Shown one piece after another: positions 1 to 64,000 of a stretch of 64,000 bases of DNA. The stretch comes from Paraflavitalea sp. CAU 1676 (GTDB lineage: Bacteria > Bacteroidota > Bacteroidia > Chitinophagales > Chitinophagaceae). The notes beneath the pieces are model-generated. The model was not told the origin of the DNA. It saw nothing but the letters and a program-made list of their open reading frames with translations, and searched no databases. The translations under genes and the position numbers were made by a program. Each line of letters begins with the position of its first letter. Position 1 is the first letter of the stretch. The DNA is taken from contig NZ_JARHUJ010000007.1 of the NCBI RefSeq assembly GCF_029223285.1, forward strand, positions 248,001 through 312,000, written 5' to 3'.

Positions 1-1389
1 TTCAGCCTCCAGCACGTTCTTCTGTGCCGTGATCACTTCCAGGTAATTCGCATACCCCGATAGGTACAGGTCCCGTGCCGTAACCACCGCCTCTCGTAAC
101 TGCGTCACTTCCTGATCTTTCATCTGCCACGAGGCACGCGTATTTTGCACCGCACTCAGGTTCGTCACCACTTCGCTATAAGCATCCAGTAAGGTTTGCT
201 GGTATTGGAACACTGCTTCCCGGTTAGCCGCATTCGCGATGGTATATTGCACACGCAGTTCGCCCTGGCGGAAGAAAGGCGCCGTAATGCCGCCCAGCAC
301 ACCATACGTAGCAGAGCCACCCTTGAACAAAAGCCCCGGCGTAAAGGCATTGAGCCCCGCATATGGACTGATCACCAGCGAAGGCAGAAAGGCTTTCCGC
401 GCCGCCACCACGTTCTCCTGCGCCGCCTGCAGTTGAAATTCATACTGGCGTATATCCGGACGGTTCGACAGTAAGGCAGCCGGCACGCCGGCCGCTATCG
501 TGGCACCAAGCCCCTTCATCGCACGGGCCGTATCGCGCACGATGTGCTGTGGATAGTTACCTGCCAATGCATTCAGCTCATTCTCTACACTCACTCTTTC
601 CTGGCGGATGTTGAATTCAATAGATTTTGTATTGAGCAGTTGTGCGTTGAACTGCTGTACCGCCAGTTCAGTAGCGCGCCCTCCCTCTTTCTGCACCTTC
701 ACGATCTCCAGCGCTTCTTCCTGTAGCTTCACGTTACGTTGCACGATCACCAGTTCCTGATCGAGCGCCAGCAAGTGATAGTATCCCTGCGCCAGCTTCG
801 ACACCAGGTTGGTTACCACAAACTGCCGCGCCTCGCGGGTAGACAGCACTTCCGCCTGCGCCGCTTTCTTCAAATGCTTCAGCTTACCCCACACGTCGAT
901 CTCCCAATTGCTGCGCAGACCGATGAACACATCTGTGGTGGGGCCCACCGGTATCCGTTGATCCTTATTGATATTGGGCGAAAGATTGGTATCGAAATTA
1001 CCCACGCCATTCAACGTGTAGTCGCCATAACGGTCGGCACTACCGCTTACCACACCATCCAGCGAAGGCAACAGGGCGCCGCGCCGGGCCACCAGCCTCG
1101 CCTCTGCCACGATCACCCGTTGCAGGGCGATCTGCAGATCCGTATTACGCTTCATAGCCGAATCGATGAAAGTCACGAGGTGTACGTCGGGAAAGAAACG
1201 CCGGAATTCCAGTACAACAGCATCGGCTCCAACGCCCTGCTGTACGGAATCCTGCCGGCTGTACTGCTCAGGCAGCGCCCTGATGGCTGAAACAGGTTGC
1301 GGCGCCATCACCTTACAACCGGCAGGCAGTACACCCATGACAAGAACAAATAAGTATAAATAATTACGATGCTTTATCAAAAGGTTCAT
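1..1389 (-). CDS. RND efflux outer-membrane channel lipoprotein (TolC/NodT family), 3' end cut by window
   Basis: Outer-membrane exit duct of a tripartite efflux pump. The reading frame is open from an ATG at 1389 to the window edge (463 codons, no stop). The N-terminus MNLLIKHRNYLYLFVLVMG runs into a lipobox LPAGC, so the mature protein should be a lipid-anchored NodT-type channel. A motif like that of the family (FIDSAMKRNTDLQIALQRV, then EARLVARRGALLPSLDG) lies near residues 75-115, and SNWEIDVWGKLKHLKKAA is the usual OEP core. It is the third gene of the operon with the permease and adaptor upstream, 78 bases after the permease stop. Those 78 bases carry a short octamer repeat and a TTTGAAATTTGAAATC direct repeat. 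Function is known from the family; the transported drug is not predictable. Confidence 0.9.
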   Translation of the reverse strand, partial: MNLLIKHRNYLYLFVLVMGVLPAGCKVMAPQPVSAIRALPEQYSRQDSVQQGVGADAVVLEFRRFFPDVHLVTFIDSAMKRNTDLQIALQRVIVAEARLVARRGALLPSLDGVVSGSADRYGDYTLNGVGNFDTNLSPNINKDQRIPVGPTTDVFIGLRSNWEIDVWGKLKHLKKAAQAEVLSTREARQFVVTNLVSKLAQGYYHLLALDQELVIVQRNVKLQEEALEIVKVQKEGGRATELAVQQFNAQLLNTKSIEFNIRQERVSVENELNALAGNYPQHIVRDTARAMKGLGATIAAGVPAALLSNRPDIRQYEFQLQAAQENVVAARKAFLPSLVISPYAGLNAFTPGLLFKGGSATYGVLGGITAPFFRQGELRVQYTIANAANREAVFQYQQTLLDAYSEVVTNLSAVQNTRASWQMKDQEVTQLREAVVTARDLYLSGYANYLEVITAQKNVLEAE

Positions 1390-1435
1390 TGGTTCTCTGT
1401 TTGAAATTTGAAATCACCGGCTTCAATGGCTCGTA

Positions 1436-1464
1436 GCCTCGATGCCTTGTTGCCTCGATGCCTC
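1436..1464. repeat. Octanucleotide repeat array, site A (downstream of RND permease)
   Basis: The plus strand reads GCCTCGAT, GCCTTGTT, GCCTCGAT, GCCTC in register, an 8-base unit with small variation. It starts just after the start region of the channel gene and ends within three bases of the permease stop codon (1468-1470). Related arrays are at 1516-1555 and 12455-12493. Confidence 0.75.
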
Positions 1465-1467
1465 CCG

Positions 1468-4400
1468 TCACCCATGTACTTCGTCCGGCACCAGCCCCTC
1501 CACAGGTCCTGTATTCCTCGTTGCCTTGTTGCCTCGATCACTCGGTGCCTTCTTCGATGCAAACAACACATACAAGCCCGGCACCAGGAACACGCCGAGT
1601 ATCGTACCCGTCAACATGCCCCCTGCCGCTGCCGTACCAATCGAGCGATTACCCATGGCACCCGCGCCCGATGCTACACACAAGGGTATCAAACCCGCAA
1701 TAAAGGCAAAGGAGGTCATGAGAATAGGCCGCAATCGCGACACCGCACCTTCCCGTGCCGCCTGCAGCACAGTAAGCCCCTCCTTTTGTCGCTGCACGGC
1801 AAACTCCACCACCAGGATGGCGTTTTTACCCAGCAAGCCAATGAGCATCACCAGCGCCACCTGCGCATAGATATTGTTCTCCAGCCCCGCCACCAGCAGC
1901 AACGCAAAGGCGCCTGCAATACCAGCCGGCAATGAAAGGATCACCACCAAGGGCAACAGGAAGCTCTCATACTGAGCCGCCAGCAGTAAATACACGAACA
2001 ACAGGCAGATCATGAAAATATAAATGGCCTGGTTACCCGACAGGATCTGCTCCCGCGTCATACCGCTCCATTCATAACTATAGCCGCGCGGCAATACACT
2101 GTCGGCCGTTTGTTGAATGGCCGCAATGGCCTGCCCGCTCGTATACCCCGGCGCCGCATCCCCATTGATCATCGCCGCCGTGTACATATTGTATCGCGTG
2201 ATCTGCTCCGGACCAAACACCTTCTCCATCTTAATAAAGTTGCTGTAAGGCACCATTTCGCCCTTATCGTTCTTCACATACAGCTTCAACACATCTTCGG
2301 GATTCGCCCTGTACTGCGGCAATGCCTGCAGCATCACTTTGTACATCTGCCCGAAGCGGATGAAATTGGTAGCATAGTAACTACCCAGCAGCGTTTGCAG
2401 CGTACTCATCGCATTATCGATCGTAATACCCTGCTTGGCCGCCATCTCCTGGTCAACATGAATTACGTATTGCGGAAAGTTGGGATCAAAGCCCGTGAAC
2501 GCACCGGAGATAGCCGGGTTGTTGTTGACAGCTGCGAGAAAATCTTCCGTCACCTTAGCCGTTGCCCGAAGATCATCGCCCCGGTTCTGGTTCAACAGGC
2601 GGAATTCGAAACCTCCCGCATTACCGAAGCCCGGCACCGTGGGCGGTGAAAAGAAATCGATGGTCGCATCGGAGATATGCCTTGTCTTATGCTGAAGCAC
2701 TTCGATCAGTTCGGGCACGGTCTCCTTCCTTTTCTCCCAACTCTTCAGGTTGATCATCGCCATGCCATACGATGCACCCGTAATGTCACTCATCAAACTG
2801 TACCCGGCCAGCGTGCTCACGTTCTCGATGGTACTCATACCGCCAATCGATTGCTGTACGGCATCCAGTACCGCTTCGGTACGCTCTACCGTAGAACCGG
2901 GCGGCGTGGTCACGTTCACATAGATCATGCCCTGGTCTTCCGAAGGAATGAAACCGGTAGGCAATACCTTGCCCGAGATCCAGATCGCCCCCACAAAGAA
3001 CACCAGCATCAACGCCGTCACCAGCCTCCGGCCCGCCATCCACTGCACCATGCGGCCATACTTACGCTCCGTGCCATCATATACTTTATTGAAGGAACCA
3101 TAAAAGCGTTGTAACAAATTCTTCTTGCGCGTGCCCGGTGGTGTGTGCTTCAACAGCAAGGCACACAAAGCAGGCGTCAGCGTCAGTGCATTGATACCAG
3201 AGATCACGATCGCCATGGCCAATGTTAAAGAGAACTGGCGGTAGAATACCCCTACTGGTCCACTCAAAAAGGCCACCGGCACAAACACGGCCGACATCAC
3301 CAGCGTGATCGCTACGATCGCACTGCCGATCTCCTTCATCGCCGCCACCGTAGCATCCATCGCACTCATATGAAACTGCGTCATCTTTACGTGCACCGCT
3401 TCCACTACTACGATCGCATTGTCCACCACAATACCGATCGCCAGTACCAACGCAAACAGGGTTAGCATGTTAATGGAGAAACCCAGCATTTGCATAAAGG
3501 CCAGCGTACCCACCAGCGCCACCGGCACCGCCAGTGCCGGGATCAGCGTAGAACGGAAATCCTGCAAAAAGATGAACACCACCAGGAACACCAAAAGGAA
3601 TGCTTCCACCAGCGTTCGCAACACCTCGTTAATACTCGCATCCAGAAAGCGGCTCACATCATACGCATAGTTGTACACCATGCCCGGCGGAAATACCGTA
3701 GACTCCAGCGTTTCCATCTTCGCTTTGATATTGGCGATCACCTCCTGCGCGTTCGATCCCGGCCGCTGCTTGATCATGATCGACGCCGATGGCCGGCCAT
3801 CCGTCTTCGACACCATATCATAACTCACCGTACCAAACTCCACATCGGCAATATCCTTCAACCGCAATACCGACCCATCATTGTTACCACGCAACACCAC
3901 TTGCCGGTACGCTTCGGGCGTATTGAACTTGCCCGTATACTTTAATACATATTGTTTGGCCTGCTTGTCCTTGCCCGAGTTCTCACCCGTAACACCCGGC
4001 GCCGCCTCGATATTCTGCGCACGCAGGGCCGCAATGATCTCTTCCGTCGAAATATTATACGCCAATAATTTGTCGGGCTTCAACCACACCCGCATGGAGT
4101 AATCGCGCGAGCCCATAATATCTACAAACCCTACCCCATTGATCCGCTTCAGCTCCTGCAGGATATTGATATCCGTAAAATTGTAAATGAACTCTTCATC
4201 GGCCGCACTGTCCTTACTCATTACATTCAGGTACAGCAGCATACTGTTCACTTCCTTCTCGGTCGTAACCCCGGCCTTGATCACTTCTTCGGGCAACTCA
4301 TCGAGCACCGTCGTAACCCGGTTCTGTACATTCACCGCTGCCAGATCGGGGTCCGTACCCACTTCAAAGAAGACCTGCACCAGCGTAACACCGTTGTTAC

Positions 4401-4647
4401 TGCTTACCGAGTTCATGTAGGTCATGCCCGGCACGCCATTGATGGCGCGCTCCAGCGGCGTAGCCACTGCTTTGGCGCATACCTCGGCATTGGCGCCATT
4501 GTAACTGGCCGTGACCACCACCGAGGGCGGCACGATATCGGGAAACTGCGTAACCGGTAAAGTATATAAAGCCAGCACACCGAGCAGCGTGATGACCAAA
4601 GAGATCACCAGCGACAACACCGGCCTGCGTATAAATTTTTCAAGCAT
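1468..4647 (-). CDS. RND multidrug efflux permease, HAE1 (AcrB-like) family
   Basis: Inner-membrane proton/drug antiporter of 1059 residues, the normal length for HAE1 permeases. The start MLEKFIRRPVLSLVISLVIT is the classic first transmembrane helix. TM4 reads GIVVDNAIVVVEAV (D409, N410) where E. coli AcrB has two aspartates; the TM10 lysine is kept in GKNAILVVEFA. The porter-domain signature GVPGMTYMNS and the second-half helix GYSYEWSGMTREQ are intact. The last roughly 20 residues (APSDRGNKATRN and following) lie beyond the last membrane helix and are encoded by an octamer repeat array, so the tail looks acquired. It sits between the adaptor (100 bases upstream) and the outer-membrane channel (78 bases downstream). 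Confidence 0.95.
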   Translation of the reverse strand: MLEKFIRRPVLSLVISLVITLLGVLALYTLPVTQFPDIVPPSVVVTASYNGANAEVCAKAVATPLERAINGVPGMTYMNSVSSNNGVTLVQVFFEVGTDPDLAAVNVQNRVTTVLDELPEEVIKAGVTTEKEVNSMLLYLNVMSKDSAADEEFIYNFTDINILQELKRINGVGFVDIMGSRDYSMRVWLKPDKLLAYNISTEEIIAALRAQNIEAAPGVTGENSGKDKQAKQYVLKYTGKFNTPEAYRQVVLRGNNDGSVLRLKDIADVEFGTVSYDMVSKTDGRPSASIMIKQRPGSNAQEVIANIKAKMETLESTVFPPGMVYNYAYDVSRFLDASINEVLRTLVEAFLLVFLVVFIFLQDFRSTLIPALAVPVALVGTLAFMQMLGFSINMLTLFALVLAIGIVVDNAIVVVEAVHVKMTQFHMSAMDATVAAMKEIGSAIVAITLVMSAVFVPVAFLSGPVGVFYRQFSLTLAMAIVISGINALTLTPALCALLLKHTPPGTRKKNLLQRFYGSFNKVYDGTERKYGRMVQWMAGRRLVTALMLVFFVGAIWISGKVLPTGFIPSEDQGMIYVNVTTPPGSTVERTEAVLDAVQQSIGGMSTIENVSTLAGYSLMSDITGASYGMAMINLKSWEKRKETVPELIEVLQHKTRHISDATIDFFSPPTVPGFGNAGGFEFRLLNQNRGDDLRATAKVTEDFLAAVNNNPAISGAFTGFDPNFPQYVIHVDQEMAAKQGITIDNAMSTLQTLLGSYYATNFIRFGQMYKVMLQALPQYRANPEDVLKLYVKNDKGEMVPYSNFIKMEKVFGPEQITRYNMYTAAMINGDAAPGYTSGQAIAAIQQTADSVLPRGYSYEWSGMTREQILSGNQAIYIFMICLLFVYLLLAAQYESFLLPLVVILSLPAGIAGAFALLLVAGLENNIYAQVALVMLIGLLGKNAILVVEFAVQRQKEGLTVLQAAREGAVSRLRPILMTSFAFIAGLIPLCVASGAGAMGNRSIGTAAAGGMLTGTILGVFLVPGLYVLFASKKAPSDRGNKATRNTGPVEGLVPDEVHG
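1516..1555. repeat. Octanucleotide repeat array, site B (inside the 3' end of the RND permease gene)
   Basis: The plus strand reads CCTCGTT, GCCTTGTT, GCCTCGAT, CACTCGGT, GCCTTCTT. On the coding (minus) strand this is translated as KAPSDRGNKATRN at the permease C-terminus. Its outer edge on the minus strand, AGAAGGCACC, is shared with site C near 12490. Confidence 0.75.
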
Positions 4648-4746
4648 GAGTAATAGTTAAGATTGAAACATCACATAGGAAAAATCATGACCACCGCAAC
4701 AGGCCACCACCCGTTACGCTCGCCGGCACTACAAAGCCAACGCAGG

Positions 4747-5871
4747 TTATTCGGCGCTTTCCGCCATCACCGATTGCATAGAGATCTCCCGCGGCACCAC
4801 CGTGTTGCCTTCACGGATATTCTGTACACCTTCATACACGATGCGGTCTTCGGCCGACAAACCCGATTTCACCAGGATAAAATCCTCCACCCGTGTATCG
4901 GGCACAAAACTTTTCATCTTCACCCGGTTGCTCTTATCCACGACAAACACATAGTTTTTGTCCTGTATCTCAAAAACCGACCGCGAAGGGATCATCAATG
5001 CATTAGGAACCGTGGAGGTCACCATCACTTTACCACTGGCGCCATGCTTTAGTATTTTAGACGGATTGGGGAAACTAGCGCGGAAAGCAATAGAACCCGT
5101 AGCAGGCTCAAACTCACTTTCCATCGTTTCTATCTTGCCCTCATATTTATAATGGGAGCCATCGGCCAATACCAGGTTCACCGTTTCACCAATGCGGTTA
5201 CCCGCCTGACCGGCCTTTATATAATGGAGGTATTCGTTTTCCGACACATTGAAATAGGCATGCATGGAGCGGATGTCTGATACAGTGGTCAGCAGCGCTC
5301 CCTCCGCGATGAGGCTGCCCAGCTTATGCGGAATACGATCGATGATGCCATCAAAAGGAGCGCGTATCATGGTATAGGCGAAGCGGATATTGGCCTTTTC
5401 TAACTGCGCCTGCGCTTCAGCTACCTTCGCATTGGCCACCGCTACGCGGGCCTTGGCCAGTTCCAGTTCAGAGGCCGGCAACACATTTTTACCCACCAGG
5501 GTCTTTACGCGCGTCATCTCCACTTCAGCCGCTTTTACTTCGGCGCCTGCACTCGACAACTGGGCCGATGCTTCCGAAACAGCTACTTTAAACTCCGCTT
5601 CATTGAGCCGGAACAGGGGCTGTCCTTTCTTCACGAGCTGACCTTCATCCACCAGGATCTGCTCCAGGAAACCATCCACCTTGGCGCGCAATTCAACATT
5701 CTGGAACGCATTGATGGTAGCCACGTACGAGCGGTGCAGCAGGGTATCCTTATACCCCAGTTGCAAAACCGGTAATTCAAGGTCCTTTTGTTTTTCTTTG
5801 GTATTGCCTTTTACCGTACAGCCAGTCAGATACAACAGGGCCAGTACAGCGGCAACTTGTACAATCTTCAT
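4747..5871 (-). CDS. RND efflux periplasmic adaptor (membrane fusion protein)
   Basis: Adaptor that bridges the inner-membrane permease and the outer-membrane channel; 374 residues, typical length. The N-terminus MKIVQVAAVLALLYLTGC is a lipoprotein signal with Cys18. The lipoyl half motifs are visible around residues 60-85 (ELRAKVDGFLEQILVDEGQLV KKGQPLF) and 165-195 (MIRAPFDGIIDRI). Between them lies an Ala/Lys/Glu-rich helical hairpin (residues about 90-160) that would dock on the channel. The beta-barrel and membrane-proximal domains follow. It is the first pump gene of the operon. No obvious regulator adjoins it, but see the phased TTAA repeats at 6470-6496. Confidence 0.93.
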   Translation of the reverse strand: MKIVQVAAVLALLYLTGCTVKGNTKEKQKDLELPVLQLGYKDTLLHRSYVATINAFQNVELRAKVDGFLEQILVDEGQLVKKGQPLFRLNEAEFKVAVSEASAQLSSAGAEVKAAEVEMTRVKTLVGKNVLPASELELAKARVAVANAKVAEAQAQLEKANIRFAYTMIRAPFDGIIDRIPHKLGSLIAEGALLTTVSDIRSMHAYFNVSENEYLHYIKAGQAGNRIGETVNLVLADGSHYKYEGKIETMESEFEPATGSIAFRASFPNPSKILKHGASGKVMVTSTVPNALMIPSRSVFEIQDKNYVFVVDKSNRVKMKSFVPDTRVEDFILVKSGLSAEDRIVYEGVQNIREGNTVVPREISMQSVMAESAE

Positions 5872-6034
5872 AACAGATAATATTGATGTAGAGTAATGCC
5901 AGAATTAGGCAGCAATAAGCATCGCTGCTACACAGCCCAAGCCATATAGCGCAATGCATCACCGTAGATGTTTACGACATGAATAAAAGCCTTAACAAGG
6001 CATGATAGGGAACAATAAAAAGGAAAACGCCCGG

Positions 6035-6409
6035 TCAGAAAGGAGTAAACCGGAACAGGAAAATATAGTAGAATGGAAAGATCTTATGTGCGTTGCCTGC
6101 GGGAAGTGCCACAGCAACATCCCGATGTTCTGCAGATCGTGTATCACCCGAAGGCGCCTGTACAGAAACCAGGTAAGGAGAAATAGCCCGCAAACGAAGC
6201 CGGTGTTTCAGTTGCCGGGTTATCGGCGGACGGCCGCTGAAGCACTCATTGTCGTCCTGGTGCATCGCCGCTGCCTGTATCCTTTCGAAGTTCGTGCAGC
6301 AGGCATGATCGCAGGCTTTCGGCTGCGGATCAAAACGAGGCCCTTCTGCGCGGGAAATACTTCCCAGCAGAACACAAAGAACAACTTGTATGACGAATCT
6401 TATATGCAC
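6035..6409 (-). CDS. Possible small secreted cysteine-containing protein
   Basis: I do not recognise a family. The 124-residue frame starts MHIRFVIQVVLCVLLGSISRA, a good signal peptide, followed by ACDHACC, a short His/Asp/Cys-containing stretch, and ends in an aromatic-rich tail. A Bacteroidota-like -7 box (TACTTTTG on the minus strand) lies 14 bases before the ATG. It is 163 bases upstream of the RND adaptor on the same strand, so it could be the first gene of that operon. A competing plus-strand frame over the same DNA has no signal peptide or family features. If this call is wrong, 5872-6677 is an 806-base non-coding stretch. Confidence 0.4.
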   Translation of the reverse strand: MHIRFVIQVVLCVLLGSISRAEGPRFDPQPKACDHACCTNFERIQAAAMHQDDNECFSGRPPITRQLKHRLRLRAISPYLVSVQAPSGDTRSAEHRDVAVALPAGNAHKIFPFYYIFLFRFTPF

Positions 6410-6423
6410 AATGATAGCCGCGG

Positions 6424-6431
6424 CAAAAGTA
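6424..6431 (-). promoter_or_regulatory. Candidate -7 box for the possible secreted protein / RND operon
   Basis: TACTTTTG on the minus strand fits the Bacteroidota -7 consensus TAnnTTTG and lies 14 bases before the ATG at 6409. No clear -33 TTG is found 19 bases upstream, which would fit an activator-dependent promoter. Confidence 0.35.
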
Positions 6432-6469
6432 AGGCGATACGATCATATTGACCAGCTTCTAATCAACTC

Positions 6470-6496
6470 TTAATACACGCCTTAAGATAATCTTAA
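6470..6496. promoter_or_regulatory. Phased TTAA repeats with perfect 15-base palindrome, candidate response-regulator site
   Basis: TTAA occurs at 6470, 6482 and 6493, that is at 12- and 11-base spacing, about one helical turn. The last two form the perfect palindrome TTAAGAT-A-ATCTTAA (6482-6496). Helically phased direct repeats are typical of OmpR/PhoB-family response-regulator sites. They lie 39-73 bases upstream of the minus-strand -7 box, a suitable place for an activator. Confidence 0.4.
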
Positions 6497-6677
6497 CATA
6501 CCACCTTATATATAGGATCAGCATAGCCACGCATAACGATTTTGGCTCATTTTAATAAAGTCATTCCGGCAATGGGAATAAAACAATTGGCATACGATAC
6601 ATAACCCGCTGGTCGTTAAGCACCTGAATTGTGGCACGCCGATGGGAACATAGGCATTGTACTCAAATCCGTATGTC

Positions 6678-8195
6678 ATGTACCCTTTTTACAAGTTGAT
6701 CAGATCATTCCTTTATTCACTGCTCCTGATGCTGGCTGCATTAACAGTCCATGCACAGCCTTGCACTCCGCAGGGTGTTGAATCGGTGTATGGTACCAAC
6801 AATACCTGGATCGGTTATGTATACGAAGGAAGAAATTTTGAAACCTATAAAGGCTATATCAATGAAGGCAACGCAGCAAGCGCTACGTTCAATGAAACCT
6901 TCGGCGGCGACCAGGTGAACTTCGCCACCAATGGTTGCCCGGTATATACCGAAGAGTTCAGCGTTCGTTTCAGGCTCACAAAAACATTTGCCAATGCCAA
7001 CTACAACTTCACCGTTGGCGCCGATGATGGCTACCGCCTCAGTCTCGATGGCGGCAATACCTGGGTCATCAACCGCTGGAACGATCAGAGCTATACGGCC
7101 ACCAGCTATGAAACAAGCCTCAATGGCACCTACGACCTCGTCGTGGAGTTTTATGAGAACCATGGCGGCAACCGCGTCTCCTTCGATGTAGTGGCCATCT
7201 GTACCGGCGATGGCAACCCATCGGATTATGGCAACAACAATACCTGGACCGGCTACCTCTACCAGGGCACCAACTTCAACAAGTATAAAGGGTATATCGC
7301 CCGTGGCGATGGCATCAGCCTCAACTTCGATGAGAGCTTCGGTGGTTCAAACGTCGCCTTCATGACCAGCAATTGCAGCATCACCACACAAAACTTCAGC
7401 GCCCGCTTCCGCTCAAAGACCACGCTGAACGGTAGCTACCAGTTTACCGTAGGCGGCGATGATGGATACCGCCTCAGCCTCGATGGCGGCAACACCTGGA
7501 TCATCAACCGCTGGAACGACCAGGCTTACTACTCCTCCACGCAAACCATCTACAACCTAAGCGGCATCTACGACCTCGTATTGGAATATTATGAGAACGG
7601 CGGCGACAACAGGCTTACCTTCTCCGCGTCACAATTAAGCTTACTGCCGGTTACCCTGCTAAGCTGGAATGCAAAACCTGTCAACAACAACCAGGTGCTG
7701 CTCAACTGGAAAACAGCCGATGCGGTCAACTTCCATCATTACATCGTGCAAAAGAGTTTCGACGGACAGGCATTTCAAAACATCGGGCAGGTAACCCCAC
7801 AATCCGGCAGCGATGTACAAACGTACAGCTTCACCGATCAGCAAGTCAATGGTGGCCGCATCTGGTACCGCCTCGCCATGGTCGATAACGATGGATCGAT
7901 CCGGTACTCAGTCCTCGCATCTGTAATGCTCCAGGAAATAAAAGCTATGCGCGTATTCCCCACCATCGTGGAGAACAACCAAGTGTATGTAGAAAGTCCC
8001 GCCAACATGAACCGCGCCCTGGTAGAATGGGTCGATATGAACGGCCGTTTATGGAAGACCGAGCAACGCGCACTCGTTGCAGGCCGCCAGTCATTGAACC
8101 TGCCAGCCATGGCAGGCAAGGCAACCGGATCGTATATAATACGTATCACAGGAGAGAACGGACTGCGTTATAGCCAGCACATCATTATAAAATAA
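6678..8195 (+). CDS. Secreted protein with two PA14-like domains and T9SS type A sorting domain
   Basis: 505 residues from the ATG at 6678 (a TTG seven codons earlier is the alternative). MYPFYKLIRSFLYSLLLMLA is a signal peptide. Two tandem PA14-like modules of about 135 residues follow; each holds TWxGYxYxGxNFxxYKGYI near its start and DDGYRLSLDGGNTW with NRWNDQ at its core, and the two are near duplicates. Next is a fibronectin III-like module (LSWNAKPVNNNQVLLNWKT). The last 75 or so residues (VFPTIVENNQVYVES to YSQHIIIK) have the layout of a type IX secretion C-terminal domain. PA14 modules commonly bind carbohydrate; no catalytic domain is present, so a surface binding role is inferred. 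Confidence 0.85.
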   Translation: MYPFYKLIRSFLYSLLLMLAALTVHAQPCTPQGVESVYGTNNTWIGYVYEGRNFETYKGYINEGNAASATFNETFGGDQVNFATNGCPVYTEEFSVRFRLTKTFANANYNFTVGADDGYRLSLDGGNTWVINRWNDQSYTATSYETSLNGTYDLVVEFYENHGGNRVSFDVVAICTGDGNPSDYGNNNTWTGYLYQGTNFNKYKGYIARGDGISLNFDESFGGSNVAFMTSNCSITTQNFSARFRSKTTLNGSYQFTVGGDDGYRLSLDGGNTWIINRWNDQAYYSSTQTIYNLSGIYDLVLEYYENGGDNRLTFSASQLSLLPVTLLSWNAKPVNNNQVLLNWKTADAVNFHHYIVQKSFDGQAFQNIGQVTPQSGSDVQTYSFTDQQVNGGRIWYRLAMVDNDGSIRYSVLASVMLQEIKAMRVFPTIVENNQVYVESPANMNRALVEWVDMNGRLWKTEQRALVAGRQSLNLPAMAGKATGSYIIRITGENGLRYSQHIIIK

Positions 8196-8215
8196 GTACA
8201 GGAAGGCGAACCATC

Positions 8216-8252
8216 AACAGGCTGCCGGCGAGTTCCGGCGGCCTGTTACTTT
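8216..8252 (+). terminator. Intrinsic terminator of the PA14 protein gene
   Basis: Arms 8216-8228 (AACAGGCTGCCGG) and 8235-8247 (CCGGCGGCCTGTT) pair over 13 positions with one G-T wobble around a six-base loop, followed by ACTTTTT. The right arm overlaps the stop codon of the convergent small lipoprotein gene. Confidence 0.8.
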
Positions 8253-8416
8253 TTACCAGCCATACGGGCAATAATAAATATGATGAGCCCCACCACGGCA
8301 GCTACGATCAAAATACCGGTCCATACCCCGGCTTTAAAGATACCTCCGATCACTTCACACGAACTTAACCCCACCATCGCGCAAACGGCCAGCAGTAAAT
8401 AATTTAAACGGATCAT
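8246..8416 (-). CDS. Small membrane-anchored lipoprotein of a type conserved in Bacteroidota
   Basis: 56 residues starting at the ATG at 8416, preferred to a longer frame because the lipoprotein signal begins here: MIRLNYLLLAVCAMVGLSSC with Cys20. The mature part, EVIGGIFKAGVWTGILIVAA followed by VVGLIIFIIARMAGKK, is one hydrophobic helix with a basic tail. Very similar small proteins recur across Bacteroidota (from memory some are labelled phosphatidate cytidylyltransferase, which such a short protein cannot be). Function unknown. It converges with the PA14 gene and shares its terminator region. Confidence 0.75.
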   Translation of the reverse strand: MIRLNYLLLAVCAMVGLSSCEVIGGIFKAGVWTGILIVAAVVGLIIFIIARMAGKK

Positions 8417-8604
8417 AAAGAGAAGTTTAGATTGACCATGCAAAACCATTGCCATGCGCCTGCATGCCCCCTCCCATCTTCTTCCACGCCCACCCCTCCT
8501 ATAGCCCCCTACTACTTCCTGCGATGCCTGTTTACCCCCGGGGCACAAGAATTGATAGCAGTACGGTATTCGTAATAAACCAACTGACACCTAAACACTT
8601 ATCG

Positions 8605-9696
8605 ATGACACCACAACAGCCCTTCTACTTCAGGTTCACCATGGTGCTGCTGATGCTTGCACTGATCGCCGCCTTCATCTCCCTCGGCAGCGACCTTATC
8701 GTACCATTTTCCCTGGCTATGCTGCTGGCCATCCTCCTGATGCCCATCTGCAACTGGTTGCAGCGAAAAGGGATCGGCCGTGTACCCGCAGTATTACTGT
8801 CCCTGCTCGCTGCCTTCCTGTTGATCGGCGGCGTATTCTATTTCCTGTCATCGCAGATCGCCTCCTTCTTCAACGATATCGACCAGATCAAGAAAGGCAT
8901 CAATATGCACCTGCACACCCTGCAAAACTGGGTCAAACAACAATTCGGTTTTTCCTTCAGGGAACAGGAACAGCTGGCTACCGATTTCGTGAGTTCGATG
9001 AAGAGCTCCGGACAGGGAGCGCTGGGCAGTACCTTTAGTTCACTGATGGATGTGGTCATAATACTGACCCTCTTGCCGATCTATTCTTTTTTGTTGTTAT
9101 ATTACCGGTCACTGATCAGGCAATTCCTCATCGATGTATTCGGCAATACGCCGCAGAAAGACGTGGCCGCCATCCTCAATGAATCGCGCGTGGTGGTGCA
9201 GAGTTATATGATCGGATTGGTCATTGAATTTGTGATCGTTTCTGTGATCAATTCCATTGGCTTCCTGATTTTGGGCATCAAGTATGCCATCTTCCTGGCT
9301 GTATTTGCAGCGGTGCTCAACATATTGCCTTATATCGGCATGCTCATCGCCTCTATCTTTTGTATGGCGGTCACCCTCACCACCTCCACCGATATCCGCG
9401 ATCCGCTTTGGGTGCTGATTGTGCTGCTCGCCGTTCAGTTCGTCGATAACAACATCATCATGCCAAGGATCGTAGGCTCCAAAGTAAAGCTCAATGCGCT
9501 GATGACGATTGTAGGGGTAGTCGTGGGCGGACTTCTTTGCGGCGTTCCCGGCATGTTTCTCTCCATACCAGCCATCGCGATCCTGAAGATCATCTTCGAC
9601 CGCATTCCCGAACTGAAGCCCTGGGGCAATTTGCTGGGCGATGAACAGGACAGCTCGAAAAGCACCCCGAAAAAGAAAACCACAGCGGCCACCTGA
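8605..9696 (+). CDS. AI-2E family transporter (PerM/YdiK type)
   Basis: 363-residue polytopic inner-membrane protein. The ATG at 8605 is chosen because MTPQQPFYFRFTMVLLML leads directly into the first helix; the upstream extension is Pro/His-rich and unlike the family. Helices 1-3 are followed by a roughly 70-residue soluble segment (QIASFFNDIDQIKKG to TFSSLMD), then helices 4-8, with the family signatures PIYSFLLLYY, LNILPYIGMLIA and DNNIIMPRIVGSKVKLNAL. The Lys-rich tail SSKSTPKKKTTAAT is cytoplasmic. Members export small molecules or act as Na+/H+ antiporters; the substrate is not predictable. rlmH follows 57 bases downstream with its own promoter. Confidence 0.9.
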   Translation: MTPQQPFYFRFTMVLLMLALIAAFISLGSDLIVPFSLAMLLAILLMPICNWLQRKGIGRVPAVLLSLLAAFLLIGGVFYFLSSQIASFFNDIDQIKKGINMHLHTLQNWVKQQFGFSFREQEQLATDFVSSMKSSGQGALGSTFSSLMDVVIILTLLPIYSFLLLYYRSLIRQFLIDVFGNTPQKDVAAILNESRVVVQSYMIGLVIEFVIVSVINSIGFLILGIKYAIFLAVFAAVLNILPYIGMLIASIFCMAVTLTTSTDIRDPLWVLIVLLAVQFVDNNIIMPRIVGSKVKLNALMTIVGVVVGGLLCGVPGMFLSIPAIAILKIIFDRIPELKPWGNLLGDEQDSSKSTPKKKTTAAT

Positions 9697-9719
9697 AACA
9701 CAACCATAGCCGCCGTTTC

Positions 9720-9749
9720 TTGGCCATAACATTATCTTCTTTAGTTTTA
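9720..9749 (+). promoter_or_regulatory. Promoter of rlmH (-33 TTG, -7 TAGTTTTA)
   Basis: TTG at 9720-9722, a 19-base spacer, and TAGTTTTA at 9742-9749 fit the Bacteroidota vegetative consensus TTG-N19-TAnnTTTG with one mismatch. The -7 box ends only four bases before the rlmH ATG at 9754, implying a leaderless or nearly leaderless mRNA. Confidence 0.6.
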
Positions 9750-9753
9750 CAGT

Positions 9754-10227
9754 ATGAAGATCCAATTCTGGTCGGTCGGTAAAAAACATGAGACCTACGT
9801 CAATGCAGGCATCGAAGATTTCACCCACCGTATATCGAAATATTATCCGGTACAGTGGACCATCATTCCCGTTCCTAAAAATGCGGGCATGCTGAGTGAT
9901 ATGGACCTCAAGAAAAAAGAAGGCGAAACCATCCTCGAATGGCTCGAGCAGGGCGATTACCTGGTAGCCCTCGACGAAAGGGGTAAAATGCTGAGCTCGG
10001 AAGGATTGGCCAAACTGGTACAAACCCGCGCCAACGAAAGCACCAAAAAGCTGGTATTCCTGATCGGTGGGGCCTATGGCATCGATGCGGCCGTTCTGAA
10101 ACGCGCCAACTTTACCTGGTCGCTCTCCGACCTTGTATTTCCCCATCAACTGGTGCGCCTTATCCTGGCCGAGCAGGTATACCGCGCTTGTACCATCATC
10201 CGTAATGAAAAATATCACCACAGTTAA
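9754..10227 (+). CDS. rlmH: 23S rRNA (pseudouridine-1915 N3) methyltransferase RlmH
   Basis: 157 residues, the family length. RlmH methylates pseudouridine 1915 in helix 69 of 23S rRNA using SAM and works as a homodimer of the SPOUT fold. Visible signatures are the start MKIQFWSVGKKHETYV, the middle LVALDERGKMLSSEGLA, the SAM-site loop LVFLIGGAYGID and the C-terminal trefoil-knot segment WSLSDLVFPHQLVRLILAEQ ending in AC TIIRNEKYHHS. It stands alone between its own promoter (9720-9749) and that of the rhomboid gene. Housekeeping gene. Confidence 0.97.
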   Translation: MKIQFWSVGKKHETYVNAGIEDFTHRISKYYPVQWTIIPVPKNAGMLSDMDLKKKEGETILEWLEQGDYLVALDERGKMLSSEGLAKLVQTRANESTKKLVFLIGGAYGIDAAVLKRANFTWSLSDLVFPHQLVRLILAEQVYRACTIIRNEKYHHS

Positions 10228-10312
10228 GCTGCCCGTCTTCATCGCAACACATCCCGGTCGCACCAGTAAACCTGTTGAACCTCACTATCCGGCGTGAAAA
10301 GTTGCACCAGAA

Positions 10313-10342
10313 TTGGTACTGTCCACTTTTTGAGTAGATTTG
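10313..10342 (+). promoter_or_regulatory. Promoter of the rhomboid gene
   Basis: TTG (10313-10315), exactly 19 bases, then TAGATTTG (10335-10342), a perfect match to TTG-N19-TAnnTTTG. The ATG follows at 10361. Confidence 0.75.
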
Positions 10343-10360
10343 AGCCCAATAGCAACAGCC

Positions 10361-11002
10361 ATGAGCATTACTTTAATAATTATTATAATAACGGTACTGA
10401 TCTCGATCTCGGCCTTTTCGAATGATAAGATAAACAATGACCTGATCTTTTACCCGCCTGCGGTGACCTATCAGAAGCAATGGTACCGCTTCTTTAGTTG
10501 CGGGCTCATCCATGCCGACTGGATGCACCTCGGCTTTAACATGCTTGCCCTGTATTCATTTGGTGAAGCCACGGAACGCTTCTTCACCAACAGCATGTTT
10601 CACGAAAAAGGGAAATTGTTTTACCTGCTGATGTACATAACAGCACTGGGAGTTTGTTTGCTACCTACCTATGCCAAACACAAGGATGATTCTAGTTACC
10701 GCAGTCTCGGTGCCTCCGGAGCCGTTTCGGCGGTGATCTTTGCTTACATCCTGATCGACCCCATGGCCGATCTTCGCTTTTTTTTCCTCCCCATCCCAAT
10801 GCCTGCCTTTGTCTTCGGGTTTATATACCTGGGTGTTACTTCTTACCTCGACAAACGCGGTGGTGGTAATATCAATCACTCCGCCCACTTATGGGGGTCT
10901 CTGTATGGAATTGCATTCCTGATTGTAATGGGTGCGATCTTCTCGGACTATCCCGTATTGGCCATGTTTATTGAGAGTGTCAAGAATTGGCGTCCGTTTT
11001 AG
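10361..11002 (+). CDS. Rhomboid-family intramembrane serine protease
   Basis: 213 residues from the ATG at 10361, which is preceded by a perfect promoter. Six or seven hydrophobic segments are visible. HADWMHLGFN (residues 51-60) is the TM2 HxxxN motif, GASG (117-120) holds catalytic Ser119 in TM4, and AHLWGSLYG carries catalytic His176 in TM6, so the Ser-His dyad is intact. It should cleave transmembrane helices of membrane proteins; the target is unknown. Its last 23 bases overlap tail-to-tail with the end of tilS on the other strand. Confidence 0.93.
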   Translation: MSITLIIIIITVLISISAFSNDKINNDLIFYPPAVTYQKQWYRFFSCGLIHADWMHLGFNMLALYSFGEATERFFTNSMFHEKGKLFYLLMYITALGVCLLPTYAKHKDDSSYRSLGASGAVSAVIFAYILIDPMADLRFFFLPIPMPAFVFGFIYLGVTSYLDKRGGGNINHSAHLWGSLYGIAFLIVMGAIFSDYPVLAMFIESVKNWRPF

Positions 11003-12407
11003 CAGAAAGTTCAATAACCACTTGCGTATGAGGGGTGATCTTGAAACGGTCATCGATGCGCATGCCCACCACCCAAACAATGCGTTTGTTGCATTCCAGC
11101 ACCCATACCTTTTCTTTATCCGTTTGAGATAGTTTAAGGTCGATGAGGAAACGCGCTACCTTTTTCTTCTTTTGCATACCCAGGGGGTAGAAGTAGTCGC
11201 CCGTTTTCCAGCGCCTCAGCAGCAACGGAAACTCCAGCAACCGGCTATCGACATAAGCAACCGGGTTGTAGGGAGAAGGTACTTCTGCTTTACCGGCACC
11301 CTTTTTCTTTTTGCCGGTAGCCGCAGGTTCAGCAGCACTGGTAGCAGGAGTGATCACGGGAACATCCGCCAATGAAACGGATCTGATCGTTAGTTGTCCG
11401 CCTGCAAAATCCACTTGCCCCTCAGGGCCTTCTACCAATACATGCGTTGCTTCCTCATTCGCAAGGGGCGCAATGATAAGCCAGTTGCGGTTGCGAAAGA
11501 TGCGGTGCGAAGCGGAAGCTACATAGCGCCCTGTTTCGCTGTCGAGCAAAGCCAGCATATCGCCCGTTTGCGCAGGCGAAAAGCCAAAGGGTTTGGCCAT
11601 TTCATACAGCAGCGTAGCTGCAGCCGGGGCCTTTTTCAGTTTCAGCACCGGGATATGTATTTCGTTGCCCTTTACTTCCAGCAACTTCTTTACATGGTGC
11701 ACAACAGACTCCTGGTACAGGGTCTCCACATCGCGGAACCGGGATATATTATCAGCGAGATTCGTCATTACTTCGGGATAGATCTTTTGTAATAGGGGCG
11801 CCACCTGGTGCCGCAGGTAATTGCGGCTATACTTATCCTGGGCATTGGAACTGTCTTCCACCCAGGTCAGTTGTTCCTGACGGGCAAATTCCACCAGCTC
11901 CTCTTTGGTGGCAAACAAGAGCGGGCGCACCACCATCGCCTGTTTGGGCAAAATGCCGCGCATGCCGGCAATGCCCGTGCCTTTGAAGAAATTCATTAAT
12001 ACGGTTTCGATATTGTCGTCGAGGTGATGGGCGGTGACGATGCAGGATAAGTTACTACTTTCCACGGCCACTAAAGACCTGAACCACGCATACCGCAGTT
12101 CGCGCGCCGCTACCTGTATGGATACTTTATGTTCATCGGCGTAAGCCTTTGTGTCGAAGGAACGCACCAGCACGGGCTTATCATACTTAGCGGCCAGACT
12201 GCGTACAAAAGCTTCATCCCGGTCGCTTTCGGCGCCGCGGAGCTGAAAATTGCAATGGACGATCACGAAATCGTAACCCGCCGCAGCGCATAGTGCACAT
12301 AGCACGGCCGAGTCGACGCCGCCGCTCACGGCCAGCAACAACACATCGCGTCGATTGAACAGATGCTCCCGTTCCACGAATTCCGTAAATCGCTTCTGAA
12401 AATCCAT
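10980..12407 (-). CDS. tilS: tRNA(Ile)-lysidine synthetase TilS
   Basis: 475 residues. It adds lysine to C34 of the CAU-anticodon tRNA-Ile, so that AUA codons are read correctly; essential in most bacteria. The PP-loop SGGVDS (residues 28-33) binds ATP, followed by VHCNFQLRG, TAHHLDDNIETVLMNFFKGT and WVEDSSN, all typical. The C-terminal TilS domain (LLLRRWKTGDYFYPLGM, KKKKVARFLIDLKLS) is present. A low-complexity Ala/Lys-rich insert (AAEPAATGKKKKGAGKAE) lies before the C-terminal domain and looks lineage-specific. The end overlaps the convergent rhomboid gene by 23 bases. Confidence 0.97.
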   Translation of the reverse strand: MDFQKRFTEFVEREHLFNRRDVLLLAVSGGVDSAVLCALCAAAGYDFVIVHCNFQLRGAESDRDEAFVRSLAAKYDKPVLVRSFDTKAYADEHKVSIQVAARELRYAWFRSLVAVESSNLSCIVTAHHLDDNIETVLMNFFKGTGIAGMRGILPKQAMVVRPLLFATKEELVEFARQEQLTWVEDSSNAQDKYSRNYLRHQVAPLLQKIYPEVMTNLADNISRFRDVETLYQESVVHHVKKLLEVKGNEIHIPVLKLKKAPAAATLLYEMAKPFGFSPAQTGDMLALLDSETGRYVASASHRIFRNRNWLIIAPLANEEATHVLVEGPEGQVDFAGGQLTIRSVSLADVPVITPATSAAEPAATGKKKKGAGKAEVPSPYNPVAYVDSRLLEFPLLLRRWKTGDYFYPLGMQKKKKVARFLIDLKLSQTDKEKVWVLECNKRIVWVVGMRIDDRFKITPHTQVVIELSAKTDANS

Positions 12408-12454
12408 TAATAAAGTAACTATCGATGATCAAATATCCAGGTCATATACCCACC

Positions 12455-12493
12455 CCTCGTTGCCTCCGTTGCCTCGATGCCTTGGTGCCTTCT
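12455..12493. repeat. Octanucleotide repeat array, site C (abutting the TPR gene stop codon)
   Basis: The plus strand reads CCTCGTT, GCCTCCGTT, GCCTCGAT, GCCTTGGT, GCCTTCT. It is the same family as sites A and B (1436-1464, 1516-1555) and begins on the minus strand immediately after the TPR gene stop (12494-12496), in the 86-base gap before tilS. Confidence 0.75.
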
Positions 12494-12808
12494 CTATCCC
12501 TCCTCGAGGTCATCATACGCCCCCTGCAGCTCGCCCAGCGCATGCCGGTCGCCGGCCGCCCGGGCCGCCGCCATCCCTTTCTCGTACCAACCCAACGCCT
12601 CATTGGGCTCCCCCACCCGCTCCAGCAACTTGCCCAGGTGGTAGTAAGAACCCACGTAACCGGGGTTGCGGGTCAGTATCTCCTCAAATAATTTACGGGC
12701 AGCGTTTTCGTCGCCGAGCTTCACATATTCCAACGCCAGTGCATGTTTCAGGAAAGGATCGTCCGGACTGGCCTGCAGAAATGTTTTAAGTTTGTCAATT
12801 CGTTCCAT
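12494..12808 (-). CDS. Small tetratricopeptide-repeat protein
   Basis: 104 residues, no signal peptide, so cytoplasmic. Two clear TPR units are visible: residues about 20-52 (FLKHALALEYVKLGDENAAR KLFEEILTRNP) and 53-86 (YVGSYYHLGKLLERVGEPNE ALGWYEKG), then an acidic tail DDLEEG. TPRs mediate protein contacts; the partner is unknown. It lies 86 bases upstream of tilS on the same strand and could be co-transcribed with it. The octamer array sits directly behind its stop codon, so the repeat did not extend this protein. Confidence 0.85.
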   Translation of the reverse strand: MERIDKLKTFLQASPDDPFLKHALALEYVKLGDENAARKLFEEILTRNPGYVGSYYHLGKLLERVGEPNEALGWYEKGMAAARAAGDRHALGELQGAYDDLEEG

Positions 12809-12837
12809 CTTTTTCCCCCATTAAATTATTTCAAAAC

Positions 12838-12860
12838 TATCTTTGCGGCACTTATATTTG
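12838..12860 (+). promoter_or_regulatory. Two candidate -7 boxes ahead of etfBA
   Basis: TATCTTTG (12838-12845) and TATATTTG (12853-12860) both match TAnnTTTG perfectly and lie 95 and 80 bases before the etfB ATG. Neither has a perfect TTG 19 bases upstream. One or both probably drive etfBA. Confidence 0.5.
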
Positions 12861-12939
12861 TATAAGGATTGGTTGCATAAACAACCATCAATCCCACCCT
12901 GCAACGATTGCCAAAGCAGGGCTACAAAAATTAAACGTT

Positions 12940-13683
12940 ATGAAGATTTTAGTTTGTATCAGCAAAACGCCGGACACAACGGCAAAAATAGCCTTCACGG
13001 ATAACAATACGAAATTCGCGACCGATGGCGTACAATGGATCATCAATCCGTACGACGAGTGGTATGCACTCGTACGTGCCATCGAGTTGAAAGAAAAAGA
13101 TCCTTCCACGGTATTGCACCTCGTTACCGTAGCTGGTGCTGATACAGACCCCGTGATCCGCAAGGCACTCGCCCTCGGCGGAGACGAAGCCATCCGCGTA
13201 AACGCCGATAGCCACGACAGTTTTTATATCGCGGCACAAATAGCCGAAGTGGCAAAACAAGGTAATTATGACCTCGTATTTACCGGCCGCGAAACCATCG
13301 ACTACAATGGATCATCCATTGGTGGTATGGTGGCCGAGCTGCTCAACCTGCCTTACGTAGCCCTCGCTACCAAATTCGACCTCAATGGCACCACCGCCAC
13401 CATCACCCGCGAGATCGAAGGCGGCGAAGAGATCTGCGAAGCTTCCCTCCCACTGGTAGTAAGCTGCCAGAAAGGAATGGCCGAACAACGCATCCCCAAC
13501 ATGAAAGGCATCATGGGCGCCCGTACCAAGCCGTTGAAAGTGGTAGAACCCGCAGCCACCGACGCCCTCACGACCATCGTAGGCTTCGAACTGCCGCCAG
13601 CCAAAGCCGGCGTAAAACTGATCCCGGCCGACAATCCTGCCGAACTGGTAAGATTGCTGCACGAAGAGGCCAAGATGATCTAA
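12940..13683 (+). CDS. etfB: Electron transfer flavoprotein beta subunit
   Basis: 247 residues, cytoplasmic. With EtfA it forms the heterodimer that takes electrons from acyl-CoA dehydrogenases and passes them to ETF-quinone oxidoreductase. Family features: MKILVCISKTPDTTAKIAF at the start, VQWIINPYDEWYALVRAIEL, and VFTGRETIDYNGSSIGGMVAELLNLP with the AMP-site region, then GMAEQRIPNMKGIMGARTKP, the ETF-beta recognition-loop signature. etfA begins 78 bases downstream, so the two form an operon. Confidence 0.97.
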   Translation: MKILVCISKTPDTTAKIAFTDNNTKFATDGVQWIINPYDEWYALVRAIELKEKDPSTVLHLVTVAGADTDPVIRKALALGGDEAIRVNADSHDSFYIAAQIAEVAKQGNYDLVFTGRETIDYNGSSIGGMVAELLNLPYVALATKFDLNGTTATITREIEGGEEICEASLPLVVSCQKGMAEQRIPNMKGIMGARTKPLKVVEPAATDALTTIVGFELPPAKAGVKLIPADNPAELVRLLHEEAKMI

Positions 13684-13761
13684 GCGCAGGCAGGTACGCA
13701 CCAACAGGCGACCGCCCGCAATATGGTTCACCCATTAATCAACACTTCAAACAAAAGATTC

Positions 13762-14727
13762 ATGTCTGTTTTAATATACATCGATCAGGCCGATGGCCAC
13801 GTAAAGAAAGCATCTCTCGAAGCCCTCAGCTATGGCGCTAAAGTGGCCGCGCAACTGGGCACCACTGCCGAAGGCGTAGTACTGGGCACCGTTACCGAAG
13901 ACCTCGCTGCCCTTGGTAAATACGGCGTTAAGAAGATCCACCACGTATCCAACGATACCCTCAATCACTTCGATGCACAGGTGTTCACCGCCGTGATCGC
14001 CCAGGCAGTAACCGCTGCCAACGCAACCGTCGTGATCTTCTCCAATAATGTAGATGGAAAAGCCATCGCCCCCCGCCTCTCTGCCCGCCTCAAGGCCGGC
14101 CTGGTGAGCGGTGCTGTGGCCCTGCCCGATACCAGCAATGGATTTGTGGTAAAAAAGAACGTATTCTCCGGAAAGGCATTTGCCAATATTGGTCTCAATT
14201 CGGCCATCAAGATCATTTCCCTTAACCCCAACTCGTACAAAGTAGAGGCAGGAGAAGGAACAGCCGAGGTAGCGGCCCTCAATGCCACCGTAGAAGCTTC
14301 CAAAGTAAAAGTAACCAAGGTTAATAAAGTGACCGGCGAAGTACCCCTCAGCGAAGCAGAGATCGTGGTAAGCGGTGGTCGTGGTTTGAAGGGACCCGAA
14401 AACTGGGGTCTGGTAGAAGAACTGGCGCACCTGCTGCACGCTGCAACCGCCTGTAGCCGCCCTGTGGCCGACGTACACTGGCGCCCCCACCACGAGCACG
14501 TGGGTCAAACCGGACTCGCCATTGCCCCCAACCTGTATATTGCGATCGGAATCTCCGGCGCCATCCAGCACCTGGCCGGCGTAAACCGCAGCAAGGTGAT
14601 CGTGGTGATCAATAAAGACCCCGAAGCACCCTTCTTCAAGGCAGCCGATTACGGTATTGTAGGGGATGCGTTTGAGGTAGTGCCCAAGATCATCGAAGCA
14701 GTGAAGAAATTGAAGGGAGTAGCTTAA
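13762..14727 (+). CDS. etfA: Electron transfer flavoprotein alpha subunit
   Basis: 321 residues from the ATG at 13762; a frame 13 codons longer has no family similarity. It carries the FAD of the EtfAB heterodimer. Visible features are the N-terminal domain MSVLIYIDQADGHVKKASLE and the C-terminal FAD-binding signatures VSGGRGLKGPENWGLVEELA, GQTGLAIAPNLYIAIGISGA and VINKDPEAPFFKAADYGIVG. A strong terminator follows at 14759-14791, so etfBA is a two-gene unit. Confidence 0.97.
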   Translation: MSVLIYIDQADGHVKKASLEALSYGAKVAAQLGTTAEGVVLGTVTEDLAALGKYGVKKIHHVSNDTLNHFDAQVFTAVIAQAVTAANATVVIFSNNVDGKAIAPRLSARLKAGLVSGAVALPDTSNGFVVKKNVFSGKAFANIGLNSAIKIISLNPNSYKVEAGEGTAEVAALNATVEASKVKVTKVNKVTGEVPLSEAEIVVSGGRGLKGPENWGLVEELAHLLHAATACSRPVADVHWRPHHEHVGQTGLAIAPNLYIAIGISGAIQHLAGVNRSKVIVVINKDPEAPFFKAADYGIVGDAFEVVPKIIEAVKKLKGVA

Positions 14728-14758
14728 AATTCAGCTATTTCTATACAATAAAACTTGT

Positions 14759-14791
14759 AAATGCGGTTGATTGACAACCGCATTTATTTTT
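14759..14791 (+). terminator. Intrinsic terminator of etfBA
   Basis: Arms AAATGCGGTTG (14759-14769) and CAACCGCATTT (14775-14785) pair perfectly over 11 bases around a five-base loop, followed by ATTTTTA. Confidence 0.9.
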
Positions 14792-14821
14792 AGCAAAAAA
14801 CCCTTAGTTTCGTGCTTTCGT

Positions 14822-15421
14822 ATGAAAAAAATTGAGTTGGAAATAGTCGCGCTGTCACACAGCATCACCCAAACACATTCCTATGCAGTCGTACTGGGTG
14901 AAGTGAACGGACTGCGCCGGTTGCCCATAGTCATCGGCGGTTTCGAAGCACAGGCCATCGCGGTTGCCCTGGAAAAGATGCATCCCAGCAGGCCCCTGAC
15001 ACACGACCTCATGAAGAATTTCATGAATGCTTTCACCATTGACCTCCAGGAAATCATCATCTGCGACCTCCAGGAAGGTATTTTCTACTCCAAGCTGGTA
15101 TGCGTTAGCGAACACGATACGGTAGAGATCGACTCCCGCACCTCCGATGCCCTCGCACTCGCCGTGCGCTTTGGCTGCCCCATCTATACATACGATAATA
15201 TCCTCGAAAGCGCCGGCATCCTCATGGAAGACCCCTCCGGCAAGAAAAAACAGCCCAAAGAAGCCGTGGCCGCCGAAACAAGCGCCGGCTCCAACGAAGA
15301 CCTCCGCGCCATGACCCTCGAAGAGCTCAACACCCTCCTCAATGAGGTATTGGACCAGGAAGACTATATCCGGGCCATCGCCATCCGTGACGAGATCAAC
15401 AGCCGCAAAAGAGGCCGGTAA
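14822..15421 (+). CDS. Bifunctional nuclease (DUF151) with C-terminal UVR domain
   Basis: 199 residues from the ATG at 14822, chosen because MKKIELEIVALSHSITQTHS is the family start and a -7-like box TAGTTTCG lies at 14805-14812. Residues 1-140 are the DUF151 bifunctional-nuclease fold (VVLGEVNGLRRLPIVIGGFE, SRTSDALALAVRFGCPIY). After a charged linker, residues about 160-199 form a UVR motif (MTLEELNTLLNEVLDQEDYI RAIAIRDEINSR) as in UvrB/UvrC partners. The DUF151-UVR fusion is common in Bacteroidota; its role is not settled, nucleic-acid metabolism being likely. Its stop codon overlaps the ispE start (TAATG), suggesting coupled translation. Confidence 0.93.
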   Translation: MKKIELEIVALSHSITQTHSYAVVLGEVNGLRRLPIVIGGFEAQAIAVALEKMHPSRPLTHDLMKNFMNAFTIDLQEIIICDLQEGIFYSKLVCVSEHDTVEIDSRTSDALALAVRFGCPIYTYDNILESAGILMEDPSGKKKQPKEAVAAETSAGSNEDLRAMTLEELNTLLNEVLDQEDYIRAIAIRDEINSRKRGR

Positions 15422-16263
15422 TGATCCTTTTTCCCAATTGCAAGATCAATCTTGGCTTACACATCACCCGGAAGCGGGCCGATGGATACCACGACCTGGA
15501 AACAGTGTTCTATCCCCTCCCCCTGCGCGATGCAGTAGAGATCGTCCACACGCCCACCTCTGCCCAGGGATTTCCCCTGCACGAAAGCACCGGCGCCGTC
15601 GACCTGCACCTGACCGGATTACCCGTAAAAGGTCTCCCGGCCGATAATCTGTGCGTGAAGGCCTGGCACCTGCTGAAAAAGGACTACCCAGGCCTGCCGC
15701 CCATTCAACTGCATTTGCACAAGCATATACCCATGGGAGCCGGACTCGGTGGAGGTTCTGCCGACGCAGCCTTTACCCTCGTGTTGCTCAACGATAAGTT
15801 CAAGCTGGGTATATCCACCGACCAACTGCTCGACTACGCCCTGCAACTGGGCAGCGATTGTCCCTTTTTCATCATCAACAAGCCCTGCGTAGCCACCGGC
15901 CGCGGCGAACTGATGGAGACGATCTCCCTCGACCTGTCGAAATATACCTTCCTGCTGGTGTATCCCGAACTACACATCAACACCGGCTGGGCTTTTTCGC
16001 AGATCACCCCTGCCCCCGGCGCACAGCCCCTCAGCGACATCGTGCAGCAGCCTGTCGAAACCTGGAAAGATACCCTCATCAACGACTTTGAAGCACCAGT
16101 TTGCCAGCTCCACCCGCAATTGCAGCATATTAAAGACACCCTGTATGCAGCCGGCGCCGCCTACGCCTCTATGACCGGCAGCGGCTCCAGCTTTTATGGC
16201 CTGTTTGCTGACGGAAATGTACCTACGGACTTATTTCCCAGCTATAAAAGCTTTATTATATAA
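15421..16263 (+). CDS. ispE: 4-diphosphocytidyl-2-C-methyl-D-erythritol kinase
   Basis: 280 residues. ATP-dependent phosphorylation of CDP-methylerythritol, step four of the non-mevalonate isoprenoid pathway. GHMP-kinase signatures: N-terminal FPNCKINLGLHITRKRADGY HDLETVFYPLPL, the ATP loop PMGAGLGGGSADAAF (residues 104-118), GSDCPFFIINKPCVATGRGE, and C-terminal AYASMTGSGSSFYGLF. Its ATG shares a base with the stop codon of the DUF151 gene. Confidence 0.97.
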   Translation: MILFPNCKINLGLHITRKRADGYHDLETVFYPLPLRDAVEIVHTPTSAQGFPLHESTGAVDLHLTGLPVKGLPADNLCVKAWHLLKKDYPGLPPIQLHLHKHIPMGAGLGGGSADAAFTLVLLNDKFKLGISTDQLLDYALQLGSDCPFFIINKPCVATGRGELMETISLDLSKYTFLLVYPELHINTGWAFSQITPAPGAQPLSDIVQQPVETWKDTLINDFEAPVCQLHPQLQHIKDTLYAAGAAYASMTGSGSSFYGLFADGNVPTDLFPSYKSFII

Positions 16264-16496
16264 GCATATTTGGCATCATGCCGACACACCTCCCCCTTTC
16301 ACAATCCGGTCAAAAGATCGTATCTTCGTTACTCAATCATTTTATTATCAACACAGGCACTTACATAGTTTACTTCCTGTTGCAGAACCTCGATCTGCTC
16401 AATCACTAAAGCTGCACCCGGCGGCCGGCAGCCTCCTGCCGGACCATAGCTCACGTCCTGTTGGTTCCCATTTTCATCACGTTTACGCTCATTATT

Positions 16497-17732
16497 ATGC
16501 AACCTACTATCATGCTGTCCGATAAGACAAAATATTACCTCGATCTCGAAGAAAAATACGGCGCCCACAACTATCACCCGCTGCCTGTGGTATTGAACCG
16601 CGGCGAAGGTGTTTTTTTATGGGATGTGGACGGCAAACGCTACTTCGATTTCCTGAGTGGCTACTCGGCCGTAAATCAGGGCCATTGCCACCCTACCATC
16701 GTTGCAGCATTGATAGAACAGGCACAACAGCTCACACTTACTTCACGCGCCTTTCACAGCGACTTGCTGAGTGAGTTCACACAATACATCACCCGTTATT
16801 TCGGGTACGATAAAGTGTTACCCATGAATACCGGCGTAGAAGCAGTGGAAACCGCCATCAAACTGTGCCGACGCTGGGGCTATGATGTAAAAGGTATACC
16901 CGCCAACAAAGCGAAGATCATCGTATGCGCCCATAACTTCCACGGTCGCACCAGCACCGTCATCTCTTTCAGCACCGATCCTTCGTCGTACGATCGCTTC
17001 GGCCCCTTTATGCCCGGCTTCGAAGTAGTACCTTATAACGATCTCGCAGCGCTCGGCGCTGCCTTGCGCGACAAGGACGTGGCAGGCTTTCTCGTAGAAC
17101 CCATACAGGGAGAAGCAGGCGTAGTAATACCCGACGAAGGTTACCTCGCCACCGCCAAACAATATTGCGAAGACGCCAACGTACTCTTCATCGCCGATGA
17201 AATACAGACAGGCCTCTGCCGCACGGGCAAAATGCTGGCCTGCGATCATGAAGATGTACGCCCCGATATACTCATCATCGGTAAAGCGTTGAGTGGCGGC
17301 ACCCTGCCCGCTTCTGCCGTACTGGCCGACGACCCCATCATGATGAACATCAAACCCGGCGAACACGGCTCTACCTATGGTGGCAACCCACTCGCCTGTA
17401 AAGTATCGATGGCAGCCCTCCGTGTGTTGCAAGACGAAAACATGGCTGCCAACGCTACAGAGATGGGCGACCTGTTCCGCCGTGAACTGGTAGCTATCCA
17501 CTCACCACACATCAACCTCATTCGCGGTAAAGGATTGCTGAATGCGATCGTGATCGATCATCCCAATCAGGAAGCCGCCTGGGATCTTTGCCTCGCCATG
17601 AAAGACCGTGGCCTGCTGGCAAAACCAACGCATGGCGATAAGATACGCCTGTCGCCACCACTGTGCATCAACCGCGATCAGGTACTCGAAGCAACTGCTA
17701 TCATCATGGAGAGCTTGAAAATACTGGATTAA
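16497..17732 (+). CDS. rocD: Ornithine--oxo-acid aminotransferase
   Basis: 411 residues from the ATG at 16497; 16512 is another ATG five codons in, and upstream frame is only reached from a TTG. It is a class-III PLP aminotransferase that converts ornithine plus 2-oxoglutarate to glutamate semialdehyde plus glutamate, linking arginine and proline metabolism. PLP lysine K263 is in [20 protein letters not shown], the PLP-contacting acid in [14 protein letters not shown] (residues 231-244), and substrate motifs [20 protein letters not shown] and [13 protein letters not shown] are as in ornithine aminotransferases. It has no obvious operon partner. A TATCTTCG box at 16320-16327 could be its promoter, giving a leader of about 170 bases. 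Confidence 0.95.
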
Positions 17733-17988
17733 AGTACAAGCTGCCTCCATTTCACAAGTCGGTCATTCAATCCAAAGCATTGCCTGCATGGTGCTGAAAT
17801 GACGGCCTTGGAGCGCTGTCTTTTTCCCAACAACGATTAGAATTCCCAATTCTGGATTCCCGCCCCGCTTTGGTGTCTGATGCACCCCAAAAACGGACGG
17901 CCTGTAATACCATTTCAGGCCAGGCGGCGTTATTACCCTCAGGTAGGATTTGTATCCACCACCCATTCATAATCCTAAACAAGTATCA

Positions 17989-18513
17989 ATGAAGAAAACC
18001 ATCCGTTCCCTTATGCTCGTATTGGGCACCGCAGTACTTTTTACGTTTTGTAAAAAGGAAGGCAATAGCTTCAAAAATTCATTTACCGTAAATGGCAATA
18101 GCTATTCGACCAACTATGCCATCAATACCGGTTACGAAAACAGCAACGGCGTCGTGACCTATTCCGATTTCTTTATCTCCTCAATCGATTTTACCTCCCC
18201 CAACTTTAACGGCAGGGTAAACGGCGTAGGCCTCACCTTCGATAATGCCGAACCAACACCCGGCACTTATACATTCAAAGATGACTCCGATCCCAGCTAC
18301 AATCCTGCCACGAACTTCTTCGATGCTTATGCATTGGTAGATGTTGACTGGCAAACGGGCGGAGGTACCGAGTACGGTAACATCACCAGCGGCACAGCCA
18401 CTGTTACGGTGAGCGGATCGCGGGTAACGATCAATTACGACCTCAACTTCAACGGCACCCGTTTAACCGGCTCCTACAGCGGTGCGGTAAAAATGGTCAT
18501 TGAAGAAGAATAA
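17989..18513 (+). CDS. Secreted lipoprotein of unknown function
   Basis: 174 residues from the ATG at 17989. MKKTIRSLMLVLGTAVLFTF followed by Cys21 (then KKEG) is a lipoprotein signal. The mature part is rich in Ser/Thr/Asn/Gly and looks all-beta, with VNGNSYSTNYAINTGYE near its start and GTATVTVSGSRVTINYDLNF near its end, resembling the small beta-sandwich lipoproteins common in this phylum. I recognise no named family. The 256-base gap upstream shows only a weak -7-like box (TAGGATTTG, one base too long). A strong bidirectional terminator follows. Confidence 0.75.
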   Translation: MKKTIRSLMLVLGTAVLFTFCKKEGNSFKNSFTVNGNSYSTNYAINTGYENSNGVVTYSDFFISSIDFTSPNFNGRVNGVGLTFDNAEPTPGTYTFKDDSDPSYNPATNFFDAYALVDVDWQTGGGTEYGNITSGTATVTVSGSRVTINYDLNFNGTRLTGSYSGAVKMVIEEE

Positions 18514-18534
18514 AATATCTCCCATACAACAACA

Positions 18535-18566
18535 AAAAGGCCGTCGGGGAACCCCGACGGCCTTTT
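18535..18566. terminator. Bidirectional intrinsic terminator
   Basis: Perfect 15-base arms AAAAGGCCGTCGGGG (18535-18549) and CCCCGACGGCCTTTT (18552-18566) with a two-base AA centre. T-runs face both ways, serving the lipoprotein gene (plus) and the membrane protein gene (minus) that converge here. Confidence 0.92.
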
Positions 18567-18582
18567 CCTTTATTAAAAGTCC

Positions 18583-18978
18583 TTATTTTTTATTCTCTAT
18601 CACCTTCATATCCGGCAGCAGCGTCATCACCAGCAGCCCGGCAGCTGAAACCAGCATCACCCAGATACCCGCCAGCTTGGTAGGACAAATGCCCTTATAA
18701 CAGCCGGTAAACACGATAAAACTCTTGATCGCATAAGCCAGGGTGAGCGCCCCCACCAGTAGGTTCCAGCGTTTGGCCCATACCCGGGGCACAAGGAAAA
18801 AGACGATCGCTACCACCGCCATCACCACAAACACCTTACCCGGCTTACCGTAGTTATTGTTCTCGGAAAAGAACCCCGTAAACGACTTGTTGAGGTCGGG
18901 ATAAAAGGCCCAGGGTATAAAACAGCTGATCACCAGTAAAATTGCGGCACCGATGCCGATCCATTGAGAATACTTCAT
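18583..18978 (-). CDS. Four-helix integral membrane protein of unknown function
   Basis: 131 residues from the ATG at 18978; the longer frame upstream adds a low-complexity N-terminus and is rejected. Four hydrophobic segments are visible: IGIGAAILLVISCFIPWAF, VFVVMAVVAIVFFLV, LLVGALTLAYAIKSFIVF and LAGIWVMLVSAAGLLVM. An extracytoplasmic loop after the first contains FYPDLNKSFTGFFSENNNYG, a layout frequent in small Bacteroidota membrane proteins. No enzymatic motif. It converges with the lipoprotein gene on the shared terminator. Confidence 0.75.
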   Translation of the reverse strand: MKYSQWIGIGAAILLVISCFIPWAFYPDLNKSFTGFFSENNNYGKPGKVFVVMAVVAIVFFLVPRVWAKRWNLLVGALTLAYAIKSFIVFTGCYKGICPTKLAGIWVMLVSAAGLLVMTLLPDMKVIENKK

Positions 18979-19297
18979 AGTTGAAAAAGAGGCGGCGAAG
19001 ATAAACAAAACAGTGGAGCCGCAAGCAGCTGCTGCATCCCCCTGCTGAACAATTAAAAGCAACAAACTGCAGTAACGGTCAACAAATGAGCTGATTATAT
19101 GAGCTAATCAGGTGGCGCTTCCATCCATTAAGGGCAAAATAATAGCCCGGGTAGACACCCAGGCTGACCAAAACTAACTGCTAATATGAGAAAATGCACT
19201 TGTTAGACTCTTTCGCATTAGCCGGGATTGCGGCCCGGCCACATTAAAAAATACGACCATCCTTTTAATATGGTTGGGCAAAGCCCGGTGGTCTTCC
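18979..19297. other. Intergenic stretch between two minus-strand genes
   Basis: 319 bases. It must hold the promoter of the membrane protein gene and the end of the sulfatase transcript. I see only a weak minus-strand hairpin (arms 19256-19260 and 19270-19274) followed by a T-run, and no gene or RNA. Confidence 0.5.
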
Positions 19298-20839
19298 CTA
19301 TTTCTTTTCCAGCACGGGTATCAGGAACTTACTCACTTCGGGTGTATGGTGCTCGTTCAGCATAATAGCCTCCATCCGCCGAACGATATCGGGATATTGC
19401 GCCGCCAGGTCACGTTCTTCACGCGGATCCTTTTCCAGGTCGTATAGCGCTGTTTTAATGACCCCCTTCATCAGGTTAAGACGAATGGCCTTCCAGTTGC
19501 CCATCCGCACAGCCTGCTGACCACCGTACTCGGGAAACTCCCAGTACAGATAATCATGCTGCTTTTGCGCCGCCGGTTTGCCGAGAATGGTTGGTAAAAT
19601 GCTCACACCATCTATATCCGCCGGAGGCTTGACACCCAGCAACTCACAGAGGGTGGGCATCATATCGATATTCGCCGAGACCAGGTCGGACGTTGAACCC
19701 GCCTTCACTTTCCCGGGCCATTGAACGATAAATGGTTCGCGGATGCCGCCTTCATGCAGGAAGCCTTTGCCATAGCCAAATTGGCCACGGAAGGGACCAG
19801 CACTGTTGAAGAACACCGGATCAACGCCTGCATTACCCGCCGGTCCGTTATCGCTGCAGAACATGATGATGGTATTGTCGTACACCCCGGTCCGCTTCAA
19901 TTCAGCGATTAGTTGCCCCACCTGCTCATCGAGCGTGGATATCATCGCTGCATATGTAGCCCGCGGGTAGCGGCAGGGGAAATAAGAATCGCCTAAGAAA
20001 GGTTTTTCATCGCCAAACTTCTGGTGGTAATAATCCACCCACTTCTGTGGCGCCTGCAGCGACACGTGCGGCAGCGGAGAGGGATAATAGAGAAAGAAGG
20101 GTTTGTCTTTGTTTTTATCGATGAACTTCACCGCTGCCTTGATGAGGAAATCGGGCGTATAGTCTCTTTGCTGGTAGATGGCATAGTTGGCCGGGTTGTT
20201 CGGATCAAGGCTATCAGGGAACTTCACCGCCGGGTCCATCACTTTATTGCTCAACGCCACGCGGTCTTCATTTTCCCACAGGTGACCAGTATAGTAGGTA
20301 TGATCCTGCCGTTGGCAGATGAAACCATAGAAATAGTCAAAGCCCTGGCGATTGGGCACGCCGCTGGTAAAGGGAGCGCCGAGCCCCCACTTACCTACCA
20401 TGCCCGTGGTGTAACCGGCACTTTTAAGCACTTCAGCAATGGTGAGGGTTGAATCGGGAATTGGCCTTTGCCCTTCGAGAAAGGGATTGGCCTCCATGGC
20501 TTTAAAATCCCATACGGGACCTCGCTCACCCCATTCGTCGTTGCCGCGGATATAGGCCCTGCCGGAGTGCTTGCCCGTCATGAGCAGGTAGCGCGAAGGC
20601 GCACAAACAGGAAAAGTATAATGCTGCGTGAAGCGCATGCCGTTCTTAGCGATCTGGTCGATATGGGGCGTTTCGATCTTCTGTTGCCCGTAACCCCCCA
20701 GTTCACCATAACCGAGATCATCGGCCAGGATGTATACGATATTGGGCCGGCGGGGCGATGTCACTTTCGGTCTGGCAGATTGAGCCAGCGTACTAAGGAC
20801 AGAAAAAGTCAGCGATAGCAGTAACAGGTATTTGTACAT
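19298..20839 (-). CDS. Exported sulfatase (formylglycine type, S1 family)
   Basis: 513 residues with signal peptide MYKYLLLLSLTFSVLSTLAQ. Removes sulfate esters, probably from a polysaccharide or glycan, in the periplasm or outside. The metal site starts with PNIVYILADDLGYGELGGYG (Asp40, Asp41), and Cys79 in PVCAPSRYLLMTGKHSGRAY is the CxPSR sequence that is oxidised to formylglycine. GKWGLGAPFTSGVPNRQGFD, SPLPHVSLQAPQ, FCSDNGPAG and GFLHEGGIREPFIVQWPG are further core motifs. An anaerobic or FGE maturase must exist elsewhere. It is followed upstream on the same strand by a barrel protein and a GH29 fucosidase, suggesting joint use of sulfated fucose-containing glycans. Confidence 0.93.
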   Translation of the reverse strand: MYKYLLLLSLTFSVLSTLAQSARPKVTSPRRPNIVYILADDLGYGELGGYGQQKIETPHIDQIAKNGMRFTQHYTFPVCAPSRYLLMTGKHSGRAYIRGNDEWGERGPVWDFKAMEANPFLEGQRPIPDSTLTIAEVLKSAGYTTGMVGKWGLGAPFTSGVPNRQGFDYFYGFICQRQDHTYYTGHLWENEDRVALSNKVMDPAVKFPDSLDPNNPANYAIYQQRDYTPDFLIKAAVKFIDKNKDKPFFLYYPSPLPHVSLQAPQKWVDYYHQKFGDEKPFLGDSYFPCRYPRATYAAMISTLDEQVGQLIAELKRTGVYDNTIIMFCSDNGPAGNAGVDPVFFNSAGPFRGQFGYGKGFLHEGGIREPFIVQWPGKVKAGSTSDLVSANIDMMPTLCELLGVKPPADIDGVSILPTILGKPAAQKQHDYLYWEFPEYGGQQAVRMGNWKAIRLNLMKGVIKTALYDLEKDPREERDLAAQYPDIVRRMEAIMLNEHHTPEVSKFLIPVLEKK

Positions 20840-20971
20840 AGTGCGGAAGCTTTATAGAGGGCCGAGCCGCATACATTGCAGCGGCAATAGCCGGTTCAGC
20901 ACCCTGAAAATAAAGGAATTTAGCTTCGCACGAAGCAAACTTAGGTGTGCACACGTTTGCGCTGAGGACGC

Positions 20972-21733
20972 TTAAAAATTGAAACCTATGTGGATGATGT
21001 AGCGGTATCCGAGGGTGCTGGTGCGCATGACGCCATTAGCATCGATCTGCTCATCACTGAAAACATAGTTCATGCCTGGAAACTTTTGCGTAAGCGCTTG
21101 TTTCAGTCCGTCTACGATTTGTGCTTTGGTGGCAGGATCGATATTGCTATCAAAGGTTGCCTTGTAATTGTAGATCCCCAATCCTGGTCCGGCCAACACG
21201 AGGTCCAGCGCAACACGTTTCCAGAATATAAACTGGTACCCTAACTCAAAACCGATGGTGTGGATGGAGAACTTTGAATTGGACGTCACACTATTCGTAG
21301 CGGTGCTGTTTTTACGTTGCCATTCCAATTCATTCTTAAACTGATTGAAGGAGTAATAAGGACCTATATACAAGCCATGCGGTGCATGATGTTTATTTTC
21401 GCTGGCGAGGTAAAAACGGTAATCGATCGAAAGATTAACGCCACTTCTTTTGCCATCTTTTTCTACGTGAAAACTATCGGTCGAGATGCTGACCAGTTTG
21501 GGTAACGAAATGCGACCCACATTAACAGAAATGCTTTGCCGGTGCGAAAGGAGCCGCTCGTATCCAAGAACGACATATTGATCGGCCCCGAAAATGAGCG
21601 CTCCGGACAGATTGTACCTGATAATATTTTTTCTATAAGGAGTTGTATCGCTTGTGGCGTTTGTTTCCTGCGCTGTGCTGCCTTGGGCAACCAGGAGAAA
21701 GGATAAGAGGCAATATAAAAATGTTGCTCTCAT
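20972..21733 (-). CDS. Outer-membrane beta-barrel protein (DUF3575-like)
   Basis: 253 residues from the ATG at 21733. MRATFLYCLLSFLLVAQGST precedes AQE, a signal peptide. The mature protein shows alternating strands: RYNLSGALIFGADQYVVLGY, GVNLSIDYRFYLASENKHHA, GLYIGPYYSFNQF, SIHTIGFELGYQFIFWKRVA and a final strand YRYIIHIGFNF ending in Phe, as needed for BAM insertion. The GLYIGPYY..., GYQFIFWKRVALDLVLAGPG pattern recalls DUF3575 proteins. Function unknown. It lies between the sulfatase (132 bases) and the fucosidase (133 bases) on the same strand. Confidence 0.75.
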   Translation of the reverse strand: MRATFLYCLLSFLLVAQGSTAQETNATSDTTPYRKNIIRYNLSGALIFGADQYVVLGYERLLSHRQSISVNVGRISLPKLVSISTDSFHVEKDGKRSGVNLSIDYRFYLASENKHHAPHGLYIGPYYSFNQFKNELEWQRKNSTATNSVTSNSKFSIHTIGFELGYQFIFWKRVALDLVLAGPGLGIYNYKATFDSNIDPATKAQIVDGLKQALTQKFPGMNYVFSDEQIDANGVMRTSTLGYRYIIHIGFNF

Positions 21734-21866
21734 ATTGATGGCGCGTATCAAAGACACTGCCGAAATACCTGTTCCGCCAACAGCGAAATAGATTGTTTTA
21801 GCTTTTCACCCCAGAAAGGCAACCTGTGTTGCTGCGTCCTATCCGGGAATGCTGAGTATCAGCCGC

Positions 21867-23369
21867 TTACTTCCTATTTCCCCTATCAATCACATGGATC
21901 TCATAAATCGAAGGAGGCGCCGAGGCTTTGGTGATGCGCAGGCGCAGCTTGCTGCTGCGGTAACTCCGCACCAGCCTGATCACTTTGCAGTCGCCCATCG
22001 GTTCCTGCCCCAAATAGACCGTTTGCCATTGACCGTTCAGCCAGGCATCCACACTGTACTCCTGGATGCGCGGCAACCTTACCTGCGAAAAACCATCGGG
22101 CAGCTCTTTTGTATCCTTGTACTCAAAGATGCTGATCTTATTGAAAGACTGTGCAGGATTCAGCGCGATCTCGATCGTCGCAAGCGTATCCTTCGAAGCC
22201 CAGCGGCTATCGAGGTTGCCATCGGTGAGTTTAGCCGCATCATAACGGTTGTCATTATCTGGCCAGGTGCTGGTGGCCGTTGCCGGTTGCAGCAGCGAAA
22301 TAAACCTGCCATTGCGCGGTAATGGCTTGCCCGCCGTAATGCCCAACCGATTGCCCAGTTCGATCACGGCATTTGCTTCATATTCGCGGATGCGACCCGT
22401 TTGATCGGGTGGCACATTAATGACCAGTGAGTTCTGGTTATCTGTACACCAGTAAAACAATTCCTCCAGTTCGTCAGCTTCACGTACCGGTAAGTTCATC
22501 GACTTCTGAAACCAGTTCCACCGGTGACTGAGACACAATGTATGTTCGAAAGGAAGATAATACGACTTGCCCTCGTGCAGGTATTGCTTCTTGTCGGCTT
22601 TATTGGCCAGCTTGGGATCCCAGAGGCGAAAGTCGGAGGGAAAGTATTGGAAGTAGTATTTATTATCGACCGTCATATCAGCAGGCGGTGTAAACTTACG
22701 CTTCCCCTCCTCATTAACGATGGTATGGTTTACGCTCACCGCACAGGCCGGACTGTATTTCTTCACCAGCTTATAGATCTGGTCCACACCCCACTGCTCC
22801 GGCTTACGATCCCACCCGCCATCGAGCCACAACTCGCAAATGCTGCCATAGTTCGTAAACAGTTCCGTAAGCTGGTTGAGCATGTAGTTGATATACACCT
22901 GCGGATCTTTGTCTTTGTACGAAGCTTCATGCCGGTCCCACAATGAATAGTACACCGCGAACTGGATACCATATTTTTTGCAGGCATCCGATACCGCCTT
23001 GACCACATCGGTCTTAACAGGCGAGGAGGCCACATCGTAGGTCGTGTACTTACTATCCCACAAACAAAACCCGTCATGATGCTTCGTGATCAGCAACACA
23101 TACCGGAAGCCGGCCTCTTTAGCCGTACGCACCCATTGCTCCGGATCGAGCTGCGAGGGATTGTATTTCTCAACGGGAATCGAACCGTCCGACCATTCCA
23201 TATCGGTAAACGTGTTGACGCCAAAGTGAATGAACATGCCATATCCTCTTTTGATCATGGCCTGTTGCGCCAGGTTGGGACTCGTCGCTGGTAATAAGGT
23301 TTGGGCAATACTGACATGCAGGCTGATCAGGGCCGGGAACAGGAAGCTTAAGAACCGGATGGTACGCAT
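21867..23369 (-). CDS. Alpha-L-fucosidase, GH29, with C-terminal F5/8-type domain
   Basis: 500 residues with signal peptide ending SIAQ (residue 23). Retaining hydrolase that releases alpha-linked fucose. The GH29 barrel covers about residues 30-340: RGYGMFIHFGVNTFTDMEWS, ITKHHDGFCLWDS (His97-His98), and the nucleophile Asp183 in ELWLDGGWD. The C-terminal 150 residues (ATSTWPDNDNRYDAAKLTDG, LDSRWASKD, SYRSSKLRLRITKA) have the discoidin/F5-8C pattern seen in subfamily B enzymes, which prefer alpha-1,3/1,4-fucosides; the acid/base residue of that subfamily cannot be assigned by eye. Co-oriented with the barrel protein and sulfatase downstream. Confidence 0.93.
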   Translation of the reverse strand: MRTIRFLSFLFPALISLHVSIAQTLLPATSPNLAQQAMIKRGYGMFIHFGVNTFTDMEWSDGSIPVEKYNPSQLDPEQWVRTAKEAGFRYVLLITKHHDGFCLWDSKYTTYDVASSPVKTDVVKAVSDACKKYGIQFAVYYSLWDRHEASYKDKDPQVYINYMLNQLTELFTNYGSICELWLDGGWDRKPEQWGVDQIYKLVKKYSPACAVSVNHTIVNEEGKRKFTPPADMTVDNKYYFQYFPSDFRLWDPKLANKADKKQYLHEGKSYYLPFEHTLCLSHRWNWFQKSMNLPVREADELEELFYWCTDNQNSLVINVPPDQTGRIREYEANAVIELGNRLGITAGKPLPRNGRFISLLQPATATSTWPDNDNRYDAAKLTDGNLDSRWASKDTLATIEIALNPAQSFNKISIFEYKDTKELPDGFSQVRLPRIQEYSVDAWLNGQWQTVYLGQEPMGDCKVIRLVRSYRSSKLRLRITKASAPPSIYEIHVIDRGNRK

Positions 23370-23672
23370 CGTTGAATGGGGGTGATTGGTAAAGCTGCGT
23401 GCCGGCCCTCAGGCACAGCGCAGCAGCGGATAAGCTCTAAGATAATGAAAGGCCGACAAAGGTCATGCGCAACCGGGTGCGCAGGCAAATTTAGATTTCT
23501 ACAAGTCAGCTAATTACAATATCTTACAAACTCATCGACGTAGTTATTCTCACCTCCCCTTTTTTCCCTTTCCTTTTCGACAACTGCCTTTCTGTTCCGG
23601 GTCTGATCCTGTCAATCATTCTATTAAACTATAGCCCATTGGCTCATTAGCCGGTGGTTCAAAATCAATCGT
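23370..23672. other. Intergenic stretch between divergent genes
   Basis: 303 bases separating the fucosidase (minus) and a barrel protein (plus). It must contain both promoters. I see no canonical TTG-N19-TAnnTTTG match, RNA gene or repeat; a pyrimidine-rich run sits near 23550-23580. Confidence 0.5.
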
Positions 23673-24251
23673 ATGAAGTTTATTTACCTGGCTTCGGCCT
23701 GCCTGACTTTGATTGTAAGTACTTCCCATGCTCAACTCGTTATCAAGCCTGCACTCGGCATCAACTTCACCGATTTCTCGAAAGACCCCGGCACGGGAGA
23801 ATACAAATCAAAAGTTGGTTACCAGGTGGGTGGCAGTGTGGAGATCGGTCAGAAACTGTATTTCGAACCCGGCCTTTACTGGACCCACAAGAGTACCGAA
23901 TACACCACCACCAGCAGCAGCGGTCAGAATATCGATTACAACATGAGCGGCATTCGTATTCCACTCACAGTTGGCTATAGTATACTCGGCGGCACAAAGT
24001 CCCTGGTCAATGTAAGGGCATTGGGTGGCTTCTCCGGATTCTTCCTCACCTCGATCAGCGATCTTGATAAAGACGCGTTTAATACAGCTACCTGGGGCCT
24101 GTATGCCGGCGCCGGCGTCGACATCATGATGTTCTATATGGATTTCCAGTACGAGTGGTCACTCAGCAAGGTGGGCGATGATGTTACCGTAGCAGATGTG
24201 GGTAAGACGAGAAGTTTGTTCATTAATGCGGGAATTCGGTTCAGGTTGTAA
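23673..24251 (+). CDS. Small outer-membrane beta-barrel protein (PF13568-like)
   Basis: 192 residues with signal peptide MKFIYLASACLTLIVSTSHA. The mature protein is an eight-strand-like barrel: LVIKPALGINFTDFS, KVGYQVGGSVEIGQKLYFEP GLYWTHKS, IRIPLTVGYSILG, LVNVRALGGFSGFF, ATWGLYAGAGVDIMMFYMDF QYEWSLSKV and the closing strand RSLFINAGIRFRL. This matches the porin-like outer-membrane family common in Bacteroidota; no substrate or role can be given. It converges with the secreted protein gene that ends at 24254, two bases away. Confidence 0.8.
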   Translation: MKFIYLASACLTLIVSTSHAQLVIKPALGINFTDFSKDPGTGEYKSKVGYQVGGSVEIGQKLYFEPGLYWTHKSTEYTTTSSSGQNIDYNMSGIRIPLTVGYSILGGTKSLVNVRALGGFSGFFLTSISDLDKDAFNTATWGLYAGAGVDIMMFYMDFQYEWSLSKVGDDVTVADVGKTRSLFINAGIRFRL

Positions 24252-24253
24252 TA

Positions 24254-25363
24254 CTATTGTAACAACGACTGCAATTTTACCAGATCGAGGGTTGCCTGGA
24301 TATCCGCAAACAGCTTTTTATCAGCTACTGAGAACATATATTCCTTCGCGGGTTCATATTTAAAGAGATCGATTACCAGTATCTGCAAAGCGGAAGGTGG
24401 AAGTTTCGGATCAAAGAAGCCCGGATTGATCTGCATATACTGCCGGCTGTTAGGTCCTATCATGGGTTCCACCTTCTCCTGAACCGAAAGACCTGCCAGC
24501 TCCTGCTGCAACTTCTTAACGTCGGCATCGAACTTATCGACCATCTGCTGCTGGTCGCGCAGGCTTTGAATTTCACAGGCTTTGTACATGCTATCCTGTT
24601 GCCGGATGCCCTGGAGAAATTTTTCCTTATTGGCCTTTGCCTTCACGGGGTCCTCTTTGGCCGCCCATTCAAATCCTTTCATAGCCGCCTCTATATTCTT
24701 ATCCTTGCTCTTCAACCATTGTTGATAGGGACTACCCTCCCGGAAACTCTTCTTTACCTCATCCGCCCGCTTTTGCGCAGCAGCGATCTCTATCTGAAAG
24801 TATCGCTCCTTCGGCAACGGAATAAACAGCGGCTCTTTGCGTTTGGTAATCACCACCAGGTTGCCGTATACGGGAAACCCCTGCTCCTGGCGCGTTAAAT
24901 ATGGTTCTTCAAAATATTCATCTTTACCAACGGTGATACGGCTCACAATACGGCCTATGCTGTTGTAATGAATATTGAGCGAGGGTCCTTCAGCATCCCT
25001 TTCCACAACCGTGCTATTGCCTCTCCGGAAATACTCCTGGAAAATAAGACTTGATTCAGCGGTTATCACCTTACCGCCATCACAATTGTGTTCGCACAGC
25101 GTGGCAAAAATGTCTACTTCATACCCCCTGGGCGGATTAAGTACCGGCAACTGGTGGATCAATTCAACCACGCTGGCCATATTGGCGCGCATTTGCAATT
25201 GCTGTTGCTGGTTGAAACCGAAATACGCCGCCCGGCTGAACGAGATACCCTTCATGGGTGCAGGGTTCCAACTGAACTTTTCCGGCACATTGGTATATTG
25301 GGCAGATGCAACGGTGTGGATAGTCAGTTGTACAAGCAGCAGGATCGCCAGACTTGGTCTCAT
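24254..25363 (-). CDS. Secreted protein of unknown function, long paralogue
   Basis: 369 residues from the ATG at 25363. MRPSLAILLLVQLTIHTVAS precedes AQ, a signal peptide; the longer upstream frame has none. I do not recognise the family. Residues about 25-185 match the next gene closely: FSWNPAPMKGISFSRAAYFG, LQMRANMASVVELIHQLPVL NPPRGYEVDI, LCEHNCDGGKVITAESSLIF, EGPSLNIHYNSIGRI and VYGNLVVITKRKEPLFIPLP. It then carries an extra Lys/Glu/Gln-rich helical insert of some 60 residues (residues about 195-275) that the paralogue lacks. The shared end reads NPGFFDPKLPPSALQILVID LF. A hairpin terminator for the paralogue lies in the 183-base gap between the two. Confidence 0.75.
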   Translation of the reverse strand: MRPSLAILLLVQLTIHTVASAQYTNVPEKFSWNPAPMKGISFSRAAYFGFNQQQQLQMRANMASVVELIHQLPVLNPPRGYEVDIFATLCEHNCDGGKVITAESSLIFQEYFRRGNSTVVERDAEGPSLNIHYNSIGRIVSRITVGKDEYFEEPYLTRQEQGFPVYGNLVVITKRKEPLFIPLPKERYFQIEIAAAQKRADEVKKSFREGSPYQQWLKSKDKNIEAAMKGFEWAAKEDPVKAKANKEKFLQGIRQQDSMYKACEIQSLRDQQQMVDKFDADVKKLQQELAGLSVQEKVEPMIGPNSRQYMQINPGFFDPKLPPSALQILVIDLFKYEPAKEYMFSVADKKLFADIQATLDLVKLQSLLQ

Positions 25364-25487
25364 GGTACATGGTATTACGGAGCAATAATACTGATCGGCT
25401 TGCATCGCACAGGCGCTCCTGCGACGAAGTACGCCTTCATCAGCCCAAGCGACTAAATAATACGACCACTGCGGGCAGTCGACCCGC

Positions 25488-25517
25488 AAAAAAAAGCAGC
25501 CAGGGCAACTGGCTGCT
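25488..25517 (-). terminator. Intrinsic terminator of the short secreted paralogue
   Basis: Arms 25495-25503 (AGCAGCCAG) and 25509-25517 (CTGGCTGCT) with a five-base loop. On the minus strand a run of eight T follows. Confidence 0.9.
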
Positions 25518-25546
25518 AAAGGAAGGCGACTGATAAAACAAGCCTC

Positions 25547-26437
25547 TTATTGTAATACTGACTGTATTTTGAGGAGGTCGAGGGTTTCCCGGATCCCGTT
25601 CACCAACGCTTTCTCATGGTCGCAGAACGTCTGATCATAAAGCCTCGTACCCTTTTGGTATTTGTACAGATCAATCAACACAAGCTGTACCGCGGAAGCA
25701 GGTAATTTGGGGTCATAGAAATTCGGATTGACGCGCACCAGGGTTCTTTTGTTGAAGCCTATCACGGACTCCTTTTTCTGTTCGGGTGTCAGCGCTGCAA
25801 GTTCCTTTTGCAGCTTTGTAAGCTGGTCCGCCCTTTCCCATTCTTTTGCCTCGGCAATGTCCAACTTCAACTTATGCTCACGCGTGATCGGGATGAACAA
25901 CGGTTCTTTGCGTTTGGTGATCACCACAAACTTGCCATAGATGGGAAACCCCTGCACATAACCATCAATCTCCGGCTCATCGAAAACAGCCTCCGGATCA
26001 ACGCCCGTATTATTGATCAACCGGCCGATATGATTGAAGTGAACATTCAGCGAAGGGCCTTCCTGGTCCGTTTTGACCGGCCCGTTGCTGCTCACCCGGC
26101 TATACTCGAGAAAAATGGCGCCCGACTCTCCGGCAATTACTTTTTTACCTTCGCAGCCATATTCACAGAGCATGGCGTATAGCCCTACAGAATAGCCTTT
26201 GGGCGGATATAGCATAGGGGTTTGATGAATAGCCTCCATCACCTTGGCCATATTGGCCCGCATATCCAATTGAAGCTGTTTAGGGAAACCCCAAAAACCA
26301 GCCTTATTGAAGTTGATGTTTTGCGTGGGCGCTGGCCGCCAGTCCCCCTTTTCTGTAGCCAGCTCATGCTGCCTGGCCATCACCCCCTGGGCACTCAACA
26401 GGGAACCAACAGTCAAAAGAAAAAGCAATGGTTTCAT
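25547..26437 (-). CDS. Secreted protein of unknown function, short paralogue
   Basis: 296 residues from the ATG at 26437. MKPLLFLLTVGSLLSAQGVM precedes ARQ, a signal peptide. It aligns with the downstream gene over nearly its whole length: WRPAPTQNINFNKAGFWGFP, LDMRANMAKVMEAIHQTPML YPPKGYSVGL, LCEYGCEGKKVIAGESGAIF, EGPSLNVHFNHIGRL, IYGKFVVITKRKEPLFIPIT, NPNFYDPKLPASAVQLVLID LYKY. Two cysteines in the LCEYGC motif are shared and may form a disulfide. Family and function unknown; the pair arose by tandem duplication. It has its own terminator at 25488-25517. Confidence 0.75.
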   Translation of the reverse strand: MKPLLFLLTVGSLLSAQGVMARQHELATEKGDWRPAPTQNINFNKAGFWGFPKQLQLDMRANMAKVMEAIHQTPMLYPPKGYSVGLYAMLCEYGCEGKKVIAGESGAIFLEYSRVSSNGPVKTDQEGPSLNVHFNHIGRLINNTGVDPEAVFDEPEIDGYVQGFPIYGKFVVITKRKEPLFIPITREHKLKLDIAEAKEWERADQLTKLQKELAALTPEQKKESVIGFNKRTLVRVNPNFYDPKLPASAVQLVLIDLYKYQKGTRLYDQTFCDHEKALVNGIRETLDLLKIQSVLQ

Positions 26438-26831
26438 CGTAAACGGATTAGCCCTCAATATTAAGCAGGAAGAAGGGGTACTGCCGTTGCTTTATCACGA
26501 ATACGCCAAAATATCGCTTGAACCGACAAAATACCGACATAACAAGAATCTCCACATCAATCAATTGACATCGACTACAAAACGGAGTAACAACGACACG
26601 AAGCCGGTCGAAAGAACTACCAATCACCTCTAAAGGAGTAGAAATGCCAATGCGGCAAACCATTCATCGCAATATTTACACGTGTAGGTTGCCAAAACCG
26701 CACTTAACCCGGAAATAGTTTGATGCCGCCACAATGGTTTGCACTTTTGTTGCCGAAAGGATCAATGCCGGTCATGCAGCAACATCCCTCCTGCATATAC
26801 CAGGTGATGGCAACGATCCATTTTTAAAACC
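26438..26831. other. Intergenic stretch between divergent genes, with one promoter candidate
   Basis: 394 bases. Apart from the plus-strand promoter candidate at 26719-26749 I see nothing that forms a gene or structured RNA. Two TATTTTG motifs 22 bases apart on the minus strand near 26505-26535 might belong to the promoter of the secreted paralogue. Confidence 0.5.
26719..26749 (+). promoter_or_regulatory. Candidate promoter of the methyltransferase gene
   Basis: TTTG (26719-26722), 19 bases, then CACTTTTG (26742-26749): consensus spacing with one mismatch (C for T) in the -7 box. It would give a leader of about 75 bases before the ATG at 26832. Confidence 0.5.
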
Positions 26832-27725
26832 ATGAAAAGCATTTTAGCTATGCAAACAGCCACTATTCCGTTTACCTTGTCTGCCGACCTTATCGAAAAA
26901 GGCCCTTTGAAAAAAGATTACGCATTCCTGAACGAATTATTTATCAGCGAGTATGAGCAGGATCCGCAGGCCGTGCTCAGGCAGTTTGAAAACATCCGGC
27001 AACAGGGAGGTGTATTCACTTCGCCAGCTTCCATTTCCGGTTTCTGTTACCTGCAGCCTTATGGATATGCAGGCGACTTTCAACTGATCGACCGGCTCTA
27101 CACCAACTACCGCGGCGCGGGAACTGCTGTTCAACGGTGGGACGATTTTGCGCAGTCGCAACCGGCCGCCGAAGCCGTACGCAACCGTAAAGCTTATTTC
27201 ATCGATCTGCTGCAAAGCAAACAGCTATCGCGTGTGTTGAATATCGCCAGTGGCCCCTGCCGGGATATCAAAGAGTATTATGATGCGCAGCCCGCATCGG
27301 ACACCCTCATCGACTGTGTAGAACAGGATGGCCGCGCTATTCAATATGCCCAACACCTCATCAACCACGATGAGCGGGTACGATTCATTCAGCAAAACAT
27401 ACTCACGTACAGGTCTACCCAGCAATACCAGTTGGTATGGAGCGCCGGCTTGTTCGATTACTTTACCGATGCCGTATTCGTGCGCGTGCTGCGCAAATTG
27501 CTTACCTGGGTAGAACCCGGCGGCGAACTCGTGATCGGTAATTTCGTAGAGGGCAACCCCAACAAGGCCTTTATGGAAGTAGGCATGAACTGGTTCCTGC
27601 ACCACCGCAGTCCGGAGCACCTCATCGACCTGGCCCGCGAAGCAGGCGCCACCGATTGGGCTGCCCGCGTAAAGAAAGAACCCGCAGGCATCAACCTGTT
27701 CCTGCACCTGCAGAAACCTGCTTAA
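26832..27725 (+). CDS. Class I SAM-dependent methyltransferase
   Basis: 297 residues, no signal peptide. Residues about 130-235 form the Rossmann methyltransferase core: motif I region VLNIASGPCRDIKEYY, an acidic end of strand 2 in IDCVEQDGRAIQYA, then FIQQNIL, and VWSAGLFDYFTDAVFVRVLR with LVIGNFVEGN. The N-terminal 120 residues hold YLQPYGYAGDFQLIDRLY, a motif I associate with the family that includes PhcB-type fatty-acid carboxyl methyltransferases (Ralstonia 3-OH-PAME signal synthesis); that link is from memory and weak. Two Met codons (M1, M7) are possible starts. A bidirectional terminator follows. Confidence 0.8.
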   Translation: MKSILAMQTATIPFTLSADLIEKGPLKKDYAFLNELFISEYEQDPQAVLRQFENIRQQGGVFTSPASISGFCYLQPYGYAGDFQLIDRLYTNYRGAGTAVQRWDDFAQSQPAAEAVRNRKAYFIDLLQSKQLSRVLNIASGPCRDIKEYYDAQPASDTLIDCVEQDGRAIQYAQHLINHDERVRFIQQNILTYRSTQQYQLVWSAGLFDYFTDAVFVRVLRKLLTWVEPGGELVIGNFVEGNPNKAFMEVGMNWFLHHRSPEHLIDLAREAGATDWAARVKKEPAGINLFLHLQKPA

Positions 27726-27740
27726 TAGATTCACTATAAA

Positions 27741-27778
27741 AAATGGGGCGTCTCATCTATTTGAGACGCCTCGTTTTT
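27741..27778. terminator. Bidirectional intrinsic terminator
   Basis: Arms GGCGTCTCA (27747-27755) and TGAGACGCC (27762-27770) with a six-base loop; T-runs follow on both strands. It serves the methyltransferase gene (plus) and the YiaA-like gene (minus). Confidence 0.92.
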
Positions 27779-27793
27779 GTATGCGAAAACATA

Positions 27794-28240
27794 TTATGCT
27801 TGCTTATCGCCGGGCATACCACCAGTAGGACGTTCGTCTGGCTTGGCCGCTTTCATATCGCGCGTATTCTTTTGCACCGCAATAGCACCAAATATGGCGA
27901 GCGTATACGACATCGCATAGAAGCCTTTTTCACTTTTGTTAAGTTCCGCATTCCACAACCCAATCGTGAGCAGCAGGATCGATAACAAGGTAGTGAACCA
28001 GGCTATACCATAGTACAGGTTGGTAACTGGTATACCTTCAAGTTGGTCGCGCACGGATTTTTGAACCGAAATGGCCGAGAACAGGCCAAACATCAGTACT
28101 GTGAAGTAATATCCTTTTTCATTCAGCGCCATCTGGGCATTCCATAAGCCTACATTGAAAGCGATCATACCAGCCAGCAGGGCTATCCACGAAGCGGCAA
28201 TAAAGGCGGCAGAAGGAGCAAGGGTTTGCTTGGGTTCCAT
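27794..28240 (-). CDS. YiaA/YiaB-type inner-membrane protein
   Basis: 148 residues. Two copies of the two-helix YiaAB domain: AFIAASWIALLAGMIAFNVG LWNAQMALNEKGYYFTVLMF and YYGIAWFTTLLSILLLTIGL WNAELNKSEKGFYAMSYTLA, each with the GLWNA...EKGFY signature, then a charged tail rich in Lys/Pro/Gly. Four transmembrane helices in total. Function of the family is unknown. A perfect palindrome, TTTGAC-N4-GTCAAA, stands 45-65 bases upstream of its ATG, and a Crp/Fnr regulator gene lies just beyond on the same strand, so it is probably that regulator's target. Confidence 0.9.
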   Translation of the reverse strand: MEPKQTLAPSAAFIAASWIALLAGMIAFNVGLWNAQMALNEKGYYFTVLMFGLFSAISVQKSVRDQLEGIPVTNLYYGIAWFTTLLSILLLTIGLWNAELNKSEKGFYAMSYTLAIFGAIAVQKNTRDMKAAKPDERPTGGMPGDKQA

Positions 28241-28285
28241 ATGTTTGTTTTAGGTTCCCAAAACTAACACGGACAAATGGGGCTT

Positions 28286-28305
28286 TATTTGACAACAGTC
28301 AAATA
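28286..28305. promoter_or_regulatory. Perfect Crp/Fnr-type palindrome TATTTGAC-AACA-GTCAAATA
   Basis: Arms 28286-28293 and 28298-28305 are exact inverted copies around four bases. The core TTGAC-N4-GTCAA has the spacing and shape of FNR/FixK-class sites (TTGAT-N4-ATCAA). It sits upstream of the yiaA-like gene and downstream of the Crp/Fnr gene, whose recognition helix contains the ETLSR pattern. Confidence 0.65.
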
Positions 28306-28393
28306 GCGATCAAGGAAATGTTAAAGGCCCGAGGCCATGATTTACAACTCACTATGCACAGGTTACAGGTCAACGCTATTATCCGCACCTGCC

Positions 28394-28957
28394 CTACAGC
28401 TTACTGCGTATCCGGCTCAGTGTTTCCTGCGATATACCAAGATAGGCAGCAATATAACCAAGTGGCACCCGGTCGAGCAGGTGAGGCGATTGCTCCATCA
28501 GTTGCAGGTAACGTTCAGAAGCTGTGCGGAACTGGGCGTTGACAAATCGCTCTTCCAGCCGGATATAATACTTCTCGTAAGCAATGCGCACCAGCCGCTC
28601 GATATCATGATGATCATTAAACAGGGCGGTTAGCCGCTCCTTCGTGATCGCCCACAATACACAGCCTTCCATCAACTGAATATTTTCCACAGCAGGCACT
28701 TCAGTGATAAAACTGTGAAAAGAGGTCACAAAGTCGTTCTCAAAGCCAAACCAGTGGGTGATCTCCTTGTCGTCGAGGTTATAATACCCCCGCAGACATC
28801 CCTGCTCCAAAAAATACAGGTGCCGGCAAACCCTTCCCTGGCTGATGAGGTATTCGTTTTTGGGCAATACATGCTTGGTAAAGCATTCAGCCAACGCTTC
28901 CCGGGCTTCATCGGTGAGGTGGTAAAAATTCTTCAGGTGGCGAAACAATTGGTCCAT
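28394..28957 (-). CDS. Crp/Fnr-family transcriptional regulator
   Basis: 187 residues, slightly short for the family. Residues about 10-120 are a cyclic-nucleotide-binding-like beta-roll (KNEYLISQGRVCRHLYFLEQ GCLRGYY), lacking the conserved cAMP-contacting Arg/Ser pair and lacking an FNR-type cysteine cluster, so the effector is unknown. Residues 150-187 are the helix-turn-helix (VPLGYIAAYLGISQETLSRI RSKL). The recognition helix keeps the E-x-x-S-R pattern with which FNR reads TTGA half-sites, in keeping with the palindrome at 28286-28305 immediately downstream of this gene. The yiaA-like gene follows 153 bases downstream. Confidence 0.92.
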   Translation of the reverse strand: MDQLFRHLKNFYHLTDEAREALAECFTKHVLPKNEYLISQGRVCRHLYFLEQGCLRGYYNLDDKEITHWFGFENDFVTSFHSFITEVPAVENIQLMEGCVLWAITKERLTALFNDHHDIERLVRIAYEKYYIRLEERFVNAQFRTASERYLQLMEQSPHLLDRVPLGYIAAYLGISQETLSRIRSKL

Positions 28958-29141
28958 ACAGTCACGGGGTTACACATTAAAAATAGTGCAATAGCTGGCA
29001 AATCCGGGTAAGAATACGTAAATTAATGGTGTCTGACAAGAACTCCCGGAAAAGGGGGTACATTCATAGTAGTAAACTTCACTATCTATCTTCAACTTCC
29101 TATCGAACTACCTGTTGTCCGCGTAATCACTAAAACGATAC

Positions 29142-32100
29142 ATGACTGCGATGCAAACCCGTCTACGCAGCATATACCGGTTGCAGGCCCTGCTCGCCCT
29201 GTTGCTGCTCGCAGCACAACAAGGCGACTCACAACTGTATTCTCCCACACGTAGCAATAGTACCCGGGCGGCAGCAGTGCCCACCCTCAGCAATAGCACC
29301 AACTGTCCCGGCAGTATACTAACGGTCAACAGCAGCATCGCCATCCAAAAGATAGAATGGCAAAAGAACAATGCCCCCCTGCAAACGGTCAATGCCACCT
29401 GGACTGGCATCACCGTGGCCGGTAATAATGGATCGGGCAGTGGACTGAAACAGTTCGACAGCGCCCTGGCCATGATCATGGATGGAACAGGTAACATATA
29501 TGTGAGCGATTACAACAACCACCGCGTGCTTAAATTCCCGCCGGGTTCTGATCAACTGACGGATGGTGTGATCGTGGCGGGGGGCAATGGACAGGGCGAT
29601 CTCCTGAACCAATTGAATAAACCCGCCGGCCTCTTCCTCGATGCAACCGGCAACCTGTTTGTCGCCGACATGAACAATCACCGGGTGCTTAAATTCAGTC
29701 CGCCCTTAAGCCAGGCCTCGGTAGGTGTAGTGGTAGCCGGCGGCAACGGACTGGGACAGGCACTCACCCAACTGAACTCTCCCGTAGGATTGTATATCGA
29801 CAATGCGCAACGACTGTATGTGGCCGATCGCGACAACCACCGCGTACTGCGGTATCCGAACGGGTCCACTTCCCTCACGGCAGGCGTACAAGTAGCCGGT
29901 GGCATTGGTGACGGCCCGGCATTAACGCAACTGGATCAGCCGGTCTCCATACTAATGGATGCCGCTGGCGATCTGTTGATCTCCGAATACGCCAACCACC
30001 GTGTTACCAAATGGACACCGGGCGCCTCCCCCTTAACTGGTACCGTGGTAGCCGGCAACAACGGCCCGGGCAATGCACTCAATCAACTTCGCTCACCAGC
30101 CGGTATCATCTTCGATGCCGATGGGCAGTTGCTCATCGCCGATGCCAACAACGATCGCATCGTACGCTGGAAGATCGGCGACGCGGCGGGCGTGGAAGTG
30201 ATCAATAACGGCGAAGGCGCCGGCCCGGATCAACTGAACCTGCCCTTGGCCATACAGCAAGATGCGGAAGGACATTTCTTTGTGCTGGATGTGCTTAACA
30301 ACCGGGTACAAAAGTTCTTCCCCACGATCGTGAAGACCCTTACGGCTGCCGGTGAAGGCGATTACAGCGCTGTGGTCACCACGGTCGATGGATTGCTCGC
30401 CAGCACAGGTGTTGTAATGATAGATCCTAACCTCACCCCTGCTGTGACTGTTGCACCTGCAGACGCCGCCGTTTGCCAGGGTAAGATCACCACTTTCACG
30501 GCGGCACCTGATCATGGCGGCAACACGCCCATCTATCAATGGAAACTGAATGGCCTCAATGCAGGTGCAGGCACCAATACATTCATACCCGCCGTACTCG
30601 CCAATGGCGATATCGTTTCCTGTATCATGACAGCTTCTGCAGATGCGGGCTGCCTGGCACAACCATCCGCTACCAGTAATAATGTGGTGATGATCGTTAA
30701 CCTGCCACCAGTCATGCAGCCCATCACAGGCACTACTACGCTATGCAGCCAGACTACCTCGCAACTAAGCAATACCACCCTCAACAATAGTGCGGCCTGG
30801 AAAAGTCTCTCACCAGCCATCGCAACAGTCAATAACAGCGGTCTCGTAACCGGCGTATCAGCAGGCACGGCAGTGATCCGGTATATCGCCACATCGGCCA
30901 ATGGCTGTGTGGATAGTGTAGAAACGACTGTAACGATAGATCCCCTCGTAACGCCGATCTTATCCATCGCACCCGTAAACACGGTGATCTGTGCAGGCAC
31001 CCCCTTCCAACTTACTGCCAGCAGTCGCTTTGCCGGTACAGCGCCCACCTATCAATGGATGTTGAACGGCACACCAACCGCCATTACCGGAGCCAACTTC
31101 AGCAGCTCTACGCTGCAGGATGGCGATGCAGTGACCTGCGTATTGACACCCTCGGCAGATGCCGGCTGCCTCGCCAGCCCTACCGTTACCAGTCTACCCT
31201 TTGTGATGACCGTATACCCGCGCCCTGTGATGCAACCTATCACGGGCAACCAGGGTATTTGCCCGGGTACTACCCTTCAGCTGGCCACTGCTACCGTGAG
31301 CAGTACGGCGATCTGGAAAAGCCTGCAACCAGCCATTGCCGATGTATCGGCATCGGGATTGGTAACGGGCCTAACGACCGGCTCCACGATCATCCGGTAC
31401 ATCGCCGGCACGGCAAATGGCTGTGAGGACAGTACAGAAATTACGATCACCGTCAGCAACGTAGTACATCCTTCTATCACGGTAAGTCCGTCGGCAACGG
31501 CCATCTGCCCGGGCAGTGAAGTAAGCTTTACCGCCAACAGCGCAATGGCAGGCATCACACCCAACTACCAGTGGTTGCTGAATGGCTTACCAGCCGGCAC
31601 TACGGGCACGGTGTATAAAACCACCACCCTCAACCCCGGCGACGAAGTAAGCTGTATACTCACGCCATCTGCGGATGCAGGCTGTGTAGTCAGTTCCAGG
31701 ATCACCAGCCCACCCATCGCCGTTACGGTGCATCCATTACCCGCTATGGTGGCCACTACCGGCAACCTGAGCATCTGCCCCGGCGCTACCACGCAACTAA
31801 CCAACGCTACAGCCAACGCCACCGGCCAGTGGAAGAGCTTGCAGCCGGCCATCGCAACGATAGCTCCCGGCGGCCTCGTTACGGGGGTGTCTACCGGTGC
31901 TGCCACCATCCGGTACATTGCCACCTCGGCGGCGGGCTGCCAGGATAGTATAGATATCGTGCTCACCGTGAACGCCCAGGTGCAACCAACGATCACAGTT
32001 ACACCATCAGCCTCCGCGATCTGCCCCGGTGGCACCGTCAGCTTTACTGCCAGCAGCACATTAGCCGGCAATACGCCTGCCTACCAATGGCTATTGAACA

Positions 32101-34298
32101 ATGCAGGTACCGGCATCACCGGCACCGCTTTTTCACCCGCAACATTGAAACCGGGTGATGCAGTAAGTGCAATACTGACGCCTTCTGCCGATGCAGGGTG
32201 TATAACGAGCGCCACCGTCACCAGTGCTCCCGTATCCGTCACGTTCAATCCCAGCCCCACCATGGCCCTCACCACCGGCAACTTAGGCATCTGCCCCGGC
32301 GCCACGACGCAGCTGACCAATGCCACCGCCAACGCCACGGGCCAATGGAAGAGCCTGCAACCAGCCATCGCCACAATTTCATCCAGTGGTCTCGCTACGG
32401 GAGTAGCTACGGGTGCCGCTACCATCAGGTATATAGCCACCTCAGCCGCCGGTTGCCAGGACAGCATCGATATTACGCTTACCATTAGTGCCCAGGTGCA
32501 TCCCACCATCACGGTCAACCCATCAGCAACCGCCATCTGCCCCGGTAGCCCCATCAGCTTTACAGCCGTGAGCACACTGGCAGGCAATACGCCCGCCTAT
32601 CAATGGTTACTGAACAATACAGCTACCGGCATCAGCGGCGCCAGCTATACACCCTCAACATTGAAACCGGGTGATGCCGTAAGTGCTGTACTGACTCCGT
32701 CTGCCGACGCAGGATGCATAGCAACCACCACAGTAACCAGTGCACCTGTTTCTGTTACCATCCATCCAACCCCCACCATGGCGCCCATTACCGGCAACCT
32801 GGCCATATGCCCCGGCGCTACCACCCAGCTGTCCAATGCAACCGCCAATGCCACCGGCCAATGGAAAAGCCTGCAGCCCGCCATTGCTTCCATATCAACA
32901 GCCGGCCTCGTCACCGGCCTGGGTACCGGCACAGCAACCATTCGCTATATCGCTACATCGGGGGCAGGATGCCAGGACAGCATTGACATCAATGTTACCG
33001 TGAATGCGTCGATCACCCCTACGGTTACCGTCAACCCCTCCGCTACCATGATCTGTAAAGGGGCGGTGGTAAACTTTACGGTCAACAGTCAGGGCGCTGG
33101 CACCAACCCTGCCTACTCCTGGTTATTGAATGGGAAGGCAACCGGAGTAACCGCCAATACCTATAGCAGCATTTCGCTGCAACACGGCGATGCAATAAGC
33201 TGCGTCATCACCCCGGGTGCCGATGCCGGTTGTGTTACCAGCACCTCCGTAACCAGTGCGCCGGTGGCCATCACGGTCAACAACCCGCCGGTGATGCTGT
33301 CAACGACCGGCATGCTGTCGGTCTGTAAAGGCAGCACTACCCAGCTGGCCAACGCTACCCCCAATGTAAAGGGCACCTGGAAGAGCCTGCAACCTGCTAT
33401 CGCCACGGTGAACAGCAGTGGCCTCGTTACCGGGCAAAGTGCCGGCACCGCGGTTATCCGGTACACCGGCACCACACCCGGCGGCTGTGCAGACAGTACA
33501 GATGTGCAACTCACGGTGCGCCCCGCCGTTACCCCTGCCATCACCATCCGCAGCGACCACAACGATACCTGCACAGGCACACTCATCGCTTTCGAAGCCA
33601 TGGGTACAGAAGGTGGTTCGCAACCCACTTACCAGTGGCAGGTGAACAGTCAGCCTACCGGCAGCGGTACCACGTTTAGCACCAGTCAGCTTCATCAGGG
33701 CGATGTGGTAACCTGCGTACTCGCCAGCAATGCCGCCTGCGCCGTTCCGGCCACCGCTACCTCCAACATCATTACCATGACGATCTATTCGTTGCCCGAA
33801 GTGAATGCGGGATCCGACAAGACCATCCTGAAAGGCGAAACAGTATTACTGGAAGGAAGATTAAGCAGCGATGTAACAGCTATTCAATGGCTGCCGCCAA
33901 CCGGTTTGCAAAATACCAACTCAGCCACACCAGTAGCTAGTCCTGCTACCACCACCACTTACCAGTTGGAAGCCACCACCGGTCATGGCTGTAAGGCGAC
34001 AGACGCCGTAACCGTGTCGGTGATCACGGGCATCAGGATCCCCAATGCCTTTTCTCCCAACGGCGATGGCATCCACGACACCTGGGAGCTTACTGATCTG
34101 CAAAGCTTCACCTCGGCAGACATACAGGTATTCAACCGCAACGGCCAGGCTGTATACCACGCCAAGGGATTTCAACCGGGCCGCGGCTGGAATGGATCGT
34201 ACAATGGTTATGTACTGCCTGCCGGCACCTACTATTATGTAATCGACTTAAAGAATGGGAAGCCTAAACTGTCTGGTTCAGTCACCCTCTTAAAATAG
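29142..34298 (+). CDS. Giant NHL-propeller / Ig-like repeat surface protein with T9SS type B (CHU_C) domain
   Basis: 1718 residues with signal peptide (MQTRLRSIYRLQALLALLLL AA). Residues about 80-395 hold six NHL blades, each with a core such as NIYVSDYNNHRVLKF, NLFVADMNNHRVLKF or RLYVADRDNHRVLRY, enough for a closed six-bladed propeller. Then alternate about seven PKD/Ig-like units (for example ICPGSEVSFTANSAMAG with PSADAGC) and six Big_2-like units (CPGATTQLTNATANATGQWK SLQPAIATI). Three of these pairs are almost identical in DNA with a 516-base period. A last Ig-like unit leads to the C-terminal gliding-motility/CHU_C domain (IPNAFSPNGDGIHDTWEL to LSGSVTLLK), a type IX secretion signal. 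Cell-surface adhesin or sensor role inferred. The PorP/SprF gene follows five bases downstream. Confidence 0.9.
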   Translation: MTAMQTRLRSIYRLQALLALLLLAAQQGDSQLYSPTRSNSTRAAAVPTLSNSTNCPGSILTVNSSIAIQKIEWQKNNAPLQTVNATWTGITVAGNNGSGSGLKQFDSALAMIMDGTGNIYVSDYNNHRVLKFPPGSDQLTDGVIVAGGNGQGDLLNQLNKPAGLFLDATGNLFVADMNNHRVLKFSPPLSQASVGVVVAGGNGLGQALTQLNSPVGLYIDNAQRLYVADRDNHRVLRYPNGSTSLTAGVQVAGGIGDGPALTQLDQPVSILMDAAGDLLISEYANHRVTKWTPGASPLTGTVVAGNNGPGNALNQLRSPAGIIFDADGQLLIADANNDRIVRWKIGDAAGVEVINNGEGAGPDQLNLPLAIQQDAEGHFFVLDVLNNRVQKFFPTIVKTLTAAGEGDYSAVVTTVDGLLASTGVVMIDPNLTPAVTVAPADAAVCQGKITTFTAAPDHGGNTPIYQWKLNGLNAGAGTNTFIPAVLANGDIVSCIMTASADAGCLAQPSATSNNVVMIVNLPPVMQPITGTTTLCSQTTSQLSNTTLNNSAAWKSLSPAIATVNNSGLVTGVSAGTAVIRYIATSANGCVDSVETTVTIDPLVTPILSIAPVNTVICAGTPFQLTASSRFAGTAPTYQWMLNGTPTAITGANFSSSTLQDGDAVTCVLTPSADAGCLASPTVTSLPFVMTVYPRPVMQPITGNQGICPGTTLQLATATVSSTAIWKSLQPAIADVSASGLVTGLTTGSTIIRYIAGTANGCEDSTEITITVSNVVHPSITVSPSATAICPGSEVSFTANSAMAGITPNYQWLLNGLPAGTTGTVYKTTTLNPGDEVSCILTPSADAGCVVSSRITSPPIAVTVHPLPAMVATTGNLSICPGATTQLTNATANATGQWKSLQPAIATIAPGGLVTGVSTGAATIRYIATSAAGCQDSIDIVLTVNAQVQPTITVTPSASAICPGGTVSFTASSTLAGNTPAYQWLLNNAGTGITGTAFSPATLKPGDAVSAILTPSADAGCITSATVTSAPVSVTFNPSPTMALTTGNLGICPGATTQLTNATANATGQWKSLQPAIATISSSGLATGVATGAATIRYIATSAAGCQDSIDITLTISAQVHPTITVNPSATAICPGSPISFTAVSTLAGNTPAYQWLLNNTATGISGASYTPSTLKPGDAVSAVLTPSADAGCIATTTVTSAPVSVTIHPTPTMAPITGNLAICPGATTQLSNATANATGQWKSLQPAIASISTAGLVTGLGTGTATIRYIATSGAGCQDSIDINVTVNASITPTVTVNPSATMICKGAVVNFTVNSQGAGTNPAYSWLLNGKATGVTANTYSSISLQHGDAISCVITPGADAGCVTSTSVTSAPVAITVNNPPVMLSTTGMLSVCKGSTTQLANATPNVKGTWKSLQPAIATVNSSGLVTGQSAGTAVIRYTGTTPGGCADSTDVQLTVRPAVTPAITIRSDHNDTCTGTLIAFEAMGTEGGSQPTYQWQVNSQPTGSGTTFSTSQLHQGDVVTCVLASNAACAVPATATSNIITMTIYSLPEVNAGSDKTILKGETVLLEGRLSSDVTAIQWLPPTGLQNTNSATPVASPATTTTYQLEATTGHGCKATDAVTVSVITGIRIPNAFSPNGDGIHDTWELTDLQSFTSADIQVFNRNGQAVYHAKGFQPGRGWNGSYNGYVLPAGTYYYVIDLKNGKPKLSGSVTLLK
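31767..33310 (+). repeat. Near-identical 516-base tandem repeats inside the surface-protein gene
   Basis: Equivalent points (the codons for IxICPGATTQL) fall at about 31771, 32287 and 32803, that is 172 codons apart. The three copies encode near-identical protein with mostly synonymous differences. Confidence 0.8.
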
Positions 34299-34303
34299 TC
34301 AAC

Positions 34304-35332
34304 ATGCGCAGATTTTTACCATATGCCGTTTGTTGTTGCTTATTGAGCATGCAGAACCTGCAGGCACAACAGCTGCCGCATTACACGCAATACGTGCTCA
34401 ATAACTTTATACTCAACCCCGCCCTGGCGGGTATTGAGAATTATACGGATGTGCGGCTAAGTCATCGCCATCAATGGTCGGGCATCGAGGGTGCTCCCGT
34501 CACTACTTACTTAACGATACAAACACCTTTGAAGAAAGATGAATATGGCCGCATCACGGCTACCGGTTACCAACCCTCCAACGGCAAGGTTTTGGGCGAC
34601 CCCTATTTTCGTACCTATGAGGCGCCGCCCGCCCATGCGGGCATTGGCCTCACCGTACTCAATGACCGTACGGGGCCGTTGAACAGGTTTACCGCCTATG
34701 GTACCTTTGCTTACCATGTACCGCTGGGGCCGCAGCTTACGCTGGCCATGGGTGCCAGTGCCGGCATATCGCAATGGAGCCTGCGGCAGAACGAAGTGGA
34801 TTTTGGAGATGGCACGGTCGATCCGGCTGTATCCGGACAGGGTACCATCAATAAATTAAAGCCCGAAGTAAATGCGGGCTTGTGGTTGTATGGACGTAAC
34901 TTCTTTGTAGGTGCCTCCGTTCAGCAACTGGTACCCGCTAAACTGTCCTGGGCCGATAACTATGTAGTGCCCATAGCCGGCAAACTGGTACCGCACACTT
35001 TCATTACAGCAGGATACCGTTTTTTCCTGAGCGAAGAATTCAGCCTGCTGCCTTCGGTGATGATGCGGTACGTAGCGCCGCTGCCACTTGGCGCCGATGT
35101 GAATGTGAAACTGCAATACCGGCAGCTGGCCTGGATAGCGGCCACCTACCGGCACGATGAAGGATATGCCGGCATGGCGGGACTCACGATCGCCAAAGGC
35201 ATTGTCATGGGCTATGCGTACGATTATACCATCACTCCACTCAATACCGTGAGCCGCGGAAGTCATGAGCTCATGATCGGCTTTATACTGGGCAACAAGT
35301 ATGCAGATGATTCGCCCAGGAATGTATGGTGA
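34304..35332 (+). CDS. PorP/SprF-family type IX secretion membrane protein
   Basis: 342 residues with signal peptide ending NLQAQ. The family motif is clear: QLPHYTQYVLNNFILNPALA GIENYTDVRLSHRHQWSGIE GAPVTTYLTIQTPL. The remainder is a barrel of alternating strands ending in HELMIGFILGNKYA. SprF/PorP proteins associate with the type IX secretion machine and are usually encoded next to one large CHU_C-domain cargo, to whose surface export or anchoring they are dedicated. Here the 1718-residue protein is directly upstream, separated by five bases, so the pair is an operon. It converges with the hydrolase gene ending at 35338. Confidence 0.95.
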   Translation: MRRFLPYAVCCCLLSMQNLQAQQLPHYTQYVLNNFILNPALAGIENYTDVRLSHRHQWSGIEGAPVTTYLTIQTPLKKDEYGRITATGYQPSNGKVLGDPYFRTYEAPPAHAGIGLTVLNDRTGPLNRFTAYGTFAYHVPLGPQLTLAMGASAGISQWSLRQNEVDFGDGTVDPAVSGQGTINKLKPEVNAGLWLYGRNFFVGASVQQLVPAKLSWADNYVVPIAGKLVPHTFITAGYRFFLSEEFSLLPSVMMRYVAPLPLGADVNVKLQYRQLAWIAATYRHDEGYAGMAGLTIAKGIVMGYAYDYTITPLNTVSRGSHELMIGFILGNKYADDSPRNVW

Positions 35333-35337
35333 ACCAT

Positions 35338-36174
35338 TTATTTAGCCTGCAGAAATGCTGACACCACCGGTAGCGCCGGCAGCAATGGTTGTACGCCGGG
35401 TTTCAAACTCGTGAGCTCGCCAATATAATCACCATGGCCTCCGGGAAAAATAGCCAGTTGTGCATGCTCTATCTGTTGTTTCATTTCCAAAGCATGTTCC
35501 AGCGTATTGACATCCTGGTTGCCACAGATGATCAGGGCAGGTGCTTTGATGCCTTTGATATCAGCCTCTTTGATCTCCGGGAAATTTTGCATGCGGGCAA
35601 CATCCCGTTTAAACATGGCATAGAGCGCATCCTGCTTGCCGGGATTGATGTCGAGGAACGCCTCTTTAAAAGGCTGGGGCATTTCATCAAAGCTGGCCTT
35701 CGCCATCATCGGAAAGAACCAGGGCTGCGCGCCCGTCTTCTTGTAGAAAGTAGAAGCCACAATGATCTTGTTCACCAGTTGAGGATGGCGGATAGCAACT
35801 TCCAGCGTAGTGCTGGCGCCATTGCTGAAACCAAAAATATCGGCTTTGGCAATATGCAGCTGTTTCAGCAGGGCGGCAATATCATCAGCGTCCTGAGTAA
35901 AGCTAAGGGGGCGGTCTATATCGGGCGTGTGACCATGCGCCTGCATTTCTACGGCAATCACCTGGTGCGTTTGGGCCAGCAGGGGAAGCATACGCCCCCA
36001 GGTAGTACCGATCGTTGACCCGCCACCATGTATCAGCACAAGCGGAAACCCTGTGCCATGAACTTCGTAATATAGTTTGAGTCCGTTGATGTTGGCATAC
36101 TGTCCGGTGGCAGTTTGTGCGTTGGTCATGGTAGTAAATGTTGTCATAAATAACAGTGCAAGAAGTTTTTTCAT
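35338..36174 (-). CDS. Exported alpha/beta hydrolase
   Basis: 278 residues from the ATG at 36174 (a second ATG one codon upstream is equally possible). MKKLLALLFMTTFTTMTNAQ is a signal peptide. Alpha/beta-hydrolase fold: oxyanion motif LVLIHGGGSTIGTTWGRMLP, nucleophile elbow GFSNGAS (Ser in G-x-S-N-G), acid in LIICGNQDVNTLE, and the catalytic His in FPGGHGDYI. The cap region (residues about 150-195) is Met/Phe-rich. Substrate unknown; esterase or lactonase are possibilities. Its promoter lies within the 160-base gap before the terminator at 36271-36297. Confidence 0.88.
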   Translation of the reverse strand: MKKLLALLFMTTFTTMTNAQTATGQYANINGLKLYYEVHGTGFPLVLIHGGGSTIGTTWGRMLPLLAQTHQVIAVEMQAHGHTPDIDRPLSFTQDADDIAALLKQLHIAKADIFGFSNGASTTLEVAIRHPQLVNKIIVASTFYKKTGAQPWFFPMMAKASFDEMPQPFKEAFLDINPGKQDALYAMFKRDVARMQNFPEIKEADIKGIKAPALIICGNQDVNTLEHALEMKQQIEHAQLAIFPGGHGDYIGELTSLKPGVQPLLPALPVVSAFLQAK

Positions 36175-36270
36175 CATGGGTATTTTGCCCGCTAAAGGTA
36201 AAGGCCCCGCTAAAGATACGAACGGGGGCATTGCGACAAAACCACTGGCCTTTTACGAAGGCAATCAATA

Positions 36271-36297
36271 AAAAAGGCTCCGCTGGGTGGCGGAGCC
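36271..36297 (-). terminator. Intrinsic terminator of the paralogous pair
   Basis: Arms GGCTCCGC (36276-36283) and GCGGAGCC (36290-36297) with a six-base loop. On the minus strand six T follow. Confidence 0.88.
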
Positions 36298-36333
36298 GCT
36301 CGGCAGCCATTGCTGCCGGGTGCATTGACATGA

Positions 36334-36840
36334 TCATTCGTTTATTTTATCCGCCTCATTGGGATGTGGTGCAAAAGCAAAATGCTGGAAGAAATAACCG
36401 ATGCGCGGCAGGTACCTCTTCAAGGATCCAAAAAGACCAATTGACAGGAAACCAGGCGCTGGCGCAGGCAAGCTAACCGGCAACTCTTCGGTCCATCTTT
36501 TTGTTTCACTGAATATCCTTGAATTCAGCTTAAAAGCAATATGCCGGATCTTGTCGAGCGTACGCGCATCCGGATCGTTCACTTCTATGGCGCCGTCAAT
36601 ATAATCGAATAGTATTTCGCGGGGCGCAGATTCGCCGGGCAATCGATCGAGCCAAATGGCTGTGCCCGGACTCGTATATGTATAGGTGCTGCCGTTGTCA
36701 AGCGTTACCGTCGTCGCATTATCCAACCTCATCTCCGGATCTCTTCCGGCAAAACGACTCCACTCTTCCAGACTGATACCACGGCCGTTTGAATGCTCAA
36801 ACAAATTGCTCTTCCTGGTGATGTAGATCTTCTCTTCCAT
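36334..36840 (-). CDS. Cytoplasmic protein of unknown family, paralogue B
   Basis: 168 residues from the ATG at 36840, chosen because MEEKIYITRKSNLFEHSNGR aligns with the start of the upstream gene. No signal peptide. Shared core: ISLEEWSRFAGRDPEMRLDN, TYTYTSPGTAIWLDRLPGES APREILFDY, DGAIEVNDPD and KIRHIAFKLNSRIFSET. The C-terminal 45 residues differ from the paralogue and look amphipathic (FLSIGLFGSLKRYLPRIGYF). I have seen Bacteroidota proteins with this EEW/PG-x-A-x-W layout but know no function. Upstream gene lies 132 bases away; a terminator follows. Confidence 0.75.
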   Translation of the reverse strand: MEEKIYITRKSNLFEHSNGRGISLEEWSRFAGRDPEMRLDNATTVTLDNGSTYTYTSPGTAIWLDRLPGESAPREILFDYIDGAIEVNDPDARTLDKIRHIAFKLNSRIFSETKRWTEELPVSLPAPAPGFLSIGLFGSLKRYLPRIGYFFQHFAFAPHPNEADKINE

Positions 36841-36972
36841 AGTAGTGCGGTTTGATGTAAGGAAAAGCAAACCGACTGCCATTTTACCCGTACCAGCAAC
36901 CGCATTGAGACTCAATGCCCGTGATAAAAAGCGGTCACTCAATCTGGGTACTAAGCACCCCAGTTCAATAAA

Positions 36973-37506
36973 TTATTGGTCTTTTGTTTTATCATCCGGA
37001 TTCCGCACTATTTTCTCCGGACTGTTGTTGAAGAGCGAGAAGATCGATTGCTGCAGGGAATGTGCCACATGCGTAAACACTTTCCTGAAAGGCGTCATCA
37101 TCGTAGAAAAACTAAACCGGGGCACCAATACCGGCTCCTCGGCGATAATATGTCCCGTATCGTGGGGTGTTTCCTTGAACACGCGGGTATTTAACTTAAA
37201 CGCAATATGCTGGATCTTCTTTAAGGTGGCTGTATCCGGATTACTGATCACGACATTCCCCGATTCATAATCGAACAATACTTCGCGGGGACTGGCCTGA
37301 CCGGCTTCCCGGTACAACCAAACCGCTTTGCCGGGACTTGGATAGGTATAATCGCTTCCATCCGGCAGCTTTACAGTGGTTTCATTTTCCAACCGCATAT
37401 CCGGGTCCATCTTCACAAAACCCATCCACTCCTGCAGGCTGATCTCTGTCTTGTCAGCATGATCCCTCAAGTCCTCCCGTCGGGTGATGTAGTACTTATT
37501 TTCCAT
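36973..37506 (-). CDS. Cytoplasmic protein of unknown family, paralogue A
   Basis: 177 residues starting MENKYYITRREDLRDHADKT. It matches its downstream neighbour through the core ISLQEWMGFVKMDPDMRLEN, YTYPSPGKAVWLYREAGQAS PREVLFDY, SGNVVISNPD and KIQHIAFKLNTRVFKET. The tail again diverges (FSFSTMMTPFRKVFTHVAHS, then SLFNNSPEKIVRNPDDKT). No signal peptide, membrane helix or catalytic motif. The conserved half looks like a globular alpha/beta domain and the variable tail could set partner specificity; that is conjecture. The two genes form a tandem duplication on the minus strand. Confidence 0.78.
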   Translation of the reverse strand: MENKYYITRREDLRDHADKTEISLQEWMGFVKMDPDMRLENETTVKLPDGSDYTYPSPGKAVWLYREAGQASPREVLFDYESGNVVISNPDTATLKKIQHIAFKLNTRVFKETPHDTGHIIAEEPVLVPRFSFSTMMTPFRKVFTHVAHSLQQSIFSLFNNSPEKIVRNPDDKTKDQ

Positions 37507-37668
37507 AGCAGCGCGGTTGAATTGTTAATAACACAATGGGCCATCCAATTAATCATAATACAGAAACCCATGATATACACAATATACGATATTCCATCAT
37601 CAACTGTATGGGTATAATCTGCCACACACAATGTTAAAGCCTGCAGAAATAATAATAGACGAAGGAGA

Positions 37669-37968
37669 TTAGCGGTCGCCGGACATAGCCAGGTGTAACA
37701 GGTCCTTTTCACCATGGTCGAATAAGGATAATGTCGCACCATTGGGCATGCGTACAAATGCTACGGTGAAGCTTTCGCGATGACGCCCGAAGAATATCAA
37801 CAAGCGGTCTACCGATTCACGGGTAGCGCTCAGTATGATGGTAATTAGAGATTCGGTGGTGAATTGGTTTATATGTTCCATTTTATCTTTCTCGAATTCC
37901 AGACTGATCAAATCATCCAATTCCTGATCTGCTGTTCTAAATCCGAAAGTCAAAGCACCAGGTATCAT
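37669..37968 (-). CDS. Small hypothetical protein
   Basis: 99 residues from the ATG at 37968 (a GTG three codons upstream is the alternative). No signal peptide or membrane helix. It is acidic and Phe/Leu-rich: GFRTADQELDDLISLEFEKD, SLITIILSATRESVDRLLIF, then RESFTVAFVRMPNGATLSLF. I recognise no family. It lies 162 bases upstream of the paralogous pair on the same strand. Kept as a gene because no better frame covers this DNA, but coding is not certain. Confidence 0.5.
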   Translation of the reverse strand: MIPGALTFGFRTADQELDDLISLEFEKDKMEHINQFTTESLITIILSATRESVDRLLIFFGRHRESFTVAFVRMPNGATLSLFDHGEKDLLHLAMSGDR

Positions 37969-38219
37969 AGGTCGCACATTTTAATGGTTCACAAAATCAC
38001 AATTAGTCCTGGTGCCCTGCAGTAGTAAAAACCATACCAGCTTTATGATGCAGCTACATCGCGCAGGGGAAACACGAAGATAAACAGATCCCGGCTCCTG
38101 CAGGATTAAGTTATTATGATATGTGCACAAAAACATAAACGCTGCCAGGACGACAGCGTTTGCCAAATAGTCTTATCCAACGATAGACTTATAACATTCC
38201 TTTAGTCTTTTACTGCGAT

Positions 38220-39272
38220 TTATTCTTTGTGCTTCAACATTTCTAAATAACTCTCGGTATGGTCGGTATTCATCTCCACCCACAATGGCAGGTGATCGCT
38301 CATTTGATACGTCTTAAAATCGTCGAATGCTTTTTGTGTGGTCACCTTACTGCTGTGTTTACGCGCCCTTTTGGCATAGGTCTTATAGTTGTCGAACACC
38401 ACATCGAAAAAATTGAAGATGCCGGCCTTCCTGAACGTAATATCATTGTAGCGGTTGTAATAAAGGATCTGGTCATAGATCTTATCCTGCTTCACATTGC
38501 TGCCGGGTAAGTTTTCTTTAAGGATAGCAGCGGGTATCTGGAACACGGAAGAAGTGGCCGCTTTGTACGTTTCGCTTTTCCGGTCTTCAATATTGAAATC
38601 ACCCAGTATGAAAAGGTTATTCGCTTCTTTCTTTTCAACATAATGACGGGCAAAAAAATCCACCAGTTCGGATATCTCCCCTACTCTTCGGTGGTACTCA
38701 TCCGAAGTTTTGGTGGCATTGCCGTAATAGATATGCGCCGTACAAATATCGAATTTCAGCCAGCCCGACTGGAATCGTACGATATACGGAGAGCGGGCAA
38801 ATTGTGTTGTATCGCCGGTATCGGGTAAAATGACCTGACCGGCAATGTTCCTGAACGTTACAGTTCTTTTATCATACAGGAAGGCCAGCCTTTCCTTATT
38901 GCCCGAAGCGCCAATGGTAACAACACTGGTAAATACGCCCCAGTCGTTGCCCAGTATACGGCAGATGCTGTTAAAATCGTTCAGGTTATCCCTTACTTCC
39001 TGGATAGCGATGAGATCGAACCGCGAAATAATTTCGGCTATATAATACAGCGATTCCACCATCCGGCCTTCGTATTTACTGTTACCGAACTCCCGGATAT
39101 TCCAGGTACCCAGGATGAGGTTGCCGGTAAGTTTCTTTTCGGGAATGCCTTTGTTCTTATCGCTGAGTGCAGCGCGGAGGGTGATAAGATTGTCGATGAC
39201 GGTGTTTCGGTCCGCTTTGTCGTCAATAAAAAGGAGTTGCTCCTTAACGGGGTTAAGATAGAAATAGTTCAT
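38220..39272 (-). CDS. Endonuclease/exonuclease/phosphatase (EEP) family protein
   Basis: 350 residues, no signal peptide. The metal-dependent EEP fold is complete: LILGTWNIREFGNSKYEGRM (motif with Asn for the metal site), LIAIQEVRDN (Glu metal ligand), ICTAHIYYG (catalytic His region), LFILGDFNIED (Asp/Asn pair) and QMSDHLPLWVEM (Ser-Asp-His). Such enzymes cut DNA or phosphodiester and phosphate groups of lipids and nucleotides; the exact substrate cannot be inferred. The N-terminal 45 residues before the fold (KEQLLFIDDKADRNTVIDNL) are helical and unusual. Monocistronic, divergent from the ABC-F gene. Confidence 0.9.
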   Translation of the reverse strand: MNYFYLNPVKEQLLFIDDKADRNTVIDNLITLRAALSDKNKGIPEKKLTGNLILGTWNIREFGNSKYEGRMVESLYYIAEIISRFDLIAIQEVRDNLNDFNSICRILGNDWGVFTSVVTIGASGNKERLAFLYDKRTVTFRNIAGQVILPDTGDTTQFARSPYIVRFQSGWLKFDICTAHIYYGNATKTSDEYHRRVGEISELVDFFARHYVEKKEANNLFILGDFNIEDRKSETYKAATSSVFQIPAAILKENLPGSNVKQDKIYDQILYYNRYNDITFRKAGIFNFFDVVFDNYKTYAKRARKHSSKVTTQKAFDDFKTYQMSDHLPLWVEMNTDHTESYLEMLKHKE

Positions 39273-39701
39273 AGTCGAAGTTTATCGGTAAGGAGATTGA
39301 TGCACGGCTCCCTACCAGGCACTATGAATTTACCAAATCTGTCAGGACACAACAAGAGAATTGTACCCGATTTAGATTAAAGACTTGTGAAAATCAGGTT
39401 TTTCTACAGCCCCCGGAAAAATTCAACAGGCATCAGTGGTGGCCAACTTGGATATTTCCCTAAAATAATTACCTTTGCGCCATCATGAAATGCTAATTCT
39501 CCCATATCAGTTCATACTGAGCCATTGAATGGCCGCTTCGGCCTATCTAATATTTTTCCCAAACATTCAGACAGCAGTATTTTACCCTGCAGCATTTTTT
39601 CACGAATAATTTTATCATGAAAGCCATCCCTGCTTCTACAGCCAGCTATGCAATGTCTTCCCTCCAACGGAAGCGATCTTTTTATTTATTCAATGGACAT
39701 C
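39273..39701. other. Long divergent intergenic region and ABC-F leader
   Basis: 429 bases. The left part must carry the EEP promoter, in which I see no consensus. The right part carries the plus-strand promoter at 39448-39477 and a leader of about 215 bases. In the leader are a three-codon frame ATG-AAA-TGC-TAA at 39485-39496 and a short hairpin GGCCG-CTT-CGGCC (39531-39543) followed within eleven bases by five T. Confidence 0.55.
39448..39477 (+). promoter_or_regulatory. Promoter of the ABC-F gene
   Basis: TTG (39448-39450), exactly 19 bases, TACCTTTG (39470-39477): a perfect Bacteroidota promoter. Transcription should start near 39483, about 215 bases before the start codon. Confidence 0.75.
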
Positions 39702-41294
39702 ATGCTTATCAATCTTCAACATATCAGTTATCAACTTCCCCACCAGGAACCTATATTTCAACAAATTAAACTTACACTGGCGGCAGGCGAAAAAGCCGCC
39801 ATCGTTGGCCGCAACGGGGCCGGCAAGACCACCTTATTGCAGATCATCGCTGGCAGGCAAACTGCCACTACCGGCGACATACAGTTACGGGGGTCGCTTT
39901 ATTATGTACCCCAGCACTATGGCCACTACCGCGACCAGTCGATCGCCGAGGCCCTGGGCATAGCGCATTGGCTCACCGCACTCGAAGCAGTAGAGAACGG
40001 TGATCTTAACCCGCATTGGTACGAGGTACTGGACCAGCATTGGGATATACGGGCACTCAGCGAAGCGGCCCTGGCGCAATGGGGACTACAGGAGCTCGAC
40101 CTCAACGATCCATTGTGGTCGCTCAGCGGCGGCATGAAAACCAGGTTGTTTCTATGTGGCATTACCTTGTACAACCCCGACATCGTGTTGCTCGATGAAC
40201 CCACCAATCACCTCGACAAGGCAGGCCGCGAGCAGCTGTATCAATGGTTACAGCACACCGGCACGGCCGTACTGTTGTGCAGTCACGACCGCCAGTTGCT
40301 GCAGTTATGCAATCCCATTTACGAGCTCGATGCCAAAGGCATGCACGCCTATGGCGGCAACTATGAGCTGTATGCCGCGCAGAAAGCAGCCAACACGAAC
40401 GCCAAAGAACAGGAGCTGGCGCATCATGAAAAGGCATTGAAAGAAGCGAAGCAACAGCAACAACAGGCGCTGGAACGCAAACAACGGTCCGATGCCCGGG
40501 CAAGTAAATTAGCCACACAGGGCGGCATCCCCAAGATACTGATCAACGGGCGCCGCAACAGCGCAGAAGGATCCACGGCAAAACTACAGGCAACACATAC
40601 CGGCAAGATCGGCCTGCTGAGGCAGCAACTGCAAAACGCTGCAGCCATGGTAGAGATCGAACGTTTGATGAAAGGGCACTTCGAAGCGCCCATGTTGCCC
40701 AACGGCAAGGTACTGGCAGCCGCCGATGCGATCAACCATGCCTATACCTCCGACAATTGGTTATGGCCACAACCGCTCACCTTTACCTTGCGGTCGGGCG
40801 AACGCCTGTCCATCAGCGGTGCCAACGGCAGTGGTAAATCAACCTTGCTGCATTTGCTGCTCGGTAACCTGAGCCCTGCAGCAGGCTCGCTGCAAAGCAC
40901 ACCCGTGCGGGCCCTGCTGCTCGACCAGGATTACCAGCTCATCGACCGCCATAAAACGGTACTGGAACAGGCCATGCATTTCAACGAACGAAAACTGGAA
41001 CCAGCCTGGGTACATACCCTCCTGGCCAATTTCCTCTTTTTCCCCGCCCAATGGCATCAATCCTGTGCCAGTTTGAGCGGCGGTGAAATGCTCCGGTTAT
41101 CCTTATGCTGCATGGTACTGCAAGCCAAAGCGCCGGATGTCATCTTCCTCGATGAGCCCACCAACAACCTCGATCTTACGAACATCACTATGTTGGAAAA
41201 GATCTTCGCAAATTACCGGGGCACATTGGTAGTGATCTCACACGACCAGGCCTTTCTCGATGCCGTAGGCATCGATACAGAATGGAATTTGTAA
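39702..41294 (+). CDS. ABC-F family ATP-binding protein (soluble, ribosome-associated type)
   Basis: 530 residues from the ATG at 39702; an ATG three codons upstream (39693) is also possible, and homologues usually begin MLxLQxISY. Two ABC domains without membrane helices: Walker A GRNGAGKTT with signature LSGGMKTRL and Walker B IVLLDEPTNH, then GANGSGKST with LSGGEMLRL and VIFLDEPTNN. Between them is a long Lys/Glu/Gln/Ala-rich coiled linker (about 100 residues, NAKEQELAHHEKALKEAKQQ onward), the part that reaches the ribosomal P/E site in ABC-F factors. Either translation factor or antibiotic-resistance factor. The long leader with a hairpin suggests attenuation, as in known resistance ABC-Fs; that is inference. 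Confidence 0.9.
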   Translation: MLINLQHISYQLPHQEPIFQQIKLTLAAGEKAAIVGRNGAGKTTLLQIIAGRQTATTGDIQLRGSLYYVPQHYGHYRDQSIAEALGIAHWLTALEAVENGDLNPHWYEVLDQHWDIRALSEAALAQWGLQELDLNDPLWSLSGGMKTRLFLCGITLYNPDIVLLDEPTNHLDKAGREQLYQWLQHTGTAVLLCSHDRQLLQLCNPIYELDAKGMHAYGGNYELYAAQKAANTNAKEQELAHHEKALKEAKQQQQQALERKQRSDARASKLATQGGIPKILINGRRNSAEGSTAKLQATHTGKIGLLRQQLQNAAAMVEIERLMKGHFEAPMLPNGKVLAAADAINHAYTSDNWLWPQPLTFTLRSGERLSISGANGSGKSTLLHLLLGNLSPAAGSLQSTPVRALLLDQDYQLIDRHKTVLEQAMHFNERKLEPAWVHTLLANFLFFPAQWHQSCASLSGGEMLRLSLCCMVLQAKAPDVIFLDEPTNNLDLTNITMLEKIFANYRGTLVVISHDQAFLDAVGIDTEWNL

Positions 41295-41360
41295 TGCAGC
41301 AGCGTGCGCGTACTGAAGATCCCAGGATGGTACAGTAAGCGCACCAGCAGGCAATCAACG

Positions 41361-41404
41361 ATAACCGGGCAATGCCCCACCCGCATCGCCCGGTTATTTT
41401 TTTA
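41361..41404. terminator. Intrinsic terminator between ABC-F and a convergent gene
   Basis: Arms ATAACCGGGC (41361-41370) and GCCCGGTTAT (41388-41397) with a 17-base loop, followed on the plus strand by seven T. The minus-strand side lacks a T-run of similar length. Confidence 0.85.
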
Positions 41405-42121
41405 TTTTGAGCTCAGCTCCGGCCGCGAAAACAACATCTCGCTCCACCTGCGCTCCACCGCATTGGCATACGATTTCAGGAAATCATTCCAGGAATTGCC
41501 CCCATTGGCCTCGGCATATCTTTCGGGCATGGGTTTGCGGTAGGTAGGTTCCAGTTCTTTAAGTCCCTCTTTCAACCTGGTAACGATCGCCAGCTGCGGC
41601 TCACCCGAGAAACTGGCTTCATAGACCGCCACACTCTCCTTACCCACCTCCCATGCCTTCTTCATCTTCCCCACCATGTCCTTCAACTCATTCACCATGC
41701 CAGGCTTGGGATACACGTGGTTGATGATGATCTTATCGGCATAGTCAGTTACCTGCACCGTACTGTACTCTTCGAGAAAACTAACAAAAGACTGTGTACC
41801 CGCACCGGTCGTTAATGGCGCCACCATATTGTTCCAATCGGCCATATGCGCAGCGCCGAGGTCTCCGCGGGTATCGAAATCGGTCCAGCTGAGCGGGCCT
41901 TCTATTACCTGGTAACCACCGGCATCCGGTCCGGTTTGAATATCGAAAACGCGCCACTTCCAGTTACCCGTATGGTATTTTTTACCATGGTCGGCAAGCG
42001 CTTTTTCCAGTGCCAATCCTTTGTCGGGCTTTGGGAATACCCGGAAGAAGTTTATTACATTTTTAGCCTGGCCCCAGGCCAAAGCAGGCAGGAGCAAACA
42101 GAGAGAGAGCATCTTTCTCAT
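41402..42121 (-). CDS. Secreted protein of unknown function
   Basis: 239 residues from the ATG at 42121. MRKMLSLCLLLPALAWGQ is a signal peptide. The mature protein looks like two ferredoxin-like/dabb-type halves: NVINFFRVFPKPDKGLALEK with WKWRVFDIQTGPDAGGYQVI, and DKIIINHVYPKPGMVNELKD with SVAVYEASFSGEPQLAIVTR, each pairing a strand, a Lys-rich helix and a second strand. This internal similarity (FFRVFPKPDKG against INHVYPKPGMV) suggests duplication. No named family or catalytic residue is recognised. It converges with the ABC-F gene at the shared terminator. Confidence 0.75.
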   Translation of the reverse strand: MRKMLSLCLLLPALAWGQAKNVINFFRVFPKPDKGLALEKALADHGKKYHTGNWKWRVFDIQTGPDAGGYQVIEGPLSWTDFDTRGDLGAAHMADWNNMVAPLTTGAGTQSFVSFLEEYSTVQVTDYADKIIINHVYPKPGMVNELKDMVGKMKKAWEVGKESVAVYEASFSGEPQLAIVTRLKEGLKELEPTYRKPMPERYAEANGGNSWNDFLKSYANAVERRWSEMLFSRPELSSK

Positions 42122-42433
42122 GACGTAGATTTTTAATGCGTAAATAAAATTGATAGGCGGGTATAGATACCATAGGCACACGGGAGCGATAAGGCGCGTG
42201 GCATGAGGTCAGCTAGCCAGGTAAGGACAAGGTGGTAAGCCAGGTGGATCTTTTACGATGAAACTGGTACGTGAAAGTAGAAAACGGGATGATACTTATG
42301 GTGAATGTGAGGTTGGTAGTTTAAATGTAAGTCTTTTTTTCTATACCATACAGGCTATTACCCTTGCCGCCCGTACATGCAGCCATGATGCAATCAATAT
42401 TTTCCTTATTTTCATCGCTTTCAACCTATACAC
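42122..42433. other. Divergent intergenic region
   Basis: 312 bases between the secreted protein (minus) and the M28 peptidase (plus). TACCCTTG at 42359-42366 is one mismatch from the -7 consensus and could serve the peptidase gene. Nothing else is evident. Confidence 0.4.
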
Positions 42434-43891
42434 ATGAGACGATCCATACTAACTGGTTTACTGGCCTTGGGTGCCTTCACCGTATCGGCCCAACAAGACC
42501 CCTCCTGGGAACCCGTGTTCCGCAAGATCAACGACGAAGTACAACAACATTCAAAGGCTTACAGCACGCTGAAAGACGCGACCGAAACGATCGGCCACCG
42601 GCTCACCGGCTCCGAGAATGGTAAGAAAGCCGAGACTTATGCATTCAACCTGTTGAAATCTTATGGCTTCACCGATATTCAATACCAACCCTTCGAGGTA
42701 GAAAGCTGGAGCCGCGGCCAACTGGCAGTGAGTGCAGGCAGCAAAAGCAACCTGCAACCGGTTAAATCGGTATCGCTGGCGCATTCGCCTGTAAAGGTCG
42801 ACCTTACGGCCGAACTGGTCGATATGGGCAACGGACTCGATAGCGACTATGTCGCCAAACCTGGCATCGCCAAAGACAAGATCGCTCTCGTATACCTCGG
42901 CACCCTGCCCGGCACTACCGGCCGTTCACTGCATCGCTCCGAGAAGACAGCCATTGCCATCAAATACGGCGCTAAAGGCATTATCGTGATCAATACCGTA
43001 GATGGCGGCACCTTGCTCACCGGCACCGCTTCCGTCACCGGCAAGCTCATTCCCATACCCGCTGTGTGCATCGGCAAGGAAGATGGCATGCGGTTAAAAG
43101 AACAATTGAAGACCGGCGCCTTGTTTAGCCGCATCAATATGACCAACTTCTCAGGTAAGATCAAAGCACGCAATGTCATCGCCACCATCAAAGGCAGCAG
43201 CCTGCCCCAGGAAAAGATCGTCGTGGGCGGCCACCTCGACAGCTGGGACCTTGCCACCGGCGCCATCGACAACGGCATCGGTTCCTTCTCGGTACTCGAC
43301 ATGGCGCGCACCTTCCAGCAACTGCAATTGAAGCCCAAACGCACCATCCAGTTCGTTATGTTCATGGGCGAAGAACAGGGACTGCTGGGCTCCAAAGCCT
43401 TTGTGCACGAAGCCATCAAAAATAAACAGATCGATCAGCTGCGTTATATGCTCAACTTCGATATGACGGGCGATGTACGGGGCTTTTCCTCCAGTGCGCC
43501 CGAAGCACAGCCCTTGTTCCAGGCCATTGGCAGTATTGCCCAACAGATCGATACCGTCTTCACCAATAGCTTTTCGAGCCGCGCAGGCCTGCACAGCGAC
43601 CACCAGCCCTTCATGCTGCAGGGCGTGCCTACCGGCGGTGGCGGCGGAGGCCGTGGCGCCAACGGACCTGCCGGTTGTTACCATGCCGATTGCGACGTCT
43701 TTAGCCTCGTGAACAGCGAACAGGGCATGAAGAATACGGTAAAGTTCGTCAGCATGTTGTTGTATGGATTGGGAACAGCCGACAGCATCCCTGCCAAAAA
43801 ACTCAGCGATGAAGAGACCAAACAATTCCTGCTGAAGCATAACCTTAAGGAGCCGCTGCAATTGGAAGGAGAATGGCGCTGGAAGGATTAG
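42434..43891 (+). CDS. Exported M28-family zinc metallopeptidase with PA domain
   Basis: 485 residues with signal peptide MRRSILTGLLALGAFTVSAQ. A PA-type insert covers about residues 120-240 (ELVDMGNGLDSDYVAKPGIA KDKIALV). The M28 catalytic domain carries all five zinc ligands: His267 in GGHLDSWD, Asp279 in AIDNG, Glu313/Glu314 in FMGEEQGLLGS (base and ligand), Asp343 in NFDMTGD and His417 in CYHADCD. A Gly-rich loop GGGGGGRGANGPAG (residues 401-414) directly precedes the last ligand. Layout matches carboxypeptidase Q-like aminopeptidases and dipeptidases that act in the periplasm. Terminated at 43951-43974. Confidence 0.93.
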   Translation: MRRSILTGLLALGAFTVSAQQDPSWEPVFRKINDEVQQHSKAYSTLKDATETIGHRLTGSENGKKAETYAFNLLKSYGFTDIQYQPFEVESWSRGQLAVSAGSKSNLQPVKSVSLAHSPVKVDLTAELVDMGNGLDSDYVAKPGIAKDKIALVYLGTLPGTTGRSLHRSEKTAIAIKYGAKGIIVINTVDGGTLLTGTASVTGKLIPIPAVCIGKEDGMRLKEQLKTGALFSRINMTNFSGKIKARNVIATIKGSSLPQEKIVVGGHLDSWDLATGAIDNGIGSFSVLDMARTFQQLQLKPKRTIQFVMFMGEEQGLLGSKAFVHEAIKNKQIDQLRYMLNFDMTGDVRGFSSSAPEAQPLFQAIGSIAQQIDTVFTNSFSSRAGLHSDHQPFMLQGVPTGGGGGGRGANGPAGCYHADCDVFSLVNSEQGMKNTVKFVSMLLYGLGTADSIPAKKLSDEETKQFLLKHNLKEPLQLEGEWRWKD

Positions 43892-43950
43892 ACAGCCGAA
43901 GCATCACAATGCCCAATCGGGCATGCAGATAAGAAAAATACTCAAACAGA

Positions 43951-43974
43951 AAGGGGCCATCACGGCCCCTTTTC
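43951..43974 (+). terminator. Intrinsic terminator of the M28 peptidase gene
   Basis: Arms AAGGGGCC (43951-43958) and GGCCCCTT (43964-43971) with a five-base loop, followed by further T. Confidence 0.8.
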
Positions 43975-44004
43975 TCATGTACTCACAAGCGAAAATTCAA
44001 TAGT

Positions 44005-44616
44005 TCAATGTACCGCCGAAGCAGCAGATGGTGGAGCAGCACCGGGAGGCGGATTCAATTGAGCCGCAGGAACCAGGTTCTTCACCGGTTTGATGGTCTT
44101 CAGGTAGCTGTAGATCGCCTCGACATCTTCATCGGTAAGGTTACGCAGCGACTCCACCGGCATGGGCGGCATCAGCGGACGGGAGTTCTCCACGCCACGA
44201 TACTTTCCTCCTTTGATGGCCCTGCTGAAATTCTCCAGTGTCCATCCACCCAGTCCGGAATCGTCGGGGGTAAGGTTGGCGGCATACGTGATACCCCAGG
44301 GGCCCACCGCAGCGGTGAGGTCTCCCTTCAGCAAGGCCCACCGGCCATCTTTGGTCATGGCGGTATCGAACTTCCCCAGTTCGGTGCCTGCCTGGTAGCC
44401 CGACAGGAATTTCTCCATATCCGGCACAGGACCTCTTTCGGTCATAATTTTAGGCGTATGGCAATCGCCGCAACCGATCACCGTGACGAGGTATTTACCG
44501 CGCGCGGCAAGGGCAAGCGTGTCGTTGGCAGGCTGATCGGGCTTACCGGCCGTTTCGTTACAGGACACAAAGGAAACACCCATGGCTATAGCAGCCATGT
44601 ACATGAATTGCTTCAT
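44005..44616 (-). CDS. Lipid-anchored c-type cytochrome
   Basis: 203 residues. MKQFMYMAAIAMGVSFVSC is a lipoprotein signal (Cys19). One haem c site CGDCH (Cys49, Cys52, His53) lies in GKYLVTVIGCGDCHTPKIMT, and the likely Met ligand is in SRPLMPPMPVESL near residue 150. The region between (LLKGDLTAAVGPWGITYAAN LTPDDSGLGGWT) and the end LTDEDVEAIYSYLKTIKPVK are typical of cytochrome c subunits of membrane-bound dehydrogenases. A Pro/Ala-rich tail follows. No dehydrogenase gene is adjacent, so its electron donor is unknown. The AraC-type gene lies 39 bases upstream on the same strand. Confidence 0.9.
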   Translation of the reverse strand: MKQFMYMAAIAMGVSFVSCNETAGKPDQPANDTLALAARGKYLVTVIGCGDCHTPKIMTERGPVPDMEKFLSGYQAGTELGKFDTAMTKDGRWALLKGDLTAAVGPWGITYAANLTPDDSGLGGWTLENFSRAIKGGKYRGVENSRPLMPPMPVESLRNLTDEDVEAIYSYLKTIKPVKNLVPAAQLNPPPGAAPPSAASAVH

Positions 44617-44655
44617 TGTTGATAGTTATTTTACTGGTTAATTAAATGGCGGTGG

Positions 44656-45525
44656 TTATTCTGTGATGCTGGAAGTGGTCGTGTATTTATTTGAATAGAT
44701 CGAGGTGCTTAACTGATAGAACGCACCATTCTTTTCGATCAGCGTTGGGTTCACACCGGAAAACTCCTTGAAATCCCTGATGAAATGCGCCTGGTCGGCA
44801 TATCCATAATCATACGACAAGGAAGCCCAGGATATCTTTTTCTCGGCCGAATGGCGCACATGCCGGTATACGTTTCTGAATCGGATGATACGGGTATAGG
44901 TTTTTGGACTGGTACCCAGCACATCGCGAAAACTCCTTTGCAACTGCCTTTCGCTCACGTAAAGATCTTTACAAAGCGACTCGATGGATATATTGCCTTT
45001 CGATTCCCGGATGATCGAAGCTGCCTGATCGAGGTAATGCCCGCGTTGGCGGGAATGACCAATCCTTTGCAGCAGGGACGATTCAGCGATCAGTATAAGC
45101 TCGGCTGCATTGGTAACACCATACATTCTTTCGGCCATTTCAGTGATGCCGGCATTCATGAGGTTGCCGATATCGGTGTAGTCGTTGAAGAGCGCGGCCG
45201 CCGGCACATTGAACAACCGGGCAAAGATCTCCGGCTTCAGGTTTACGCCGAAACAAACCGAACAGCCTTTCGTTCTCCAAGTAACGGCATCCTTATAGAT
45301 ACCAACAAAGAAAGCATCGGGCAGTTTCTGCCAGTTACCATCCACCAGTACCCGGCAATCCTGCTGGTATACATGAATGATGATCTGCACCATGCCCAAA
45401 GGCAGACAAACCTGCGCCGGCGAATCTTCGGCGGCATCACCGTCGAATACCTGGTACCAGTAGTTCTCTACATAGGGCTGCAGGGCAACAGAAGGCAGAA
45501 ACTCTTTATATGAAATGATCATCAT
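44656..45525 (-). CDS. AraC-family transcriptional regulator
   Basis: 289 residues from the ATG at 45525 (or one codon later). Residues about 1-160 form a sensor domain with the DUF6597-like start YKEFLPSVALQPYVENYWYQ and LPLGMVQIIIHV. Residues about 180-275 are the two helix-turn-helix motifs: NISIESLCKDLYVSERQLQR SFRDVLGTSPKTYTRIIRF and ISWASLSYDYGYADQAHFIR DFKEFSGVNP. The ligand is not predictable. It is transcribed towards the cytochrome c gene 39 bases downstream, a plausible target. A hairpin at 45650-45678 separates it from the gene upstream. Confidence 0.92.
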   Translation of the reverse strand: MMIISYKEFLPSVALQPYVENYWYQVFDGDAAEDSPAQVCLPLGMVQIIIHVYQQDCRVLVDGNWQKLPDAFFVGIYKDAVTWRTKGCSVCFGVNLKPEIFARLFNVPAAALFNDYTDIGNLMNAGITEMAERMYGVTNAAELILIAESSLLQRIGHSRQRGHYLDQAASIIRESKGNISIESLCKDLYVSERQLQRSFRDVLGTSPKTYTRIIRFRNVYRHVRHSAEKKISWASLSYDYGYADQAHFIRDFKEFSGVNPTLIEKNGAFYQLSTSIYSNKYTTTSSITE

Positions 45526-45649
45526 ACTATGTAAACTCCCGACAAAGATATACGGGCGCCGGATGCCGTCATTGAAGAAAAGCGACATCTTCATGTGATT
45601 TTGACAATTTTCGACACCTCCTGTCCCATCATATTCACTCCACCCAACA

Positions 45650-45678
45650 AAACAGCCCTTTGATCTGATCAAAGGGCT
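45650..45678 (-). terminator. Hairpin downstream of the winged-helix/TolB gene
   Basis: A perfect palindrome over 45654-45678 (stem AGCCCTTTGA with its complement, five-base loop). On the minus strand it is followed by GTTTTG, a short T-run. It probably ends the transcript of the gene at 45740-46567; an operator role ahead of the AraC gene is possible. Confidence 0.6.
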
Positions 45679-45739
45679 GAACACACAGAAGGATACGTAT
45701 TTGAATCACTGTGACGCCTTATAATTCCACATTAATAAT

Positions 45740-46567
45740 CTATTGTCTGGCAAATAACACTTCCACCTGTCGCATCAGGTCGGCACATACCTGATCCTGG
45801 ATCTCGAAGATCTTGGCGGCCGACGCCCGGCACTCCAGCATCCGCGACCAGGTTTGTTGGGCAGTATTACAATTGATCATTTGCACATTTACACGTACTG
45901 TTTGTTGCAGGTGCTGTACACTGCCGGTGATAATATGATTGAAGTGCAGTACACTGCTCAGTTCTTTCAGGTCCATATTCCGCGTGGTCATACTTTTCAC
46001 CATCTGGTAACCCAAAACGGACACCTGCTGCATTTGAGACAACGCCGTGCAGATCTGCAAACAAAGCGTATCGCTGAAAGACCTGATCAACTCATTGCCC
46101 GAAACACAATGAAAGGGAAGAATAGCGAAGGTCACCGGTTCTTTGACTGAAGCAAAAGCATGATCGGAGATATCAGCCTGATGCCTCCTTTCCTGGAGCC
46201 ATTCGTGCCGGTCCATGAACACCGGAATATACTTACCCTTGGGCATTCCAATGATGATCTGGTCTTCGACACACATGTCGTTATAGTAGTGCGCCAGCGC
46301 TTTGCGGAGGCGGCCCGCATGAATGCGAACCACACAGTCTTTTTGGGGATTGAAAGTCGCAGGTTTTTCGAGCACTTTCAAAGCAATGGTATACTCCTTC
46401 AGCCAGTTGGCATTGCCCGTAAGGGTTTCCTTCACGACAAATGACAGGAACTTCCTCAGAATATGGGAATTGCTGAAATCGGGGTGTAGAAAGATCTTGT
46501 CGAGCTGCTGCTCGATGGCGCCCTCGGTAAACCTGGGGGAAGCCATAGTCGAAACGGCGGTGCCCAT
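45740..46567 (-). CDS. Winged-helix plus TolB/FlgO-like domain protein without TPR tail
   Basis: 275 residues, no signal peptide. Residues about 10-115 match the N-terminal domain of a class of bacterial TPR regulators: IEQQLDKIFLHPDFSNSHIL RKFLSFVVKETL, WLKEYTIALKVL, FNPQKDCVVRIHAGRLRKAL AHYY and GMPKGKYIPVF. Residues about 145-270 match the TolB-like/FlgO segment that follows it in those proteins (FAILPFHCVSGNELIRSFSD TLCLQICTAL, HFNHIITGSVQHLQQTVRVN VQMI, KIFEIQDQVCADLMRQVEVL). In relatives I recall, several TPRs come next; here the protein stops. It lies 115 bases behind the amidohydrolase gene on the same strand and may report on or regulate that operon (inference). Confidence 0.75.
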   Translation of the reverse strand: MGTAVSTMASPRFTEGAIEQQLDKIFLHPDFSNSHILRKFLSFVVKETLTGNANWLKEYTIALKVLEKPATFNPQKDCVVRIHAGRLRKALAHYYNDMCVEDQIIIGMPKGKYIPVFMDRHEWLQERRHQADISDHAFASVKEPVTFAILPFHCVSGNELIRSFSDTLCLQICTALSQMQQVSVLGYQMVKSMTTRNMDLKELSSVLHFNHIITGSVQHLQQTVRVNVQMINCNTAQQTWSRMLECRASAAKIFEIQDQVCADLMRQVEVLFARQ

Positions 46568-46682
46568 AATTTGTTAGTTTAATAAACGGTTGTTATTAGG
46601 ACACCGATCCAGTCCTTGTTCCGCCAAATCGGGGAAAATCGCAGGCGCTATTTTACAGAAATACTTAAACAATTGATAATCA

Positions 46683-47744
46683 TCATTTATTTGCAGCCTC
46701 CCATTTCCTTACCTTGACCCTGGCTGCGTCGAACAGCCGGGCATAATTACCTTTCAGCAGGCTCTGTTTGGTAGCGGGCGAAAGTTCCTTGAACAACGGC
46801 TCGTACATATTGTACACCTTGAGGTACTTATCCTGCGTGGCGGGCGCCACTTCATCGGTCCCAAATAAGAACCTGTCTGGATATTTATTGATGATGGCTG
46901 CCGTTTCCCGGATGGTTTCGGGCGACGATATAATGTATTTCGCTACCTCATCCCAGGAGATATCGATGTGTACATGTTTGAGCGCCGGATCGGCCAGGGC
47001 ATACTCCACGATCGTTAGCTGTTCTTTCACTGGACGCACCACCCTGCCCAGCCCGCAATGCGCCCAGATAATGGTCGTATTGGGATGCCTGCGGAACAGA
47101 TCCGCCAATTGCGTTAACAAGTAGGGCTCCTGCCCTGCTTTCGGATAGGGCATATCGATATCATTGTGCAGCAATACCACCAGCCCCGTTTCGGCCGCAA
47201 AATCCAGGATGCGGTCCAAAGCCGGATTGATGAGGCTTGCAACCTCTCCTGCAATCTTAGACGAAACAAATTCTTTGTGGATCGTGAATTCACCGATACC
47301 GGTAAACACACCGGGAAAAGTTTTAAGTACCCGTTTGATGTGATCGGCGGCATACATATCGGCCGGATTGAAACCCGTGATCATCGGATCGAATCGTTGT
47401 TGCTCTTCTTTCGAGAGCGACCGGTATGCCATCGCAATAAAAGCATCCGTAAAAGAATAATAATACAAAGGAGCATCTGAAGCTAAATAATAAGTGGGTG
47501 CAAATTCGCCTGAATTACCGTGAGACCATTGTTGCTGAAGCGGTATACCAAACAGGGTAGACCGCCCCACTTTATCGCCCATCACTTTGAGAAATTGCTT
47601 CACGTCGAGGCCCTCCTGCACGTAATTGGTCAAATGAAAATGACTGTCATAAAACAGCGACTTGTCGGCCGAAGCTGGTTGTGCAGCAGACTGCTTTACA
47701 AACAGAAAGGCCAGCAACACTACGCCTGCAATATATCGCGACAT
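46683..47744 (-). CDS. Exported amidohydrolase-superfamily protein
   Basis: 353 residues with signal peptide MSRYIAGVVLLAFLFVKQSA. The metal-dependent TIM-barrel (amidohydrolase 2 type) is marked by DSHFHL (His35, His37), ITGFNPADMYAADHIKR, the HNDIDMP segment, TTIIWAHCGLGR (His ligand) and RFLFGTDE (catalytic Asp). Relatives hydrolyse amide, ester or C-C bonds; the substrate is unknown. It is the last gene of the exported glutaminase/asparaginase/aspartase operon, 15 bases after the third porin, so a nitrogen-containing or carboxylated substrate is a reasonable guess, such as an N-acyl amino acid. Confidence 0.85.
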   Translation of the reverse strand: MSRYIAGVVLLAFLFVKQSAAQPASADKSLFYDSHFHLTNYVQEGLDVKQFLKVMGDKVGRSTLFGIPLQQQWSHGNSGEFAPTYYLASDAPLYYYSFTDAFIAMAYRSLSKEEQQRFDPMITGFNPADMYAADHIKRVLKTFPGVFTGIGEFTIHKEFVSSKIAGEVASLINPALDRILDFAAETGLVVLLHNDIDMPYPKAGQEPYLLTQLADLFRRHPNTTIIWAHCGLGRVVRPVKEQLTIVEYALADPALKHVHIDISWDEVAKYIISSPETIRETAAIINKYPDRFLFGTDEVAPATQDKYLKVYNMYEPLFKELSPATKQSLLKGNYARLFDAARVKVRKWEAANK

Positions 47745-47759
47745 AACTGATTCATTTTT

Positions 47760-49091
47760 TTATAACAGAATATCAGCACCGATCGTAATCGTTGTGCCGG
47801 TTTGCCCGCTGGTATACAACCCAAACGTGCCGCCTGCGGAACTCTTGTACACATGGTGTAGCTGGGCATTGAGCCGCCAGCTTCTGGATTTCATAGGGTA
47901 TATATTCACACCGCCCCCTATTTCCCAGGGGTGGCGTTTGAACTCATCGAAGAAATAAGAGTGAAAGCCGTATAAGGCCAACACTTTGGGAACTACCATC
48001 TGCGAAGCCTGAATGCTATAACCCCGGTCACGGATGAAGTTGATGGGTACCGGACCATCCGCATCAAAGTCCGACAGCTGGCGTTCATACAACTCCACTT
48101 GCAGGTTGAACCCCTTGTACTTGAACCCAAGATCAATAGCGAGCATATCGTAATCTGCTTCCTGCACGGTAACGCCATCGGCCAACGCGCCGGTTTCGAA
48201 GAACAATACGCCATCAGTCATCCGCACCTGTGTATTGTCGGGCGAAGGCTGCCCCGTATTATTGAACCGGTTATCCCGGTCATGCGTAAAGTTGACACCA
48301 AAGCGGGTAGCCAGTTTCTGGTGTTTTTCAAAGTCACCCAATCCTCCTCGTGGGCCATATTCGCCCGTAGTAGGCATCCAGATGAGCCCAGCACCTTGAG
48401 AAAGGGTTCGCGTAAGTTTGGCAGCCTGCACACCCAGGGTGCTCAGGTTATTACCCAGCATCAAAATATAATTTAATCTCGGCACTACTTCCCCTTTCAG
48501 GAAAACACCGTTGGTAAAACCAGCCCGCAAGCTCTCCTCTCCCATAGTGCGGTCAGTAGAATTATAGAAGGGAAACGGCCCCTGCATAGACCGGATGGAG
48601 ATATTGGGCATGATACCCGCACCCACCGTAAAATATTTATTGAACCGGTATTGAAGGTTACCATATACCAGGGTTTGTTGAGTCGTCATTACCGTCCACA
48701 CGGTGGCGGTATAAGTCAGTTTGGGCGTCAGTACGAAACCAGAGAACCAGATCATGGCACGATGCCAGTGGAAATCATTCCGCCCGGTAAAGTCCCTGTT
48801 ACGGCCTAGATGATCCTGCCAGGTTTGTTCACCCGGCAATTGGTTCAGGTAGCGGACTATCGCATATAAACTGATATTGAGGGTTCCATATTTGGTCTTC
48901 ACCAGGCTAAAACCCTTACCGGGCGATAGCTCGCCGGCAGTTTCGTTACGGTATACGGAATCTCTCAGCGTTTTACTAATAGTATCCAACGCCTGTGCGT
49001 TCTGGTCGAGCTGGGCATGCAATTGGTTTACGCAAAACAGCATCCACATACATAGTCCCAAAGTCCTTAGTCCGGTCTCTATACGGATCAT
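47760..49091 (-). CDS. Outer-membrane porin, third of the operon
   Basis: 443 residues with signal peptide ending LHAQ (residue 27). Mature protein is a long barrel of alternating strands: GTLNISLYAIVRYLNQLPGE, FHWHRAMIWFSGFVLTPKLT YTATVWT, YRFNKYFTVGAGIMPNI and the closing strand TITIGADILL. The helical/charged pre-barrel segment (DQNAQALDTISKTLRDSVYR) resembles OprO/OprP-like porins. It sits between the glutaminase (33 bases) and the amidohydrolase (15 bases). Specificity cannot be read from sequence; amino acids or carboxylates are inferred from context. Confidence 0.82.
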   Translation of the reverse strand: MIRIETGLRTLGLCMWMLFCVNQLHAQLDQNAQALDTISKTLRDSVYRNETAGELSPGKGFSLVKTKYGTLNISLYAIVRYLNQLPGEQTWQDHLGRNRDFTGRNDFHWHRAMIWFSGFVLTPKLTYTATVWTVMTTQQTLVYGNLQYRFNKYFTVGAGIMPNISIRSMQGPFPFYNSTDRTMGEESLRAGFTNGVFLKGEVVPRLNYILMLGNNLSTLGVQAAKLTRTLSQGAGLIWMPTTGEYGPRGGLGDFEKHQKLATRFGVNFTHDRDNRFNNTGQPSPDNTQVRMTDGVLFFETGALADGVTVQEADYDMLAIDLGFKYKGFNLQVELYERQLSDFDADGPVPINFIRDRGYSIQASQMVVPKVLALYGFHSYFFDEFKRHPWEIGGGVNIYPMKSRSWRLNAQLHHVYKSSAGGTFGLYTSGQTGTTITIGADILL

Positions 49092-49124
49092 AACAGTATT
49101 GCTTAAGTTGAATGAATGCCCTGC

Positions 49125-50147
49125 TTATTTAGGTTGTACCAGGTAGGGGTTAGCTTTCAATTTATCGATCACATAACTAATGGCCTTCTGTGCTTTCACA
49201 CTATTACCGGCTGCATCGAGCGGAGGGGATACAACGGCGATGCCGAATTTGCCTGGACATACTGCCAGCAAACCACCCCCTACCCCACTCTTGGCGGGCA
49301 GTCCCGTATGGTACAGCCAGATACCGGAGTTATCATACAGTCCGGCAGTCGACATTACCGCCAGCGTGTGCATGACAGTTTCGGGCGAAACGATCTTCTT
49401 TTTGGAAACGGGATTCACGCCTCCATTGGCCAGCGTAGCCGCCATCGTAGCCAGGTCTTTGGCCGATACGTTTATGGCGCATTGCTTGGTATAGATATCG
49501 GTAGCCTGCACCGGATCGAAATACATACGGCCATAGGCCAGCAACAGGTGTGCGATAGCCTGATTGCGCAGGTTATCACCTGCTTCACTAATGTACACGG
49601 GTCCGTTTACCGTGAGGGGTCGTGCCGCAAAATCGCTATGCACCTGTAAAATGTTCCTCCATTTAGCTGCGGAATCGGCGCCGCTGATCAGACTCGACGA
49701 CGCGATGGCGCCCGGATTCACCAGCGGGTTGATCTCTTTACCTTTTTGCAGTTCCACCGCTACGATCGAGTTGAAGCGCATACCGGTGGCATCCACGCCA
49801 ATCTTATCCTGCACCGCCTGTGCCCCCTGTTCTTCGATCACCTTGGCCATCGTAAATACCTTTGACACGCTCTGTATGGACACCATAGACGTCACATCTC
49901 CTTTGGTATACACTTTCCCATCGGTGGTAATGAGGGCGATACCAAATATCTCAGGATCCACATTGGCGAGTTCCTTGATATAATCCGCATTCTTCCCCTC
50001 CTTCAGGTTTCGGAATTTATTATAGGCTTCATTCAGCGCGTCTTCGATCGCTTTGGGCGTCTGCGCCTGTGCGAACAGGCACAACGACAAAGCAGCTGAT
50101 AAAAGGAATAACCACAACCTGCTATGAGAACGGCTTGTTTGTTTCAT
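49125..50147 (-). CDS. glsA: Exported glutaminase (GlsA family)
   Basis: 340 residues from the ATG at 50147; another ATG three codons upstream is possible. Hydrolyses glutamine to glutamate and ammonia. MKQTSRSHSRLWLFLLSAAL SLCLFAQAQ is a clear signal peptide, unlike the usual cytosolic GlsA. The serine-hydrolase dyad Ser93-x-x-Lys96 is in SIQSVSKVF, and Asn144 in NPLVNPGAIAS, together with FNSIVAVEL, MYFDPVQATDIYTKQCAINV and the C-terminal KSGVGGGLLAVCPGKFGIAV VSPPLD, are family signatures. The 104-base gap upstream holds a CCGCC-GGTT-GGCGG hairpin without a T-run, possibly an mRNA-processing element. Confidence 0.95.
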   Translation of the reverse strand: MKQTSRSHSRLWLFLLSAALSLCLFAQAQTPKAIEDALNEAYNKFRNLKEGKNADYIKELANVDPEIFGIALITTDGKVYTKGDVTSMVSIQSVSKVFTMAKVIEEQGAQAVQDKIGVDATGMRFNSIVAVELQKGKEINPLVNPGAIASSSLISGADSAAKWRNILQVHSDFAARPLTVNGPVYISEAGDNLRNQAIAHLLLAYGRMYFDPVQATDIYTKQCAINVSAKDLATMAATLANGGVNPVSKKKIVSPETVMHTLAVMSTAGLYDNSGIWLYHTGLPAKSGVGGGLLAVCPGKFGIAVVSPPLDAAGNSVKAQKAISYVIDKLKANPYLVQPK

Positions 50148-50251
50148 AATAGTCATATTTATTATTGACGTTGCACTACGCTTGTTTAAACACAAGGTGC
50201 GGCATGGGTGAAGACACACGTCGCACGAACTTTCCGCCAACCGGCGGCAGA

Positions 50252-51562
50252 TCACATCACCGTAAGTTGGATACGGGTTTCGAAAAAACTGACATGCCCT
50301 TTGAGGTTGAAACGGTCCAGGGTGCCATATCCATAAGTAAGCTCCCAGCGCAGAAAACTGGTCAAATACCAGTTAAACATGGGCGTAATACGGGTAAACC
50401 GGCCTCCTTTGATCGAACGGTCATCGAGATTGAAGGTAGAAGCATGTAAAACGAACTCTATTTCACCCAATCCGCCCTTAAAGACCGACTTCTTAACCGG
50501 TACAAAACCATAAATGCTTCCTACCGTCTTGTAGGGCCGGCTTGTTTGGGTGAGGAAAAAACTGAACACCGCGTCGCCACCAAAAAATTTGTGATTCTCT
50601 CCATTGTCTGCGTAGAAATGATGCTGCATTACTTCAGAACCGATCATGAACCGGCCTTTATTGTAATAAATTTCGGCGCCGATGCTCGTAGACTTATCGG
50701 CTGCAAATGAACCAGTATTGATCAATTGAGGTGTGGGATTCGATTCTGGTCGCGATTTAATAGTAAACTTTCCATCGAGCGGCTTCCCATACCGCAGGTT
50801 GGCCGCTATATGCATCACCCCGGCTTTATCGGGGGCATTGAAAGGCATCCAGCCAATACGTGCATCATATTGCCAGGCAAAAGTGGAGAAACCTTGTCCC
50901 TTCGATATAAAGTCATTGTAAGCGCCCAGGTTCAGGAACAGGCGCGACTTGGGAAAATAGCCAAAGTATTTAATTCCATCTGCCAGAATGGGAATGGGAT
51001 CAAGGGCCATTTGCCGTTCATTGGTAAGTCCGGAGTGACCGTTCATGACCTTGATCATGGAAAACCCTTCTTTCGTGCGCCCTACAAAGAAGTATCCCTT
51101 CAATTCGGGCATGGAGAAAGTAAGACCCGTTTCCCGCACCATCCACACTTTTTCATCACCATCGTACATGAAAGCAAACTTCCAGGAAATATGCCGCCGG
51201 GTCTTCAAATACCGCCCGCTGGCCAGTATCCTGAAGTCGCGTGTCTGGTACCGGGGATCGAGTGAAATGTTGAGGGAGTCCATCTGCTGCTTGAACGTTG
51301 CGTTCTGCGAGTATGCGGTGAAGTCACCTATATAGCCCAACCCAACGCGGAATGTGGAGTACGTACCCGCGAATTCATTAGGCTCCAGCGCCTTCGTTTT
51401 ATTGACGAACGTACTGTCGGCCGCCCTGATCGGGAATACCAGGCCATCTGTTCCATTGGGTACAGTTCGTACGGTATCTTGTGCGTGTGCCCCAAGGGGA
51501 ATAGTCCATCCAATCATATACACTATTCCCCTCAGGCACATGGCTTCAAAGGCGCGGGCCAT
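50252..51562 (-). CDS. Outer-membrane porin, OprP-like, second of the operon
   Basis: 436 residues from the ATG at 51562; an ATG seven codons later (51541) gives a tighter signal peptide MCLRGIVYMIGWTIPLGAHA. The mature protein has the phosphate-selective-porin layout: FRVGLGYIGDFTAYSQNATF, FRILASGRYLKTRRHISWKF AFMYDGDE, GLTFSMPELKGYFFVGRTKE GFSM, later GAEIYYNKGRFMIGSEVMQH HFY and a final WELTYGYGTLDRFNLKG to TRIQLTV. Relatives carry phosphate or other anions. It begins 12 bases after the asparaginase stop codon, implying tight co-expression and a role in admitting Asn or related anions. Confidence 0.85.
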   Translation of the reverse strand: MARAFEAMCLRGIVYMIGWTIPLGAHAQDTVRTVPNGTDGLVFPIRAADSTFVNKTKALEPNEFAGTYSTFRVGLGYIGDFTAYSQNATFKQQMDSLNISLDPRYQTRDFRILASGRYLKTRRHISWKFAFMYDGDEKVWMVRETGLTFSMPELKGYFFVGRTKEGFSMIKVMNGHSGLTNERQMALDPIPILADGIKYFGYFPKSRLFLNLGAYNDFISKGQGFSTFAWQYDARIGWMPFNAPDKAGVMHIAANLRYGKPLDGKFTIKSRPESNPTPQLINTGSFAADKSTSIGAEIYYNKGRFMIGSEVMQHHFYADNGENHKFFGGDAVFSFFLTQTSRPYKTVGSIYGFVPVKKSVFKGGLGEIEFVLHASTFNLDDRSIKGGRFTRITPMFNWYLTSFLRWELTYGYGTLDRFNLKGHVSFFETRIQLTVM

Positions 51563-51574
51563 GCTTTGTTGGTA

Positions 51575-52621
51575 TCAATATTTGAAGAAATATTGTTGCA
51601 GCTGTTTCCGGTCTTTCGTATTCAAGAGCCCCAGCATGAGCATCACCCTGGCCTTTTGCGGCGTCAGATCATCCGACACAATGGTGCCTAACTCTTCGTC
51701 ATTGATCTCATCTTCCAGCACTACCCTGCCCGATGGCGTACGGCTGGCACGACAAACGATGATACCGGCACTCACTGCACGTTTAACAGCGTCCATATAG
51801 GCTTTATTAAAGTTCCCATTGCCAACACCGGCGATCACGATACCATCCACTTTTTTATCGATAAGTGTATTCAGCAGGTCCGGTGGCGCATCGGCATACA
51901 TATAAACAATGTCTACCCTTGGGAATTTGGTATTGGCTGTTACGGCGAAAGGTGTTTTTACATTTACCTCGCGCATGGAGGTCATGTAGTATTCAACCTT
52001 ACCATCATACACCTGGCCAATGGGGCCCGAGTTCGGAGAACCGAAAGCATTCACCTTGGTTGTACTTAGTTTCATCACCTCACGGGCATCAAAGATCCCT
52101 TCATTGAAACTGATCAACACACCACGCCCCTTCGACTTGGGACTCACCGCCACCGTAATAGCGTCATATAAATTTTTGGGGCCATCGGCGCTGATCGCCG
52201 TAGCGGGCCGCATAGAACCCGTGAGCACTACCGGCTTTGCATGGGCTACCACCAGGTCTAGGAAATAACCTGTTTCCTCTTGCGTATCGGTACCATGGGT
52301 TACCACAATTGCATCTGCTTCGTTCTTGGCAAATATTTCATTGGCGCGCACCGCCAGTTTTCTCCAAATATCGATCGTCATGTCCTGGCTGCCCACGGAA
52401 GCCACTTGCTCTCCTGTGATATCGGCAATCTTTTTCACCGCAGGGATGCCACCAATGAGGTCATCGATCGGTATTTTGCCGGCAGTATAACCAGCCCTGG
52501 TCGCCGAAGCACCGGCACCGGCGATAGTGCCACCCGTAGCCAGGATAATGACCCTGGGCAATTGGGCCAGTGCGCTGAATACAACAAATAGCAACACCGT
52601 TATGGAAAGTATTTTCTTCAT
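51575..52621 (-). CDS. ansB: Type II (periplasmic) L-asparaginase
   Basis: 348 residues with signal peptide MKKILSITVLLFVVFSALAQ. Converts asparagine to aspartate and ammonia; many type II enzymes also act on glutamine. Both active-site signatures are intact: ILATGGTIAGAG with nucleophile Thr32, and AIVVTHGTDTQEETGYF with Thr111-Asp112. GSMRPATAISADGPKNLYDA and GIVIAGVGNGN are further family motifs. It lies 20 bases after the aspartase and 12 before the next porin, so its product aspartate is placed next to an exported aspartase. Confidence 0.96.
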   Translation of the reverse strand: MKKILSITVLLFVVFSALAQLPRVIILATGGTIAGAGASATRAGYTAGKIPIDDLIGGIPAVKKIADITGEQVASVGSQDMTIDIWRKLAVRANEIFAKNEADAIVVTHGTDTQEETGYFLDLVVAHAKPVVLTGSMRPATAISADGPKNLYDAITVAVSPKSKGRGVLISFNEGIFDAREVMKLSTTKVNAFGSPNSGPIGQVYDGKVEYYMTSMREVNVKTPFAVTANTKFPRVDIVYMYADAPPDLLNTLIDKKVDGIVIAGVGNGNFNKAYMDAVKRAVSAGIIVCRASRTPSGRVVLEDEINDEELGTIVSDDLTPQKARVMLMLGLLNTKDRKQLQQYFFKY

Positions 52622-52641
52622 ATGAATGGCTTTAATGTAGG

Positions 52642-54120
52642 TTATTTCTTTTGTTGGTTGGTGGGTCCGGTCGGCGATGTCAGCTTAACAGGATCCAGCA
52701 GGTCCTTGATCTGCGCCTCTGTAAGCAGTTTCTTCTCCCGGATCAATTGTAAAATACCCTTGCCACTTTGCAACGCCTCTTTCGCCAGCTCAGTGGTCTT
52801 ATCATATCCCAATATTGGATTCAAAGCGGTCACGATGCCCACACTACGGTTCATATAGTCCTGCAACACTTTATCGTTGATCGTGATGCCTTCAATGCAC
52901 TGCGTTCTGAAAAGCGGCATCGTTTTAAAGAATAAACCTTGCGACTCCATGATACAAATTGCCACCACCGGCTCATAGGCATTCAGCTGCAGTAACCCAT
53001 CCTGCGAGGCCATCGTAACGGTGAGATCATTGCCTATAGCCTTAAAGCATATTTCATTCATCAGTTCAGGCATCACTGGGTTAACCTTGCCGGGCATAAT
53101 AGAAGAACCGGGTTGCAGCGCTGGCAGGTTGATCTCGAAAACACCGGCCCGCGGGCCCGTAGCCAGGAAGATCAGATCACTGCTGATCTTCGATAAAGCA
53201 ACCGCCAGGTTCTTCAACGCAGAGGAATACATTACAAAGCCCGCCATACTGGAAGTGGCCGCCACCAGGTCTTTGCTTAGCACCATGGGTTTACCAGTGA
53301 TCTGCGCCAGGTGTGCGGCACATTTTTCGGCATAGCCCGGCGAAGCCGTGATACCAGTACCAATAGCCGTAGCACCCATGTTCTCTTCATACAAATAGGC
53401 TTCCGTTTTAACCAACACGCCAATGGCAGCATCGAGCTGGTTGCCAAATCCATGAAATTCCTGCCCCACGGTCATCGGCACCGCATCCTGTCCTTCCGTG
53501 CGCCCCATCTTGAGCACCTTGCTGTATTGATCACCTTTCTTGTGAAAGGCCGCAGAGAGCGCTTTCGCTTCATTAACTACCTTATCGTTGTGTAATAACA
53601 AAGCAACCTTGATTGTCGTAGGATATACGTCGTTGGTAGATTGCCCCATATTGAGATCATCGTGCGGTTCTATCGAATGATAGTCGCCTTTCTTTTTACC
53701 CGATAACTCCAACGCAATATTGGCCAGCACTTCATTGGCATTCATGTTGGCCGAGGTGCCGGCACCACCCTGGTAAAGATCAACCAGGAACTGATCATGG
53801 TATTTGCCATCCATCACCGCCTTGCAGGCCTGCTCGATAGCTGCCAGTTTCTCTTTGCTGAGCCTGCCCACATCGGCGTTCGCCCGGGCAGCGGCCAGTT
53901 TCACCATGGCATATGCCCTCACATAGTCGGGATAAGAACTGGTGAGTTGTCCGCTCACCCGGAAATTCTCCAGTGCCCGGGCTGTTTGAACGCCATAGTA
54001 AGCGTCTGCCGGGATCTGCTTTTCACCCAGCAGGTCTTTTTCCGTCCTGGTGGCCTGGGCCTCCACGATGGTCACCAGGGCAATAGCCAGAGCCGTCAAC
54101 AAAAAGTATCTTTTTCTCAT
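52642..54120 (-). CDS. aspA: Aspartate ammonia-lyase with an N-terminal signal peptide
   Basis: 492 residues. Deaminates aspartate to fumarate. The first 22 residues, MRKRYFLLTALAIALVTIVE followed by AQ, are a textbook signal peptide placed exactly before the normal aspartase start (TRTEKDLLGEKQIPADAYYG VQT). Catalytic core is intact: GGAGTSANMNANEVLAN, DDLNMGQSTNDVYPTT, and the flexible-loop signature GSSIMPGKVNP (residues 338-348); GTEGQDAVPM-like KMGRTEGQDAVPMTVGQEF is aspartase-typical. Fumarase cannot be fully excluded, but context and motifs favour aspartase. The next internal ATG is at about residue 72, though a GTG at residue 19 could start a cytosolic form. It is 35 bases behind the DcaP-like porin and 20 ahead of the asparaginase. 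Confidence 0.93.
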   Translation of the reverse strand: MRKRYFLLTALAIALVTIVEAQATRTEKDLLGEKQIPADAYYGVQTARALENFRVSGQLTSSYPDYVRAYAMVKLAAARANADVGRLSKEKLAAIEQACKAVMDGKYHDQFLVDLYQGGAGTSANMNANEVLANIALELSGKKKGDYHSIEPHDDLNMGQSTNDVYPTTIKVALLLHNDKVVNEAKALSAAFHKKGDQYSKVLKMGRTEGQDAVPMTVGQEFHGFGNQLDAAIGVLVKTEAYLYEENMGATAIGTGITASPGYAEKCAAHLAQITGKPMVLSKDLVAATSSMAGFVMYSSALKNLAVALSKISSDLIFLATGPRAGVFEINLPALQPGSSIMPGKVNPVMPELMNEICFKAIGNDLTVTMASQDGLLQLNAYEPVVAICIMESQGLFFKTMPLFRTQCIEGITINDKVLQDYMNRSVGIVTALNPILGYDKTTELAKEALQSGKGILQLIREKKLLTEAQIKDLLDPVKLTSPTGPTNQQKK

Positions 54121-54155
54121 ATTGCGTATTTATGTTCGTGAAAGAAAAACAGCCA

Positions 54156-55364
54156 CTAATCATTGTTCTTGTAGAAGACCTGCGAGAAATTATATTTGAA
54201 GCCAAACTGGATCTTCACCGCTTCGGAGCTAAATCCATCAGAAAAGTTTTCGCGCTTGCCGTATTGTAATTCGGCAGCTACCATGATATTCTTATAGGGC
54301 GTAACAACGAGGTTTACAAGTGCATAGTGACCCTTTCTGTAAGCATTCGGAGACCCATAGTCGGTATTATCGATATCGACACTCGAATATCCGATCGTAC
54401 TGGATAGTTTATCGTTCCAGGTATGATCGAGAAAGGCCAGGATCCCGGTAACCGGGAGTGCTTTACCCGAGGCTGGTTTGGTAGGACTATTTTGATTAAT
54501 GATGATACCAACGTCAACAGGAGCATCCTGCATATAGTTTTGTATCCCTTCGCCGTACACGAACGATCCGCGGAATATATCTTTTTTACCGAGGTTCAGC
54601 ACGGTACTGAGGTTGAGCCCCCAACCGGTAGTACTACCGCTGATATCATAGCCACCGGTCGTATGTATATCTTCCCACTTAAGGAAGCGCAGCATACCGG
54701 CCAACTGCACATGTCCCCAATCTCCCGTACGCTTCCAGTGGGCCGAAAAATCGGGCAAATAATTACGTCCTTTCACACTATCCAGCTCCGTGCGATCGGC
54801 GAAGGTGCCCAGGTCGGCACTGGCGCCCGGACGTTCCAAAGCAATAAACACCTCATTTTTTCCTTTCAGAGGCGCAAAGCGTAACTGGACATTCCGGAAG
54901 AACACCATTCCCGACGGCCCCCAATATTCGATCGAGTTCGGCCATACATCTCCGTCCATAAAGGGAGAGTTTGCCTGTCCTACCAACACAGGGCCAATCT
55001 CTCCGTATGCATTTCGTAGCCGCATGGTGGTTTGACCTTCGTCGGGTCCTACGCCAAACAGGTCAAATTCGAAGTTGGTCTTTAATTCACCCAGCGGTGT
55101 CTGCGTCCAGCCCCTCACACCAAACCTGGTTTGCCTTACCCCAAAGAAAACCGTACCGTCAGGGGCAAACTGATTCTTGTAACTGGGAAGGCGCGTAATG
55201 CGCATCGCATCAAACCAATTGGGGTTGATCTGATCGAAATTGTAGCCGATGTCGGCCATGGCAAATCCATACACTTCCAACACCCTTTGCTTCGACTCGT
55301 CCTGGGCTTGCCCCTTCATAACGCCCACCAATAAAAATAGAGATAGTAAATAAGTGCATTTCAT
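54156..55364 (-). CDS. DcaP-like outer-membrane porin, first gene of the exported deamidase operon
   Basis: 402 residues from the ATG at 55364 (another ATG three codons upstream). MKCTYLLSLFLLVGVMKGQA precedes Q, a signal peptide. The pattern VLEVYGFAMADIGYNFDQIN, FFGVRQTRFGVRGWTQTPLG ELKTNFEFDLFG, TTMRLRNAYGEIGPVLVGQA NSPFMD and IEYWGPSGMVFFRNVQLRF is that of DcaP-type trimeric porins, whose characterised members take up dicarboxylates. That fits a neighbouring enzyme that makes fumarate and consumes aspartate. The barrel ends in VKIQFGFKYNF followed by a short polar extension. Confidence 0.88.
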   Translation of the reverse strand: MKCTYLLSLFLLVGVMKGQAQDESKQRVLEVYGFAMADIGYNFDQINPNWFDAMRITRLPSYKNQFAPDGTVFFGVRQTRFGVRGWTQTPLGELKTNFEFDLFGVGPDEGQTTMRLRNAYGEIGPVLVGQANSPFMDGDVWPNSIEYWGPSGMVFFRNVQLRFAPLKGKNEVFIALERPGASADLGTFADRTELDSVKGRNYLPDFSAHWKRTGDWGHVQLAGMLRFLKWEDIHTTGGYDISGSTTGWGLNLSTVLNLGKKDIFRGSFVYGEGIQNYMQDAPVDVGIIINQNSPTKPASGKALPVTGILAFLDHTWNDKLSSTIGYSSVDIDNTDYGSPNAYRKGHYALVNLVVTPYKNIMVAAELQYGKRENFSDGFSSEAVKIQFGFKYNFSQVFYKNND

Positions 55365-55463
55365 AGTAAACATTTTTAGTAGTCATTGGCCAGCATACCG
55401 GGGGATCGGAGGGAGTACTTAAAGTTACCTGCTTTCCCAACCGGGAAGGAATTTCAGCAGGTG

Positions 55464-55478
55464 ATTAACAGTTAAATC
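55464..55478. promoter_or_regulatory. Short palindrome between divergent genes, possible operator
   Basis: TTAAC-A-GTTAA (55465-55475) with a near-symmetric extension to GATTAAC-A-GTTAAATC lies about 100 bases upstream of the porin/aspartase operon and 50 upstream of the DUF481 gene. A minus-strand TAACTTTA box lies at about 55419-55426. No regulator is adjacent. Confidence 0.3.
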
Positions 55479-55524
55479 GGGGAACTGCATGGCCTATTTT
55501 TTAAATTCATAGCAGTGTTCAGTT

Positions 55525-56550
55525 ATGAAGCATACATGTTTACTCGTACTCCTGGTGTTATGCATGATTGGTACTAACGCGCAGAAGATCAAGGATACGC
55601 TGTACTTTTTGAATGGCAGTAAAGTGATCGGTGAAATAAAGCGGATCAAGCTAGGCGTCATCATTTTCGATCCGGACGACGCCAATGACATCACCGTGCA
55701 GTTGCAAAAAGTCAAAACGCTGGCCGCTTTGATGAAGGTATTCAGGATCGAGACAACAGGCCACACGGTCTATTTCGGCAAAATGATCCCTGCCAACCTG
55801 CCCGGCTATGCCACCATTGCCACCACCATGGATTCAACCCTTTATCCAATAGAACAAATCTCCCTGCTATATGCCTATCGCAGCACTTTCCGGCAACGAT
55901 TTGATGGCAAGGTCGCCGGGGGGTTCGACTATACCCGTACGAGTGGACTGGGCCGCATCAACTTCGATGGCACTATCAACTATGTAGCGAAGAAAACAGA
56001 ACTCACGATCGCTTCTTCGGGTATCTATACGCTCACCGATTCTACCCTTAGCCGGGACCGGGAAGACATGAGCCTCAAGGCGAATTATTACTTCAACACC
56101 ACCTGGTTCAGCACCGCATTTCTCAAATACCAGCGCAACCTCGAACTGGGCCTAAAACGGCGCTACCAGGAAGGCCTCGGCGCCGGCAATAAATTCATCA
56201 CCAGCAAGCACGTGTATGCCTGGTCGAGAGTCGGTGGTGTCGTCAACCAGGAGGTTAGTACAGACGATGTAAAGTCCGGAACACTCGTGGAACTGTTTGG
56301 TCAGTTCGAGTTCAATTTCTTTCGCTTTACCAAACCCGAGATCAGTATCAGCCTGGCAGAATCAGTTTATTATAGCTTGTCACAAAGCGGACGCGTGCGC
56401 AATGATGCGCAACTCACCATCAGTTGGGAGATTATAAAAGATCTCGACCTGTCGCTGAGCGCTTATACCAATTTCGACAGCCAGCCCCAAACAGCTGAAA
56501 GCAAGAAATTCGACTTTGGTACCGTATTCAGCATTGGTTACTCATTCTGA
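55525..56550 (+). CDS. DUF481-family outer-membrane protein
   Basis: 341 residues with signal peptide ending GTNAQ. Residues about 22-110 form a small beta-rich periplasmic domain starting KIKDTLYFLNGSKVIGEIKR IKLG, a common SH3-like start in this family. The rest is the DUF481 barrel: VAGGFDYTRTSGLGRINFDG, TINYVAKKTELTIASSGIYT, NYYFNTTWFSTAFLKYQRN, LGAGNKFITSKHVYAWSRVG, and the closing strand FGTVFSIGYSF. Function unknown for the family. Divergent from the aspartase operon with a 160-base shared upstream region. Confidence 0.88.
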   Translation: MKHTCLLVLLVLCMIGTNAQKIKDTLYFLNGSKVIGEIKRIKLGVIIFDPDDANDITVQLQKVKTLAALMKVFRIETTGHTVYFGKMIPANLPGYATIATTMDSTLYPIEQISLLYAYRSTFRQRFDGKVAGGFDYTRTSGLGRINFDGTINYVAKKTELTIASSGIYTLTDSTLSRDREDMSLKANYYFNTTWFSTAFLKYQRNLELGLKRRYQEGLGAGNKFITSKHVYAWSRVGGVVNQEVSTDDVKSGTLVELFGQFEFNFFRFTKPEISISLAESVYYSLSQSGRVRNDAQLTISWEIIKDLDLSLSAYTNFDSQPQTAESKKFDFGTVFSIGYSF

Positions 56551-56745
56551 ACCCTTCGGGCACCACGGCAAGGCCCTGAGCTTGCCATTCCTCCTCCTGC
56601 CAAACCCGTATCTAACCTTCTCAACTCATCGCCACTCCCCCAGCGGCCGTTTTTCCATTTAACGGTTAAACCCACCCTTATTTGCTTCTCCCCACACTCA
56701 CAAGTGTCTTAAGAATGCGTTGACGAACCTTGAAAATCAATTACT

Positions 56746-57867
56746 ATGGCTAAAAAACAGATCGTCCTGACGATCCTGGGTATAGGACTGGCCTTGTGCA
56801 GCAGCGCGCAGGTTACTACCGATAAGGTATTGGGGCCTAAACATGAAGTGCTGATCGACAGCCTTAAACACACTACCTATCCCTACCTGCTGCCCATCTG
56901 GGGTCAAAAAGTAAAGAATAAGGGATTCAGTATGCCCCTGCCGGTCGGCGCGAGCGTTCAGTACCTCTGGCAGGAGTCGGATATTATCATCAATAACCTG
57001 CAGGTGGGTTTCAACCATGGGCCCATGTACAATATGGACGATATTGTACGTATCGAAAATGCGGTCACCACCACCAATGGCTACAATTTCCGGCCCGATT
57101 TCTATGTATTCCCATTCCTCAACGTATACGGGATACTGGCGAAATCCAAGACATCCACGGCCATCGATGCCGGTCTATGGATTCCCGATAGCAGCTCATC
57201 GTGGAAAAAGATATCTGACTTTAGCACCAAGGCCGACTTCAATGCCACTACCATGGGCTTTGGACTAACCCCCATGATAGGTGTCGGTGGCTTTTTCTTT
57301 ACATTAGATATGAACTTCTCCTGGTCCGATATCGATGAGCTGGAAAAACCGGCCTATGTGTTTGTACTGGGGCCGCGACTCGGGAAAAATATCCGGTTGA
57401 AAAAAGAAAGGTCCATCGCCCTCTGGGCAGGCGGCTTTCGCGTGCACATGAAGAGCGGCACCACCGGTTCGCTCAACGTGGGCGAACTCCTGCCGGTAGC
57501 CGAGTGGCAACAAAAGGTCAGTGGTGCGCAGCAAAAAGTTGGTGAAGCACAGGGACAGGTAGACACCTGGTGGGCCGACCTCACCCCCACCGAGCAAAAG
57601 AACCCGGTCAATATAGCGAAGCACGAAGCGGCGAATGCAGCCCTCACCAAAACAGGTCAGGTCCTCAACAGTGTATCACAGGCCGTTAACTCAGCTGGCG
57701 ACGCAACGGTTCAATACTCCCTAGAAAAGAAGCCAAAAGACAAATGGAATTTTATACTGGGATCGCAGTTCCAGTTAACCAACAACTGGATGCTGAGAGT
57801 GGAGTATGGCTTCCTCAGCAGCCGCCATCAATTGATAGCAGGCTTACAATACCGGTTTGGGTTTTAA
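56746..57867 (+). CDS. Outer-membrane barrel protein with a helical insertion
   Basis: 373 residues with signal peptide MAKKQIVLTILGIGLALCSS AQ. Strands include FSMPLPVGASVQYLWQESDI, YNFRPDFYVFPFLNVYGILA, VGGFFFTLDMNFSWSDI, FVLGPRLGKNIRLKKERSIA LWAGGFRVH and the C-terminal HQLIAGLQYRFGF. Residues about 247-325 interrupt the barrel with an Ala/Gln/Lys-rich helical segment (AEWQQKVSGAQQKVGEAQGQ, then AKHEAANAALTKTGQVLNSV), probably a helical hairpin in a surface loop. Family not recognised by name. It stands 195 bases after the DUF481 gene. Confidence 0.8.
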   Translation: MAKKQIVLTILGIGLALCSSAQVTTDKVLGPKHEVLIDSLKHTTYPYLLPIWGQKVKNKGFSMPLPVGASVQYLWQESDIIINNLQVGFNHGPMYNMDDIVRIENAVTTTNGYNFRPDFYVFPFLNVYGILAKSKTSTAIDAGLWIPDSSSSWKKISDFSTKADFNATTMGFGLTPMIGVGGFFFTLDMNFSWSDIDELEKPAYVFVLGPRLGKNIRLKKERSIALWAGGFRVHMKSGTTGSLNVGELLPVAEWQQKVSGAQQKVGEAQGQVDTWWADLTPTEQKNPVNIAKHEAANAALTKTGQVLNSVSQAVNSAGDATVQYSLEKKPKDKWNFILGSQFQLTNNWMLRVEYGFLSSRHQLIAGLQYRFGF

Positions 57868-57934
57868 TCACTTCGTCTAAACATATCTCTCACCGTAGAC
57901 TGCACGCTAGTGGACGCCGGCGGTGAGCCCAACG

Positions 57935-57966
57935 AAAAACGGCTGCCCCACCAGGAGACAGCCGTT
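57935..57966 (-). terminator. Intrinsic terminator of the S9 peptidase gene
   Basis: Arms AACGGCTG (57938-57945) and CAGCCGTT (57959-57966) with a 13-base loop; a T-run follows on the minus strand. Confidence 0.85.
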
Positions 57967-57984
57967 CGCTATTACTTAAGACGT

Positions 57985-60510
57985 TTACCATTCTACTTCT
58001 TCATCAGCAGGTCTGCGGCCACTCTGGCCCTTATTGCCACCCTGCTCCAGCTCACGGTTAATTTGCTCGATATCGATCGACCTGTCCGTATTATCACCCA
58101 TCAGGTGCTGGGTGAAATAATCAGCCATCCGCCAGAAGAAATATTCCGTCATGTCACTGTATCCATGGCGTTGACCAGGAAGTATCAGCAGGTCAAAGCG
58201 CTTGTTGGCCTTGATCAGTGCATTGGCCACACGAATGGTACCAGCCGGATGCACGTTGTTGTCGATATCACCCGTCGTCAGCAGCAGGTGCCCTTTCAGG
58301 TTCTTCGCCAGGTCCTGGTTCTTATCGATGTTGTAGGCAAAGGTCGTATCCTTCTCGCCGATCACCTCACGCACACCATGGTGCTGCTCACTCCACCAGC
58401 GGTTGTACACGGCATTGTCGTGGTTGCCCGAAGAAGATACAGCCACTTTAAAGAAGTCTGGATATACCAGCATCGCTGCCGTACTCATAAAACCACCACC
58501 GGAGTGGCCATGGATACCCACACGGTTCACATCAAACCAGGGGTAACGGTCGCCCAGTTGCTCAGCAGCCGCTTTCTTGTCACTCAAGCCGTAATCACGC
58601 AGGTTACCATAGCCAAAGTTGTGGTACCATTTGCTGCGGGCAGGATGGCCGCCACGGTTGCCCATCGTGATCACGATGAATCCAAGGTTCGCCAGGCGAT
58701 CGGTACGATCCATTGAACGGCCGAAGGCTTTGTTCACCGCTTCGGTTTGCGGGCCGGGATATACATACTCGATAACAGGATACTTTTTGGTAGAATCGAA
58801 GTCCATCGGCTTGTAAAGCACACCATAGATATCGGTAATGCCATCATCGGCCTTCACCTTGAAGGGCTGCGGGAATTTATAGCCAGTGGCCATCAGCGAC
58901 GACAGATCAGCCGTTTCCAGGTCCATCACCTTACGGCCGTCGGCAGCATAGAGCGTAGACTTCGGCACCGTATTCACCCTTGAATAATTATCGACGAAGA
59001 AACTCTTGTTATCGTTCAGGCTCATCGCATGTTCAAATTCGCCGGGGTTGAGCAATTTCAGCCCCGTTCCATCGAAGTTCACGCGGTAAGCATGCAGGTA
59101 GTAAGGATCTTCGTTGGCCTCGCGTCCATTACCGGAGAAATACAATATCCGTTTAGTCTCGTCGATGCCAAGAATATTTTCTACGTGCCAGGTACCGGTC
59201 GTGATCTGGTTTTTCAGCTTGCCATTTTCATCATACAGGTAGAAATGGGCCCAGCCATCACGCTCGCTCCAATGGATCATCTCTTTACCGGCATTCACCA
59301 GTCCTATCCGGCGCATCTCGATATAGGTATTGAAACGCTCTTCGATCAAAGTCTTCACCGTACCAGTATTGATGTCTACTTTACACACGTCCACTTTCTT
59401 CAGATCGCGGCCGGTACGTGTAAAATAGAAATACTCGTTGGTGCCTAACCATTTGAAAGGCCTCCAGTCGTCATCACGGGTGTTTTGCAATCCCGGATCA
59501 TTCCACACATTCAGGTCCTGGTCTTTGAACATCGACACCTGCATTTCCTTGCCGCTTTTGGCGGTCATATCGAAGAGGTACAAATGATCCACCGGCGATT
59601 CTTTCTCCCCGGGCATCATGTATTTATACGTTTCAAGGGTGGGCCTTGGATCGCTGAGCGGGTTGATCACCCACAGCTCTTTTACCTTACGGCTATCGGC
59701 GCGGGTAAGGGCAAAGTACCGGCTATCCGGCGACCAGGAGGCGCCTGCAGGTTTGCGCTTGTTCTTATTCGTTTCCTTTTCTACATTGTTCTCGTTGCCA
59801 TTACCGCTGCCGTGGTAGCTGAAATAATCCACTCCATCGGTAGTAAGGGCATGCTCTACGATGGTGGAGTCGTCTTCTTTTTTCAGGGCCTTCTCATAGT
59901 TGGCCTTGTCCATCCAATAGAGGTTGTAATTACGTCCAAAGAGAATGGTGTTGCCATCGGGCGAAATATTGGCCCAGGAGGGTTTGCGCTTGGGTTTCTT
60001 GAAATCATTCAGCTCAATGAGTTCACCGTTATCGAGATTGTATTCGAAGTAGAATACTTTCTTCTCGCGGGTGATAGCTGCACTGCCTTTCTTGCCGCCG
60101 GTGGTATCTTTCTTCTCCACCTCGGCTGAACTCTTCACTTCAAACTGGATCCAATGCTCATCTTTAATGAAACGCATGCTGTCGATGCCGAGGTGCTGGG
60201 CATCGAAGGGGTCCTTGACGATGCGGGTAATCTTCGCGGCGAGGTCGGCATTGTCGAACATCACCTTCTTTTCACCTTTCGCAGGGTCTACGATGTACCA
60301 CTTCTTTCCATCGGTGGTTTCGTATTCGTACCAGAAGCGGTCGCTTTTCTTCAGCCAGTGCGGATCTACACTCGTACTGAAGACCAGCTTGCCGATCTTA
60401 CGCGGCGCAAAACGCGCCGCCTGCTGATAATTGGCTTTGGTAACCGGGGTTAACTGAGCGGTGGCTGTTGCGCCAACCAGCAACAGGCTCATAGCATAAA
60501 AAAGTCTCAT
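57985..60510 (-). CDS. Exported S9 prolyl oligopeptidase (dipeptidyl-peptidase IV type)
   Basis: 841 residues from the ATG at 60510, where MRLFYAMSLLLVGATATAQ gives a signal peptide; the longer frame upstream has none. Residues about 100-590 are the DPP-IV N-terminal propeller (SWSPDSRYFALTRADSRKVK, WSERDGWAHFYLYDENGKLK). The C-terminal alpha/beta-hydrolase domain begins near KYPVIEYVYPGPQTEAVNKA and carries nucleophile Ser in GIHGHSGGGFM (about residue 670), Asp in TTGDIDNNVHP and His in PGQRHGYSD. It removes N-terminal dipeptides, typically after Pro, in the periplasm. The C-terminal tail is Glu/Gly/Arg-rich. Upstream lies the beta-galactosidase gene with its own terminator, so this is a single-gene unit. 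Confidence 0.95.
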   Translation of the reverse strand: MRLFYAMSLLLVGATATAQLTPVTKANYQQAARFAPRKIGKLVFSTSVDPHWLKKSDRFWYEYETTDGKKWYIVDPAKGEKKVMFDNADLAAKITRIVKDPFDAQHLGIDSMRFIKDEHWIQFEVKSSAEVEKKDTTGGKKGSAAITREKKVFYFEYNLDNGELIELNDFKKPKRKPSWANISPDGNTILFGRNYNLYWMDKANYEKALKKEDDSTIVEHALTTDGVDYFSYHGSGNGNENNVEKETNKNKRKPAGASWSPDSRYFALTRADSRKVKELWVINPLSDPRPTLETYKYMMPGEKESPVDHLYLFDMTAKSGKEMQVSMFKDQDLNVWNDPGLQNTRDDDWRPFKWLGTNEYFYFTRTGRDLKKVDVCKVDINTGTVKTLIEERFNTYIEMRRIGLVNAGKEMIHWSERDGWAHFYLYDENGKLKNQITTGTWHVENILGIDETKRILYFSGNGREANEDPYYLHAYRVNFDGTGLKLLNPGEFEHAMSLNDNKSFFVDNYSRVNTVPKSTLYAADGRKVMDLETADLSSLMATGYKFPQPFKVKADDGITDIYGVLYKPMDFDSTKKYPVIEYVYPGPQTEAVNKAFGRSMDRTDRLANLGFIVITMGNRGGHPARSKWYHNFGYGNLRDYGLSDKKAAAEQLGDRYPWFDVNRVGIHGHSGGGFMSTAAMLVYPDFFKVAVSSSGNHDNAVYNRWWSEQHHGVREVIGEKDTTFAYNIDKNQDLAKNLKGHLLLTTGDIDNNVHPAGTIRVANALIKANKRFDLLILPGQRHGYSDMTEYFFWRMADYFTQHLMGDNTDRSIDIEQINRELEQGGNKGQSGRRPADEEVEW

Positions 60511-60630
60511 GTGCGTGGGGGCTATTTTTAAGGCCGTGAAGATCGGTAATTGAGGCATTGTAAAAGGGTGTTGCCTCCACCGGTCGTCAGGAAATAGCGC
60601 CTCCTGCATAATGCAATGGCGCAACAAGGG

Positions 60631-60676
60631 CAAAAAAATCCCCGCCGCTCAAACATGCTACTTGCTGGCGACGGGG
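60631..60676 (-). terminator. Intrinsic terminator of the beta-galactosidase gene
   Basis: Arms CCCCGCCGC (60640-60648) and GCGACGGGG (60668-60676) pair with one mismatch; on the minus strand the hairpin is followed by seven T after an A. Confidence 0.75.
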
Positions 60677-60698
60677 TGCGCGTATGGAAATGCGAACA

Positions 60699-63600
60699 TT
60701 AGTGCGCGGCCGACAGTACCAGCTGATAGCTGAAAGTAGTAGGCCTTACAAATACTTTATAGGGGTCGAGGGGCCTCGGACCACAGCCATGCGAGCCCAC
60801 GCCCAGGGTTTTATGACTGATGCAAAGCACCGTGCCCTTGCTGGCAGGCAGGTCGATCTTGTATTCAACAGGCGTCATTTCTTCATCGCTATAGGGCGAA
60901 ACGCCTACCTGGAACACTTCTTTATCCTGCTCAACCACCAGCCCGGCGCCTTTGGCCGACCGCAGCCGTGCCCAACGTACATCTTCATGATTGCCGCTTT
61001 CCATCGGCTTTTCATAACCTGTCATCTGCTGTTGCACACTGCTGGCATAATGGCCAATATCGAAGCCGCTTTTGCGATCGCTGTAGTTCTCCATAGGTCC
61101 ACGGCCAAAATAATCGAACTGGTTGAGCGAACGGTCAAGGAAGAGGCGAACGCCCAGCCTGGCCACAGCGAGGTTGGCATCGGTGCTGCTCACCTCATTC
61201 AGTGCATGGATCGTTCCATTTGCTTTGATCGTGTAAGTTACCTGGTGGCGAACCACGTAACCCTGAAAGCCGGTACCGGTGAGGTTGGCTTTGATCGTCA
61301 CTTCGCCTGTTGCGGTCTTGCTGCTGCTTACATTGTCTGCCACCCAGGTCAGTTTGGTCAATCCTTTTTTCTCCCAATCGGGATAGGCCCACATATCATC
61401 TTTTTGATGCGGGGCACGCCACAGGTGCAACATCGGTCCGCCATTGGCCTGCAAAATGTTTTGTCCCTTTTCTACGATCTTCGAAAAGGTGCCCTTCGTT
61501 TTATCGAAATCCAGGCTGAAGCCAGTACCCGCCACATGAATGTTGTTGGTTGTTGCTGACAGGGCCAATGTGCCGTTATTGATCCTTTCAGGAGCAGGTA
61601 CCCGCGCCGGGATAGCCAGTTGCTGCGAAGCCACTTCGTATCCTTTGGCTGCCCACAATTCGTTCTTCGCAAGGCTAAAGGATATACGCAGAAAGTATTC
61701 AGCATCTGCTTTCGCAGCTATCTTGTAGGGCACTGTAATATCTTTTTCCTCCCCGGGCGCTATGCTGCCTACAGCCAGCGGGCCGGAAGCAATCAGCTTG
61801 CCATTTTCAGTCAACTCCCATCGCGCCTGCAAACCGCTGAGGTTGGTGGTATGATACCGGTTTTTGATGGTGACAAGATTTGCTGCCAGGTCTTTATCCT
61901 GGATCGTGATCCATTGGTAAGCATGTTTCAATTCGGGAAAATGGGGCTTCAGCGAACGATCCGAAAACACCACACCCTTGTGAATGAAGTACTGATCGTT
62001 GGGATACTCTCCAAAACCACCACCAAAAGCAGTGATAGGATGTTTAGGATCACGCTTGTTATAGATGCCCTGGTCCTGCCATTCCCAGATGGCGCCGCCC
62101 AGCAGGGCAGGATATTTATCGAACAGGTCATTGTACAGGTCAACTGAACCCATGGAATTGAACATGGCATGGGCATATTCGCAGAGGTAAAAAGGTTTCT
62201 TCAGCGAGGTATCCTTAGCCCTTCTTTCCAGGCTTTCGGGATCGGTGTACATCTGGCTGTCCATCCCCGCCGGATTGCGGGTGCCGATGCCAAAACCTTC
62301 ATAATGGGAAATGCGGGTATTGTCGATGCGCTGGATGGAGTCGAGCGCTGCACGGAAATTGGTGCCGCCGCTGCCATTCTCATTACCGAGCGACCATATG
62401 ATCACCGAAGCATGATTCTTGAAGTTCTGCACATTGGCCACGTTGCGTTCGATGATGGCAGCTTTCATCTTCGGCTCTTCATTGAACCTGTTCATGGCGC
62501 CATGGCATTCCACATTGGCTTCGGCAACGAGATAAATGCCATATTCATCGCACAGTTCATACCAGCGGGGATCGTTGCTGTAGTGAGACGTTCGAACGTG
62601 ATTACAGTTGGCCTGCTTGATGAGCTGTATATCGCGGATCATCTGCGCTTCCGTTACGGCATGCCCTACATCGGGCCAGTTCTCATGGCGGTTAACACCT
62701 TTCAGTTTGATGGGCCGGCCATTGACCAGCACTTCCCGACCTTTTACGACGAGATTGCGGAAACCAGTGCGGGCCGAGATGGTTTCTACCACCTGGCTGC
62801 CATCCAGCAACCGGAGCACCGATGTATACAGCGTGGGCGTCTCAGCCGTCCACGGCTGCGGATTTTTCACTTCTACCCCCGCCTCTACCTTGATCTCTTC
62901 ACCGGGCGACAACGACTTTACGGGTACGCGGTATTGGCTGATCAGTGAGTCATTTTTATACAGCGCGTACTCCAGTTCGCGGGCTTTCACGGCCCCGTCA
63001 CCATAGTTTTTGATGTTGGCAAAAGCCACGGCAATGGCACCTCCGTGACCATCGACTGTAGTTGTTTTGATAAAGAAATCCCGGATATGCTGTTGCGGGC
63101 TGCTCCATAAAGTAACGTTACGGAAAATGCCGCTCAGCCGCCACATGTCCTGGTCTTCGAGATAGCTACCGGAATTGAAGCGGTACACTTCCACCGCCAG
63201 TACATTCTTACCGGGCTTGATGTATTTAGTAAGATCAAAGTCGATGGCATTGCGGCTGTTGACACCATAGCCAACCTTTTCGCCATTCACCCAAATAAAG
63301 AACCCTGCATCTACCCCATCGAAAGTGATGAAGATGCGGCGGCCATTCCAGTTCTCCGGCACGGTAAAGTCGCGGCGATAGCTGCCCACCGGGTTACGTT
63401 CTTTGTAAGCAGTGAATTTAACCGGCGGCGTGCTCATCACCCGCGGAAAATCGCTTTGAAAGATGTAATTGAAATTGCTGTAATACGGGGTGCCGTATCC
63501 TTCCAATTGCCAGTTGGATGGCACGTTGATCTCTTTCCATTTCGACACATCATACGTGGGCTCGTAAAAGTCAACGGGCCGCTTCTGGGGCCAGTCTACC

Positions 63601-63890
63601 CAATGAAACTTCCACATACCATTCAGGCTGCGGCTGAAAGACGATGCACTGCGTTTCGCCGCCAGCGCTTCTTTCAGACTGGCATAAGGCATCAGGGTCG
63701 CATGGGCCGGTTCGCGGTTGATCCCGATATTCTCCGGATCTTCGATCTCAGTAGGCACTAATGCATTGTCTGTGGCCGACAGGCCATTGAAAGGAGCTGC
63801 TGTTTGGGCAGACGCCGGTTGATAACCGGAAAACAATAGGGTTAGGATCAAGAGCTTCTGCAGCTCTTTAGCAGAAAGAAAGTTGCGCAT
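60699..63890 (-). CDS. Exported GH2 beta-galactosidase (LacZ-like)
   Basis: 1063 residues, the size of full-length LacZ-type enzymes, with a signal peptide (KLLILTLLFSGYQPASAQ) after a short N-terminal extension. Domain order: sugar-binding jelly roll (SLNGMWKFHWVDWPQKRPVD, VPSNWQLEGYGTPYYSNF), Ig-like domain, TIM barrel, and C-terminal Bgal small-chain domain (FDYFGRGPMENYSDRKSGFD to GCGPRPLDPYKV). The acid/base Glu lies in IIWSLGNENGSG and the nucleophile Glu in FYLCEYAHAMFNSMGS. GVNRHENWPDVGHAVTEAQM is the family signature. It releases beta-linked galactose from oligosaccharides in the periplasm. No SusC/SusD genes are nearby. The upstream 110 bases to the window end show no consensus promoter. 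Confidence 0.96.
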   Translation of the reverse strand: MRNFLSAKELQKLLILTLLFSGYQPASAQTAAPFNGLSATDNALVPTEIEDPENIGINREPAHATLMPYASLKEALAAKRSASSFSRSLNGMWKFHWVDWPQKRPVDFYEPTYDVSKWKEINVPSNWQLEGYGTPYYSNFNYIFQSDFPRVMSTPPVKFTAYKERNPVGSYRRDFTVPENWNGRRIFITFDGVDAGFFIWVNGEKVGYGVNSRNAIDFDLTKYIKPGKNVLAVEVYRFNSGSYLEDQDMWRLSGIFRNVTLWSSPQQHIRDFFIKTTTVDGHGGAIAVAFANIKNYGDGAVKARELEYALYKNDSLISQYRVPVKSLSPGEEIKVEAGVEVKNPQPWTAETPTLYTSVLRLLDGSQVVETISARTGFRNLVVKGREVLVNGRPIKLKGVNRHENWPDVGHAVTEAQMIRDIQLIKQANCNHVRTSHYSNDPRWYELCDEYGIYLVAEANVECHGAMNRFNEEPKMKAAIIERNVANVQNFKNHASVIIWSLGNENGSGGTNFRAALDSIQRIDNTRISHYEGFGIGTRNPAGMDSQMYTDPESLERRAKDTSLKKPFYLCEYAHAMFNSMGSVDLYNDLFDKYPALLGGAIWEWQDQGIYNKRDPKHPITAFGGGFGEYPNDQYFIHKGVVFSDRSLKPHFPELKHAYQWITIQDKDLAANLVTIKNRYHTTNLSGLQARWELTENGKLIASGPLAVGSIAPGEEKDITVPYKIAAKADAEYFLRISFSLAKNELWAAKGYEVASQQLAIPARVPAPERINNGTLALSATTNNIHVAGTGFSLDFDKTKGTFSKIVEKGQNILQANGGPMLHLWRAPHQKDDMWAYPDWEKKGLTKLTWVADNVSSSKTATGEVTIKANLTGTGFQGYVVRHQVTYTIKANGTIHALNEVSSTDANLAVARLGVRLFLDRSLNQFDYFGRGPMENYSDRKSGFDIGHYASSVQQQMTGYEKPMESGNHEDVRWARLRSAKGAGLVVEQDKEVFQVGVSPYSDEEMTPVEYKIDLPASKGTVLCISHKTLGVGSHGCGPRPLDPYKVFVRPTTFSYQLVLSAAH

Positions 63891-64000
63891 AAAAATTAAA
63901 CTTGAATATTTATCCTGCTTTCGGAGGATGTTGAAAACAACAGCCGGCCCCTGCCGGACTGTTGCACTTTAAAGATCAGAAAGCATTGAGTTCCGACACA

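Follow-up and report, generated by a model that had tools for sequence, protein, structure and literature searches.

A gene cluster of Paraflavitalea sp. CAU 1676 predicted to deaminate glutamine, asparagine, and aspartate outside the cytoplasm

Results

The window analyzed here is a 64,000-nucleotide stretch of the Paraflavitalea sp. CAU 1676 genome (contig NZ_JARHUJ010000007.1, positions 248,001 to 312,000). Seven closely spaced open reading frames (ORFs), all present in the ORF list, occupy positions 46683-55364 of its minus strand. Counting down from 55364, these are a DcaP porin, aspartate ammonia-lyase, type II asparaginase, Porin_O_P, glutaminase, an unassigned probable barrel, and Amidohydro_2. 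The cluster and its candidate partners are as follows.

54156..55364, minus strand: DcaP-family outer-membrane porin (PF19577, 75 bits, cut-off 27; signal peptide)
52642..54120, minus strand: exported aspartate ammonia-lyase (signal peptide MRKRYFLLTALAIALVTIVEA; Glu209 at the amine-contacting position)
51575..52621, minus strand: exported type II L-asparaginase (TIGR00520; signal peptide)
50252..51562, minus strand: Porin_O_P family outer-membrane porin (PF07396, 57 bits, cut-off 20.9; signal peptide)
49125..50156, minus strand: exported glutaminase A (PRK12356; signal peptide)
47760..49091, minus strand: probable outer-membrane beta-barrel (gene 6), linked to glsA and amh (signal peptide, porin-like composition)
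46683..47744, minus strand: exported Amidohydro_2 protein, TIM-barrel metal-dependent enzyme (PF04909, 60 bits)
45740..46567, minus strand: candidate regulator (with homologues close to exported aspA in 7 further loci)
55525..56550, plus strand: divergent DUF481 protein, candidate partner (PF04338, 55 bits; signal peptide)
56746..57867, plus strand: divergent conserved protein, outer-membrane barrel-like, candidate partner (signal peptide; homologues in exported-aspartase loci)

The intergenic gaps within the cluster are 35, 20, 12, 95, 33, and 15 bases. The ORF list bears out the first-pass annotation of this DNA, which described seven minus-strand genes with short gaps; five of its gaps are unchanged, and the one between Porin_O_P and glutaminase falls from 104 to 95 bases because the glutaminase start was taken at 50156. 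Signal peptides, also claimed for all seven genes, were found on 7/7 (scores of 3.1 to 4.9 with a crude home-made scorer), and the same scorer detected none on the regulator-like gene at 45740-46567. The "fifth enzyme" of the first-pass annotation drops out, as the cluster encodes four enzymes. Promoter and terminator counts at the cluster were not above those in shuffled sequence, and transcript limits were therefore not assigned. A search of Rfam gave zero matches at the cluster, and a dicarboxylate carrier is absent from it.

The candidate regulator may or may not be part of the same transcript. Five of its seven homologues near exported aspA are weak, and the genome holds one other paralogue. 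Homologues of the DUF481 protein occur in loci L022 (461 bits), L038 (134 bits), and L019 and L020 (73-75 bits). The protein at 56746..57867 has homologues of 429-550 bits in 7/53 exported-aspartase loci, plus one truncated by the edge of L018; barrel matches of these homologues are below cut-off or missing.

The lyase is classed by family as an aspartase, with the corresponding predicted activity. It matches Lyase_1 (PF00206, 288 bits) and FumaraseC_C (PF10415, 67 bits) in Pfam and, in NCBIfam, the aspartate ammonia-lyase model PRK12273/NF008909 (640 bits, over the cut-off of 510); its score against the aspA equivalog TIGR00839 is 597 bits, under the cut-off of 681. ORFs scoring over 600 bits made up a set of 54 exported aspartases. 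The home-made scorer found a signal peptide on 53 of them; the 54th (L040) is split and carries the signal peptide on its upstream piece. Among 41 other lyase ORFs, 31 had no signal peptide by this scorer, 3 received weak flags, and 7 had no readable start. The exported aspartases form one clade (52/92 tree rows, support 100), and the titles of their records span five phyla. They are rare, being found in 7/395 Bacteroidota genomes drawn evenly across the phylum. Four same-genus genomes gave no match. The same Paraflavitalea genome holds a second aspA, without a signal peptide, beside its only Dcu gene (G000:C12). Thus, the exported aspartase is an extra copy.

In the alignment, the exported aspartases keep the SS-loop GSSIMPGKVNP and the neighboring substrate motifs. 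The amine-contacting position is Glu in 54/54 exported aspartases, and in the 40 other rows it is Gln (25), His (10), or Glu (5). We equated the column of Glu209 with His188 of AspB, a residue reported in the available excerpt of PMC11744663 to interact with the amine. The Gln or His usual in the rows at this position, neither of them formally required for family membership, is replaced in the window enzyme. Given Glu in place of Gln/His in all 54 sequences, the substrate could differ.

The asparaginase scores 405 bits against TIGR00520 (cut-off 314) and 418 bits against the equivalog NF008304, under the cut-off of 506; its best PDB match is the L-asparaginase 1wsa. By its TIGR00520 score and signal peptide, it is a type II (exported) enzyme. 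The glutaminase exceeds the cut-offs of both PRK12356 (438 bits over 395) and TIGR03814 (337 over 255). Each is the only match of its kind in this genome. Signal peptides were found in 47/47 readable asparaginase ORFs (48 rows) and in 10/10 glutaminase ORFs.

The amidohydrolase combines a TIM barrel with HxH, His, His, and Asp metal ligands (model pLDDT 70), and the HxH, Glu, His, His, and Asp residues are invariant in 6/6 aligned sequences. A fold search returned unassigned amidohydrolases, ACMSD, other decarboxylases, and 2-pyrone-4,6-dicarboxylate hydrolases; these matches have a TM of about 0.5 and start from a pLDDT 70 model, so they do not fix the reaction as that of a hydrolase or a decarboxylase. 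The modeled fold appears ACMSD/LigI-like. There were zero useful PDB sequence matches, and a plasmid search gave one weak match, in Rhodococcus (28.8% identity). PADLOC, searched for defence genes, matched neither the amidohydrolase nor the candidate regulator. Evidence for the proposed role of this enzyme on acylated amino acids was not found.

Gene 6 probably encodes an outer-membrane beta-barrel, and the first-pass designation of porin is putative. Its product has a signal peptide and, beyond residue 25, zero cysteines; it is 10.5% Gly and 12.7% aromatic (9.7-10.9% and 14.1-15.8%, respectively, in the two assigned porins), and in relatives the gene sits between glsA and amh. Pfam and PDB searches gave zero matches, and the structure model was poor (pLDDT 38). 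Profile-profile comparison with the two porin families found nothing; since these families also fail to match each other, the comparison has no power for gene 6.

We evaluated how the neighborhood is conserved in relatives. Of 41 well-flanked loci, 39 had an asparaginase within 2.5 kb of the exported aspartase, 25 had a carrier of the Dcu or DASS type near it, and 33 had a porin no more than 3 kb away, as opposed to 2, 1, and 0 of 26 loci for non-exported enzymes; these counts favor close relatives because the loci were collected mainly with the window aspartase as bait. Dcu alone was present within 2.5 kb in 21/41. Among the well-flanked exported aspartases, those of L041 and L060 have no asparaginase in reach. 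L072 and L099 seem to be duplicates of one record, and a single bin supplied several of the loci (L013/L014; L010/L018/L040). The neighboring carriers include Dcu, DASS, and an Asp-Ala antiporter, and a malic enzyme is found in two loci. The adjacency of signal-peptide aspartase, asparaginase, and porins, which the first-pass annotation had offered as a check, is kept in most well-flanked loci, and the predicted exported route from Asn through Asp to fumarate constitutes a conserved unit.

The glutaminase arm of the proposed set holds in part. glsA lies within 6 kb of the exported aspartase in 6/36 loci with 5 kb flanks and is absent from that range in 30/36. In the even genome draw, its amidohydrolase partner is found together with exported aspartase: scores over 480 bits, a cut set after the list was seen, were obtained in 3/395 genomes; these represent three families, and each belongs to the 7 genomes that carry exported aspartase (P = 3.4e-6, ignoring shared ancestry). 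When all 7 amidohydrolase matches are counted, 3/7 are in genomes with exported aspartase (P = 1.2e-4, likewise ignoring shared ancestry).

The suggestion that each enzyme is paired with its own porin did not survive the comparison, as gene order and porin number are shuffled among relatives. DcaP homologues adjoin exported aspA or glsA: some genomes group DcaP with the aspartase gene, others with glsA-por3-amh. Strict enzyme-porin pairing was rejected.

Discussion

We interpret the cluster as an extracytoplasmic pathway for the deamination of Gln, Asn, and Asp, with a probability of roughly 75%. Enzyme families, signal peptides, conserved linkage, and the single clade are read from sequence; from them we infer periplasmic location, activities, lyase substrate, porin cargo, and the uptake of fumarate and ammonia. 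Amino acids would enter through the porins. In the periplasm, glutaminase would convert Gln to Glu and asparaginase Asn to Asp, and the exported aspartase would convert Asp to fumarate, each step releasing ammonia. Carriers for dicarboxylates or amino acids would afterward bring fumarate, as well as Asp and Glu, across the inner membrane; the clusters of many relatives include genes for such carriers (Dcu, DASS), whereas in this genome they lie elsewhere.

Less probably, aspA-ansB-porin and glsA-por3-amh are independent modules lying side by side, with the second serving glutamine-related compounds for another purpose. The two are apart or divergent in L022, L039, and L100/L101, and the usual absence of nearby glsA fits such independence; however, in the evenly drawn sample of the phylum an amh score over 480 bits was obtained in 3 genomes, from three families, and 3/3 hold an exported aspartase. 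We consider it unlikely that the lyase has a different amino-dicarboxylate as its substrate (aspartate that is substituted, N-linked, or in the D form), in which case a dicarboxylate would still be released outside the inner membrane. The invariant Glu at the column of the reported amine contact and the TIGR00839 score below cut-off are consistent with another substrate, whereas the SS-loop and the remaining substrate motifs are kept and the neighboring asparaginase is predicted by family to make L-aspartate. Rather improbable is a main benefit other than feeding, through ammonia against acid or by depriving neighbors of asparagine and glutamine. Judging by family, all three reactions would free ammonia beyond the inner membrane, and the excerpt of PMC10634366 considers a pH role for a cluster of Actinobacillus succinogenes; however, dicarboxylate carriers and malic enzyme in the clusters of relatives indicate carbon use. 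That the signal peptides are unused and the enzymes cytoplasmic is very hard to credit: the calls come from a home-made scorer, yet signal-peptide presence tracks the clade boundary, and the N-termini diverge in sequence yet preserve the charged-hydrophobic-small pattern.

Beyond the extracytoplasmic pathway itself, we are evenly divided on a broader picture. Here, a hitherto unnamed secreted-aspartase clade of single origin, reaching at least five phyla, would have made the whole deamination of Asn, from amide to dicarboxylate, periplasmic (together with Gln to Glu where glutaminase is present); a porin-enzyme-carrier island would have spread by horizontal transfer; cells would take up fumarate and ammonia, not amino acids; and the change from Gln/His to Glu would have retuned the amine site to function outside the cytoplasm.

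Aspartase is normally known as an enzyme of the cytoplasm. It is drawn as such in the available part of PMC10634366. Our search of open-licence papers (titles and the starts of abstracts) found no description of an exported aspartase, and the sole match for "secreted aspartase" was a Candida paper. Were the secreted clade active in the periplasm, the nitrogen and the C4 carbon of amino acids could be split ahead of import, and models of such Bacteroidota as ammonifiers and asparagine consumers would change. The system lends itself to direct testing and has a clear signature in sequence, a signal peptide plus an RTE motif, and the clade may supply secretable aspartases for enzymology.

Comparison with known systems

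In the Bacillus ansAB operon, the asparaginase gene adjoins that of aspartase. In the Bacillaceae loci L053 and L057, the aspartases have no flagged signal peptide, unlike that of the window, and the asparaginases match the window asparaginase at only 75 and 83 bits. The E. coli aspA-dcuA pair and aspartate/fumarate nitrogen shuttle resemble the present system in combining aspartase with Dcu and drawing ammonia from Asp; however, the E. coli aspartase is cytoplasmic in the excerpt of PMC10634366, and this genome has its own such aspA-Dcu pair apart from the cluster. Pseudomonas AnsB, a periplasmic glutaminase-asparaginase, likewise deamidates Gln in the periplasm ahead of acidic amino acid uptake, which proceeds by AatJQMP and other carriers; an exported aspartase is not mentioned in the available portion of PMC7962211.

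A close parallel in outline is the AnsB-AspA-DcuA cluster of A. succinogenes (Asuc_0140-0142), for which roles in nitrogen supply and pH are discussed (PMC10634366, in part). Both encode asparaginase II and aspartase together for the route from Asn through Asp to fumarate, the Dcu carrier being shared by the clusters of many relatives only. In A. succinogenes, according to the same excerpt, Asp is imported first and aspartase is cytoplasmic, whereas in the window the aspartase has a signal peptide and the cluster includes porins and glutaminase. By its gene content, the cluster may be regarded as a variant of the AnsB-AspA-DcuA pathway in which the lyase step has moved outside the inner membrane, with a glutaminase arm added here.

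Organization of the cluster

The window contains seven close-set genes on the minus strand, as the first-pass annotation had described. Their intergenic gaps are 35, 20, 12, 95, 33 and 15 bases. In gene order, their family matches are DcaP, aspartate ammonia-lyase, type II asparaginase, Porin_O_P, glutaminase A (glsA), none (gene 6) and Amidohydro_2 (amh). The proposed signal peptides were also recovered: our crude, home-made scorer assigned a Sec-type signal to 7 of the 7 proteins (scores 3.1 to 4.9) and none to the regulator-like gene downstream. The features considered below are as follows.

46683-55364, minus strand: cluster of seven genes, from the reading of open reading frames (ORFs)
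45740-46567, minus strand: regulator-like gene, with a sub-cutoff FlgO match
Divergent from the cluster, plus strand: DUF481 gene, with a signal peptide (home-made scorer)
56746-57867, plus strand: conserved probable outer-membrane protein, next after the DUF481 gene, with a signal peptide (home-made scorer)

The surrounding genome (8.84 Mb in 23 contigs) has a single match each for asparaginase and glutaminase, both within the cluster. Its second aspartase is signal-less and lies immediately upstream of the sole Dcu gene, with a 4-base overlap; two SDF genes and one DASS gene encode further possible carriers. Since this signal-less aspartase-Dcu pair is kept, the exported aspartase supplements rather than replaces the usual inside pair.

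The exported aspartases

Scanning genome contigs with the window aspartase as the query yielded 79 loci, to which loci from other genome searches were added. Fifty-four ORFs, including the window's own, scored above 600 bits, and 53 of them carried a signal peptide (lowest score, 2.7 on the home-made scorer). The 54th (L040:2118-3848) is read in two frames with the signal peptide on the upstream piece, a split reflecting either a sequencing error or a broken gene. Among the 41 other lyase ORFs, 31 had no signal peptide, 7 had no readable start in range and 3 were weakly flagged (1.8 to 2.2), two of these on TTG starts within a longer protein. The same start rule, biased towards signal peptides, was applied to both groups.

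In a tree built by a quick method from 92 of the 94 aligned rows (omitting L072, a duplicate, and L040, which is short), a branch with a support of 100 set all 52 exported rows apart; several long branches were found elsewhere. On this tree, the exported aspartases are one clade. The window enzyme is placed next to that of Niastella soli, a member of the Chitinophagaceae (support 87). By record title, the clade spans Bacteroidota, Acidobacteriota, Calditrichota, Krumholzibacteriota and Latescibacterota, the rows outside Bacteroidota being metagenome bins, whose labels can be wrong.

All 54 exported ORFs carry a GRTE motif. In the 40 other rows, the Glu column holds Gln (25), His (10) or Glu (5), the last in distant sequences scoring below 340 bits; Glu is thus fixed in the exported clade, yet not unique to it. 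Through the RT-H motif of Bacillaceae rows, we infer that this column corresponds to His188 of AspB, which is reported to belong to the carboxylate pocket and to interact with the amine (PMC11744663). The remaining motifs inspected, including GSSIMPGKVNP, are retained. By family, then, the exported enzyme is an aspartase that differs systematically at one position, in the amine site, and its substrate is putative.

Two further arrangements were seen among the lyases. A tandem in L011:6464-9383 joins a signal-less aspartase gene to an exported one, followed by asparaginase, Dcu and porin genes. In L104:8732-10606, the domain scan found a cyclic-nucleotide-binding domain fused to the aspartase N terminus; L105 (about 629 aa) appears, by likeness to L104, to carry the same fusion. 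These are possibly cAMP-controlled aspartases.

Gene neighborhoods

We compared 41 exported loci (flanked by 2.5 kb or more in both directions, window excluded; L072 and L099 are apparently one record) with 26 non-exported loci having the same flanks (25 in the score-yielding run, which omitted L110, this genome's second aspartase locus). Asparaginase lay within 2.5 kb in 39/41 exported loci but in only 2/26 non-exported ones, the Bacillaceae loci L053 and L057, where it scored 75 and 83 bits. Dcu was found within 2.5 kb in 21/41 exported loci (Dcu or DASS in 25/41) and in 1/26 non-exported loci, L110, which holds the cytosolic aspA of the window's genome. Three types of porin were searched for, and one of these lay within 3 kb in 33/41 exported loci; in the non-exported flanks, both DASS and porins were found in 0/26. 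With the flank filter dropped, asparaginase was present in 46/53 exported loci. By NCBIfam, the carriers were Dcu (L023, L011, L042, L017, L094), DASS (L021) and an aspartate-alanine antiporter (L100); malic enzyme occurs in L094 and L100.

Signal peptides were scored in 47/47 readable neighboring asparaginases (48 rows), 10/10 glutaminases and 17/18 readable amidohydrolases (19 rows), the window's copies and some duplicates being included. The one exception, L034, starts at the locus edge. The linkage to asparaginase, carrier and porin lends support to the proposed pathway. Cut-off copies aside, the exported asparaginases neighboring this single aspartase clade score either about 320-410 or 470-670 bits, a division that looks as if one group had replaced the other.

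Modular order

The glsA, gene 6 and amh homologs are all present in the window, L006, L007, L021, L022, L039, L095 and L100/L101; L036 has glsA and amh with no gene 6 match, and in L034 amh lies at the locus edge. DcaP heads this module in L021, L022, L039 and L101, and the aspartase module in L024, L029 and L096-L098. The window cluster therefore looks like two modules joined in one run, and the suggested order of one porin per enzyme is no rule. Among 36 exported loci with 5-kb flanks, 30 lack glsA within 6 kb.

Among 395 genomes drawn evenly from the phylum, exported-type aspartase (669 bits or more) was found in 7, although a few may be missed, at most three candidates having been scored per genome. 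The other 4 of the 11 matches (536 to 542 bits) belong to the non-exported group. The exported type occurs in 2/149 genomes of the order and in 1/5 of the genus, the window's own. This patchy presence with kept neighbors would fit horizontal transfer. Amidohydrolases above 480 bits, a line set after the list was seen, occur in three of the 395 genomes, all among those seven (hypergeometric P = 3.4e-6, ignoring ancestry). When all 7 amidohydrolase matches are counted, 3 coincide with exported aspartase (P = 1.2e-4, again ignoring ancestry); of the extra four, one scores 120 bits and three score 408-418 bits, and the one of these three that was scanned has a second domain fused to it. The cluster's amidohydrolase shares its metal ligands and its barrel with the ACMSD/LigI group. 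Because decarboxylases as well as hydrolases fall in that group, the name should not be taken to imply a reaction.

L107:8885-10726 encodes a fusion of an amidohydrolase homolog with a 3-keto-disaccharide hydrolase domain, with genes of efflux type nearby, and L106 and L108 were judged alike; no glutaminase or exported aspartase match was found in these three loci.

Flanking genes

The regulator-like gene has one other copy in the genome and homologs in seven exported-aspartase loci: L022 (332 bits), L080 (265 bits), and L024, L029 and L096-L098 (115 to 129 bits). In the last five, it is matched over part of its length by longer proteins encoded close to the cluster. Homologs of the DUF481 gene occur in L022, L038, L019 and L020. 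The protein at 56746-57867 has homologs (429 to 550 bits) in L022, L025, L027, L034, L095, L014 and L017, with one cut off at the edge in L018, and zero matches in non-exported loci at an E value of 1e-5. Both plus-strand proteins may be further outer-membrane parts of the set.

Proposed pathway and known systems

The set most likely acts in the periplasm, where it would turn Gln, Asn and Asp into Glu, fumarate and ammonia; the porins would be the entry route and the carriers would take up the products; its location, activity, lyase substrate, porin cargo and co-transcription are those we infer from sequence. Titles and abstract openings of the open-licence literature searched described no exported aspartase. 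Deamidation in the periplasm followed by uptake is already known in Pseudomonas (PMC7962211). The closest described system found is the AnsB-AspA-DcuA cluster of Actinobacillus succinogenes, whose aspartase, unlike the one proposed here, is placed in the cytoplasm (PMC10634366).
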